This document shows positions 1 to 42,891 of a stretch of 42,891 bases of DNA, piece by piece. Location: the NCBI GenBank assembly GCA_023247215.1, contig JAHFGX010000008.1:1-42891 (forward strand). Reading direction: 5' to 3'. The translations under genes and the position numbers were made by a program. The first letter of the stretch is position 1. Every line of letters begins with the position of its first letter. The notes below the pieces were generated by a model. It was given only the letters and a program-made list of their open reading frames with translations, was not told the origin of the DNA and searched no databases. Origin of the DNA: Candidatus Omnitrophota bacterium. Lineage in GTDB: Bacteria; Omnitrophota; Gorgyraeia; Aquiviventales; Aquiviventaceae.

Positions 1-344
1 TGCGCAAACTTCCACCAGTCCACGGTGATGGGACGAGTTCGGCGCACCTTGACCGCGATGATGGGTTTGCGGTAGTACCGGTTGCCGTAGGAGCGCACCA
101 AGCCGCTCTGCTGAAACCCGGCCAGGTGCTCGGAGAAATAGGCCACCATGTCCCCGCGGTACTGCTCCCCATCCACCACGATGTCAATGCCGAGCTCATC
201 CTGGAAGGCGATCCACTCGCGCGTGGCCTGTTCTTCCAGGCGCTTAAGCTCCTGTGGAGTGCACGCGCCCTTGCGGGCGTCGATGCGGGCCTTCGCCAGG
301 TACTCCGGCTTGGGCAGCGATCCTACCGATGTCGTGAGTAACAT
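1..344 (-). CDS. Cobalamin-independent methionine synthase, catalytic-domain protein (partial, 3' end off window)
   Basis: The visible 114 residues start MLLTTSVGSLPKPEYLAKAR, which is the typical opening of the MetE catalytic barrel, and continue with GIDIVVDGEQYRGDMVAYF, the conserved D-G-E segment of the family. The enzyme would transfer a methyl group to homocysteine to make methionine. The zinc ligands lie in the part cut off by the left edge, so catalytic competence cannot be judged. The ATG at 344 lies two bases after the stop of the preceding gene, which resembles the MetE N-terminal domain, and a GGAGG at 356-360 is a suitable ribosome binding site. The two genes look like one methionine synthase split into two polypeptides. 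The methyl donor (methyl-folate or a corrinoid protein) cannot be told from this fragment. Confidence 0.85.
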   Translation of the reverse strand, partial: MLLTTSVGSLPKPEYLAKARIDARKGACTPQELKRLEEQATREWIAFQDELGIDIVVDGEQYRGDMVAYFSEHLAGFQQSGLVRSYGNRYYRKPIIAVKVRRTRPITVDWWKFA

Positions 345-346
345 TG

Positions 347-1309
347 TCAACAATACCTCCGTACGGCTTCCGTCAGCCGGTTCAACTTCTGGCGCGCTTG
401 CTCATACGGCAGGAACTCCAACCCGCAGTTGGGATGGACCGACAGCCGGTCCGCGGGCAGCACCTTCGTGACGACGTCAAAGAGGGCATGCAGCTCCGTC
501 ACCGATTCCAGCTTGGTGTTGCGGGCATCCAGGCATCCCAGCGCCAGCTCCTTGGTCCATTTCGTCCGCCGGACGGCACTGATGGCTTTTGGATCCGACA
601 CCACATCCACGCCGATCTGATCCACATGGCATCGTTGAAGCGCCTGCAGCTGCCCATCGAGCGAGCCGAAGTACGTCATCAAGCCGGTCTTCGCGTTCAC
701 CCCTTCGGTCGCCACATTGATGGCGTCCACCACCTGCTTGATCGGCGGCTTGCCGAACCCCAGCGCCGGCTCGTCAAACTGAATGAAAGCGGCCCCGGCT
801 TTGGCGAGCGCGCGCGCCTCCTCGTTGAGGATTTCCGCGATGCGCCGCAGGAACGGCAGCTCCCGCTTGTAGTGGCGGTCTTCACTGAGCTTGACGACGC
901 TGTACGGCCCCGGCAACACAGCTTTCACCGGCTTCGCCGAGCAGCTCTTCGCAAACAGGTAGTCGCTCAGGAACACCGGCTGCTTGCGAACCGGCGCGCG
1001 CATGAGGATGGGCCGCCGGTAGTAGACATTGTTGTCGAAATAGCGCGTCAGCCCTTCAATCTCAAACCCCTCCAGCTTCCTGGCCAGCGGGGTGACCAAG
1101 TCTTCCCAGCGAATCTGCCCATCGGTCAGCAGGTCCAAGCCGGCCTCTTCCTGCTCCTGGATGACGGCCCGGGTGATCGTTTGGCAGACCTGCTCCAGAT
1201 CGGCATCGAAAATTTCCTTCCGCTGCCAGCGGCTGATCGCACCGATCAGCCCTTTCCCGTAGCGCGTCTCCGCGACTTTCGGGAAACTTCCGACCATCGT
1301 ACTGAGCAT
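347..1309 (-). CDS. MetE N-terminal-domain-like protein (Meth_synt_1 type), partner of a split methionine synthase
   Basis: This is a 320-residue (beta-alpha)8-type protein beginning MLSTMVGSFPKVAETRYGKG. It carries hallmarks of the N-terminal half of MetE: DGQIRWEDL near residue 62, LMTYFGSLDGQL near 220, LGCLDARNTK near 265 and HPNCGLEFLP near 295. The TYFGS segment stands where the catalytic half has its zinc-binding His-x-Cys, so this polypeptide probably does not bind the catalytic zinc. In full-length MetE the N-terminal half helps bind folate polyglutamate. It is translationally close to the catalytic gene downstream (2-base gap). Upstream lies a small CxxC protein, 9 bases away, ending in a stem-loop. 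The start chosen is ATG 1309, with AGGAG about 12 bases upstream. Confidence 0.82.
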   Translation of the reverse strand: MLSTMVGSFPKVAETRYGKGLIGAISRWQRKEIFDADLEQVCQTITRAVIQEQEEAGLDLLTDGQIRWEDLVTPLARKLEGFEIEGLTRYFDNNVYYRRPILMRAPVRKQPVFLSDYLFAKSCSAKPVKAVLPGPYSVVKLSEDRHYKRELPFLRRIAEILNEEARALAKAGAAFIQFDEPALGFGKPPIKQVVDAINVATEGVNAKTGLMTYFGSLDGQLQALQRCHVDQIGVDVVSDPKAISAVRRTKWTKELALGCLDARNTKLESVTELHALFDVVTKVLPADRLSVHPNCGLEFLPYEQARQKLNRLTEAVRRYC

Positions 1310-1318
1310 CGTATACTA

Positions 1319-1564
1319 CTACTCCTCTCTGAAGCGGCTGCCATCGGGGCAGCCGCGGAATGCCAAGCGCGGTGGGCGCTCGGCCTTTGCCCTCGGCATC
1401 TTCTCCGCCGGTGTCCTGCCACCGGCGTCAGCTTTCGTCTGTTCCTTACGCTCAAAACAGGCTGGACAATTATACAGCGGCCTGGCGAGCATCCGATTGT
1501 AATTCTTTGCCACCACGATCCGCAGGACCACCGGGGCGTCCTGCCGGCAGGTGTCACACCGCAT
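1319..1564 (-). CDS. Small hypothetical zinc-ribbon-like protein (81 aa)
   Basis: The predicted protein has two CxxC pairs, C3-C6 (MRCDTCRQ) and C33-C36 (YNCPACFERK), spaced as in a small zinc ribbon. The C-terminal half (residues 45-81) is basic and low in complexity, and the DNA encoding it contains a perfect stem-loop. It overlaps the end of the lipoyl-transferase gene by 11 bases and precedes the MetE N-domain gene by 9, so it is in the one-carbon operon. I do not recognise the family. The cysteine spacing and the tight fit between neighbours argue that it is a real gene, while the unremarkable C-terminus weakens the case. Confidence 0.55.
   Translation of the reverse strand: MRCDTCRQDAPVVLRIVVAKNYNRMLARPLYNCPACFERKEQTKADAGGRTPAEKMPRAKAERPPRLAFRGCPDGSRFREE
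1334..1356 (-). promoter_or_regulatory. Perfect 9-bp stem-loop upstream of the split methionine synthase
   Basis: GCGGCTGCC (1334-1342) and GGCAGCCGC (1348-1356) are exact reverse complements around a 5-base loop. In the minus-strand transcript the hairpin ends about 25 bases before the ATG at 1309 and just before AGGAG. No run of U follows, so it is not a standard terminator. It could be an RNA processing or stability element, or could affect translation of the MetE-like gene. It may also be a chance product of GC-rich coding sequence. Confidence 0.4.
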
Positions 1565-2279
1565 GGCTCAGTACTGCAGCGGCCGATACGACGACCGCCT
1601 CGAATCCCGACGAACTGCGCCATCCATCGAGCAGCGCGCGCCGGACCGCCTCGGGTTCCAGCGCATGCCCGGCAGCCTCTTCCAGCGTGATGGCCTGCGC
1701 GCGATACGCCCGGCGCGTCTCTTCGGGCAGCGCGCGCCGAATCGCCGCTGGCATTTCGCTGACCAACAGAGAACCCTGGACGAGCAGGCGGCCTGGAAAC
1801 CGGCGAAGCGCAAACCCGCACAGCTTCCGGCCCTGGCTCATCAGCGCGTAGGAGCTGGTTTCGGCCAAACAGTAGATGACGCGCCGCGACGCCGGCACCT
1901 CCCCCAGCCATTGCACCGGCACGCCCACCTGCCCCAGGCCCGCCGCCACCGCGCCGGCGATGCGGTCCATCACCTCATGCAGGCGCGCGCCCGGCTCATA
2001 GGACACGACGGCCGAGCACGACAGGTCGCTGCCGTGCAGCGCCACGCCGCCGCCGGTGGGCCGCTCCACCACCTCGATGTCGGAGGCGCCGAATGCCGGG
2101 GTGGCCATCCAGGCCGGCCGGGGCTGTTTCCATCCCAGCGAGATGGCCGGGCGGCTCCAGCGGAACACCCGGAACATCTGGAGCCCGGCCAGCGCCGAGG
2201 CCTGATCATAGGCCATCTGCGCGGCGGCTGTCGGCTCGTCGTGGGCCAACACCTGCCAGGCTCCTGGAGCGCCGATCAT
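1554..2279 (-). CDS. Lipoyl/octanoyl protein transferase, LipM type
   Basis: The 241-residue product belongs to the BPL/LplA/LipB transferase superfamily. It has RPTGGGVALHG at 73-83 (lipoate-ligase RRxxGGG-type motif) and a SQGRKLCGFALRR segment at 148-160 with the conserved lysine at 152. Cys137, in YCLAETSSYAL, lines up with the catalytic cysteine of LipM octanoyltransferases, which plain LplA ligases lack. It would attach or relay octanoyl/lipoyl groups to the lysine of GcvH. It lies in the operon with all glycine cleavage genes; its ATG overlaps the gcvPB stop as ATGA. A lipoate ligase cannot be excluded without structure or biochemistry. Confidence 0.82.
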   Translation of the reverse strand: MIGAPGAWQVLAHDEPTAAAQMAYDQASALAGLQMFRVFRWSRPAISLGWKQPRPAWMATPAFGASDIEVVERPTGGGVALHGSDLSCSAVVSYEPGARLHEVMDRIAGAVAAGLGQVGVPVQWLGEVPASRRVIYCLAETSSYALMSQGRKLCGFALRRFPGRLLVQGSLLVSEMPAAIRRALPEETRRAYRAQAITLEEAAGHALEPEAVRRALLDGWRSSSGFEAVVVSAAAVLSHAV

Positions 2280-3763
2280 GCCCGCAGCGACGGCGCGTCG
2301 TGAAAGGCCGGAGACTTCGCGTCCGGCTGCCAGCGCAAATTCGGCTCCCGGGCCGCCTTCACTTCGTCCACCCGGTGGGTCGGCAATCGCTGGGGCGCGA
2401 GCTTCAGCCATTCGGGATGCTCTCGCGCCTCCTCGACGATCCGCGCCATCGCCTCCACAAATGCGTCCAAGGTGGACTTGGATTCGGTTTCGGTCGGCTC
2501 GACCATGACCGCCTCCTCCACCACGAGCGGGAAATAGACGGTGGGCGCGTAGTAGCCGTAATCGAGCAGCCGCTTCGCCACGTCCCATGCCGTCACGCCG
2601 GAGGCCTTCAACGGCTTGAGCGACGCGACGAACTCATGCAGGCAGTGGTCGCCGAACGGGATCGGCACCAGGCGCGAGAATTTCGCTTTGAGATAGTTGG
2701 CGTTGATGATGGCCGCGCGGCTGGTCCGCTCCAACCCTTCCCGCCCCAGCGTCCGGATGTAGACATACGCCCGGAGCAGCACGCCGACATTGCCGTAAAA
2801 CGCGTGCACCCGGCCGATGGAGCGCCGGCCGCGCGCATCCCAGCGGAACCGCGCGCCGACTTTGCGCACCCGCGGCACCGGCAAGAAGTCCGCCAGGGCG
2901 GCGATGACGCCGACCGGCCCCGCCCCCGGCCCCCCGCCGCCGTGCGGCGTGGAAAAGGTTTTGTGGAGATTCAACTGCAGCAAATCCACTCCCATCTCCG
3001 CCGGCTTGACGATGCCGAGCAGGGCGTTCATGTTCGCTCCGTCGAGATAGACCAGCGCGCCGTACTCATGGCACAGGTGCGTGATGGCGGAAATGTTCCG
3101 CTCAAACAACCCCAGGGTGTTGGGATTGGTGAGCATGAGCGCGGCGACCTCGTTGGAGAGGTGCCGCTTCAATTCCCCAAGGTCAATGAGCCCATCGGGG
3201 CCGGATGCGAGCTCCACCACCCGGAACCCGGAGAGCGCCGCCGACGCGGGATTCGTGCCGTGCGCCGAGTCCGGAATCAAGATCACCGGCCGCGATTGCC
3301 GCTTGGCCCGATGATAGGCTCGGATGATCTTCAGACCAGTGAGTTCACCTTGCGCGCCGGCCGCCGGCTGCAGTGTGAACGCCGCCATGCCGGTGATCCC
3401 GCACAGCAGCTGCTCCAGCTCGTACAACATCTGCAGCAGCCCTTGGGTCTGCGAGGCCGGCTGGCTCGGATGCAGCCACGCAAAGCGCGACCAGGCCGCG
3501 ATGCGGTCGTTGAGCTTCGGATTATATTTCATCGTGCAGGACCCCAGTGGATAAAAGTGGGTATCCACGGCGAAGTTGCGTTGGGACAGCCGAGTGTAGT
3601 GCCGGATGACGTCGAACTCCGCCACCTCTGGCAGCCGGGGCGGCTGCTGCCGCAATGCTGCGGACGGCACGAGCTGCTCCAGCGGGCGCTCCGGCGCGTC
3701 GCAGGGCGGAAACGCCACCCCGCACCGTCCAGGCACGGATTGCTCAAAGATCAGCTCATCCAT
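2276..3763 (-). CDS. gcvPB: Glycine dehydrogenase (decarboxylating) subunit 2, P-protein beta
   Basis: The 495-residue C-terminal half of the two-subunit P-protein. The pyridoxal-phosphate lysine is K268 in NLHKTFSTPHGGGGPG, followed by the glycine-rich loop typical of GcvPB. Other family segments are PLGSCTMKYNPK (72-83) and PDSAHGTNPASA (164-175). With GcvPA it decarboxylates glycine and passes the aminomethyl group to lipoyl-GcvH. It overlaps gcvPA by 8 bases and the lipoyl-transferase gene by 4, consistent with coupled translation. Length is normal for the family. Confidence 0.97.
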   Translation of the reverse strand: MDELIFEQSVPGRCGVAFPPCDAPERPLEQLVPSAALRQQPPRLPEVAEFDVIRHYTRLSQRNFAVDTHFYPLGSCTMKYNPKLNDRIAAWSRFAWLHPSQPASQTQGLLQMLYELEQLLCGITGMAAFTLQPAAGAQGELTGLKIIRAYHRAKRQSRPVILIPDSAHGTNPASAALSGFRVVELASGPDGLIDLGELKRHLSNEVAALMLTNPNTLGLFERNISAITHLCHEYGALVYLDGANMNALLGIVKPAEMGVDLLQLNLHKTFSTPHGGGGPGAGPVGVIAALADFLPVPRVRKVGARFRWDARGRRSIGRVHAFYGNVGVLLRAYVYIRTLGREGLERTSRAAIINANYLKAKFSRLVPIPFGDHCLHEFVASLKPLKASGVTAWDVAKRLLDYGYYAPTVYFPLVVEEAVMVEPTETESKSTLDAFVEAMARIVEEAREHPEWLKLAPQRLPTHRVDEVKAAREPNLRWQPDAKSPAFHDAPSLRA

Positions 3764-5096
3764 GGGTGTGCACCGCCTCGCATAACCGGTCCATCTGCTC
3801 GCGCGTGGTCAGTTCCGTGGCGCACCACACCGCCTCGCGGTCCAACATCGGATACCATGGGGCCATCGCGACACCGCTGACAATGCCAGCCCGCTCCAAT
3901 TTGCGGAGGAGCCGCCCGTCCCGGGCCGTCCGCGGCCACCGCATGGTCCATTCGTTGAAGAACGGCTGATCGAACGCCGGCTCAAACCCCTCGTCGAGCA
4001 TCCGCCGCTGCAATTCGTGCGCCTTCTGCAGGCTCAATTCCGCCATCCGCCGCAACCCGGCGGGACCAAGCAGGCTGAGAAACACCGTCGCGCGCAGGCA
4101 CAACCACCCGGCATTCGTGCACACGTTGGACGTGGCTTTCTCGCGCCGGATATGCTGCTCGCGCGTTTGCAGGGTCAAGGTGAACGCGCGCTGCCCCGCG
4201 TGATCCACGGTGCAGCCGGTGAGCCGGCCGGGCATGCGCCGCAGCAGCTCCTGGCTCGTCGCGAACAATCCCAGGCCCGGTCCGCCGGCAGTCAACGGGC
4301 TGCCCAAGCAGCGGCCTTCCGCGACGGCGATGTCCGCGCCATACGCGCCCGGCGGCTGGAGCAGCCCCAGGCTGACCGGATACACATTCGCCACAAACAA
4401 CGCGCCGATGCGATGCGCCAGCTCGCCGGCCTGCTCCATCGGCTCCAGGCACCCGAACACATTCGGCTGCTGCATCATGACGGCGGCCACGTCATCCTTC
4501 GCCGCCGCCGCCAGCGCCTCCAAGTCCGTGACCCCGTTCGTCTGCGGGATGGTTTGGACCGTGCACGAGAAGCCGCTGAGGTAGGTGGCCAGCACCTCCC
4601 GGTAGTGCGGATGCACCGTTTCGGACACCAGCAGCCGGGTCCGCCCGCCCAGGCGCAAGGCCAGCACGCCGGCTTCCGCGAAGCCGGAGGCCCCGTCGTA
4701 CAGCGACGCGTTGGCCACATCCATCTGCAGCAGTTCGCTGACCATCGTTTGGAACTCGTACATCATCTGGAGCGTGCCCTGGCTGGCTTCGGCCTGATAC
4801 GGCGTGTACGGGGTCAGCCATTCCCCGCGGGAGGCGATGGCGTCCACCGCCGTCGGAATGAAGTGCTGGTAGGCGCCGAACCCGGCGAAGGAGGCCAGCT
4901 CGCGCACCGAGCGGTTGCCGGCGGCGAGCGATTCGCACAAGGCGAGCACTTCCAGCTCGGATAAGCCGGAGGGCACGTCCAACCCGCGGCTGCGCGCCTC
5001 CGCCGGGATCGTGGAGAGCAGCTCCTCAAACGACTGGGCGCCGATCGCCTGCAGCATCTCCGTCAATTGCTGTTCGGTGTTTGGAACGTAATCCAT
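3756..5096 (-). CDS. gcvPA: Glycine dehydrogenase (decarboxylating) subunit 1, P-protein alpha
   Basis: The 446-residue N-terminal half of the split P-protein. It starts MDYVPNTEQQLTEMLQAIG and contains FAGFGAYQHFIPTAVDAIAS and YTPYQAEASQGTLQMMYEFQ, both highly conserved in GcvPA. It lacks the PLP lysine, which is on GcvPB, and the two form a heterotetramer. The split form is common in many bacteria and archaea, in contrast to the single-chain enzyme of enterobacteria. It follows gcvH after a 9-base gap and overlaps gcvPB. Confidence 0.97.
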   Translation of the reverse strand: MDYVPNTEQQLTEMLQAIGAQSFEELLSTIPAEARSRGLDVPSGLSELEVLALCESLAAGNRSVRELASFAGFGAYQHFIPTAVDAIASRGEWLTPYTPYQAEASQGTLQMMYEFQTMVSELLQMDVANASLYDGASGFAEAGVLALRLGGRTRLLVSETVHPHYREVLATYLSGFSCTVQTIPQTNGVTDLEALAAAAKDDVAAVMMQQPNVFGCLEPMEQAGELAHRIGALFVANVYPVSLGLLQPPGAYGADIAVAEGRCLGSPLTAGGPGLGLFATSQELLRRMPGRLTGCTVDHAGQRAFTLTLQTREQHIRREKATSNVCTNAGWLCLRATVFLSLLGPAGLRRMAELSLQKAHELQRRMLDEGFEPAFDQPFFNEWTMRWPRTARDGRLLRKLERAGIVSGVAMAPWYPMLDREAVWCATELTTREQMDRLCEAVHTHG

Positions 5097-5105
5097 GCGC
5101 GTGTA

Positions 5106-5495
5106 TTAGTGGGCGGCTGCGGTGATCAATTTGGTATACGCGTCGGCCGCCAGCAAGGCCTCAGCCTCGGACGGCTGCGACGGCGTCAGGGCGAAAAACC
5201 AGCCCGCCCCGTAGCAGTCCGCGTTGACCAATTGCGGCGATTTGCTCAGCTCGGTGTTGGCGCGGACGACCGTTCCGGACATCGGCGCGTAGATATCGAA
5301 TGCCGCCTTCACCGATTCGACCACGGCAGCCGGCTCCCCTTGCTTCAGGATTTTCCCGGCCGGCGGCAGCTCCACGTACACGACGTCGCGCAACTCCTCC
5401 TGCGCATGCGCCGTGATTCCCACAATGACCTCGCTGGGTGCGACCTTGGCCCACTCATGCGTCTTCGTGTATCGAAGCTCAGCAGGAATCTGCAT
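5106..5495 (-). CDS. gcvH: Glycine cleavage system H protein (lipoyl carrier)
   Basis: A 129-residue lipoyl-domain protein. K63, in VVESVKAAFDIYAPMSG, is the lipoylated lysine. The N-terminus (LRYTKTHEWAKV) and the C-terminal GAGWFFAL segment are also conserved in H proteins. It shuttles the aminomethyl group from the P-protein to GcvT and the reduced lipoyl group to dihydrolipoyl dehydrogenase. No lpd gene for the latter is in this window. It lies 12 bases after gcvT and 9 before gcvPA. Confidence 0.97.
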   Translation of the reverse strand: MQIPAELRYTKTHEWAKVAPSEVIVGITAHAQEELRDVVYVELPPAGKILKQGEPAAVVESVKAAFDIYAPMSGTVVRANTELSKSPQLVNADCYGAGWFFALTPSQPSEAEALLAADAYTKLITAAAH

Positions 5496-5507
5496 CTCTT
5501 CTCCGTG

Positions 5508-6632
5508 TTATCCCGATGTGACTGCCGGATGCGCCGGAGCATGCCGCCAAAATGGGGGCTTCACGATCGTTGCCGGATACAGCTGGTGGCGGATCGCCAC
5601 CTGCAGCGCCGTGTTGATCTGGCTGGCCGCGACCTCCACCATGCCGAACCCGATGGGCCGCTCCAGCATCGGGCTGAATGTCCCGCTGGTGACCAGCCCA
5701 ACTTCCCGCCCCTCGTGCAACAACCGGCAGCCCTGGCGCGGAACCGGGCCCTGCGCGAGCAGCCCGACCAGGCGGCGCGTCACGCCCTGAGCCTTCTGCC
5801 GAACCAGCGCCGCCTTACCGATGAACGCCGGCTTGCTCAGCGCCACCGTCCATCCCAAGTCCGCTTCAAACGGTGTGGTGGTTTCATCCATGTCGGTGCC
5901 GTACAGGCGCAGGCCCGCTTCCAACCGGAGCGTGTCCCGTGCGCCCAATCCTGCGGGGCTCAAGCCCGCCTCCCGGCCGCCCTCCACGAGGCGCTGCCAG
6001 ACGCGCCGCGCGAACACGTCGGGGAGGAAGCATTCAAACCCATCGCTTCCGGTATAGCCGGTTCGGGCCACCCAGGCCCGATCCCCCCAGCCGGCCAACG
6101 GCATCGCGGCGAACCGGCCGAGCGGATTGACGTGGAGCTCGAGCGCGGCTTCCAACAAGGGCGCGGATTTCGGTCCTTGCAGCGCCACGATCGCGCGGCC
6201 GGCGCTGATGTCCTCAACGGCCGCGTGAGCCGAGGCATGCGCGCTCAGCCACTGGATGTCCTTGGCGCGGGTGGCGCAATTGACGATCACCAGGTAATCC
6301 CAGGCGGCCACCCGGTAGATGATGATGTCATCGAGAATGCCGCCCTGCTCGTTCACCAGCATCGTGTAGCAGGCCCGGCCTTCCGCCACCTGCGTGATGT
6401 CGCTCACGACCAGCGCGTCCAGCATCTCCTGCGCGCCGGGCCCGCTCACCCAGACTTGCCCCATGTGCGAGATGTCAAACAACCCGGCCGCGGACCGGAC
6501 GCTGCGGTGCTCATCGAGGATGCTGGTGTAATACAACGGCATCTCCCAACCGTGAAACGGCGTGGTCTTCGCGCCCAGCGCCAGATGCGCCTCGTAGAGC
6601 CCGGTGCGTTGCAACGCGGCCGTCTCCATCAT
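5508..6632 (-). CDS. gcvT: Glycine cleavage system T protein (aminomethyltransferase)
   Basis: A 374-residue aminomethyltransferase. After the start (MMETAALQRTGLYEAHLALG) come FHGWEMPLYYTS, SHMGQVWVSG and MLVNEQGGILDDIIIYR, the last holding the conserved aspartates of the active site. It releases ammonia from aminomethyl-lipoyl-GcvH and makes 5,10-methylene-THF. The start was placed at ATG 6632, which overlaps the metF stop and has GGAG nine bases upstream; ATG 6629 is an equally possible second codon. In-frame sequence further upstream belongs to metF in another frame. Confidence 0.96.
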   Translation of the reverse strand: MMETAALQRTGLYEAHLALGAKTTPFHGWEMPLYYTSILDEHRSVRSAAGLFDISHMGQVWVSGPGAQEMLDALVVSDITQVAEGRACYTMLVNEQGGILDDIIIYRVAAWDYLVIVNCATRAKDIQWLSAHASAHAAVEDISAGRAIVALQGPKSAPLLEAALELHVNPLGRFAAMPLAGWGDRAWVARTGYTGSDGFECFLPDVFARRVWQRLVEGGREAGLSPAGLGARDTLRLEAGLRLYGTDMDETTTPFEADLGWTVALSKPAFIGKAALVRQKAQGVTRRLVGLLAQGPVPRQGCRLLHEGREVGLVTSGTFSPMLERPIGFGMVEVAASQINTALQVAIRHQLYPATIVKPPFWRHAPAHPAVTSG

Positions 6633-7546
6633 GTGCGAGGGCTCCGTGCCGCGGCGGAGGCTGACGCCAGGCCGGCGGCGGTCAAGACGTCCGGGACCAG
6701 CTCTTCCCATCCGAGGGCGTAGAGGTGGACGCCGTTGGCCACGTCCCGGACCGCGTCAATCAGCTCCGCCGCGATCGCGACGCATTCCGCCCGCAGATCG
6801 CCGGCCCGCTCGAGCCGGGCGATCAGCTCGTCGGGCACATGGATCCCCCACACATGCTCATTCATATACCGCGCCATCTTGGCGGACTTCAGCAATAAAA
6901 TGCCGGCCAGGACCGGCCGCCCCGAAGCTTTGGCCTGCGCCATGAACCGGCGAAAGGCCTCGACGTCGAAGACCGCTTGGGTCTGAAAGAACTGCGCGCC
7001 GGCGGCGATTTTCGCCTGGAACTTTTGCATCTCGACCGCCAGGTCCTTCGCCCCGGGATCCGCGGCCGCGCCGATGCAGAAGCGCGGCGCCCCCTTCAGC
7101 GGCTTGCCGGCCAAGTCGTGTCCCTCCATCAACCCCTTGGCGGCCTGCATGAGGGCCGCGGAATTGATGTCGAACACGGCCTTGGTGTCTGGATGGTCTC
7201 CCTGCTTCGGATCATCTCCCGTCAGCAGCAGGACGTTGCGAATGCCCAGGATGGACGCACCCAGCAAATCGGCCTGCAGCGCCAGCCGGTTGCGGTCGCG
7301 GCACGTCATCTGCAGGATGGGATCCACCCCGGCGTCGAGGACCGCCTTGGCCACCGCCAGGGGGCAGGCCCGCATCATCGCCCCCGACCCATCCGTCACG
7401 TTCACCGCGTCCAGCCAGGGTTTGGTCCGCTCGACCGCGGCGAGCAGCTCGGAGAGCTCCGTGCCTTTCGGCGGATTGACCTCCATCGTCACCAGGAACG
7501 GCTTGCGGCGTAACTGCGGCTCCAGCCGCCGGTCCTCCGAGATCAT
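6629..7546 (-). CDS. metF: Methylenetetrahydrofolate reductase
   Basis: A 305-residue flavin-dependent MTHFR-family TIM barrel. The N-terminal strand reads VTMEVNPPKGTELS, the PPKG variant seen in many anaerobes rather than the enterobacterial FPP form. NVLLLTGDDPKQGDHP and AGAQFFQTQAVFD match conserved cofactor and substrate segments. It reduces 5,10-methylene-THF to 5-methyl-THF, the methyl donor for methionine. It lies between folD (4-base overlap) and gcvT (4-base overlap), so methylene-THF from glycine can be directed to either branch. No metV-like partner gene is present in the operon. Confidence 0.93.
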   Translation of the reverse strand: MISEDRRLEPQLRRKPFLVTMEVNPPKGTELSELLAAVERTKPWLDAVNVTDGSGAMMRACPLAVAKAVLDAGVDPILQMTCRDRNRLALQADLLGASILGIRNVLLLTGDDPKQGDHPDTKAVFDINSAALMQAAKGLMEGHDLAGKPLKGAPRFCIGAAADPGAKDLAVEMQKFQAKIAAGAQFFQTQAVFDVEAFRRFMAQAKASGRPVLAGILLLKSAKMARYMNEHVWGIHVPDELIARLERAGDLRAECVAIAAELIDAVRDVANGVHLYALGWEELVPDVLTAAGLASASAAARSPRT

Positions 7547-8391
7547 CGGCCCCCCTGCAATCGAAACGCCTCAATGGTATTCTGCATCACCATCATGACC
7601 GTCACCGGGCCCACCCCGCCGGGCACCGGCGAAATATACGCGGCCCGGTCGCGGGCCGTCTCAAACTCCACGTCGCCGACCACCTTGCCCTCGACGACAT
7701 TGATGCCGACATCAATCACGATCGCCTCAGGGCGGATCCACGCGCCGGGAATGAACCGCGGCCGACCCACCGCCACCACCAGCACTTCCGCGCGGCGCAC
7801 GTGCGATTCCAAATGGCCGGCCCGGTCCGTGGCCACGTGGCAGATGGTTGTCGTGGTCTGCTTGTCGAGCAGCAGCATGCCCACCGGCCGGCCGACGATC
7901 TCGCTGTGCCCGACCACCACCGCCTCTTTCCCTTCCAGCCGCACCCCCGTGGATTCGATCAATTCCATGACCGCCAGCGCCGTGCACGATCCGATGCGGG
8001 CCTTGGCAAAGAACCGGCGGGCGGAGTTCTGTGGATGGATGCCCTCCACGTCCTTGCGCGGGTCAATCAGCGAGGAAATCCGCTGGGGATCAATCTGGGG
8101 CGGCATCGGCTGGTGCACGAAAATACCGTGAATGGCCGGATCGGCGTTCCAGGCTTGGATCTTGCGCTCCACGTCATCGGGCGTCACCTGCGCCGAGTCC
8201 AGGACTTCGTTGCGGCAGCGGATGCCCAAGGCCCGGGCCCGAGCCACCTGCATCAGTTCGAAGAGCCGGGACGCCGGGGTATTGAAGGAGAGAATGGCCA
8301 GTTGCGGGCGCTGTTGAAACGCCTCGACGGCCGCCCGCAACCGCTGCTCCTGGGCCGCGGCAATCGCCTTTCCGTCCAGCACTGTTCCCAT
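7543..8391 (-). CDS. folD: FolD-family methylene-THF dehydrogenase with altered cyclohydrolase residues
   Basis: A 282-residue FolD homologue. The Rossmann motif VVVGHSEIVGRPVG (158-170) and the C-terminal YISPVPGGVGPVT are intact, so dinucleotide-dependent methylene-THF dehydrogenase activity is likely. In the folate site the usual Pro-Ala-Ser-x2-Tyr-x3-Lys pattern reads PASRLFELMQ: Tyr becomes F44 and the catalytic Lys becomes Q48. The usual VQxPxP reads VHQPMP (H93 for Gln), and KDVDG reads KDVEG (E116 for Asp). Replacing the equivalent lysine by glutamine in the human enzyme is reported to abolish cyclohydrolase but keep dehydrogenase. The gene upstream is a separate cyclohydrolase-family protein, which would fit. 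The start is ATG 8391; further in-frame upstream sequence overlaps fchA. Confidence 0.9.
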   Translation of the reverse strand: MGTVLDGKAIAAAQEQRLRAAVEAFQQRPQLAILSFNTPASRLFELMQVARARALGIRCRNEVLDSAQVTPDDVERKIQAWNADPAIHGIFVHQPMPPQIDPQRISSLIDPRKDVEGIHPQNSARRFFAKARIGSCTALAVMELIESTGVRLEGKEAVVVGHSEIVGRPVGMLLLDKQTTTTICHVATDRAGHLESHVRRAEVLVVAVGRPRFIPGAWIRPEAIVIDVGINVVEGKVVGDVEFETARDRAAYISPVPGGVGPVTVMMVMQNTIEAFRLQGGR

Positions 8392-8417
8392 CAGACAGGG
8401 GCTCGTCAGCTCACGGC

Positions 8418-8903
8418 TCACGTCAATCGCTTGAGGTGCTTGCGGATCTGCCGGCTGTAGGCCGGATCCCCTAACCACCGGGTGTTGGTCAGGACGAGCG
8501 CGCGGGACCCGGCCTGCGCCGCGCCGGCGAGGGCCACGACGCATTCCAAGTCCACCTGGTACGCCTTGGAGAGGGTGCGGCGCACCCGCGCAGCCGCCAT
8601 GAGCACGGCGTGCGATGCCGCATAAATATCCAGGGGCACCTGGATCGCGTCCTTCAGCGCCCGGCGAAACGCCGTGGAGCGGCGGGAGGCCTGCGCCTGG
8701 ATGACGCGCGCGAACACCTGGGCATCACGGGACGCCAGCTGAAGGCACTGGCGGCGAAGGCGGCGGATGAAGAGCCGGCTGCGGGGCTCGCTGGAGAGTT
8801 TTTCAAGCAGCGCCGCCGCCAAAGCGCATCCCACGGCCACCGCGCTGCCACCGCCGTACCAGGAGCCGCGCTGGGCAATTGCATCAAGAGGCAACGAGTT
8901 CAC
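8418..8903 (-). CDS. fchA: FchA-like methenyl-THF cyclohydrolase / cyclodeaminase-family protein
   Basis: A 161-residue, mostly helical protein of the formiminotransferase-cyclodeaminase C-domain/FchA family. The glycine-rich N-terminal signature appears as RGSWYGGGSAVAVGCALAAALLEKL in two pieces (12-22 and 23-36). A helix with KDAIQVPLDIYAAS (84-97) is also family-like. It is shorter than typical members of about 200 residues. The probable role is hydrolysis of methenyl-THF to 10-formyl-THF, the step that the neighbouring FolD seems to have lost. It is the first gene of the one-carbon operon. GTG 8903 is preceded by AAGGA at nine bases. Confidence 0.75.
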   Translation of the reverse strand: MNSLPLDAIAQRGSWYGGGSAVAVGCALAAALLEKLSSEPRSRLFIRRLRRQCLQLASRDAQVFARVIQAQASRRSTAFRRALKDAIQVPLDIYAASHAVLMAAARVRRTLSKAYQVDLECVVALAGAAQAGSRALVLTNTRWLGDPAYSRQIRKHLKRLT

Positions 8904-8949
8904 GCGTGAAGTTCCTTACCGTCTGACCGTCGGAAAATGATGACGGATT

Positions 8950-8978
8950 ATTATATGTGAAAATATTCACAGATTCAA
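8950..8978 (-). promoter_or_regulatory. Sigma-70-type promoter of the one-carbon/glycine cleavage operon
   Basis: On the minus strand TTGAAT (8978-8973) and a perfect TATAAT (8955-8950) are separated by exactly 17 bases. The predicted transcription start is near 8943, giving a leader of about 40 bases before the fchA GTG at 8903. This short AT-rich island stands out in the GC-rich window and lies in the longest intergenic gap. All genes from fchA to the left edge follow with small gaps or overlaps, so the promoter probably drives them all. Confidence 0.75.
8956..8971. promoter_or_regulatory. CRP/FNR-like operator (TGTGA-N6-TCACA) inside the promoter spacer
   Basis: The 16-bp dyad TGTGAATATTTTCACA (minus-strand reading) fills 16 of the 17 spacer bases between -35 and -10. 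Its half-sites match the TGTGA-N6-TCACA consensus of the CRP/FNR superfamily, and the arms extend to 6 bp (TGTGAA/TTCACA). A protein bound here, centred near -20, would block RNA polymerase, so repression is the likely outcome. No regulator gene is in the window. Confidence 0.6.
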
Positions 8979-9006
8979 CTTGCTCGGGGCCCGGCTCACC
9001 GAAAGA

Positions 9007-9408
9007 CTACCAGCCCCCGACGGATGCGACGGCGTCGAAGGCGCCGCGGATCAGTGTGATCGCCGGGGAGCCGGCCGGACGCCGCTCAACCGCCACCACA
9101 TCGAATCTGATGGGCCCGGTCCAGGCGGGGCGGCGCTGCTCCAGATACCGGAACGCCGCGCGGCTGAGCGCGGTCTGCTTGCGGGACCGGAGCGAGGCTT
9201 CCGGCGCGCCATAGACGCTGTCCGCGGCCATGGAGCGGACTTCCACAAAGCAGAGCGCGGATCCTTCCTGAGCCACGGCATCCAGCTCCCCTACCCGGTA
9301 GCGGACGTTGGTGGCTTCAATCACGTAGCCGCGGCTGCGCAGATACGCCCAGGCGAGCTGCTCGGCGTGCCGGCCCCGCTGCTGCCGGAGCCGATCATGA
9401 GAGCCCAT
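9007..9408 (-). CDS. yraN: YraN / UPF0102 family nuclease-like protein
   Basis: A 133-residue member of the UPF0102 family with a restriction-endonuclease-like fold. It begins MGSHDRLRQQRGRHAEQLAW, where the RGxxAE segment is typical. GELDAVAQEG and CFVEVRSM supply the Asp and the Glu-x-Arg of the putative catalytic site. Cellular function is unclear in most bacteria. It follows rnhB with a 2-base gap, a pairing seen widely. ATG 9408 is preceded by GGAGGGG. It is the last gene before the one-carbon promoter. Confidence 0.9.
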   Translation of the reverse strand: MGSHDRLRQQRGRHAEQLAWAYLRSRGYVIEATNVRYRVGELDAVAQEGSALCFVEVRSMAADSVYGAPEASLRSRKQTALSRAAFRYLEQRRPAWTGPIRFDVVAVERRPAGSPAITLIRGAFDAVASVGGW

Positions 9409-9410
9409 CC

Positions 9411-10088
9411 CTACCCCTCCCGCGGCCACTGTGCGACCGGGGCGAAGCTCAGGCGATGCAGCGCGGACGGACCGTGGGCTCGAAGCGCCTGGAGATGTCC
9501 CTCCGTGCCATAACCGACATGACGCTGGAATCCATAGGCGGGAAACAGGCGATGGTAAAACTGCATCAAGGAGTCGCGCAGCACCTTGGCGACAATGGAG
9601 GCGCAGGCGATCGCCGGACTGCGCTGGTCGCCTCGGACGATGGTCCAACAGGGCGGAGCCACTGGCGGGGCTTGCAGGCCGTCCACCAACACGAGCGCCG
9701 GCACCCGTTCCAGGCCATTCACGGCCTGTGCCATGGCGGCGAGGGTGGCCAGGCCGATATGGCCGGCGTCAATCTCCGTGGCGGGCATGATCCCGACGCC
9801 GACGACGGCGTGCTGGAGAATGGCGTGATAGGCGCATGCGCGTTGGCGCGGCGTCAAGCGCTTGGAGTCGTCCACGCGGACGCCAAAACGCCACCACCCG
9901 CCGGCCCGCGCCGAACGATCCCGGCGAGCCGGCGAGGGCAGGATGACCGCCGCCGCAACCACCGGCCCGGCCCACGGCCCGCGCCCGGCTTCATCCACGC
10001 CGGCAATCTCATGCCGCGGGATGCCGCGCGCCGCCGCGTGCGATTCGGGCGGGCCGCTGAACTCAAGCGGAAGTGAGTTGTCCCGCAC
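9411..10088 (-). CDS. rnhB: Ribonuclease HII
   Basis: A 225-residue RNase HII that removes ribonucleotides and RNA primers from DNA. IAGVDEAGRGPWAGPVV (28-44) carries the first acidic pair (D32, E33). VDDSKRLTPRQR, LVDGLQAP and RGDQRSPAIACASIVAKVLRD carry the remaining conserved acids and substrate-binding segments. The start used is GTG 10088, which overlaps the end of rplS by 26 bases. The first 25 residues are outside the conserved fold, so the true start is uncertain. Confidence 0.95.
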   Translation of the reverse strand: MRDNSLPLEFSGPPESHAAARGIPRHEIAGVDEAGRGPWAGPVVAAAVILPSPARRDRSARAGGWWRFGVRVDDSKRLTPRQRACAYHAILQHAVVGVGIMPATEIDAGHIGLATLAAMAQAVNGLERVPALVLVDGLQAPPVAPPCWTIVRGDQRSPAIACASIVAKVLRDSLMQFYHRLFPAYGFQRHVGYGTEGHLQALRAHGPSALHRLSFAPVAQWPREG

Positions 10089-10508
10089 CTGTGGCGGCGG
10101 AGGACTGCTCGCCGCTGGGCTGGGAGGAAGAGGAGCCAGCGCCGCCCTCTTTTGACGCAGCCGGTTTCACGGAGTCACCCGCCGACGCAATGCGGGTTTT
10201 GCCGACTTTGCTCCGAAGGAAATAGAGACGCGCGCGTTTCACCTTGCCCCGGCGCACCACATCAATCCGCTCCAACACCGGCGCATGCACCGGAAAGACG
10301 CGCTCCACACCTTCGCCGTACGTGACCCGCCGCACGGTAATCGTTTCGGTGAGGCCGGAACCGCGGCGGCGGATGATGAGGCCCTCAAACGGGCTTAACC
10401 GCACCCGGTCCTGCTCTTGAATGCGGCACCAGACCTTGACCTGATCACCCGGCTGGCACTCCGGCACCGTCTTGAGCTGAGCGTGTGTGACATGTTCTTT
10501 CCACCCGA

Positions 10509-10512
<4 letters not shown>
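10063..10512 (-). CDS. rplS: 50S ribosomal protein L19 with C-terminal extension
   Basis: The core (residues 1-110) is a standard L19, with FEGLIIRRRGSGLTETITVR in the middle and RRGKVKRARLYFLR near its end. L19 sits at the 30S-50S interface. Residues 111-149 form an added Ser/Gly/Ala-rich tail of about 39 residues that normal L19 proteins of about 115 residues lack. The tail overlaps the proposed rnhB start. The ATG overlaps the trmD stop as ATGA. Confidence 0.96.
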
Positions 10513-11234
<722 letters not shown>

Positions 11235-11263
11235 CGCGCAGGCCCCCGGTGACTCCAACGCGC

Positions 11264-11518
11264 TCACGCGGTCTTGACGGAAACTTTTCGGAACCGCTTC
11301 AAGACGCGCCGCACGGATTCGGAGACTTTCGCCCCTGAGGAGAGCCAATAGACTAGGCGCGATTCATCCAGCGCAAACGCCGGCGGCTCCGTCTTCGGGT
11401 TGTAGGTCCCGACGACTTCCAGCACGCAGCTCGATTGCGCCCGGCTCCGCTCCGTGGCGACAATCCTGAAGTGCGGCGTCTTCTTGGTGCCGCGCCGCTG
11501 AAACCGAATGACCACCAT
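11264..11518 (-). CDS. rpsP: 30S ribosomal protein S16
   Basis: An 84-residue S16. MVVIRFQRRGTKKTPHFRIV and EVVGTYNPKTEPP are diagnostic for the family. The ATG at 11518 lies 5 bases past the murA stop; AGGAG 11 bases upstream overlaps the end of murA. The 29-base gap to trmD holds no gene: neither the KH-domain gene nor rimM that often follow rpsP is here. Confidence 0.96.
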   Translation of the reverse strand: MVVIRFQRRGTKKTPHFRIVATERSRAQSSCVLEVVGTYNPKTEPPAFALDESRLVYWLSSGAKVSESVRRVLKRFRKVSVKTA

Positions 11519-11523
11519 TTGTG

Positions 11524-12789
11524 TTAGGAACTCCTTTCTCGAGTCAGCCGGGCCCCCAACGAGACCAGCTTCTGTTCCAAATGCGCGTAGCCGCGATCGA
11601 GATGCTCGATGCCGAACACTTCGGTACAGTTCTCCGCGACCAATCCTGCCAACACCAGCGCCGCCGCGGCCCGCAGGTCTGACGCGTTGACCGGCGCCCC
11701 GCTCAACCGCTCCACGCCTTTCACGATGGCGCTGGGACCCTCGCGGCTGATCTGGGCTCCCATCCGCTTGAGCTCCGGCACGTGCATGAACCGTTCCGGG
11801 TAAATTTTTTCCGTCATCAAGCTGACCCCGCGGCTCACGGACATCAGCGCCGTCATGGGCGCTTGCAAGTCCGTGGGAAAGCCGGGAAACGGCAGCGTGG
11901 TGACCTCCACCCCTTTCAATTCTCGGGTGGAGCGCACGCGCAATCCGCCATCTTCCTGCTCGATGGTGACGCACGCTTCAATCAGCTTGTCCACCACCGC
12001 GCGCAGGTGGTCCTCGCGAGCCCCGCGCACCAGGACGTCCCCACCCAGCATCGCCGTCGCCATCAACAGGGTGCCGGCTTCGATCCGGTCCGCGATCACG
12101 CGGTATCGAGCCCCGCGAAGGCGGCTCACCCCCTCCACATGCATGATCGAAGTGCCGTGGCCGACGATCTTCGCCCCCATGGCGATGAGAAAATTCGCCA
12201 AGTCCACCACCTCGGGCTCGCAGGCGGCCTGCTCGATAATCGTCACGCCTTCCGCCAAGGTGGCGACCATCATCACGTTCGCGGTCGCCAACACCGAGGA
12301 GCCGGATGGCCCGGCCACATGCGCGGTGTTCCCGCAGAGCCGCTCGGCCCGCGCGACAATGTCGCCGTGGTCCATGACAATCTCGGCGCCAAGCGCCTGC
12401 AGCCCCTTCAGATGAAGATCAATCGGCCGGAGGCCGATGACGCATCCGCCAGGCAGCGGCACCCGGGCGCGGCCCTGCTTGGCCAACAGCGGACCGAGGA
12501 CGCAGACCGAGGCGCGCATGAGGCTGACCAACTCGTACGGCGCCGTCCACCCGGTATAGCCGCCGGGCCGGAGGACCAGGGTGTCGCCGTTCCAAAAACA
12601 TTCCACGCCCAACACCCGCAGGATGTTGAGCATGCTTTCCACGTCGGTCACCCGCGGGACGCCGTCTAACAGCGACTCCTCCTCGGTGAGGAGGCAGGCC
12701 GCCATGATGGGCAGGGCGGCATTCTTGGCCCCGCCGACCTCGACCGTGCCGCGCAGCGGGCCGCTGCGCTCGACTAAGAACCTATCCAT
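11524..12789 (-). CDS. murA: UDP-N-acetylglucosamine 1-carboxyvinyltransferase
   Basis: A 421-residue EPSP-synthase-fold enzyme making the first committed peptidoglycan precursor from UDP-GlcNAc and PEP. K22 and N23 (VGGAKNAALP) and the catalytic C116 (LPGGCVIGLRPID) are present; the cysteine predicts a fosfomycin-sensitive type. Length is typical. It stands between prmC (7-base gap) and rpsP (5-base gap). Confidence 0.97.
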   Translation of the reverse strand: MDRFLVERSGPLRGTVEVGGAKNAALPIMAACLLTEEESLLDGVPRVTDVESMLNILRVLGVECFWNGDTLVLRPGGYTGWTAPYELVSLMRASVCVLGPLLAKQGRARVPLPGGCVIGLRPIDLHLKGLQALGAEIVMDHGDIVARAERLCGNTAHVAGPSGSSVLATANVMMVATLAEGVTIIEQAACEPEVVDLANFLIAMGAKIVGHGTSIMHVEGVSRLRGARYRVIADRIEAGTLLMATAMLGGDVLVRGAREDHLRAVVDKLIEACVTIEQEDGGLRVRSTRELKGVEVTTLPFPGFPTDLQAPMTALMSVSRGVSLMTEKIYPERFMHVPELKRMGAQISREGPSAIVKGVERLSGAPVNASDLRAAAALVLAGLVAENCTEVFGIEHLDRGYAHLEQKLVSLGARLTRERSS

Positions 12790-12796
12790 TTATCCA

Positions 12797-13678
12797 TTAT
12801 GAAAGAGCGGCGCGAACCACCCACACTCCTCGAGGCCGCCCGGCCAAGTCGCGGATCACCTCAGCGCGCGACACCCACGGAGCCGCCTGGGCCTCCGCCT
12901 GCAGCACCGCGGCTTGCGGTTCAGCGCATTCCAGGCACACTACCCCACCCGGCGCCAGCAACCGCGGCGCATGCGCCAACAATCGCCGGTGGAGCGCCAT
13001 GCCGTCAGGCCCTCCGTCTAAGCTGAGCCGGGGATCCCCGGTCGTCAACACGCCTCGCGGGGTGAGCTCGCCCGAGGGAACGTACGGCGGGTTGGAAATC
13101 AGTAACGCCACAGGCCCCCTGAGCGCCTCCGTGGCATCCGCCTGGACCAGGCACACCCGGTCATCCACCCCATGCCAGACGGTGTTGGCAGCGGCGATCT
13201 GAAGGGCTTCCCATGATAGCTCAATTGCGACGACCAGACAAGCCGGAACCCCTTTGGCAAGGCTGATGGCAATGGCACCGCTGCCGGCTCCCACCTCGAT
13301 CACCTGGCACGCTTCCCCGCTGCGGCTGACGACGCCGCGCACGTGGGCCACGGCCCGTTCGACCAGCGCCTCGGTTTCCGGCCGCGGGACAAAAACGCCA
13401 GGGGCCACGCAAAGGCGGTGACCGAAAAACTCCGTCGCGCCCAACACATACTGCAACGGCTCTCCGCTCGCGCGCCGGCCCACCCAGGCGTCCAGCTGGG
13501 ATGCCTCCTCCGGCGCCAGCGCGCCCTCATCCAGATACAGCTCGGTCCGGCTGCAGCCGAGCAACGCCGCCAGCATCCACTCCGCCTCGGCCAGCGGCGA
13601 GCCGACGCCGGCCTCGCGCAGCCGGGCCGCCACGCACGCGGCCGCCGCCCGGTTCGTCGTCCCGGTGATGACGCTCAT
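12797..13678 (-). CDS. prmC: Release factor glutamine methyltransferase
   Basis: A 293-residue AdoMet methyltransferase that methylates the GGQ glutamine of release factors. [11 protein letters not shown] (96-106), [14 protein letters not shown] (126-139) and NPPY (196-199) are the substrate, AdoMet and catalytic signatures. Its start overlaps the stop of prfA, which encodes its substrate, as ATGA. This gene pairing is near-universal and supports the assignment. Confidence 0.96.
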
Positions 13679-14763
13679 GCCGGAGAGATGGAATTGGCGC
13701 GCTGGGCGGTCTCGAGCGCATCGATCAGCTCGGTCAACTCGCCGTCGAAGATCGCGTCAAATTTGTGCAGGGTCAGCCCGATACGGTGGTCCGTCACCCG
13801 GCGGTCCGGGAAGTTATACGTCCGGATCTTTTCGCTGCGCTCCGCCCCCTTCACTTGCTGGCGGCGCGTGGAGGCCAACTGCGCTTCCTTCGACTGCTGC
13901 AGCTGGGCCAGCAGCCGCGCCCGGAGCACGCGCATCGCTTTTTCTTTGTTGCGCAATTGGCTGCGCTCGTCCTGGCAGGTGACCATGAGGCCGGTGGGCA
14001 GGTGCCGAATCCGGACCGCTGAATCCGTCGTATTCACGGACTGCCCGCCCGGTCCGGAGGAGCGGAAGACGTCAATCTGCAAATCCTTGGCCGGGATCGG
14101 GGGGAGCTCCACCTCTTCCGGCTCCGGCATGACCGCCACCGTCACGGTGGACGTGTGGATGCGGCCTTGCGCCTCGGTGGCCGGCACGCGCTGGACGCGG
14201 TGGACGCCGCTTTCGAATTGGAACCGCTGATGCGCGCCCGGACCTTTGACGGAGAGCACCAGCTCCTTCAACCCCCCAGCGTCGGTCGGATGGCTCTCCA
14301 TCACTTCCACCGACAAACCGCAGCGGGCCGCGTACTTGCTGTACATCCGGTACAGGTCGCCGACAAACAAACCGGCTTCCAGCCCGCCGGTGCCGGCCCG
14401 AATCTCAACCATGATCGGATGATCCGGCAAGCCGTGCTGCTCGTCCCACCAGGCCTGCAGGTCCGCGAGCAGGTCCGCTTGCTGCTGGCGCAGCGAGAGC
14501 ACTTCGGTTTTCGCCATCTCGCGCAGCTCCGGCTCGCCCTGCGCGCGCACGAGCTGCTCGGCCTCCTGGACCTCCCGGTCGATGCGCTGGTAGGAGCGGA
14601 ACGCCAAGACGGGCCGCCTCAACTGCGCGAGTTCCTTCGAGAGCTCCTGGTAGGCTTTCGAATCCGCCTGGGCCGCCTGCCGGACCAATTGTTCTTCGAC
14701 CTCGGCGTATCGGCGGTCACAGCTCGCCAGCCGGGCGAAGAGCTCTTCGTGCGCGGACGCCAT
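13675..14763 (-). CDS. prfA: Peptide chain release factor 1
   Basis: A 362-residue class I release factor. The PAT tripeptide at 194-196 (RVPATEAQG) identifies RF1, which reads UAA and UAG, rather than RF2. The catalytic GGQ is at 239-241 in [17 protein letters not shown]. It lies 9 bases after rpmE and overlaps prmC. No frameshift site is present or expected for RF1. Confidence 0.97.
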
Positions 14764-14772
14764 GCCAGCGGG

Positions 14773-14988
14773 TTAGGTGGAGGATTTCGCCTGCTTACTG
14801 TACTTGCGCCGGAATTTCTCGACCCGCCCGGCCGTATCGAGCAGCTTCTGCTGGCCGGTGAACAGCGGATGGCAGGCAGCGCAGATCTCCACGTGCACCT
14901 TCGGCTGGGTGGACCGGGTGTGGTACACCGCCCCGCACGAGCACGTGATCGTGCACGAAACGTACTGGGGATGGATACCGTCTTTCAT
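14773..14988 (-). CDS. rpmE: 50S ribosomal protein L31, zinc-binding type
   Basis: A 71-residue L31. [15 protein letters not shown] and [19 protein letters not shown] carry the CxC and CxxC cysteines of the zinc-binding form. The start is ATG 14988 with GGAGG eight bases upstream; in-frame sequence before it is not L31-like. It lies between rho and prfA, a common neighbourhood. Confidence 0.97.
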
Positions 14989-15019
14989 CAGCAAGCCTCC
15001 TGCTTCACGTTGCGCCGCG

Positions 15020-16312
15020 TCACGATTTTTTGGACATCGTCGCCAGAAATTCGGCATTGGACTTGGCCTTCGACAACCGGTCGATCAGCAGCTCCATGGC
15101 CTGCACCGAATCCATTTCGTGCAGCACCTTTCGGAGCAGCCAGATCCGCTGCAGCTCATCGGACGAAATCAGCAGCTCCTCCCGCCGTGTGTTGGAGCGG
15201 CGGATGTCAATGGCCGGGTAGATGCGCCGCTGGAACAGGTTGCGGTCCAGCGACAGTTCCATATTGCCGGTGCCTTTGAACTCTTCGAAGATCACGTCAT
15301 CCATCCGGGAGCCGGTGTCCACCAGGCAGGTCCCGATGATGGTGAGGCTGCCGCCTTCTTCGATGCCGCGCGCGGAGCCGAAGAACCGCTTCGGCTTATG
15401 CAGCGCGTTGGCGTCAATCCCGCCGGTCAGCACGCGGCCGCTGTGCGGCTCGACGGTATTATACGCGCGCGCCAAGCGGGTGATGCTGTCCAGCAGGATC
15501 ACCACGTCCTTGTTGTGCTCCACGAGGCGCTTGGCCTTTTCCAGGACGATCTCGGCCACCTGGACGTGGCGCTCGGCCGGCTCATCAAACGTGGAGGAGA
15601 TCACCTCGCCCTTGACCGACCGCTGCATGTCCGTCACCTCTTCCGGCCGCTCATCAATGAGCAACACGATCAGGGTGACGTCCGGCGAGTTCGTGGTGAT
15701 GGCATTGGCGATTTTCTGCAGCAGGACCGTTTTGCCGCTGTAGGGGGGCGCGACGATGAGGCCGCGCTGGCCCATGCCGATGGGGGTCAGCAAATCCATG
15801 ATGCGGGTGGAGACCTCGCTGGGCGTCGTCTCCAGCACCAACCGCCGGTTGGGATAGATTGGGGTGAGGTTGTCGAAGAGCACCTTGTCTTTGGCTTCGT
15901 CCGGATTTTCAAAATTCACCGCCTCGACCTTGAGCAGCGCGAAATAGCGCTCCCCTTCTTTCGGCGGGCGGACTTGGCCGCTGACGATGTCGCCGGTCCG
16001 CAGATCGAACTTGCGGATCTGCGACGGCGACACGTAGATGTCGTCGGGGCACGGCAGGTAGTTGTAGTTGGGAGACCGCAGGAACCCGAACCCATCGGGC
16101 AGGATTTCCAGCACCCCCTTGGCAAAAATCAGCCCTTCCCGTTCCGTCTGGGCCTGGAGGATCTTGAAGATCAGATCCTGCTTTTTCAGTCCCGACAGCC
16201 CGTTGACCCCCAGGTCCCGGGCCATCTTGTTGAGGTCCGAGATCTTCAGGTCCTTGAGGGACGCCAGGTCTAATCGCGTCGTCTGCCCTTGCGAGCCTGT
16301 AGCCGTGTCCAT
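15020..16312 (-). CDS. rho: Transcription termination factor Rho
   Basis: A 430-residue hexameric RNA helicase. An N-terminal SAP-like helical region (18-55) is followed by the cold-shock-type RNA-binding domain ([17 protein letters not shown], 71-87), the ATPase P-loop (188-195) and [14 protein letters not shown] (Walker-B/Q-loop region). In the P-loop the usual PKAGKT reads PYSGKT, so the Lys three residues before the invariant Lys is Tyr191. The start at ATG 16312 lies within coaE (43-base overlap). Rho suggests factor-dependent termination, in line with the lack of intrinsic terminators in the window. Confidence 0.96.
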
Positions 16313-16884
16313 AACTGTCTCACCTGCCTCCGAGTCTGTGCCATGCCATCCGAATTATCCACCACATAATCGGCCAAGGCCACTTTGGCCGACAACGCCA
16401 GTTGCGCGGCCGTCCGGCGCGCAATCTCTTCCCGCGGCATCCCCCGTTGTTGCAAGCGCCGGCGACGGATCCGGTCCGGCGCCGTCACCACGACGACGAT
16501 GTCCACCAGCCGCTCAGCCCCGGCTTCGACCAAGAGCGGAAGCTCCACCACCGCCACCCGCACTCGGCCCGCCAGCCGGGCTTGCCGCAACCGGCGGCGG
16601 ATTTCCCGAAACACCGCCGGGTGCACGATCCGCTCCAGCGCCCGGCGGGCTCGAGGGCTCCGAAACACCCGCCGCGCCAAGGCCGCGCGATCCACCGCGC
16701 CATCGGCTTGCAGCACGCGCGCCCCGAACGCCGCGCGGATCTTGCGCCACGCCGCCCGCCGCGGCGCCATCACCTCGTGCGCCATGTGGTCCGCGTCCAT
16801 CACCAGCGCGCCCTGCCGTCCCAGCAGCTCGGCGACCGTGCTCTTGCCGGTGCCCAATCCGCCGGTGACCCCCACGATGATCAT
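16270..16884 (-). CDS. coaE: Dephospho-CoA kinase
   Basis: A 204-residue P-loop kinase for the last step of coenzyme A synthesis. [20 protein letters not shown] holds the Walker A motif and [10 protein letters not shown] the substrate aspartate. ERIVHPAVF and [11 protein letters not shown] are further family marks. The start at ATG 16884 overlaps the polA stop as ATGA. An earlier in-frame Met at 16908 would lie inside polA and adds non-conserved residues. Confidence 0.95.
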
Positions 16885-19550
16885 GAGACGGAGGCGAGGT
16901 CCAACCAATTCGAGCCGCGCTTGAGTGTGATCTGGATCGGCACGTCCATCGGCAGCGCCTGCTCCATCACCTCCCGCAGCAGCGCCGCCAACGCCTCGGC
17001 TTCTTCGCGCGGCCCTTCACAGACCAGCTCGTCATGCACCTGCAGCAGCAGTCGGGTGCGCAGGCCGCGGGCGCGCAGCTCATCCGCCAGGCGGATCATC
17101 GCCCGCTTGATCAAATCGGCGGCCGTGCCTTGAATCGGCGCATTGACGGCCATGCGCTCCGCGAACTGCCGGACCGTGGGGTCCGGGCTGGCGATTTCGC
17201 GGATATACCGCCGGCGCCCCAGCAGGGTGCACACGTATCCGGCGCGCTTCGCCTGCTCGATTTGGCTGTCCAGGAACTCCCGCACGGCGGGATAGCGCTG
17301 GAAGTAGCCGGCGATGAACTCCGCCGCCTGCTCATGCGGACAGCCAAGCTCCTTGGCCAATCCATGCGCGCTCATCCCGTAGATGAGGCCGTAGTTCACC
17401 GCCTTCATGGCGTAGCGCATTTCCGGCGTCACCTCGGTTTCCGGGACCCCATACACCAGGGCGGCCACGGCCCGATGGATGTCCTGGTCCTGCCGGAACG
17501 CCTCGATGAGCGCAGGATCGCGGGACAGATGCGCGAGGATGCGCAGCTCAATCTGGGAATAATCCGCGGCGGTCAGGAGCCAGCCGGGCTGGCTGGGGAT
17601 GAAGGCCTGGCGGATCTGCCGGCCCAGCTCCGTCTTGACGGGGATGTTCTGCAAATTCGGGTCGCTCGATGAGAGCCGGCCGGTGGCGGCGCCGGTTTGG
17701 TGGAAGGTCGTATGGAGCCGGCCGGTCACCGGGTCAACCAAATTCGGCAACGCGTCCAGGTACGTGGAGACCAGCTTGCTCAGCTCGCGGTATTCCAGGA
17801 GCCGCTGCGGCACGGGATGGGACCCCGCCAGCCGCTGGAGCACTTCCGCGTCAGTGGACGGGCCGGTTTTGGTGCGCTTGATGACCGGCAGCTGCAGCCG
17901 CTGAAACAACACCTCTGCGAGCTGCTTCGGCGAATTGAGGTTGAATTCGCACCCCGCCAAACGGTACAGCTCCTCGGTCAATTGGTGCAGGGTGGCCTGC
18001 ATCCGCTCGCGCATGGCCTCCAGCGCGGCGCGATCCACCGCGATCCCCTGCGCTTCCATATCCGCGAGCACCTGGATGAGGGGCAGCTCCAGCTCGCGAT
18101 ACAGAGACAGCATCTGCGCCCGCTCCAACTCTGTTTCAAGGGTCCGGTGGAGCGCGAAGATGACCGCCGTCTGCGCCGCCATCTTCTCAATCTCACTGAG
18201 CGGCAACGCGCCGTCAGCCGCGAGGTCGCCTTCGATTGCCGAAGAGGGCCGTGCCACCGGCGTCAGGCGTATCTGCAACCAGGTGTCCACGGTCTCCAAC
18301 ACGGTCGGCGCGGCTTGCGCAGAATCCGCCAGGTAGGCAGCGATCATCGTGTCGCCCATCACGCCGCCGGCCGTGTTGCCGCGCCCATCCCACCATCGAA
18401 GCAGTCGCTTCATATCGTGACCGAGCTTGGGCTGCTCCGGAGCCGCCAGGCGCTGCATGAGCTGGGCAAACCATTCGACGTCCGAGTCGGAGTGGGCTGG
18501 CGGCACCGGGATCACCCAGGCCTCCTGCTCGCTCCAGGCGAGGCTGATGGCCGCCAAGACATTTGCATCCCACCAATCCCGGACCACCACGACCGCACGC
18601 TCCTGTAAGCGCTTCAACACCGGTTGAGCCGACGCCGCATCACCGACCAGATGGCTGCGGCAGGAAATCTGCCGTCCGACCGCGGCGGGATGCTGCGCTT
18701 CAAGCTCCGCCAATAGCCGCTTAAACTCGAGCCGCTTCCATAGCTGCCGCAACTGTTCCCAATCCGGTTCCTGAACCGCCAGGTCCTCCAAGCGCACCGT
18801 CAACGGCACGGCCGCTTCAATCCGCGCCAGCTCCCGCGCCAGCTCCACCTGCTCCCGATGCGCCTCCAACGACTGCCGCTGCGAGGGGCTGGGCAGCTCC
18901 GCCAGCCGTTGGTACAACCCCTCCAGGCTGCCGAACTGTTTGAGCAGCCCGGCGGCGGTCTTCTCCCCAATGCCCGGCACGTTGGGGATGTTGTCCGCGC
19001 TGTCGCCCATCAAGGCCAGCAAATCCACCATCCGGTTCGGGGGCACGCCGTAGCGCGCCTCCACCGCCTGGACATCGAACAGGGCATTGTGGTGATGCGG
19101 GTCGTAGACCGTCACTCCCGGTCCCACCAGTTGCAAGGCATCTTTATCGCCGGTCACCAGGACGATCTCCACGCCAGCGCCGGCAATGTGCCGGGCGATC
19201 GTGGCCAAAATATCCTCCCCCTCATACCCGTCCATCTGAAAGGTGGGGACGCGAAGGGCTTCCAGAAGCTCGCGGATGAGCGGGAGCTGGCCGATGAGCG
19301 GATCCGGCATCGGCTTGCGGTGCTGTTTATAGGCCTCATACCGCTCATGGCGGAACGTGGGCTTGCCGGCATCGAACGCCACCGCCAGATACTGGGGGTG
19401 ATGCGCGGCCTGCAGCGCCTTGAGCATGGTGGCAAACCCGTAGACGGCATTGGTCGGCCGGCCGTCGGATGTTGAGAGCGCCCGGATCGCATAAAAGGCG
19501 CGGTAGCAAAACGCCGTGCCGTCAATGAGAAAGGCCTTTGCGTCAGGCAT
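16881..19550 (-). CDS. polA: DNA polymerase I
   Basis: An 889-residue protein with three regions: an N-terminal 5'-3' exonuclease (FLIDGTAFCYRAFYAIR, GDSADNIPNVPGIGEKTA), a central 3'-5' exonuclease-like domain, and a C-terminal polymerase (TAADYSQIELRILAHLSRD, MKAVNYGLIYGMSAHGLA, LLLQVHDELV). The proofreading domain reads VVVVRDWWDAN where the active-site Asp-x-Glu should be, so it is probably catalytically dead, as in several other bacterial Pol I enzymes. Length is normal. It follows a TPR gene after 68 bases. Confidence 0.97.
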   Translation of the reverse strand: MPDAKAFLIDGTAFCYRAFYAIRALSTSDGRPTNAVYGFATMLKALQAAHHPQYLAVAFDAGKPTFRHERYEAYKQHRKPMPDPLIGQLPLIRELLEALRVPTFQMDGYEGEDILATIARHIAGAGVEIVLVTGDKDALQLVGPGVTVYDPHHHNALFDVQAVEARYGVPPNRMVDLLALMGDSADNIPNVPGIGEKTAAGLLKQFGSLEGLYQRLAELPSPSQRQSLEAHREQVELARELARIEAAVPLTVRLEDLAVQEPDWEQLRQLWKRLEFKRLLAELEAQHPAAVGRQISCRSHLVGDAASAQPVLKRLQERAVVVVRDWWDANVLAAISLAWSEQEAWVIPVPPAHSDSDVEWFAQLMQRLAAPEQPKLGHDMKRLLRWWDGRGNTAGGVMGDTMIAAYLADSAQAAPTVLETVDTWLQIRLTPVARPSSAIEGDLAADGALPLSEIEKMAAQTAVIFALHRTLETELERAQMLSLYRELELPLIQVLADMEAQGIAVDRAALEAMRERMQATLHQLTEELYRLAGCEFNLNSPKQLAEVLFQRLQLPVIKRTKTGPSTDAEVLQRLAGSHPVPQRLLEYRELSKLVSTYLDALPNLVDPVTGRLHTTFHQTGAATGRLSSSDPNLQNIPVKTELGRQIRQAFIPSQPGWLLTAADYSQIELRILAHLSRDPALIEAFRQDQDIHRAVAALVYGVPETEVTPEMRYAMKAVNYGLIYGMSAHGLAKELGCPHEQAAEFIAGYFQRYPAVREFLDSQIEQAKRAGYVCTLLGRRRYIREIASPDPTVRQFAERMAVNAPIQGTAADLIKRAMIRLADELRARGLRTRLLLQVHDELVCEGPREEAEALAALLREVMEQALPMDVPIQITLKRGSNWLDLASVS

Positions 19551-19618
19551 GCCGGATGCGGGAACAACGGATGATGATCGAGGAAACGGTCGGTGGTCTT
19601 GTCGTTAAGCTGAACCGG

Positions 19619-20200
19619 TCACCACTCCCTGCCCTGCTCGGTCAGGGATCGATAGTCCTGCAAGGACTGCTCATGCGCTTCCAACTCGTGCTGGACGACC
19701 TTGTGGCGGACGAACCACAGGCCCTTGGGACCTGGAAATCCTTTCAGCGCTCCCAAGGCTGCCAGCCGCTCTTCCGCTTTCACCGTCCAGGGATCCTGCG
19801 CATCTCCCAGCTCGTACCGCTTGCGCCAATGCGCAATGGCCTGCTCAGGCTGGCCAAGCTGCTCGTATAAGCTCGCCAAATTGGAATGCGCTTCCAGGCA
19901 GTCGGGGTCCACGACCAGCGCCGATTCGTAGGCGCCCTGGGCATCTTGCGGCCGGCCCATCTGCTCAAGCACCACGCCGACATCCACGCGAGCCGTCGCA
20001 TACGCCGGATCAAACTCGACGGCTTTCTCATAGGAGGCCAGCGCGGCATCAAGATCCCCGTGCTGCTGCTGCTGGTAGCCTTCCTGCCGGTAGGCAAGCG
20101 CTTGGTCACGAAGGCCAAAGGCGCTGACCAGGGGATATGGGAGACTCAAACAGCAGGCGAGGCATCCCACGACACGCAGTTTGAACGCGCTCGTGTTCAT
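19619..20200 (-). CDS. TPR-repeat protein with N-terminal signal
   Basis: About 193 residues. A basic, hydrophobic N-terminus (MNTSAFKLRVVGCLACCLSL) suggests export or membrane insertion. Three consecutive tetratricopeptide repeats follow, e.g. GDLDAALASYEKAVEFDPAY and GQPEQAIAHWRKRYELGD. TPR proteins bind partner proteins; the partner here is unknown. It lies between the pseudopilin gspH and polA and could serve the secretion system. The ATG at 20200 was chosen, but ATG 20218 and TTG 20227 are in frame. A possible promoter ends only a few bases before 20200. Confidence 0.75.
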   Translation of the reverse strand: MNTSAFKLRVVGCLACCLSLPYPLVSAFGLRDQALAYRQEGYQQQQHGDLDAALASYEKAVEFDPAYATARVDVGVVLEQMGRPQDAQGAYESALVVDPDCLEAHSNLASLYEQLGQPEQAIAHWRKRYELGDAQDPWTVKAEERLAALGALKGFPGPKGLWFVRHKVVQHELEAHEQSLQDYRSLTEQGREW

Positions 20201-20208
20201 GCGGGGGC

Positions 20209-20237
20209 ACTGTAGCATGTTCCCCAAGTGGCGTCAA
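20209..20237 (-). promoter_or_regulatory. Possible promoter before the TPR-polA genes
   Basis: TTGACG (20237-20232) and TACAGT (20214-20209) are 17 bases apart on the minus strand, in the 41-base gap after gspH. Predicted transcription would begin near 20202, almost at the ATG at 20200, so the message would be leaderless, or the true start is elsewhere. The -10 matches only 4 of 6 consensus positions. Confidence 0.35.
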
Positions 20238-20241
20238 GCGG

Positions 20242-20736
20242 TTACTGCACCAGCACGGCGCCGGTGACGCCCGTGACCAAGATGGTCTGGGTGCGCTTGC
20301 CGTTCGACAGGGCAATCGAGATGGAACGCCCGGCCAGCGCCCCGCTCGGTTGGAACGTCACCTGCGAACGCTCCGAGCCATCCGATTCCGTCACCTCAAT
20401 CTGGATGGCGGGCGGCAGCCGCACCCGGCGGGAGGCCAGGTCGCCGGTGGCGCCATCCAGGCTCAGCTCCCCCTGCTCCAGGTCAATCACGACCGACTGC
20501 GGCGCATGATGGCTGATCGCCAGGCTCCGCGCCAGCAAGAGCAAGCCCACGATTTCTCGGGTGGCTGTTTTCAGCCGCACCTGCGTGGCGTAACCGGACA
20601 ATGCCGGCACGCTGGTCGCCAAAATAATGCCGATAATGCCAATGACCACCAACAACTCCACCAGGGTGAACGCGCGGGAGGAGGAGCGGCGCCGGAGGAG
20701 AGCCGGGAGCTTGATCCCCGAGCCCTGGCCTACCAT
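20242..20736 (-). CDS. gspH: Type II secretion minor pseudopilin, GspH/FimT-like
   Basis: A 164-residue prepilin-like protein. After a 22-residue basic leader comes RAFTLVELLVVIGIIGIIL, the class III signal cleaved and N-methylated by prepilin peptidase. The residue before the Phe is Ala instead of the usual Gly; Glu+5 is present. The globular part (YATQVRLKTATREIVGLLLLA onward) fits GspH/FimT minor pseudopilins. It follows gspG by 7 bases. GAGAGG precedes ATG 20736. Confidence 0.82.
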   Translation of the reverse strand: MVGQGSGIKLPALLRRRSSSRAFTLVELLVVIGIIGIILATSVPALSGYATQVRLKTATREIVGLLLLARSLAISHHAPQSVVIDLEQGELSLDGATGDLASRRVRLPPAIQIEVTESDGSERSQVTFQPSGALAGRSISIALSNGKRTQTILVTGVTGAVLVQ

Positions 20737-20743
20737 CCGCCTC

Positions 20744-21202
20744 TCACCAGTTCACCAGGTCGTCCTGCGTGCCGCCGTCATCCGTGCCGTTGGGGCCGAG
20801 CGAAAACAGGTCATAGGACTGGGTCCGGTGCGAGGGCGACCCCCCGTTGACCGATACATAGACGTACGGCGCCCCCCAGGGATCCACCAGCTCGCCGTTC
20901 ACGAGCTCGTCCTGCTTGAATTCCATGTAGGGGCCTTGCCAATTCGCATCGTCCGGCTCTTCCGTCAGCGCGGCGACCAGCTCCGCGTTTCCCGACGCCG
21001 GATACACCCCCAAATCGCTGTGGTGCATCGCAATGGCGGTTTCCAGCGAGGCGATAGTGGATTTCGCCTTGGCCAGCGCGCCGCGCCGGCGAGCCGTCTG
21101 CGCGCCGGCCGTTACCAAGCTCATCAAAATGCCCAGGATGGCGATCACGACCAGCAGCTCCACCAGCGTGAATCCCGCGCGTGTTCTTCCCTTAATTGAC
21201 AT
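20744..21202 (-). CDS. gspG: Type II secretion major pseudopilin GspG
   Basis: A 152-residue pseudopilin with leader MSIKGRTRAG and mature start FTLVELLVVIAILGI. The C-terminal part has DPWGAPYVYVSVNG and LFSLGPNGTDDGGTQDDLVNW in two adjacent pieces, the GspG signature that forms the calcium site. It polymerises into the pseudopilus that pushes substrates through the outer membrane. It overlaps the end of the second ATPase gene by 11 bases. Confidence 0.9.
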   Translation of the reverse strand: MSIKGRTRAGFTLVELLVVIAILGILMSLVTAGAQTARRRGALAKAKSTIASLETAIAMHHSDLGVYPASGNAELVAALTEEPDDANWQGPYMEFKQDELVNGELVDPWGAPYVYVSVNGGSPSHRTQSYDLFSLGPNGTDDGGTQDDLVNW

Positions 21203-22538
21203 CGTGTGTCTCCCGCAACACCTCGGCCAACGTCGTCTCGCCCTGGAGCACCTGCTCCAGGCCGTATTCGCGCAAGCTGCGCATCCCAGACGCTGTTGCC
21301 GCCGCGCGGATCTCGCTGACAACACGCCGCTCCAAGACCAACGGCCGGATCTGCTCGCTCATTTCCAACAACTCGAAAATGCCGGTCCGCCCCTGAAACC
21401 CCAACCCCTGGCAGGCCTCGCACCCCACCGGCCGCATCGGCGTGTGCGTTGGAGCCATGGCAGAGTGGACAATGGACCCGCCGGGGCCTTTGGGCGGCGC
21501 CGCCTCAAACGCTTGCCATTGTTCCGGAGACAACCGCAGGGCCGCCAGCTCTTCCTCGGTGGGGGCGGCCGGGGCGCGGCAGGCAGGACACAGCCGGCGG
21601 ACCAACCGCTGGGCCAGCACCCCGATGACGGTGGAGGTGATCAAAAACGGCTCCAGCCCCATATCCAGCAACCGCGTCACCGCGCCGGGCGCATCGTTGG
21701 TGTGCAGCGTCGAGAACACCAGGTGCCCGGTCAAGGCCGCCTGGATGGCCACCTGGGCGGTTTCGGCGTCGCGGATTTCCCCCACCATGATGATGTCGGG
21801 ATCATGCCGCAGGATGGCGCGCAGGCACGTGGCGAAATCCAGGGAGATCTTCTGATTGATGGCGACCTGGACCAGCCCGGCCACGTCGTATTCCACGGGG
21901 TCTTCCGTGGTGATGATCTTGGACTCCGGGCGATTCAGCGAGGACAGACAGCCGTAGAGCGTCGTGGTCTTTCCGGACCCGGTGGGGCCGGTCACCAGCA
22001 GGAGCCCGTGCGGGCGGCGGATCAGCCGCTCCATCGCCTGCTGGACCTCCGCCCCCATCCCGAGATGGGCGAGCGTCTTGTTCAGCGAGCTTTTGTCCAA
22101 CACCCGCAACACGATGCTTTCGCCGTAAATCGTCGGCAGCGTCGAGACGCGCAGGTCAATTTGCCGCCCCTCCTGCGTCAGCAGGATCCGGCCGTCCTGC
22201 GGCAGACGGGATTCGGCGACATCCAGGTTGGCCAGGATCTTAATCCGCGAGGCAATCGCCAACGCCAAGCTCATGGGAGGCCGGGCGACTTCATAGCACG
22301 CGCCGTCAATGCGGTAGCGGATCAGCACGGCGTTCTCAAACGTTTCGATATGGACGTCCGATGCGCGCCGCTTGACCGCTTCCGATAAGCACTGATCCAC
22401 CAGGCGGATCACCGGCGCCTGGCTGGCCAGCTCCAGCAACTTGGCGCTGTCCTTGGCCGCTTCAGCGGAGACGCCGGCGCTGCCAGCGGCGGCCATCGCC
22501 TCCTGCAGCGCCTGGACTTGCAGTTGTGGCCCGCTCAT
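21192..22538 (-). CDS. Type II secretion/type IV pilus assembly ATPase (GspE/PilB family), short paralogue
   Basis: A 448-residue ATPase with Walker A (TGPTGSGKTTTLYG), Asp box, Walker B (IIMVGEIRDAETAQVA) and His box (STLHTNDAPGAVTRL). The C-terminal zinc element has CPAC and CEAC pairs. It lacks the N-terminal MshEN-type domain; only about 60 residues come before the catalytic region (APVIRLVDQCLSEAV). Start ATG 22538 overlaps the stop of the longer paralogue as ATGA. Its catalytic region shares long identical DNA with that gene. Confidence 0.9.
   Translation of the reverse strand: MSGPQLQVQALQEAMAAAGSAGVSAEAAKDSAKLLELASQAPVIRLVDQCLSEAVKRRASDVHIETFENAVLIRYRIDGACYEVARPPMSLALAIASRIKILANLDVAESRLPQDGRILLTQEGRQIDLRVSTLPTIYGESIVLRVLDKSSLNKTLAHLGMGAEVQQAMERLIRRPHGLLLVTGPTGSGKTTTLYGCLSSLNRPESKIITTEDPVEYDVAGLVQVAINQKISLDFATCLRAILRHDPDIIMVGEIRDAETAQVAIQAALTGHLVFSTLHTNDAPGAVTRLLDMGLEPFLITSTVIGVLAQRLVRRLCPACRAPAAPTEEELAALRLSPEQWQAFEAAPPKGPGGSIVHSAMAPTHTPMRPVGCEACQGLGFQGRTGIFELLEMSEQIRPLVLERRVVSEIRAAATASGMRSLREYGLEQVLQGETTLAEVLRETHDVN
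21688..21791. repeat. 104-bp identical direct repeat, copy 1 (in short GspE paralogue)
   Basis: This stretch encodes the Walker B/His-box region and is identical base for base to 23001-23104, 1313 bp away in the same orientation. A second identical tract of 41 bp (21955-21995 and 23268-23308) covers the Walker A region. The sequence between these tracts differs clearly. Confidence 0.95.
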
Positions 22539-24418
22539 TCCGCGCCCTCTTCCGGTGTGGCCCGCAGCACTTCCGCCACCGTGGTCCACCCGGCACGCAC
22601 CTTGACCAGGCCGTCGTCCCGCAACGTCCGCATGCCGTCCTGCAGGGCCTGCTGCCGCAAGCGCGAGGCCTGGTTCTTGCTCGCGACCAAATGACGCAGC
22701 CCATCCGTGACCAACAACAGTTCATAGATCCCCAGCCGCCCGCGATAGCCGCTCTGGTGGCAGGCGTCACACCCTCGGCCTTCAGCAACCTCCTCCGATC
22801 CAGCCTGGGCACTCGTCCCTGGCGGGTGGGCGCCGGGAGTGCCGGCCCCCAGCAGCATGCGCTCCTCCGGCGTGGGCGCGCGCCGCCCCGCGCAGCTCTC
22901 GCAGATGCGCCGAACCAGGCGCTGCGCCAGCACGCCCTGGACCGTTGAGGCCACAAGAAACGGCGCGATCCCCATGTCCATCAGCCGCGTCATGGCGGAA
23001 GGCGCATCGTTGGTGTGCAGCGTCGAGAACACCAGGTGCCCGGTCAAGGCCGCCTGGATGGCCACCTGGGCGGTTTCGGCGTCGCGGATTTCCCCCACCA
23101 TGATCACGTCCGGCGCCTGACGCAGCATGGCGCGCAGCCCGGCCGCAAACGACAGGCCGATGGAGGTTTTAACATTCACCTGATTGACGCCGGAGAGCTG
23201 ATATTCCACCGGATCTTCCACCGTGATGAGCTTGCGATCCGGTTGGTTCAGGGCCGCGAGGGTCGCATAGAGCGTCGTGGTCTTTCCGGACCCGGTGGGG
23301 CCGGTCACGAGAATCATGCCGTAGGGCCGGCGGATCAACTGGTCCCATTGCTGCCGGTCGCCGTCGGCTAACCCCAGCTCCCCGACCCCCTGCACCGCAT
23401 GGGCCCGGTCCAGCAACCGCATCACGATGGATTCGCCGTGCAGGGCCGGCAGGACCGAGACCCGAACGTCCATCGGCCGCTGCTGCACGCTGAGTTGGAT
23501 CCGGCCGTCCTGCGGCAACCGCTTTTCCGCGATGTTCAGCCCGGCCAGAATTTTCAGCCGGCTGGTGAGCGGCCCCTGCAGCGCTTTGGGCGGGGTGTTC
23601 ACATTATGCAGCACGCCGTCAATGCGGTAGCGGACCCGCAACTGGTCCGCGAGCGGCTCCACATGGATGTCGCTGGCCCGCAAATTCACCGCCTCGGTCA
23701 GCACGGAATCCACCAAGCGGATGATGGGCGCATCGTCCGACGAAACCGCGTCCCCGGCATTCCGAGGCACCGCAGCGGACAGCGGGGCCGCCGACGGCAG
23801 GGGGGGCGCAAGAGGCGGCAAGGGAGACGGAGCCGCAGGCTTCGGAGGCACGGCGGAAGACGATGCCAGCGGAGGCGGAACGCTTCCGGAAGGCTGGGCT
23901 GGCGGCGACGGCGGCTTGGATCCGCTGGGCTGAGGTGCTAAGACGGGTGCCGGCTTGGCGGGATCGTGCGCCGGCCCAGGCTGCAGGAGCTGCCCAAAGA
24001 GCACCTCCATGTCGGTTTCCGGCACCAGCACCATTTCCAATCCGCAGCCGAAGCGGCGTCCCAGCGAATCCAGCGCGAACACCGTCAACGGATCATCGGA
24101 GGCCACAACGACGCGGCCCTCCGGGGTTTGATGCACCGGCGCCATCCGATGAAGCCGGCACGCATCGATCGGGATCCGCTCGCGCACCGCCGGATCGCTC
24201 TGGAGAGGCTGCAGCCGAACCGGCAGCCATCCAAGCTGAGAGGCGAGCCGCTTGCCGGCGTCGGCATCGCGCAAGATTCCCAGCCGCTTCAAGACCGCTC
24301 CAAATCGCTCCTGGCTGCCCTGCTGTTCGTGAACGGCTTGGGCCAGCTGATCGGACGTCGCGACACCGAGGTCCACCAACCGGGCCTGCAGGAGCGCGGC
24401 GTGCTGGGCAGTGGACAT
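22535..24418 (-). CDS. Type II secretion/type IV pilus assembly ATPase (GspE/PilB family), long paralogue
   Basis: A 627-residue ATPase. Residues 1-150 resemble the MshEN/T2SSE N-terminal domain (LVDLGVATSDQLAQAVHEQQ, RLGILRDADAGKRLASQLGW). Residues 150-220 are a Pro/Ala/Ser-rich linker. The catalytic part has TGPTGSGKTTTLYAT, VIMVGEIRDAETAQVA and STLHTNDAPSAM, and a CESC/CDAC zinc element. It likely powers pseudopilus or pilus assembly. Together with the short paralogue and gspG-gspH it forms a partial secretion cluster; gspC, D and F are not in the window. Confidence 0.92.
   Translation of the reverse strand: MSTAQHAALLQARLVDLGVATSDQLAQAVHEQQGSQERFGAVLKRLGILRDADAGKRLASQLGWLPVRLQPLQSDPAVRERIPIDACRLHRMAPVHQTPEGRVVVASDDPLTVFALDSLGRRFGCGLEMVLVPETDMEVLFGQLLQPGPAHDPAKPAPVLAPQPSGSKPPSPPAQPSGSVPPPLASSSAVPPKPAAPSPLPPLAPPLPSAAPLSAAVPRNAGDAVSSDDAPIIRLVDSVLTEAVNLRASDIHVEPLADQLRVRYRIDGVLHNVNTPPKALQGPLTSRLKILAGLNIAEKRLPQDGRIQLSVQQRPMDVRVSVLPALHGESIVMRLLDRAHAVQGVGELGLADGDRQQWDQLIRRPYGMILVTGPTGSGKTTTLYATLAALNQPDRKLITVEDPVEYQLSGVNQVNVKTSIGLSFAAGLRAMLRQAPDVIMVGEIRDAETAQVAIQAALTGHLVFSTLHTNDAPSAMTRLMDMGIAPFLVASTVQGVLAQRLVRRICESCAGRRAPTPEERMLLGAGTPGAHPPGTSAQAGSEEVAEGRGCDACHQSGYRGRLGIYELLLVTDGLRHLVASKNQASRLRQQALQDGMRTLRDDGLVKVRAGWTTVAEVLRATPEEGAE
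23001..23104. repeat. 104-bp identical direct repeat, copy 2 (in long GspE paralogue)
   Basis: Identical to 21688-21791, encoding the same Walker B/His-box part of the paralogous ATPase. Identity includes all third codon positions, which protein conservation alone does not require. Confidence 0.95.
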
Positions 24419-24430
24419 TAAGAGTGCCTC

Positions 24431-24739
24431 CTAGGCGGTGAAGTACAGGTATCGGGCGATCGCGCGCGCGGGGTTGCGAAGGCTATGCCGGGTGTCCCTC
24501 GGCAAGAAGACGCTGTGGTGCGCCGCCAGCTGGACGGTCCGCCCGTCGGAGTCCTCGCCCAGCCGAAGCTCCAGACGGCCGGACAGGACGACCAACACTT
24601 CTTCGCGAGTCCCCGTGGAATGCCACGGCATGACCCCGCCCGGATTCAAGGCAATGGACCGGCCTCGCAGACGGCGCGCCTCGCGCGGGATCAAGCGTCC
24701 CGCGCGCTGCACGGACCGCCGGATCAGCCGAAACGGCAT
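24431..24739 (-). CDS. Small cupin-domain protein
   Basis: About 102 residues, starting MPFRLIRRSVQRAGRLIPRE. A single cupin fold is indicated by GGVMPWHSTGTREEVLVVLSG in two parts (His and Glu-Glu of motif 1) and by FLPRDTRHSLRNP (Pro and His of motif 2). Such proteins often bind a metal and a small ligand; the substrate here is unknown. It follows larB by 4 bases and precedes the long GspE gene by 12. The start at 24739 avoids overlap with larB; an in-frame extension upstream exists. Confidence 0.75.
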   Translation of the reverse strand: MPFRLIRRSVQRAGRLIPREARRLRGRSIALNPGGVMPWHSTGTREEVLVVLSGRLELRLGEDSDGRTVQLAAHHSVFLPRDTRHSLRNPARAIARYLYFTA

Positions 24740-24743
24740 CAAC

Positions 24744-25502
24744 TCAACCAGCCGAGGGACCGTAATTGATGAGGTGCGCCAGGTAGCCGGCGCCAAACCC
24801 GTTATCAATATTGACGACACCGATGCCGGGAGCGCAGCTATTCAGCATGGTCAGCAAGGGACCGATGCCGGCAAAGCTCGCGCCATACCCCACGCTGGTC
24901 GGCACGGCGACCACCGGGCAATCCACCAACCCGGCCACCACGCTGGCCAAGGCGCCCTCCATCCCCGCCACGACGACCAGCGCGCGGGCGCGCTCCAAGA
25001 CCGGGATCTGGCCCAACAGCCGGTGCAAGCCCGCCACGCCCACATCATAGATCCGCGCCGCTCGGCTGCCGAACACCTCCAAGGTCCGCGCAGCCTCCTC
25101 CGCCACCGGCAGGTCGGCGGTGCCGCCGCTCAGCACCGGCACCAGTCCCCGCCGGCGCAGCCGCGTTGGCACCCAATAGGCCATCCGGGCCATCGGATCG
25201 TATGCCAGGAACGGATGGCGCTGCTGCAGCCGCTGCGCCACCTCCGCGTCCAACCGGGTCAGGAGAATGGTGTCGCGATGGGCATGTAGCCGGCCGACGA
25301 TCTCAACGAGATGGGCCTCGTGTTTGCCCGGGCAAAAGATCACTTCCGGCAAGCCGCGGCGCAGGCGCCGGTGCGTATCAAGCTTGGCAAATCCCAGGTC
25401 CGCGTGGGGAAAATGTTTGAGGGACGCGACCACCGCGCCGATGGGCCGGCGGCCTTGGCGCACTTCACGCAGCCAGCGGCGCAACCGTTGTTCCGTCACC
25501 AT
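24744..25502 (-). CDS. larB: LarB, nickel-pincer nucleotide synthesis (pyridinium-3,5-biscarboxylate mononucleotide synthase)
   Basis: A 252-residue PurE-like protein. The C-terminal half has VLSGGTADLPVAEEAARTLE, YDVGVAGLHRLL, VVVAGMEGALASVVAGLV and PTSVGYGASFAG, all hallmarks of LarB. LarB carboxylates and hydrolyses nicotinic acid adenine dinucleotide as the first step to the nickel-pincer cofactor of lactate racemase and related enzymes. larC, larE and a LarA-type enzyme are not in the window. The start is ATG 25502, two bases past the preceding stop. Confidence 0.92.
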   Translation of the reverse strand: MVTEQRLRRWLREVRQGRRPIGAVVASLKHFPHADLGFAKLDTHRRLRRGLPEVIFCPGKHEAHLVEIVGRLHAHRDTILLTRLDAEVAQRLQQRHPFLAYDPMARMAYWVPTRLRRRGLVPVLSGGTADLPVAEEAARTLEVFGSRAARIYDVGVAGLHRLLGQIPVLERARALVVVAGMEGALASVVAGLVDCPVVAVPTSVGYGASFAGIGPLLTMLNSCAPGIGVVNIDNGFGAGYLAHLINYGPSAG

Positions 25503-25504
25503 CC

Positions 25505-25822
25505 TTAGGTGGACCAAATCAGGTAGATGACCAGGGCGGCGCAGAGCGCAAAGGCCAGCAGGTAGAAGTCGTAAAAGTAGAGGAAATCCCGCAGGCGCTC
25601 CCGCCACCCTGCAGGCTCGGCAGCCGGCGCCGCCTCCGCCGCGCCATCCGCGCGCGGCTGGATCTGCTCTTTCAACAACTTCACCTGCTCGGGACGGAAC
25701 CGGACGAACTCCCCGCCCAGCCGGTAGCCGGTCAACTTGCCGGAGCGTACCAGCGACTCCACGTCCGCTTCCGTGACGCCCAGGTGCCGGGCCACTTCTC
25801 CAATCGTCCACAGTTTTTCCAT
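25505..25822 (-). CDS. Tail-anchored membrane protein with excisionase/MerR-type HTH
   Basis: A 105-residue protein. Residues 1-52 (MEKLWTIGEVARHLGVTEAD, SGKLTGYRLGGEFVRFRPEQ) form a winged helix-turn-helix of the excisionase/HTH_17 kind. Residues 53-75 are an Ala/Glu/Pro-rich linker, and 84-103 (YDFYLLAFALCAALVIYLIW) is a single hydrophobic helix at the C-terminus. The DNA-binding part should face the cytoplasm. It lies 17 bases after the bactofilin-HTH gene, whose C-terminal domain is of the same kind. Function is unknown. ATG 25822 was chosen because the HTH starts right there. Confidence 0.8.
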   Translation of the reverse strand: MEKLWTIGEVARHLGVTEADVESLVRSGKLTGYRLGGEFVRFRPEQVKLLKEQIQPRADGAAEAAPAAEPAGWRERLRDFLYFYDFYLLAFALCAALVIYLIWST

Positions 25823-25839
25823 GCGTGTGTCGTTGTCCT

Positions 25840-26385
25840 TCAGGTATTCGGGTGGCGGATCTTCTCCTGCGCCAGCCACTCTTCCACCTGCTGCCGGTTG
25901 AACCGCCACTGGCCGCCCTCGTGCTGAGCCGGCAACCGGCCCGCCTTGGCCCAGCCCACCACCGTCGGTGCTTCCACTTCCAAGTAGCTGGCCAGCTCTT
26001 CTGCGGTCAGCCATTGCGGCTCCTGGCGCGGGCTGGCCATCATCTCCGAGGTGCCGTGAAACACCGCACCCTCATGCACGATCAGCTTGGGGCTGGAAAT
26101 CTTGCCGACCACGCGGGCCGTCGCGCGAAGCTCGACGCGGCTGAAGGCCGTGATCGTGCCGTCCACCGTGCCGTCCACCACCACCTCTTCTCCGTGGATG
26201 CTGGCCTGCACGCGGGCATGCTCTCCGATGGTGAGATTGCCCTTCGTCTCCAGGGTCCCTTCGAACCGGCCGTTGATCTGAAGATTCACGGGGTCTTTGA
26301 ACCGCAGCGTCCCGCTCATGCTGGCATCCACCTCCAGCCGCTGGGCGCGCGACGCTTCGTTGACCGGCCGCCGACGAAAAGCCAT
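25840..26385 (-). CDS. Bactofilin (polymer-forming cytoskeletal) domain fused to HTH DNA-binding domain
   Basis: A 181-residue two-domain protein. Residues 18-112 are bactofilin-like: repeated beta-helix turns such as LQINGRFEGTLETKGNLTIG, VVVDGTVDGTITAFSRVEL and GKISSPKLIVHEGAVFHG. Residues 125-172 (WLTAEELASYLEVEAPTVVG, AGRLPAQHEGGQWRFNRQQV) form an excisionase/MerR-like winged HTH. Bactofilins self-assemble into filaments without nucleotide, often near the membrane. A fused DNA-binding module suggests a filament that contacts DNA or another target of this fold. It sits between an MgtC-family gene (4-base gap) and the tail-anchored HTH gene. Confidence 0.85.
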   Translation of the reverse strand: MAFRRRPVNEASRAQRLEVDASMSGTLRFKDPVNLQINGRFEGTLETKGNLTIGEHARVQASIHGEEVVVDGTVDGTITAFSRVELRATARVVGKISSPKLIVHEGAVFHGTSEMMASPRQEPQWLTAEELASYLEVEAPTVVGWAKAGRLPAQHEGGQWRFNRQQVEEWLAQEKIRHPNT

Positions 26386-26389
26386 TAAG

Positions 26390-27043
26390 CTATCGCCATG
26401 TGACTCGCTGTACTCCCGGCGTCCGCGAGAGCTGCTCCGTCACGTCATGCTGCGTCTGTTCCGACCGCAACTTGACCTCCAGCTCCACGACGGCGCCGGA
26501 CGCGTCGGTCCGCTTCAGCTCCACCCCGCGCACTTCCACGTCATAGAGCGCCAGGAGCCGGTAAATCTCCGCCAAGACCTCCAGCGAGAAGGTGGTCTCG
26601 ACCACCAGCCCCTTATACCAATCCCGCCGGATGACGCGCTCCCATCGGCTGAGGCTGAACAGGACGACCAACGAAATCAGCGTCACTGCGACCGCGCCGA
26701 ATTCGAAGCCGGCGCCGACGGCCAATCCCACTCCCGCCACGACCCAAAGGCTTGCCGCCGTCGTCAGGCCGCGAATCGAGGCGCGAGCGCGCAGGATCGT
26801 GCCCGCGCCGAGGAAGCCGATGCCGCTGACGACCTGCGCGGCAATGCGTGTGGGATCCAGGCCGGAACCGCTCCAGGTCTCCGCAAGGAAGATTCCGGTC
26901 AGCATCATCAGGCACGAGCCCATTCCCACCAGGATGTGCGTCCGCAAGCCGGCGGCGCGGCCATGGCGTTCCCGCTCGAACCCGATGATGCCGCCCAGCA
27001 GCGTCACCAGCAATAATCGCTCCACAATGAGCAACGGAGGCAT
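26390..27043 (-). CDS. MgtC/SapB family membrane protein
   Basis: A 217-residue protein. The N-terminal part has four to five hydrophobic helices and the family motifs LLGGIIGFERERHGRAAGLR, THILVGMGSCLMML and VVSGIGFLGAGTIL. A soluble C-terminal domain (residues about 145-217) resembles an ACT-like fold. The family is linked to magnesium homeostasis and control of ATP synthase or transporters, but the role varies. Neighbours tsaD and the bactofilin gene give no clear functional hint. Confidence 0.88.
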   Translation of the reverse strand: MPPLLIVERLLLVTLLGGIIGFERERHGRAAGLRTHILVGMGSCLMMLTGIFLAETWSGSGLDPTRIAAQVVSGIGFLGAGTILRARASIRGLTTAASLWVVAGVGLAVGAGFEFGAVAVTLISLVVLFSLSRWERVIRRDWYKGLVVETTFSLEVLAEIYRLLALYDVEVRGVELKRTDASGAVVELEVKLRSEQTQHDVTEQLSRTPGVQRVTWR

Positions 27044-27050
27044 CCTGACG

Positions 27051-28100
27051 TTACGCTCCTATCGGCCGGTTGGGCTCCACGGATAAATCGAGCGGCGAGG
27101 TCCGGCCCTGCCGCAAGGTTTCAAACGCGCACCCCGCCACCATCGCACCGTTATCCACGCATAACCCCGGCGGCGGAATGACTACCGTTAATCCTTTCAC
27201 CTGCCCTTCGTCAGCCAAGCGCTGCCGGAGCCGGCGGTTGGCCGCCACGCCGCCGCCGACCACAATCGTGCGAAGGCCTGTTCGCTGGCAGGCCCGCAGC
27301 GTCCGGGTCACCACCATATCCACCGCGGCCTCTTGAAAGCTGGCGGCGATGTCAGCCACGGCGGTCCGGCGTCCTCCGCCGGGGAGCTTCACGGAGGGCT
27401 CAGACTCGGCGGACGCGCCAGACCCCACCGTGTCCCGCACGTGGCGGTACACCGCCGTTTTCAATCCGCTGAAGCTGAAGTCAAAACTGCCTTTGGTGTG
27501 ATGGCGGGGAAACGCCACGGCATCCGCCTGCCCATCGCTGGAAAGCCGGTCAATCACCGGCCCGCCCGGGTAGCCTAATCCCAGCAGCTTGGCCACCTTA
27601 TCAAACGCTTCTCCCACGGCGTCATCCTTGGTTTCCCCGAGCGGCTCAATCTGCCGCTCCGGATGCATCACACCCAACACGGTGTGGCCGCCGGAGACCA
27701 CCAGCCCCACATAGGGAGGCGCAACCTCCGGCTGGTGCATCTCTCCGGCGTAGAGATGCGCCGTCAAGTGGTTGACGCCGATCAGCGGCCGGTCCAGCGC
27801 GAGCGCCAACCCCTTCGCAAACGCCACCCCGATGAGCAGCGCCCCCGGCAACCCCGGACCGGATGTCACCGCGATGGCATCCATCTCCTCCAGCCGGGAG
27901 CCGGCGCGCGCGAGCGCGGCCTCCAAGACCTGCCAGATCACCTCCACGTGCACGCGCGCGGCGATTTCCGGAATGACGCCGCCATACGGGCCATGCATCT
28001 CCTGGCTGGATGCCAGCACGTGTCCTAAGATGCGCCGGCCGTCCTCCACGACGCCGATGGCCGTCTCATCGCAGGAAGTTTCAATCCCCAAGATCCGCAC
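27051..28100 (-). CDS. tsaD: tRNA N6-adenosine threonylcarbamoyltransferase
   Basis: A 349-residue ASKHA-fold enzyme (Kae1/YgjD family) that makes t6A37 in ANN-decoding tRNAs. It opens MRILGIETSCDETAIGVVED. The iron-binding pair of histidines is in NHLTAHLYAG, and GLVVSGGHT and VVGGGVAANRRLR are further signatures. Length is standard. It follows the processing-protease gene by 3 bases. Confidence 0.97.
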   Translation of the reverse strand: MRILGIETSCDETAIGVVEDGRRILGHVLASSQEMHGPYGGVIPEIAARVHVEVIWQVLEAALARAGSRLEEMDAIAVTSGPGLPGALLIGVAFAKGLALALDRPLIGVNHLTAHLYAGEMHQPEVAPPYVGLVVSGGHTVLGVMHPERQIEPLGETKDDAVGEAFDKVAKLLGLGYPGGPVIDRLSSDGQADAVAFPRHHTKGSFDFSFSGLKTAVYRHVRDTVGSGASAESEPSVKLPGGGRRTAVADIAASFQEAAVDMVVTRTLRACQRTGLRTIVVGGGVAANRRLRQRLADEGQVKGLTVVIPPPGLCVDNGAMVAGCAFETLRQGRTSPLDLSVEPNRPIGA

Positions 28101-28103
28101 GCC

Positions 28104-29384
28104 TCACGCCCCGTTCTTCAGCGATGCCTGATAGACCCGGATGCCTTTCAGGAGGTCCACCGCGCGGTCCAGCTGGTTGTCCTTCGGCTTCGCCGCGTCC
28201 GGGCTGTTGGCGTTCTTGTGCTGCTCGATGGAATCGAAGATCTGATCCGCTTGCGGACCTTTGGGTTTGGCCGTCGGCTCCGGCGGCGGCTCAAACGGCA
28301 CCACCACGTCCGGGATGATGCCTTGGCCATGGATCATGCGCCCGTTCGGCGTGTAGTACTTGCTGGTCGTCAGCCGCAGGGCGCTGCCGTCCTTCAGGGG
28401 GAAGATCGTCTGCACCGAAGCCTTGCCGTGGCTCTTCGTGCCCAGGATGATGCCCCGCCGGTGGTCCTGAATGGCCCCAGCGACGATCTCCGAGGCGGAG
28501 GCCGAGCCTTCGTTCACCAGCACCACCAAGGGGATATCGCTGACCAACCCCTCCCGCCGGCTGCGGAATTCCAGGTTCTGGTTCCGCAGGCGGCCTTTGG
28601 TCGTCACGACCATCTGCTTCCCATGCAAGAACAGCTCGGAGGTGGAGACCGCCACGTCCAACAACCCGCCGGGGTTGTTTCGCAGGTCCAAAATCAGCCC
28701 TTCCGCCTGGCCCTGCTTCAGTTGTTTGACGGCATCTTCCAAATCCTGCGGGGTGTTCTCGCGGAAATCGGATAAGCGGATGTAGCCGATATGCTCATCA
28801 AGCATCTTCGCTTCCTTGACGCTTTGGATCTTGATGATATCGCGCGTCACGGTGAATTCTTTCAACTCGTTTTCACCTTCGCGCAGCACCGTCAGCAGGA
28901 CGGAGGTGTTCGGCTTGCCGCGCAGTTTCTTGACGGCGTCGAGCAGCGTGATGCCCCGCGTGCTCTCCTGGTCAATCTTCACGACCCGGTCGTTAGATTT
29001 GATCCCTGCCCGGTAGGCCGGCGTATCGTCAATGGGCGTGATCACGGTCAGCAGGTCGTCCTTGATGGTGATTTCGATGCCGAGCCCGCCGAATTCGCCC
29101 TCCGTGTCGATCTTCAGCTCATTGTAGCTGTCCGGGTCCATGAACTGGCTGTAGGGGTCCAGCGTGGCCAGCATGCCCTTCAGCGCCCCGTAGACGAGCT
29201 GTTTGGCTTCCGGCGATTCCACGTAATCCGCTTCGACGATGGAGAGGGCGTCCGTGAACAGTTCCAGCTGGCGGTACAGCTCCTCCTCTTCCGCCGAGCG
29301 CTTCGCATGCAGCGTCGCGGCAAACCCTATTACCGTCGCTGCGACCACCGCCACCACGACCCCGATCCGTCGCCATCGCATCAT
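28104..29384 (-). CDS. Carboxy-terminal processing peptidase, S41 family
   Basis: A 426-residue exported protease. Residues 1-27 (MMRWRRIGVVVAVVAATVIG onward) form a signal anchor. A PDZ domain lies around 95-175 (GGLGIEITIKDDLLTVITPI). The catalytic serine is in NEGSASASEIVAGAIQDHRR (291-310), with Lys321 in GTKSHGKAS. LDLRNNPGGLL is another S41 signature. The C-terminus (370-426) is Pro/Lys-rich and probably flexible. It would trim periplasmic or membrane proteins. ATG 29384 has GGGAGG seven bases upstream and overlaps the gatB stop. Confidence 0.95.
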   Translation of the reverse strand: MMRWRRIGVVVAVVAATVIGFAATLHAKRSAEEEELYRQLELFTDALSIVEADYVESPEAKQLVYGALKGMLATLDPYSQFMDPDSYNELKIDTEGEFGGLGIEITIKDDLLTVITPIDDTPAYRAGIKSNDRVVKIDQESTRGITLLDAVKKLRGKPNTSVLLTVLREGENELKEFTVTRDIIKIQSVKEAKMLDEHIGYIRLSDFRENTPQDLEDAVKQLKQGQAEGLILDLRNNPGGLLDVAVSTSELFLHGKQMVVTTKGRLRNQNLEFRSRREGLVSDIPLVVLVNEGSASASEIVAGAIQDHRRGIILGTKSHGKASVQTIFPLKDGSALRLTTSKYYTPNGRMIHGQGIIPDVVVPFEPPPEPTAKPKGPQADQIFDSIEQHKNANSPDAAKPKDNQLDRAVDLLKGIRVYQASLKNGA

Positions 29385-30829
29385 AAAGCCGCCTCCCGTG
29401 ATATGGTCAGTTTTCGCTCGAGAATCGTTCGAAGCTGTTGCGGGTTCGCCTGGCCGCGCGCGCGCTCCATGCATTTTCCCACCAGGAACATCAGCGCGTT
29501 GGCCTTGCCCTTCTGGTAATCGGCCACGGATTTTTGGTGTTCGGCCACCACGGCGTCTACCAGGCGCTCCAGCTCGCCCGCGTCCACAATCTGCCGCACG
29601 TCACGCTCCTGCATGAGCTCCTGCGGATCGCGCTGCCGCTCCAGCGACTCGACGAACAGCGCCTTCGCGGTTCGGCCTGAAATGGCCCCGCCGTCCAGCG
29701 CCTGCAGGAGATGCGCCAGCCATGCCGGCTGAAACGCCGCCGTGTCCGGATCCTGGCCGTGCGCGTTGAGGTAGCCGAGCAGGTCCCCCATGATCCAATT
29801 GGCCACCGGCTTCGGCTTCGGGTACTGGGCGACGGCCTGCTCGAAGAGCGCGCCTAAGGCGCGGGACTGCGCCAGCACCCCGGCGTCATACGCCGACAAC
29901 CCGTAGGTCTCGGCCAGGCGCTGCCGATGCTGAGCCGGCAGCTCCGGCAACGCCCGCCGGGCCGCCTCGACGGCGGGGGCGTCAATGCGGAACGGCACCA
30001 GATCCGGCTCCGGGAAGTAGCGATAGTCCGACGCCTCTTCCTTGCTGCGCATGGGCTCGGTGGCCGGCGCCCGCGCATTCCACAACCGCGTTTCCTGCAC
30101 GATCGTCTGGCGTCCTTCAATGGCTCGCTGCTGGCGCTCGATCTCAAACCCCAGGGCGTCTTTGACCGCCTTGAAGGAGTTCAAATTTTTGATTTCCACC
30201 TTGGGGCCCAATGCCGAGGCGCCGGCCGGCCGCAGCGAGATGTTGGCGTCGCAGCGCAGGCTGCCCTCTTCCATGTTGCAGTTCGACACGCCCAGCGCGC
30301 GCAAGATCGCCTTCAGCTCCACCAGATAGGCATAGGCTTCCTCCGGCAGGCGCAGGTCCGGCTCGGTGACGATCTCCAGCAACGGGATGCCCGCGCGATT
30401 GAAGTCCACGTAACTGAACGGCTCGTTCGGATCGTGGAGCAGCTTGCCGGCGTCTTCTTCCAAGTGGGCGCGGTGGATCCGAACCGGCTTCATGGCGCCG
30501 TTCACCGCGACATCCAGATGGCCGTCGTGAGCCAGCGGCCGGTCGTACTGGGAAATCTGATAGCCCTTGGGCAAGTCCGGGTAGAAGTATTGCTTGCGGT
30601 CGAACTTCATCGTCTCCGCCACCCGGCACTCCAGCGCCACGGCGACGCGGATGCCCAGCTCGAACGCGCGTTGGTTGAGCACCGGCAACACGCCCGGCAA
30701 CCCGAGGCACACCGGGCACGTTTGGCTGTTCGGCGGCGCGCCGAACGTCGTCGGGCAGCCGCAGAACAGCTTCGAGGCTGTCGCCAACTGCACGTGCACC
30801 TCCAACCCGATCACTGGCTCGTAGGTCAT
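29381..30829 (-). CDS. gatB: Aspartyl/glutamyl-tRNA amidotransferase subunit B
   Basis: A 482-residue GatB, the kinase and tRNA-binding subunit of GatCAB. It starts MTYEPVIGLEVHVQLATASK. FCGCPTTFG and CPVCLGLPG hold the zinc cysteines, and YFYPDLPKGYQISQYD is the conserved active-site segment. A YqeY-like tail domain ends the protein. GatCAB converts Glu-tRNA(Gln) and/or Asp-tRNA(Asn) to the amide form. The start overlaps the gatA stop as ATGA. Confidence 0.97.
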   Translation of the reverse strand: MTYEPVIGLEVHVQLATASKLFCGCPTTFGAPPNSQTCPVCLGLPGVLPVLNQRAFELGIRVAVALECRVAETMKFDRKQYFYPDLPKGYQISQYDRPLAHDGHLDVAVNGAMKPVRIHRAHLEEDAGKLLHDPNEPFSYVDFNRAGIPLLEIVTEPDLRLPEEAYAYLVELKAILRALGVSNCNMEEGSLRCDANISLRPAGASALGPKVEIKNLNSFKAVKDALGFEIERQQRAIEGRQTIVQETRLWNARAPATEPMRSKEEASDYRYFPEPDLVPFRIDAPAVEAARRALPELPAQHRQRLAETYGLSAYDAGVLAQSRALGALFEQAVAQYPKPKPVANWIMGDLLGYLNAHGQDPDTAAFQPAWLAHLLQALDGGAISGRTAKALFVESLERQRDPQELMQERDVRQIVDAGELERLVDAVVAEHQKSVADYQKGKANALMFLVGKCMERARGQANPQQLRTILERKLTISREAAL

Positions 30830-32340
30830 CGCGCTTGCTCGACCGAAGAGATCGCGGGATGGCGGCGGTGCCAATCGGTGGCCTGCTCGTACGCCCGGGC
30901 CGCGCGCAGCAGCGTCGCTTCCTGAAACGGCGCGGCGATGAGCTGCATCCCAATCGGCAACCCCGCGCTCGAGAACCCGCACGGCAGCGAGATCGCCGGC
31001 ACGCCGGCGAGGTTGGCGGAGATCGTGTAGATGTCCGAGAGATACATTTGCAGCGGATTGTCCAGCTTCTCGCCCAGCCGGAAGGCCGGGGTGGGCGCCG
31101 TCGGCAGGAGCAGCACGTCGCACTGCGACAGCGCCGCGTCGAAATCACGCTTCATCAAGGTCCGGACCTTCATGCCCTGCAGGTAGTACGCGTCGTAGTA
31201 GCCGCGCGAGAGCACGTACGTGCCCAGCAGAATTCGGCGCAGGGCTTCCGGGCCGAACCCCTGGGCCCGGGTGTGTAGATACATTTGGAGGACGCCTCGT
31301 TGGGCAGACGATGGCTCAACGCTGCCGCCGCCAGCGGCGAATTCCGAGGCGCGCCACCCATACCGCACGCCGTCGTATCGAGCCAAATTCGAGCTGGCTT
31401 CCGCCGTCGCAATGATGTAGTAGGTCTCGATCGCCTGATGGATATGCGGCAGCTCCACCGGCACGGTGGTGAGCCCCAGGCGCTCCAACACCCGCGTCGC
31501 TTCGTCCATCGCGGCCCGGACGTCTCCATCCAACCCCTCGGCGGGCAGCTTCGGCAAGCCGACCCGCAGCCCGCGGGCCGTCTGGGACACCGCCGCCAGG
31601 TAATCCGGCACCGGCATCGGAGCCGACGTCGAATCACGGGGATCCTGCCCGGCGATGACGGACAGCAGCAGCGCGCAATCGGTCACGTCTTGGGTGATGG
31701 GTCCCGCCTGGTCCAGCGAGGAGGCAAACGCGATCAACCCGTAGCGCGACACCCGCCCGTAGGTCGGCTTCAGCCCGACGACGCCGCAGAAGGCGGCCGG
31801 CTGCCGGATGGAGCCGCCGGTGTCTGTGCCCAGCGCCGCCACCGCAGCACCGGCTGCCACGGCGGCCGCCGAGCCGCCGCTGGAGCCGCCCGGCACCCGG
31901 GTGACATCCCAGGGATTGCGGGTCGGCCCGAAGGCGGATGTTTCCGTTGACGACCCGAAGGCGAACTCATCCATGTTGGCCCGCGGGATCACGATCGCGC
32001 CGGCCTGCAAGAGCCGCTCCACCACCGTCGCATGATACGGCGGGCGAAACCCGGAGAGGATGCGGGAGCCGCACGCCGTCTCCTCTCCCCTGACGCACAA
32101 GTTGTCCTTGATGGTGATGGGAACGCCAAAGAGCGGGCCCCGCGGGCCGTGGCGAAGGCGTTCCTCGAGCTGCGCGGTGATGCGCTCCGGATCCACCGCC
32201 ACATACGCGCCCACCGCGGGGTTGATGCGGCTAATCCGCTGAAGCAGCTCGTGAAGCACCACGCGCGGATCAAGGGCGCCGGCGGCAATCTGGTCGCGCA
32301 GCTCGCGCGCGGTGAGCAAGGCGGGAGATCCTGCAGACAT
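30826..32340 (-). CDS. gatA: Aspartyl/glutamyl-tRNA amidotransferase subunit A
   Basis: A 504-residue amidase-signature enzyme. The Lys-Ser-Ser triad is K78 (VPITIKDNLCVRG), S153 (PGGSSGGSAAAV) and S177 (DTGGSIRQPAAF). It releases ammonia from glutamine for GatB. ATG 32340 lies 3 bases past the gatC stop. Length and all catalytic residues are normal. Confidence 0.97.
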   Translation of the reverse strand: MSAGSPALLTARELRDQIAAGALDPRVVLHELLQRISRINPAVGAYVAVDPERITAQLEERLRHGPRGPLFGVPITIKDNLCVRGEETACGSRILSGFRPPYHATVVERLLQAGAIVIPRANMDEFAFGSSTETSAFGPTRNPWDVTRVPGGSSGGSAAAVAAGAAVAALGTDTGGSIRQPAAFCGVVGLKPTYGRVSRYGLIAFASSLDQAGPITQDVTDCALLLSVIAGQDPRDSTSAPMPVPDYLAAVSQTARGLRVGLPKLPAEGLDGDVRAAMDEATRVLERLGLTTVPVELPHIHQAIETYYIIATAEASSNLARYDGVRYGWRASEFAAGGGSVEPSSAQRGVLQMYLHTRAQGFGPEALRRILLGTYVLSRGYYDAYYLQGMKVRTLMKRDFDAALSQCDVLLLPTAPTPAFRLGEKLDNPLQMYLSDIYTISANLAGVPAISLPCGFSSAGLPIGMQLIAAPFQEATLLRAARAYEQATDWHRRHPAISSVEQAR

Positions 32341-32343
32341 ACA

Positions 32344-32640
32344 CTAACTCAAATCCACCACTTTCGGCACGCGGACGAGGTGGCCGCGCCGATCCGGTGC
32401 CAAGCGCACGGCCTCTTCGGGAGCCAAGGACGGAACCGTCTGATCCGGCCGGGTCACGTTGGCCAGCGGCAGGACATGGCTGGTCGGTTCGATCGACTGG
32501 GTCGGAATGGCCTGGAGCTTTCTGACGTACGCGAGAACCTGATCCACCTGGGCCGCCACGTGCTGCGCCTGTCCATCCGCCAACTGGACCCGCGCCAAGA
32601 ATGCGACCGCCTGCACTTCAGCCGGTGTGACCACAGCCAT
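32344..32640 (-). CDS. gatC: Aspartyl/glutamyl-tRNA amidotransferase subunit C
   Basis: A 98-residue GatC, which wraps around and stabilises the A and B subunits. MAVVTPAEVQAVAFLARVQL is the usual N-terminal helix pair and the C-terminus (RRGHLVRVPKVVDLS) matches the family. Two ATGs are adjacent (32643, 32640); GGAGG at 32647-32651 is 6 bases from 32640, the better spacing. It heads the gatC-gatA-gatB-protease-tsaD set. Confidence 0.93.
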   Translation of the reverse strand: MAVVTPAEVQAVAFLARVQLADGQAQHVAAQVDQVLAYVRKLQAIPTQSIEPTSHVLPLANVTRPDQTVPSLAPEEAVRLAPDRRGHLVRVPKVVDLS

Positions 32641-32664
32641 CATTTCCCTCCTGGAGAAAGAATT

Positions 32665-32693
32665 ATGATACTCCCACTACGCGGTCTTCGCAA
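32665..32693 (-). promoter_or_regulatory. Possible sigma-70 promoter before gatC
   Basis: TTGCGA (32693-32688) and TATCAT (32670-32665) are 17 bases apart on the minus strand, overlapping the 3' end of rsmA and the short AT-rich gap. Predicted transcription starts near 32658, about 18 bases before the gatC start, just ahead of its GGAGG. Hexamers match 4 of 6 and 5 of 6 consensus bases. Confidence 0.45.
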
Positions 32694-33531
32694 CCGCCTG
32701 TGCCAGCGATTGAAACGCTTCAAACGAAAGCTCTTCGCCCCGGACGCGCTCCGGCAACCCCGCCTGGCGCAGCGCAGCCTGCGCCTGCTCCCGCGTGACG
32801 GTCGGATCTCGAATTTCTTGGAGGCAATTCACCAGCATTTTTCGCCGCTGCGAGAAGGCGGCCCGCACCACCTCAAAAAAATATGGCGCCTCGGCCGTCG
32901 TGAGCCGCGGCTGCGCATGCGGGGACAACCGAAGCCAGACCGAATCCACCCTCGGCTGCGGGAAGAACGCGCGCTTGGGGAGGGGCAAGACCGGCGCGGC
33001 GGAAAACCGCGACGCGACCAACAGCGTGAGGCGCCCGTAGGTTTTGGTGCCCGGGCGGGCGCACAGGCGCTGCGCCACCTCGCGCTGAAGCCCCAGCCAG
33101 ACCCCGCGCACCAGGGTCGCAGGATCGCTGAGGGCCGCCAAGAGCGGCGAGGTAATTTGATAGGGGATGTTCCCCACCACCAGGCTGCCGGGATACTCGG
33201 ACCAGGGAAACTCCAAAATGTCCTGCTGCAGGACCTGCGCTTGGGGAGTGCCGGCCAGGCGCTGCGCCAGGATCCCGGCGATCGCCGCGTCCAGCTCCAC
33301 CGCCACGACCCGCCCGGCGCGGGCCGCCAACAACCCGGTGAGCGCTCCCAGACCCGGCCCGATCTCAATGACCGTGTCATCGGCGGCCAGGCCGCACGCC
33401 TCCACCATGCGGCGGGCGAGGTGCGGATCCACCAGATAATGCTGCCCAAGGCGCTTCTTCAGCCGGACCTGATGAATCCGCAAGAGCTGGCGCAGCTCAC
33501 TGAGCGTATGCGGCTCACCCCCGGACGGCAT
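32677..33531 (-). CDS. rsmA: 16S rRNA dimethyladenosine transferase (KsgA)
   Basis: A 284-residue rRNA methyltransferase that dimethylates two adjacent adenines near the 3' end of 16S rRNA. KKRLGQHYLVDPHLARRMVE, VIEIGPGLGALTGLLA and VVGNIPYQITSPLL are the N-terminal, AdoMet and catalytic motifs. ATG 33531 was chosen as it puts the conserved core about 25 residues in. It overlaps the pdxA end by 17 bases; surA-pdxA-rsmA is a familiar gene order. Confidence 0.96.
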   Translation of the reverse strand: MPSGGEPHTLSELRQLLRIHQVRLKKRLGQHYLVDPHLARRMVEACGLAADDTVIEIGPGLGALTGLLAARAGRVVAVELDAAIAGILAQRLAGTPQAQVLQQDILEFPWSEYPGSLVVGNIPYQITSPLLAALSDPATLVRGVWLGLQREVAQRLCARPGTKTYGRLTLLVASRFSAAPVLPLPKRAFFPQPRVDSVWLRLSPHAQPRLTTAEAPYFFEVVRAAFSQRRKMLVNCLQEIRDPTVTREQAQAALRQAGLPERVRGEELSFEAFQSLAQAVAKTA

Positions 33532-34546
33532 GTCCTGAGCCTCGGCTCCGTCGTTGGAGCAGCTCGACCGCCAGAGCGATTGCGGCCCGCATGGATCCTG
33601 GATCCGCCACCCCCCGGCCGGCGATATCCAACGCGCTGCCATGATCCGGGGCGGTGCGGATGATCGGCAGCCCAAGGCTCACCTGGCAGCCCGAGTCGCG
33701 GGCCACCAGCTTAAAGGGGATCAACCCTTGGTCATGGTACCAGCACACGACGGCATCGTAGGGCGCGGCGGCGGATGGAGCCGATTGGAGCCGCCTGACG
33801 AACCCCGGGAAGAATCCATCGGCGGCAAACGGGCCCTCCACGCGCAACCCGTTCCGCTGCAGCGCGCGCAGCACCGGGCACATGACGCGCTGCTCTTCCT
33901 CGCCAAAGAGCCCGCCTTCCCCCGCGTGCGGGTTGACCCCGCAGACGGCCAGGCGCGGGCGGGCGATCCCGAACGACCGGCGCAATCCTTCAGCCAAGAC
34001 CGTAATCGTCTCGCGCAACTCCTCGGGCCGCATGGAGCGCATCACCGCTCGCAACCCTTGGTGCCGCGTCACCAGCGCCACCCGGAGCCGGCCGGCGACA
34101 AACGTCATCACCACACGCGAGGCGCCGCACGCGTGGGCCAGCCATTCGGTCTGTCCTTGAAACCCCTTGGCCCAGGGCTCGACGGACCGTTTCGTCAACG
34201 GGCCGGTCACCAGGGCCTGCGCCTGCCCGCTCCGCATCAAGCTCATGGCCGTCTCGAGGTACCGCAGCGAGGCCCGGCCGGCCGCCGGCGTGCTTCGGCC
34301 AGGCACAAACCGGTCCCGATGCCCCAGGTCCAGGAAGCGCACCCAGGAAGGAAAGGACTGGCGCGCCGCCTTCGCGGTCTGCGAAAACACCGGCCGGTCT
34401 CCGACGACGATCAGGGTGGCGCCGGCGGGCCGGGCGCCGCCTCCGCTGCGGGACCGCGCCAGCGCCTTCACGATCACCTCCGGCCCAATGCCGCTGGGAT
34501 CGCCGGCCGTGATCACGACCACCGGCGGCTTATGGATGCGGGACAT
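33515..34546 (-). CDS. pdxA: 4-hydroxythreonine-4-phosphate dehydrogenase
   Basis: A 343-residue enzyme of pyridoxal-phosphate synthesis. VVVITAGDPSGIGPEVIVKA, LVTGPLTKRSV, CWYHDQGLIPFKL and PDHGSALDIAGRG are hallmark segments, the last two giving metal-binding histidines. The usual Thr-His-x-Pro-Leu element appears as VTRHQGLRAV. PLP would be needed by the GcvP proteins of the same region. The gene precedes rsmA and follows surA. Confidence 0.94.
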   Translation of the reverse strand: MSRIHKPPVVVITAGDPSGIGPEVIVKALARSRSGGGARPAGATLIVVGDRPVFSQTAKAARQSFPSWVRFLDLGHRDRFVPGRSTPAAGRASLRYLETAMSLMRSGQAQALVTGPLTKRSVEPWAKGFQGQTEWLAHACGASRVVMTFVAGRLRVALVTRHQGLRAVMRSMRPEELRETITVLAEGLRRSFGIARPRLAVCGVNPHAGEGGLFGEEEQRVMCPVLRALQRNGLRVEGPFAADGFFPGFVRRLQSAPSAAAPYDAVVCWYHDQGLIPFKLVARDSGCQVSLGLPIIRTAPDHGSALDIAGRGVADPGSMRAAIALAVELLQRRSRGSGHAVRG

Positions 34547-34561
34547 GTGTTGGAAGGCACT

Positions 34562-35539
34562 CTAAGACGAGGCTGCGAAATCAGAGGAGATGCTGATGTA
34601 GGCCTTCTCTTGAAGGCGCTGCAGCCACTGGGCCATCCGCTCCCGGAACTTGTCCTGGTACACCTGGTCTTCAACCTGCCGTCGCGAGGCTGCCGCATCG
34701 TCCGCGCCGATGTGGCGGCGCTCTTCCACCTGGATGAGATGGAAGCCCAACCGCGTCTGGATCGGTGGGGAAATCTCGTGCACGGCCGCGTGCGAGATCG
34801 CCGCATCCAACTCCGGCAAGAGCTGCCCGGACCGCACCCATCCCAGCAGGCCCCCCTCATGGGCATGCGGGTCATCCGAGTAAGTGCGGGCCAGCTCTTC
34901 AAAGAGGGCGCCGCGCTGCAGGCGCTCGTAGAGATGCGTCGCCAACCCCCTGGCCTCGTCCACCGGCCGCTCCGGTGTCACGCGGATCAGCAGATGCCGC
35001 ACCTGCGCTTCTTCGCCGGTGGTCTGGTCCACGCCGTGATCGCTCAACGCGCCGTCAATCTCGGCGGGGCTCACGACGAGCTTGGCGCGCACCTCCTGCT
35101 CGATCGCCCGCTGGATGAGGATCTGATCGCGAAGCTCCTGCTTCAGGCGCTCTTCCGTCAACCCTTCTTCCTGCAGCATGGAGGCAAAGGCGTCGTCGGT
35201 CTTCAACTGCTCGCGGATCCGGCTCAACCGCTCAGCCACCTCCTCTGAGCTGGCCGCCAATCCCAGCCGCCGCGCTTCTTGGAGCATCAGGCGCTCTTCA
35301 ATCAACCGCTGGAGCACCGCGCGCCGCATGGCGGTTTCCGCCCCGCGGGTCTCCGCGCCCTCAGCGTCGGCCCGCTCCTTCAACGCCGCCACGCGCGCCT
35401 GCACATCTCCCTCGGTCACGACGTCCTCGTTCACGACCGCCACGATCCGGTTCGTCATCGCGGACGGCTGGACGTCCCACCACGGTGCGAGCATCACGGC
35501 CAGCGCCGCGCTCAAAGCGACGCTCCACGATCTGGTCAT
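34562..35539 (-). CDS. surA: SurA-like periplasmic peptidyl-prolyl isomerase/chaperone
   Basis: A 325-residue exported protein. A signal sequence (MTRSWSVALSAALAVMLAPW) is followed by the SurA N-terminal helical domain (NRIVAVVNEDVVTEGDVQAR) and one parvulin domain (VRHLLIRVTPERPVDEARGL, YSDDPHAHEGGLLGWVRSGQ). E. coli SurA has two parvulin domains. SurA-type chaperones help outer-membrane proteins fold, so this supports a Gram-negative envelope. ATG 35539 overlaps the mfd stop as ATGA. Confidence 0.88.
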   Translation of the reverse strand: MTRSWSVALSAALAVMLAPWWDVQPSAMTNRIVAVVNEDVVTEGDVQARVAALKERADAEGAETRGAETAMRRAVLQRLIEERLMLQEARRLGLAASSEEVAERLSRIREQLKTDDAFASMLQEEGLTEERLKQELRDQILIQRAIEQEVRAKLVVSPAEIDGALSDHGVDQTTGEEAQVRHLLIRVTPERPVDEARGLATHLYERLQRGALFEELARTYSDDPHAHEGGLLGWVRSGQLLPELDAAISHAAVHEISPPIQTRLGFHLIQVEERRHIGADDAAASRRQVEDQVYQDKFRERMAQWLQRLQEKAYISISSDFAASS

Positions 35540-37482
35540 GGCCGCTCGCCCCTCATCGGCTGCCGCGGCTGGCGGCACTGTCGAACCGCTTCCCGCAGCA
35601 GCCGGCAGTAGTAGTCGAATCCCACCGCCGTGATATGCCCATGCTGCTCCGGCCCCAAGATATTGCCCGCGCCGCGCAGCTTGAGATCTTCCATGGCGAT
35701 CGTAAACCCGGACCCCAGCGCCGTATGCTTCGCGATCGCCTGCAGCCGGGCGCGAGACTCCTCTGTCAAGACCGTCCCGCGCGGCACCACCAAATAGGCG
35801 TAGGCCTTGCGCGTGAACCGTCCCACCCGTCCGCGCAGTTGGTACAGCTCGGCCAACCCGAACTGGTGGGCGTCGGCGATGATCATGGTGTTGGCATTGG
35901 GGATGTCCACGCCGGATTCGATGATGGTGGTGGTCACCAGCACGTCGAGCCGCCCTTCCATGAAATCCGCCACGGTGCGGGCCAGCGCCTCTTCCGCCAT
36001 CTGCCCGTGCCCGATGCCGATGCGCGCTTCCGGCACCAGGGCGCGCACCCGCGCGGCCACGCGCTGAATGCTCCGCACCCGGTTGTGGACGACGTACACC
36101 TGCCCGGCCCGCGCCAGCTCCTGCCGGATCCAGCGGCCGAGGGAGTCATCATCATCTTCGGCCACTACCGTCTCCACCGGGTGCCGGTGCTCAGGCGGGG
36201 TGGTGATCAGCGAGAGGTGCCGCGAACCCATCAGCGACAGGTACAACGTCCGGGGGATCGGCGTGGCCGACAGGGTCAGCACATCCAGCTGGCTGCGCCA
36301 GCGCTTCAGCTGCTCTTTCTCTTTGACGCCGAAGCGCTGCTCCTCATCCACAATCAGCAAGCGAAGGTCCCGGAACGCGAGGTCGTCTGAGAGAAGCCGG
36401 TGCGTGCCGATGACGATGTCGCACTGCCCGGTCTGCAACGCCGCAATCACCCGCCGCTGCTCCGCCTCTGATTGAAAGCGCGAGAGCGTCTCCACCGTGA
36501 CCGGCAGCGACTTCATCCGGGCCGAAAACGTCCGGTGATGCTGGTAGGCCAACACCGTGGTGGGAACCAAGACAGCGACCTGCTTCTGCGCGGTGACCGC
36601 CTTGCAGGCGGCCCGCAGCGCGACCTCGGTCTTCCCGTACCCGACATCGCCCAGCAGCAAGCGGTCCATCGGCACCGGCTGCTCCATGTCGCGCTTGACG
36701 TCGGCGATGGCGGCCAGCTGGTCCGGGGTCTCGCGATACGGAAATGCCCGCTCGAAAGCCTGCTGCCATTCGTGGTCCGGAGGAAACGCGTAGCCTGGCA
36801 GGGCCAGCCGCTTGGCCTGGACCTCCAGCAGGTCCTTCGCATAGGTCCACGCGGAGATGTAGGCGCGGTCCTTCGCCCGCTCCCAGGCCTGGCCGCCCAG
36901 CTTATGCAGCTGGGGGGCGCGCCCGCCGAACCCCACGTACTTCTGCACCAGGTGCAGCTGCTCCAAGGGCACGTACAAGCGGTCCCCGTCGGCGTATTCC
37001 AGGATCAGCGCATCGGTCTGCCCGTGCCGCAGCGGCCCGCCCGCCTCGGAGGATGCGTGGCGGGCAGGCAGGGTCGTCCGTCCGGCGAACCGCCCGATCC
37101 CGTGGTCCACGTGGACCACCAGGTCTCCGACCGCGAGGTCCAGCGTGCCCTCGAACGGGATGTCGGAAGCTGGTAGTGCGGCCGTGGGGGCGATGCGGCT
37201 CGCGACCTCGCATGGCAGGATGACGACCATGGAGTGCCGATCCAGGGTATCGGTGGTAGCCGGATTGAAGCTGCGGATCGAGAGCACGCGGGAACCGTGA
37301 AGCTCCACTCGCAAGGGGCACTCAAAGGTGGCGGGAAAGATATCCAGGACGCCGCCGCGGAGAGCCACATCACCGGGGTCGGCCACTTGACCCGTGCGCC
37401 GGTAGCCGAACCGCAGCAGCTGTTCCAGCGTCTGGGTCACCTCAAGACGCTCCCCCACATAGAGACGGCAGCAGTCCAACAT
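35536..37482 (-). CDS. mfd: Reduced transcription-repair coupling factor (Mfd-like), about 648 aa
   Basis: The protein holds: a remnant of the D1 UvrB-like module (GYRRTGQVADPGD, LRGGVLDIFP, residues 26-50); a CarD-like RNA-polymerase interaction domain (VGDLVVHVDHGIGRFAG, 118-134, to about 185); and the RecG-like motor with Walker A GDVGYGKT (278-285), DEEQ (379-382), TLSATPIPRTL and QLRGRVGR. Normal Mfd has about 1100-1200 residues. Missing are the first part of D1 with D2, the D3 domain between D1 and the RNAP-binding domain, and the C-terminal autoinhibitory D7; the protein stops soon after VGFDYYCRLLREAV. The ATG at 37482 is 4 bases past the argS stop; a TTG at 37515 is a weaker option. 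No fragment of the missing parts is adjacent, so this is not a simple frameshift. Confidence 0.88.
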   Translation of the reverse strand: MLDCCRLYVGERLEVTQTLEQLLRFGYRRTGQVADPGDVALRGGVLDIFPATFECPLRVELHGSRVLSIRSFNPATTDTLDRHSMVVILPCEVASRIAPTAALPASDIPFEGTLDLAVGDLVVHVDHGIGRFAGRTTLPARHASSEAGGPLRHGQTDALILEYADGDRLYVPLEQLHLVQKYVGFGGRAPQLHKLGGQAWERAKDRAYISAWTYAKDLLEVQAKRLALPGYAFPPDHEWQQAFERAFPYRETPDQLAAIADVKRDMEQPVPMDRLLLGDVGYGKTEVALRAACKAVTAQKQVAVLVPTTVLAYQHHRTFSARMKSLPVTVETLSRFQSEAEQRRVIAALQTGQCDIVIGTHRLLSDDLAFRDLRLLIVDEEQRFGVKEKEQLKRWRSQLDVLTLSATPIPRTLYLSLMGSRHLSLITTPPEHRHPVETVVAEDDDDSLGRWIRQELARAGQVYVVHNRVRSIQRVAARVRALVPEARIGIGHGQMAEEALARTVADFMEGRLDVLVTTTIIESGVDIPNANTMIIADAHQFGLAELYQLRGRVGRFTRKAYAYLVVPRGTVLTEESRARLQAIAKHTALGSGFTIAMEDLKLRGAGNILGPEQHGHITAVGFDYYCRLLREAVRQCRQPRQPMRGERP

Positions 37483-37486
37483 CAGG

Positions 37487-39187
37487 TTACATCCGGCGGG
37501 GCGCGCTGATTCCAAGCAGCTCGAGGCCGTTCGCCAGCACCCAGCGCGCGGCGGAAATCAGCTTCAGCCGGGCGCGGGAGCGCGGCACGTCTTCGGTGAT
37601 CACCCGCTGCCGGGTGTAAAACACATGGAACAGCTCAGCCAGCTTCTGCAGGTAGGCGGTCATGCCGTGCGGCTCCAGTTGCTGGGCGCAGGCCCGGACC
37701 GCCACCGGAAAATGGCACAGGTGGCGCAACAGCCGCCGCTCCTCCGGCTCGCTCAAGCGCGCCAGGTCCACGCGGCCCAAGCGCCGAAACCACGGGAGCT
37801 GCCCCTGGGCATAGGCCAGGATGCTGCAGATCCTGGCGTGGGCATACTGCACGTAATAGACGGGGTTCTCTTGCGCCTTGGATTTCGCCAGCTCCAGGTC
37901 GAAATCCAGATGGCTGTCCATCGTCCGGATGAGATAAAAAAACCGCGTGGCATCCACGCCGACCTCATCCAAAATTTCCCGGAAGGTGATGAACTCCCCC
38001 TGGCGCTTGGACATCGGCACCGGCGCGCCGTCCCGCGACAGCGTGACCAACTGCACGATCCGGACCACCAAGCGGTCCGCCGGCTGACCCAAGGCGGTCA
38101 TCGCGGCTTTGACCCGGGGGATGTAACCGTGGTGGTCCGGCCCCCAGAGGTTGACCATGAGCCCGTAGCCCTGCTCGAATTTCCACGCGTGGTAGGCGAT
38201 GTCCGGCGCCACATAGGTCAATTCGCCGGACTGTTTCTTGACGACCCGGTCCTTGTCGTCGCCGAATTTCGTGGAGGCAAACCAGGTGGCGCCGTCCTGC
38301 TCAAAGAGCAACCCGCGGCTCCGGAGCGCATCGAGCGCCCGGTCGATCTTCCCGGACGTCCGAAGCCATCGCTGGCTGGTCCACCGGTCAAACTGCAAGC
38401 CAAAATGGCGCAGGTCCTCCTGGATCCGATGGAGCTGCTCCTTCATCCCCTGCTCCGCAAACCACTCGAGCGGTTTTTGAAGCACGGCGGGCCCGCATTG
38501 CGCCACCAGCGCCTTCGCGCTGTCCGTGACATACGCGCCGTGGTAGCCGTCTTCGGGAAACAGCTCGGCCTGCCCGAGCTGCTCAGCGCAGCGCGCGCGG
38601 AGGGATTTACCCAACAGCTCAATCTGCCGGCCTTCATCGTTCAAATAATATTCGGCTGTGACCCGATAGCCCTGGAACCTCAACAGCCGGGCCAACGCGT
38701 CGCCTTCCGCCGCTTGCCGGCCATGGGCCACGCTCAGCGGGCCGGTGGGGTTGGCGCTCACAAACTCGATCAAGACGGATTTTCCCGCGCCGGCCTGGCC
38801 GCGGCCATACTGGTGACGCTCCCGATGGATCCGCCGCACCACCCCGCTCAGGGCCTGCTGGGACAAGAAAAGATTGATGAATCCCCTGACCACGTCCAGA
38901 CGCTCGACGACGCCGGCCAGCCGCCGAGCCGCCAGGACCGCGCGGAGCTGTGCGATGATCTCTTCCGCCACCGCCGGCGGAGGCTGCCGCCTGGCCGACG
39001 CCAGGGTAAACGCGATGGGAGAGGACAGATCGCCCAGCGAGGCTTCCTTCGGAATGTCCCACCGGACGGCAGCCGTTGACGCCGGCAACGACTCCTCCGC
39101 TCCGGCGGACGCAGCCCAGGTCCGCACCGCTTCCTGCAGCGCGTCGGTCAAGGCTTCATCGAGATGTCTCAAAGGCGGTTGAGTCAT
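37487..39187 (-). CDS. argS: Arginyl-tRNA synthetase with altered HIGH motif
   Basis: A 566-residue class I synthetase. IEFVSANPTGPLSVAHGRQA is the diagnostic ArgRS segment, but the HIGH signature reads S152-V-A-H155 instead of His-Val-Gly-His. VNLWGPDHHGYIPRVKAAM and PMSKRQGEFITF (KMSKS-like region) are conserved. The anticodon-binding DALR domain ends the protein (YAHARICSIL to LELLGISAP). Length is normal. It follows rsfS by 34 bases and precedes the reduced mfd. Confidence 0.95.
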   Translation of the reverse strand: MTQPPLRHLDEALTDALQEAVRTWAASAGAEESLPASTAAVRWDIPKEASLGDLSSPIAFTLASARRQPPPAVAEEIIAQLRAVLAARRLAGVVERLDVVRGFINLFLSQQALSGVVRRIHRERHQYGRGQAGAGKSVLIEFVSANPTGPLSVAHGRQAAEGDALARLLRFQGYRVTAEYYLNDEGRQIELLGKSLRARCAEQLGQAELFPEDGYHGAYVTDSAKALVAQCGPAVLQKPLEWFAEQGMKEQLHRIQEDLRHFGLQFDRWTSQRWLRTSGKIDRALDALRSRGLLFEQDGATWFASTKFGDDKDRVVKKQSGELTYVAPDIAYHAWKFEQGYGLMVNLWGPDHHGYIPRVKAAMTALGQPADRLVVRIVQLVTLSRDGAPVPMSKRQGEFITFREILDEVGVDATRFFYLIRTMDSHLDFDLELAKSKAQENPVYYVQYAHARICSILAYAQGQLPWFRRLGRVDLARLSEPEERRLLRHLCHFPVAVRACAQQLEPHGMTAYLQKLAELFHVFYTRQRVITEDVPRSRARLKLISAARWVLANGLELLGISAPRRM

Positions 39188-39221
39188 CGCCGTCCTTCAA
39201 CGCTGGGATGGAGAGCCGGGG

Positions 39222-39662
39222 CTACTGCCCTGGCCGGCCGGAGAGCACCGGGGCCGGGGTGGGAAGGTCAAGCGGCAGCCGTGGGGCGTCGCCCCACAGC
39301 CGCTCCAATTGATAAAAAGTGCGGGTCGGCGGATCGAACACATGGAGCACGATATCTCCGCAATCCACGACGACCCAGGAAAATTCTTCCGCGGAGGGAG
39401 GGCGTCCCAAGCGTCTGTGAGGCTGGGTCACGCGAGACTGCAGGCCTTCGACTGGCCTCGCCCGCATATGATGCCGGTGGAGCGCGTGCTCAACGGCCTC
39501 GACAATCGCCCTGGCTTGGGGGCGGCTGGCGGCTGTCGCGATGATGAAAAAATCCGCCACGCTCGATAACTGCCTCAGATCAAGCGCCAGCACATCGTCG
39601 GCGAGCTTCTCCTGCGCCGCGCCGGCAACGATCAGCGCCTTGCGTGAACTGTCAATAACCAC
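39222..39662 (-). CDS. rsfS: Ribosomal silencing factor RsfS
   Basis: A 146-residue protein of the RsfS/Iojap family, which binds L14 on the 50S subunit and blocks subunit joining under starvation. DVLALDLRQLSSVADFFIIA and WVVVDCGDIVLHVFDPPTRT are the typical segments. The last 25 residues are Pro-rich. The start is GTG 39662, 4 bases past the preceding small gene. In many bacteria it sits next to nadD, which here is two genes upstream. Confidence 0.93.
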   Translation of the reverse strand: MVIDSSRKALIVAGAAQEKLADDVLALDLRQLSSVADFFIIATAASRPQARAIVEAVEHALHRHHMRARPVEGLQSRVTQPHRRLGRPPSAEEFSWVVVDCGDIVLHVFDPPTRTFYQLERLWGDAPRLPLDLPTPAPVLSGRPGQ

Positions 39663-39666
39663 GGTC

Positions 39667-39807
39667 CTATGGCTTCAAAATGCGGTACAACCCTGTGCCG
39701 CAATCCGGGCAGCGGCCTTTCATCGCCGGACGTCCGTTCTTCATTTTGACTTTCTGGCCGTCTTTCATTTCCTTCTTGGCCTTGCACTTCACACAATACG
39801 CGTCCAT
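39667..39807 (-). CDS. Small zinc-ribbon protein, DUF5679-like (46 aa)
   Basis: A 46-residue protein that starts MDAYCVKCKAKKEMKDGQKV and ends GRCPDCGTGLYRILKP. The C5-x2-C8 and CPDC pairs form a zinc ribbon, and the sequence resembles the small DUF5679 family. ATG 39807 has AAGGAGG four to five bases upstream, a strong site. It lies between the CNNM gene (73-base gap) and rsfS (4-base gap). Function is unknown. Confidence 0.85.
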   Translation of the reverse strand: MDAYCVKCKAKKEMKDGQKVKMKNGRPAMKGRCPDCGTGLYRILKP

Positions 39808-39855
39808 CCATCCTCCTTGTTGTTGAATGCACCGACCCGGGCTGCAAGTCCGTTC

Positions 39856-39884
39856 AGCGTAGCATGAGCGTTTGCAGACGTCAA
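39856..39884 (-). promoter_or_regulatory. Possible promoter before the zinc-ribbon-rsfS-argS genes
   Basis: TTGACG (39884-39879) and TACGCT (39861-39856) are 17 bases apart on the minus strand, in the 73-base gap after the CNNM gene. The -35 is strong and the -10 is weak (3 of 6). The predicted leader is about 40 bases and includes AAGGAGG. Confidence 0.4.
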
Positions 39885-40891
39885 CTCTTGGTGGGACGCC
39901 GGCGGCGCGGCGGCTCTTCCTGTAATTCCCCGACGATCTCTTCCAGCACGTCCTCGATCGTCACCAGGCCGGACGTTCGTCCCTGCCGGTCCTGCACGAT
40001 GGCGATCTGCACCTTCAATCGCTGGAACTCCGTCAACAGTTCGGCGACCCGTTTGGTCTCCGGAACGGTATACGCCGGCTGGATGAGATCGGCCAGCACG
40101 AACAGCCCGCCATGCCGCCAGACCGCCAACAGGTCGCGGGCATAGATCACCCCCTCAACGTGGTCCAGCGACCCGCGGTACACGGGAATCCTGGAGTGCC
40201 CTTCTTCCACCAGGAGGTCAAGCACCCGTTCAGGGGGCTGGCTGACCTCCACCCCGGCAATGTGGTCGCGCGGGATCATCATGTCCCGCACGACCGTGTC
40301 GTCGAACTCAAAGATCCGGTGCAGCATCCGCAGCTCGCGCTCCGCCACCACCCCGGCCTCCCGACCCATCTGGATCATCACTTTGAGCTCCTCTTCAGTG
40401 ATGAGGGGAGAGCGGGCGAGGCGGTGCTCGCCGAGGGCCCGCATGATCCCTTGGCTCACCCGTGTAAATAACGCCACGGCCGGGCGCATCACGACCAGGA
40501 GCCAGCGGGTCGGCCGCGCCAGCAACAACGCCGCCCGGTCGGCATGGCGGGCGGCAAACAGCTTCGGGGTAATCTCGCCCACCACCAGAAGCAGGATGGT
40601 GACGGCCACCGCCGCCACGAGCGGCCCCCTCTCCGGGCCCAGCACCCGCACCAGCAGCACCGTGCCGAGCACCGACATCCCGACATTCGCCAGGGTGTTC
40701 GTCACCAAGACCGTGGCGATGAGCCGGTCCAGCTGCGTCAGCAGCCGGTACACCAGCTTGGCGGCTGGAGATCCGCGCTGCATCAGGTGGCGCAGGCGCA
40801 CCTTGTTGACCGCGAGAAATGCCGCCTCGGTCATCGAGCAGTAGGCGGAAATTCCCAAGAGGACGGCAAACGTCCCGGCCCACCAGAGCAC
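39881..40891 (-). CDS. CNNM/DUF21 membrane protein with CBS domains (HlyC/CorC family)
   Basis: About 336 residues. The N-terminal DUF21 domain has several membrane helices (WWAGTFAVLLGISAYCSMTE, VLVTNTLANVGMSVLGTVLL) and the VVGEITPKLFAARH motif. A CBS pair follows (VVRDMMIPRDHIAGVEVSQP to LVTIEDVLEEIVGEL). The family includes magnesium/cobalt exporters; the C-terminal CorC_HlyC domain is absent. No ATG fits the start: GTG 40891 was chosen, while CTG 40906 or ATT 40903 overlapping the nadD stop are possible. Confidence 0.88.
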   Translation of the reverse strand: MLWWAGTFAVLLGISAYCSMTEAAFLAVNKVRLRHLMQRGSPAAKLVYRLLTQLDRLIATVLVTNTLANVGMSVLGTVLLVRVLGPERGPLVAAVAVTILLLVVGEITPKLFAARHADRAALLLARPTRWLLVVMRPAVALFTRVSQGIMRALGEHRLARSPLITEEELKVMIQMGREAGVVAERELRMLHRIFEFDDTVVRDMMIPRDHIAGVEVSQPPERVLDLLVEEGHSRIPVYRGSLDHVEGVIYARDLLAVWRHGGLFVLADLIQPAYTVPETKRVAELLTEFQRLKVQIAIVQDRQGRTSGLVTIEDVLEEIVGELQEEPPRRRRPTKS

Positions 40892-40902
40892 CTCTGAAGG
40901 AA

Positions 40903-41475
40903 TCAGCGACGCCCCCCGCGATAGAATCGTCCGCGGGCAATCGCGCGCGCCACCGCGTCCGGCACCAGGTAGCGGATAGACCGCCCCTGCCGGATCCGCG
41001 CGCGGATCTCCGAAGAAGAAATCTCCACCGGCGGCATCCGGATCCGCCGCATGCCCAGAATGGCCGCCCCGGCCGGCGCACGGCCGCGCTCGGCGACCAG
41101 GAAGGTGCAGAGCCGCGCCGCGTCGTCCATCCGGTACCACCGGACGCCCAAGAGGTCGGATCCCACGATCCAGAACAGGCGCGCGGCCGGCACACGCGCG
41201 CGCAGCGCCTGCAGGGTGCGCCAGGTGTACGAGACGCCCCCCAACCGAAGCTCCAGATCGGAGGTGAAAAACTTGGGGTATCCCTTGACGGCCGCTTGCA
41301 CCAGGCGAAACCGCTGCGGGCCGCCCAGGAGATCCCGTGAGGATTTATGCGGAGGGGCCGCCGCGGGCATGAACCAGACCCGGTCGAGCGCAAACTGCTC
41401 CCGGGCGGACTCGGCCAACAGCAGGTGCCCCAGATGAATCGGGTTGAAGGTCCCACCGAGGATGCCGAGTCTCAT
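40903..41475 (-). CDS. nadD: Nicotinate-nucleotide adenylyltransferase
   Basis: A 190-residue nucleotidyltransferase that makes nicotinic acid adenine dinucleotide. MRLGILGGTFNPIHLGHLLL carries the (H/T)xGH element and ISSSEIRARIRQG the C-terminal signature. Its product is also the substrate of LarB, found elsewhere in the window. The start overlaps the proA stop by 4 bases. Confidence 0.96.
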   Translation of the reverse strand: MRLGILGGTFNPIHLGHLLLAESAREQFALDRVWFMPAAAPPHKSSRDLLGGPQRFRLVQAAVKGYPKFFTSDLELRLGGVSYTWRTLQALRARVPAARLFWIVGSDLLGVRWYRMDDAARLCTFLVAERGRAPAGAAILGMRRIRMPPVEISSSEIRARIRQGRSIRYLVPDAVARAIARGRFYRGGRR

Positions 41476-42737
41476 TCACGGATCTGTCCGCTGCCGAGCA
41501 CCACGTATTTGTAGGTCGTCAATTCCTCCAGCCCCATCGGGCCGCGCGCATGGAGCTTGTCCGTGCTGATCCCAATCTCCGCCCCCAGGCCGAACTGAAA
41601 CCCATCCGTGAACCGCGTCGAGGCGTTCACGTAGACGCACGCCGAATCCACCTCCGCGAGAAACCGCGCGGCATGCGCCTGGTCGGTCGTCACGATCGCA
41701 TCGGAATGGTTGGAACCGTAGCGGGCGATGTGGGCGAGGGCCTCCTCCAGCGAGCCGACCACTTTGACCGACAGAATCAGGTCCAGGTATTCCGCCGACC
41801 AATCGTCCTCCGTCGCCTCCGCCGCGCCGGGGACCATCTGCCGGGTGCGCTCGCATCCGCGCACCTCGACCCCCGCCGCCTGGAGCTTCGCCGCGATCTG
41901 CGGGAGGAACGCCGGAGCGGCTCCCGCATGCACCAACAACGTTTCCATCGCGTTGCAGGTCGCCGGGCGCTGGCACTTCGCATTCAGCGCGATCCGCTCC
42001 GCCATCGCCAGGTCGGCCGGCTGGTCCACGTAGACGTGGCAGACGCCCTTCGCATGCTTGATGACGGGAATGCGCGAGGTCTCAACGATCTTGCGGATGA
42101 GCGCCTCCCCGCCGCGCGGGATGATCACGTCAATCTCATGGTCCAACTGCAGCATCGCGTCCACCCCGGCCCGGTCCGGCACGGGCACCACGCTCACGGC
42201 CGCCGCCGGCAAGCCGGTGGCCTGCAACGCCTGCTGCAGCGCCTCCGCAATCGCGCGGTTGGATTGGAACGACTCCGCCCCGCCGCGCAGCACGACGGCA
42301 TTCCCGCTTTTCAGGCAGAGCGTGGCGCAATCGCTGGTCACATTGGGGCGCGATTCATAAATGATGCCCACCACGCCCAGGGGCACGCGCACCTTGCGGA
42401 TGGTCAGGCCGTTCGGCCGCTGCCACTCCCGCAGCACGGTCCCCACGGGGTCCGGCAGCGACGCCACCGCTTCCGCCGAGGCGACCATTTCTTTAAGGCG
42501 GCTCTCGGTCAGCGTCAACCGGTCCACCAGCGCCGCCCCCAATCCGGCCCGCCGGGCCGACTCGACATCGGCCGCGTTGGCCGACAGGATCTGCTGCTGT
42601 CGCTGGACCAACGCCGCCGCCATGGCCCGCACCGCCTCATTTTTTTTGGAGGAGGTGGCGGCGGCCAGCTCGCGGGACGCGACGCGCGCGGCCGCGGCGA
42701 CCTGCTGAACTTGCTGTTGAATGTGGTCGAGCGCCAT
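41472..42737 (-). CDS. proA: Gamma-glutamyl phosphate reductase
   Basis: A 421-residue aldehyde-dehydrogenase-fold enzyme, the second step of proline synthesis. The catalytic cysteine is C261 in NAKCQRPATCNAMETL. VGIIYESRPNVTSD and VLRGGAESFQSN are further conserved pieces. It follows proB by 3 bases, the usual pair. Confidence 0.97.
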   Translation of the reverse strand: MALDHIQQQVQQVAAAARVASRELAAATSSKKNEAVRAMAAALVQRQQQILSANAADVESARRAGLGAALVDRLTLTESRLKEMVASAEAVASLPDPVGTVLREWQRPNGLTIRKVRVPLGVVGIIYESRPNVTSDCATLCLKSGNAVVLRGGAESFQSNRAIAEALQQALQATGLPAAAVSVVPVPDRAGVDAMLQLDHEIDVIIPRGGEALIRKIVETSRIPVIKHAKGVCHVYVDQPADLAMAERIALNAKCQRPATCNAMETLLVHAGAAPAFLPQIAAKLQAAGVEVRGCERTRQMVPGAAEATEDDWSAEYLDLILSVKVVGSLEEALAHIARYGSNHSDAIVTTDQAHAARFLAEVDSACVYVNASTRFTDGFQFGLGAEIGISTDKLHARGPMGLEELTTYKYVVLGSGQIRE

Positions 42738-42740
42738 CCC

Positions 42741-42891
42741 TCACAGCCCTCGAGTCAGCACGAGATTATCCCGATGGATCACTTCCCGTCCTGTCCGAAC
42801 CCCCAGGATCTGGGCAATCCGATCGCTGCGCTGCCCTTGGATGCGCGTCAGATCACCCGAGGAATAGCTGGACAGGCCCCGGCCCAGCTCC
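42741..42891 (-). CDS. proB: Glutamate 5-kinase, C-terminal end (partial, 5' end off window)
   Basis: Only the last 49 residues are visible. ELGRGLSSYSSGDLTRIQGQ and EVIHRDNLVL are the closing segment of the ProB PUA domain. The frame is open to the right edge. Adjacent proA confirms the call. The kinase domain is outside the window. Confidence 0.9.
   Translation of the reverse strand, partial: ELGRGLSSYSSGDLTRIQGQRSDRIAQILGVRTGREVIHRDNLVLTRGL

Follow-up and report, generated by a model that had tools for sequence, protein, structure and literature searches.

A bactofilin fused to a winged helix-turn-helix domain and its tail-anchored neighbour, a probable membrane scaffold in Omnitrophota

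Introduction

Bactofilins such as BacA of Caulobacter, ThBac of Thermus and BacNOP of Myxococcus are built around a common beta-helix domain (PF04519), and a cationic N-terminal membrane-targeting peptide is described for bactofilins (consensus MFSKKKK; PMC12448750). Beyond this domain they have short, poorly conserved tails or, in BacP, a long disordered one (PMC12448750). It is poorly understood how a bactofilin filament comes to select its membrane clients. Here we describe a gene pair from Omnitrophota in which a bactofilin, P0001, has the same beta-helix domain but ends in a structured winged helix-turn-helix (HTH), and in which the neighbouring gene encodes P0002, a small tail-anchored protein with an HTH of its own. 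A peptide similar to that of the known bactofilins is found at the N-terminus of most of the fusions. For both HTHs the closest solved relative by fold, and one of the closest by sequence, is BldC (6AMA/6AMK), whose dimer head face is conserved in P0001; unlike BldC, the P0001 domain is acidic, and the two HTHs are fused to a filament domain (P0001) or to a membrane helix (P0002).

The pair would offer a folded docking domain on the bactofilin together with a receptor gene next door, and its near-universal presence in a phylum whose members are mostly ultra-small and uncultured makes the question of client choice testable with two small proteins. The original prediction, made from the letters of this locus, knew of no described system with such an arrangement, and we likewise found none in the papers searched: no paper named both Omnitrophota and bactofilin, the main Omnitrophota genome survey mentions neither bactofilins nor a cytoskeleton, and no bactofilin-HTH fusion or folded C-terminal client-binding domain on a bactofilin was found described. 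We propose that the pair is probably an undescribed membrane scaffold whose HTHs bind proteins rather than DNA.

Results

The window, by which we mean the whole stretch of 42,891 nucleotides analysed, comes from an Omnitrophota genome of 1.46 Mb in 57 contigs. P0001 (25840..26385 (-), 181 aa) and, 17 bases downstream of it, P0002 (25505..25822 (-), 105 aa) had been predicted to be a bactofilin-HTH fusion and a tail-anchored HTH protein. Rechecked on the window, the predicted coordinates, gap and domain order are all exact, and Pfam, AlphaFold2 and hydropathy confirm both architectures. Residues ~18-113 of P0001 (26047..26334 (-)) match PF04519 with E 7.8e-26 to 2e-25 and 89.2 bits (cut-off 27.9). 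AlphaFold2, run on the family alignment, gives the protein a mean pLDDT of 89.1 and the beta-only core of the bactofilin domain 94-98, and Foldseek aligns the domain with 2N3D, 6RIA and 6RIB (TMt 0.85-0.90, probability 1.00, E 1e-3 or weaker); as modelled, it is a right-handed beta-helix. P0001 F109 aligns with Thermus F105, the residue altered in 6RIA, the F105R mutant. Behind this domain, residues 125-174 match HTH_17 (E 2.6e-14; 53.6 bits, cut-off 27), and the winged HTH at ~125-177 (25855..26013 (-)), acidic and with conserved L135, E136, V137, W145, F162 and W170, is modelled confidently, with block pLDDT values of 84-96 up to residue 170. The fold at residues 125-172, on which the original prediction hung, is thus predicted with high confidence. 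At its other end P0001 begins MAFRRRPVNE (26356..26385 (-)), a hydrophobic residue followed by cationic ones, which resembles the bactofilin membrane-targeting peptide; a hydrophobic residue at position 2-3 with at least two K/R in the first eight residues is present in 112 of 157 P0001 homologues, and the predicted cationic N-terminus may help most of the fusions to lie on the membrane.

P0002 consists of an HTH_17 domain, a linker and a single hydrophobic C-terminal helix. Its HTH (residues ~6-54, 25661..25807 (-); Pfam match at 6-48 with E 2e-6 and 28.4 bits, cut-off 27) has a near-invariant Y33 and an invariant R41 and is modelled at 6-54 by AlphaFold2 on the family alignment (mean pLDDT 81.7), with the C-terminal helix at 85-104 reaching 95-98. 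The Kyte-Doolittle value of that helix is 2.27 over 19 residues, hydrophobic enough for a membrane helix; hydropathy exceeds 1.6 in 153 of 156 homologues, in which a median of 1 and a maximum of 7 residues follow the hydropathy window. By its sequence, then, P0002 has one predicted C-terminal membrane helix with few residues beyond it, the layout of a tail-anchored protein. Just before the helix lies a juxtamembrane motif, DFLYFYDFY in the window (79-87; 25508..25588 (-) together with the helix to the C-terminus), with the consensus DFxYFNDFY across homologues (Y87 in 157/157, F86 in 152/157, D85 in 141/157). Among 40 genomes searched, this motif and helix occur as one copy per genome and solely in P0002 homologues, and a search for the membrane motif in 38 genomes mostly without the pair gave no convincing match. 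The best solved Foldseek matches of both HTHs are BldC, RacA and Xis (probabilities 1.00, E 1e-3 or weaker). Neither protein reaches the NCBIfam BldC model (31.8 bits for P0001 and 13.7 for P0002, cut-off 77), and both HTHs are HTH_17 rather than the RodZ-type HTH_25.

We searched 285 Omnitrophota genomes with a profile of each protein, counting as full-scoring a fusion at E <= 1e-30 and a partner at E <= 1e-18. Full-scoring fusions are present in 238 genomes and full-scoring partners in 251, plus one partner cut at its contig end (G195, counted as absent in the Fisher test). Both proteins occur in 238 genomes, the partner only in 14 (2 of which sit at contig ends), neither in 33 and the fusion without the partner in 0; co-occurrence gives p ~6e-31 in a Fisher test that ignores relatedness. 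Where a locus has both genes, they are neighbours in 156 of 156 distinct cases; among 84 named or outgroup loci they are adjacent in 83, the exception being G021, where they lie on different contigs. Because it recurs across Omnitrophota, the two-gene unit is well beyond chance. The same survey covers the possibility, raised with the original prediction, that relatives keep the domains as separate genes and that the fusion is an assembly or local artefact: across Omnitrophota the two domains sit in a single gene, which rules the artefact out.

Plasmids searched held no match to P0001 or P0002. Distribution outside the phylum was tested weakly, by one genome scan and the best 80 of 322 matches, and among these 80 the named relatives are Omnitrophota MAGs except for two records with other labels. 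One record, SBAZ01000010.1, is labelled Planctomycetales and bears the Omnitrophota locus; it agrees in both length and match with G010:C134 from the window's own family, and its label is probably wrong. A second bactofilin, without an HTH, is encoded at 1198-1656 of contig G057:C74 (L074), in addition to the fusion of that genome.

The original prediction suggested that the pair might tie a filament, the membrane and DNA together. If both HTHs bound DNA, a membrane-bound filament and P0002 could fasten the chromosome to the membrane; for both HTHs the nearest solved structures are DNA-bound BldC and RacA, the second of them a chromosome anchor, the P0002 wing is basic with R41 invariant, and bactofilins organise ParABS in Myxococcus (PMC5703909). 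As controls for both HTHs we took 21 soluble HTH_17 proteins encoded in the same genomes as the pair, picked by similarity to the P0001 HTH and not at random. The fusion HTH has a mean net charge of -3.07, against +1.27 in the partner HTH and +3.95 in the controls. In BldC, Arg30 reads bases and its alanine mutant loses DNA binding (PMC5859096); of 43 fusions, 32 have E, Q or D at the corresponding position, and 37 have E or D at the residue that follows the wing, where K or R is found in most controls. With base-reading Arg30 and Lys26 mostly lost, P0001 departs from the DNA-binding pattern of BldC. Because the P0001 HTH is acidic (-3.1) and without the base-reading residues that the controls tend to keep, tethering of the filament to DNA is unlikely. 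The charge and contact residues of the P0001 HTH make DNA binding by the bactofilin itself unlikely. The P0002 recognition helix is also acidic on average (-1.07 against +2.38 in the controls), and a ParB-type match in 11 of 11 relatives at least 90% complete makes a separate segregation system probable. Overall, we regard a chromosome tether as unlikely. Annotation of such proteins as 'excisionase-type HTH' is no guarantee that they bind DNA.

DNA contact could be made through the basic wing of P0002. P0002 might then be a membrane-anchored DNA-binding regulator or tether, on to which the bactofilin docks by its own HTH and which it clusters. TubY is a precedent for such a division of labour, being a MerR-like HTH protein that acts on a filament and binds to membrane as well as to DNA (PMC7762940). 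The invariant arginine of the wing and the persistence of P0002 without the bactofilin would agree with it. R41, however, is a general HTH_17 fold residue, found in 21 of 21 controls; the position of BldC Thr27, a phosphate contact, holds D or E in 29 of 41 partner recognition helices, and P0002 ends at its membrane helix and so has no sensor domain. Such split roles seem to us rather unlikely. Independently of the pair, several short soluble HTH_17 proteins of ~60-100 aa are encoded in Omnitrophota genomes (L075, L076, L210-L229), with mostly basic recognition helices, and at least two types recur between genera.

The alternative raised with the original prediction, that the HTH folds mediate protein contacts, is favoured over the DNA tie by charge and contact residues. 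In the BldC dimer, Phe21, Val23, Trp31 and Arg22 meet Leu11, Ile40, Thr42, Leu43, Gly44 and Glu16 of the next subunit (PMC5859096). P0001 L135, E136, V137 and W145 align with BldC Phe21, Arg22, Val23 and Trp31, and this face is conserved in the fusions (L135 157/157, E136 151/157, V137 131/157, W145 153/157). P0002 Tyr33 aligns with BldC Ile40 and is Y in 153, F in 3 and L in 1 of 157 genomes with the fusion. The reciprocal positions differ: that of Trp31 is Leu in 38 of 41 partners, and that of Ile40 is most often Gln in the fusion (20/43). Covariation between P0001 and P0002 (mutual information with APC, 157 pairs, Neff ~130) gave top pairs that look like phylogenetic noise and do not point to the proposed HTH-HTH interface, and in the four pairs where W145 is replaced by M or L the partner Tyr33 is unchanged.

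Genomes that have lost the bactofilin bear on this contact. Dependence within the pair runs in one direction: no genome has the fusion alone, and the partner survives loss of the fusion. In five lineages (G017, G019, G211, family f8 and part of f30) the bactofilin gene is absent while the partner and a recognisable locus are kept, with mgtC and larB also missing in f8. After the loss, Tyr33 is H in G019 and in all six f8 genomes and T in G211, where R41, Y87, G37 and L14 are retained; it is the sole partner HTH position above 90% conservation that changes upon bactofilin loss. Tyr33 is unchanged in G017 and f30, and two residues of the membrane motif, F86 and D79, are each altered in two loss lineages; because two lineages keep Tyr33 and F86 has changed in two, general relaxation is possible. 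In G002, a single MAG 65% complete, neither the bactofilin gene nor the HTH half of the partner is left, and a 39-aa peptide, MPLTEGVRHRVREFLYFYDFYIFSSVLLIAVTVYLVASS (L311:1705-1824; G002:C60), consists of the juxtamembrane motif and membrane helix only, starting at an in-frame ATG five bases after mgtC and followed by larB. The membrane module of P0002 thus outlives the bactofilin, and the bactofilin never outlives its partner. A diverged tail-anchored HTH protein with the motif DFIRYYDFYI is encoded at 6741-7103 (-) of contig G052:C7 (L203), in a genome without the fusion.

The conservation pattern and the Tyr33 changes fit a heterotypic HTH-HTH contact and do not prove it. In a stricter form of the idea, the two HTHs would have divided the faces of a BldC-like head-to-tail dimer between them, one retaining the 'head' and the other the 'tail', and as complementary winged HTHs they would form a protein-protein snap that couples the filament to a tail-anchored receptor, with DNA binding lost. 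This version, taken with its head-and-tail assignment, we offer as tentative; under it the fusion and partner, nearly universal in Omnitrophota by profile search, would be an ancestral core feature of the phylum.

The losses also speak to whether the genes have any joint function or are unrelated small genes kept side by side through operon inheritance. Linkage alone is weak evidence here, since the gene order is conserved all around the pair: the usual series is gatA-gatB-ctpA-tsaD-mgtC-fusion-P0002-larB, with a cupin and PilB-like ATPases often coming next, and in the window the pair lies between mgtC (26390..27043 (-), PF02308) and a larB-like gene with an AIRC domain (24744..25490 (-), PF00731), present in 63 of 84 loci. 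The partner, moreover, persists without the fusion. Yet the fusion is never without the partner even where neighbourhoods are rearranged or the genes lie apart (G021), Tyr33 differs after three independent losses, and G002 lacks both HTHs at once, which makes the absence of any joint function highly improbable.

The ATPases suggest a further reading, a polar scaffold that positions the PilB/GspE-like ATPases of type IV pili or type II secretion encoded nearby. In the window the pair is followed by two T2SSE ATPases and pseudopilins, such ATPases lie within ~5 kb in 25 of 84 loci, and the diverged P0002 homologue of G052 is directly upstream of PilB-like ATPase genes. Most loci, however, have none of these genes nearby, the pair's constant companions are housekeeping genes (tsaD, gatA/B, larB), and such an ATPase would be a possible client of the scaffold explanation rather than a different mechanism; as an account of its own we consider this very unlikely. 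Elsewhere in the window, an Mfd-like ORF (35536-37515) of 659 aa has UvrB-interaction, CarD/RID and helicase domains only and looks short for a transcription-repair coupling factor.

Discussion

Our preferred account, which we think somewhat better than evenly supported, is an Omnitrophota-wide two-component membrane scaffold in which P0002 is the receptor of the bactofilin through an HTH-HTH contact. P0001 would polymerise through its bactofilin domain on the cytoplasmic membrane, helped there in most members by the cationic N-terminal peptide. Its C-terminal winged HTH, in which DNA binding would have been turned into a protein-docking head, would be received directly by the cytoplasmic HTH of P0002, perhaps in a BldC-like head-to-tail fashion with L135, E136, V137 and W145 against the Tyr33 face. 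The juxtamembrane DFxYFNDFY motif and membrane helix of P0002 would in turn bind another membrane component, the putative client, and the filament would thereby be recruited to that client or cluster it.

Of the three-way tie first proposed, the membrane part stands as a well-supported inference, because the partner has a membrane helix, most of the bactofilins have a cationic N-terminus and co-occurrence is strict; the link from filament to DNA is unlikely, given the acidic P0001 HTH and its missing base-reading residues. The conserved DFxYFNDFY motif, the acidic bactofilin HTH and the one-way gene dependence go beyond the original prediction. We also considered the pair as a replacement for RodZ, MreB or ParB, which is ruled out by the presence of all three families in relatives; separate HTH_25 proteins occur in 23 of 25 relatives, and MreB is also present.

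RodZ-MreB is a works-like comparison, in which a membrane HTH contacts a filament instead of DNA; RodZ differs in having HTH_25 and a periplasmic part, and Omnitrophota carry HTH_25 proteins and MreB besides the pair. In the BacP-PadC-ParA system of Myxococcus, as proposed here, a bactofilin's C-terminal extension recruits a partner encoded next door (PMC5703909), but PadC is ParB-like and has no membrane helix, where in Omnitrophota a folded HTH would do the docking, on a small tail-anchored HTH partner. TubY of type III plasmid partition is like P0002 a MerR-like HTH protein with a membrane-binding C-terminus and a link to a cytoskeletal filament (PMC7762940); it is a DNA-binding tetramer with an amphipathic tail, and in its system the filament is not a bactofilin and carries no HTH. 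CbpM and DafA, also small and MerR-like, have another protein instead of DNA as their binding partner (CbpM: PMC4063869), and 3UCS (CbpM) and 9DVI are among the Foldseek matches to the P0002 HTH. The use of a MerR-like fold as a protein-binding module in CbpM, which is without DNA-binding residues, supports the docking reading; unlike the pair, CbpM and DafA bind chaperone components and have no filament or membrane link. None of these systems has the architecture of the Omnitrophota pair, and BacP-PadC, TubY, CbpM and RodZ are its nearest functional precedents.
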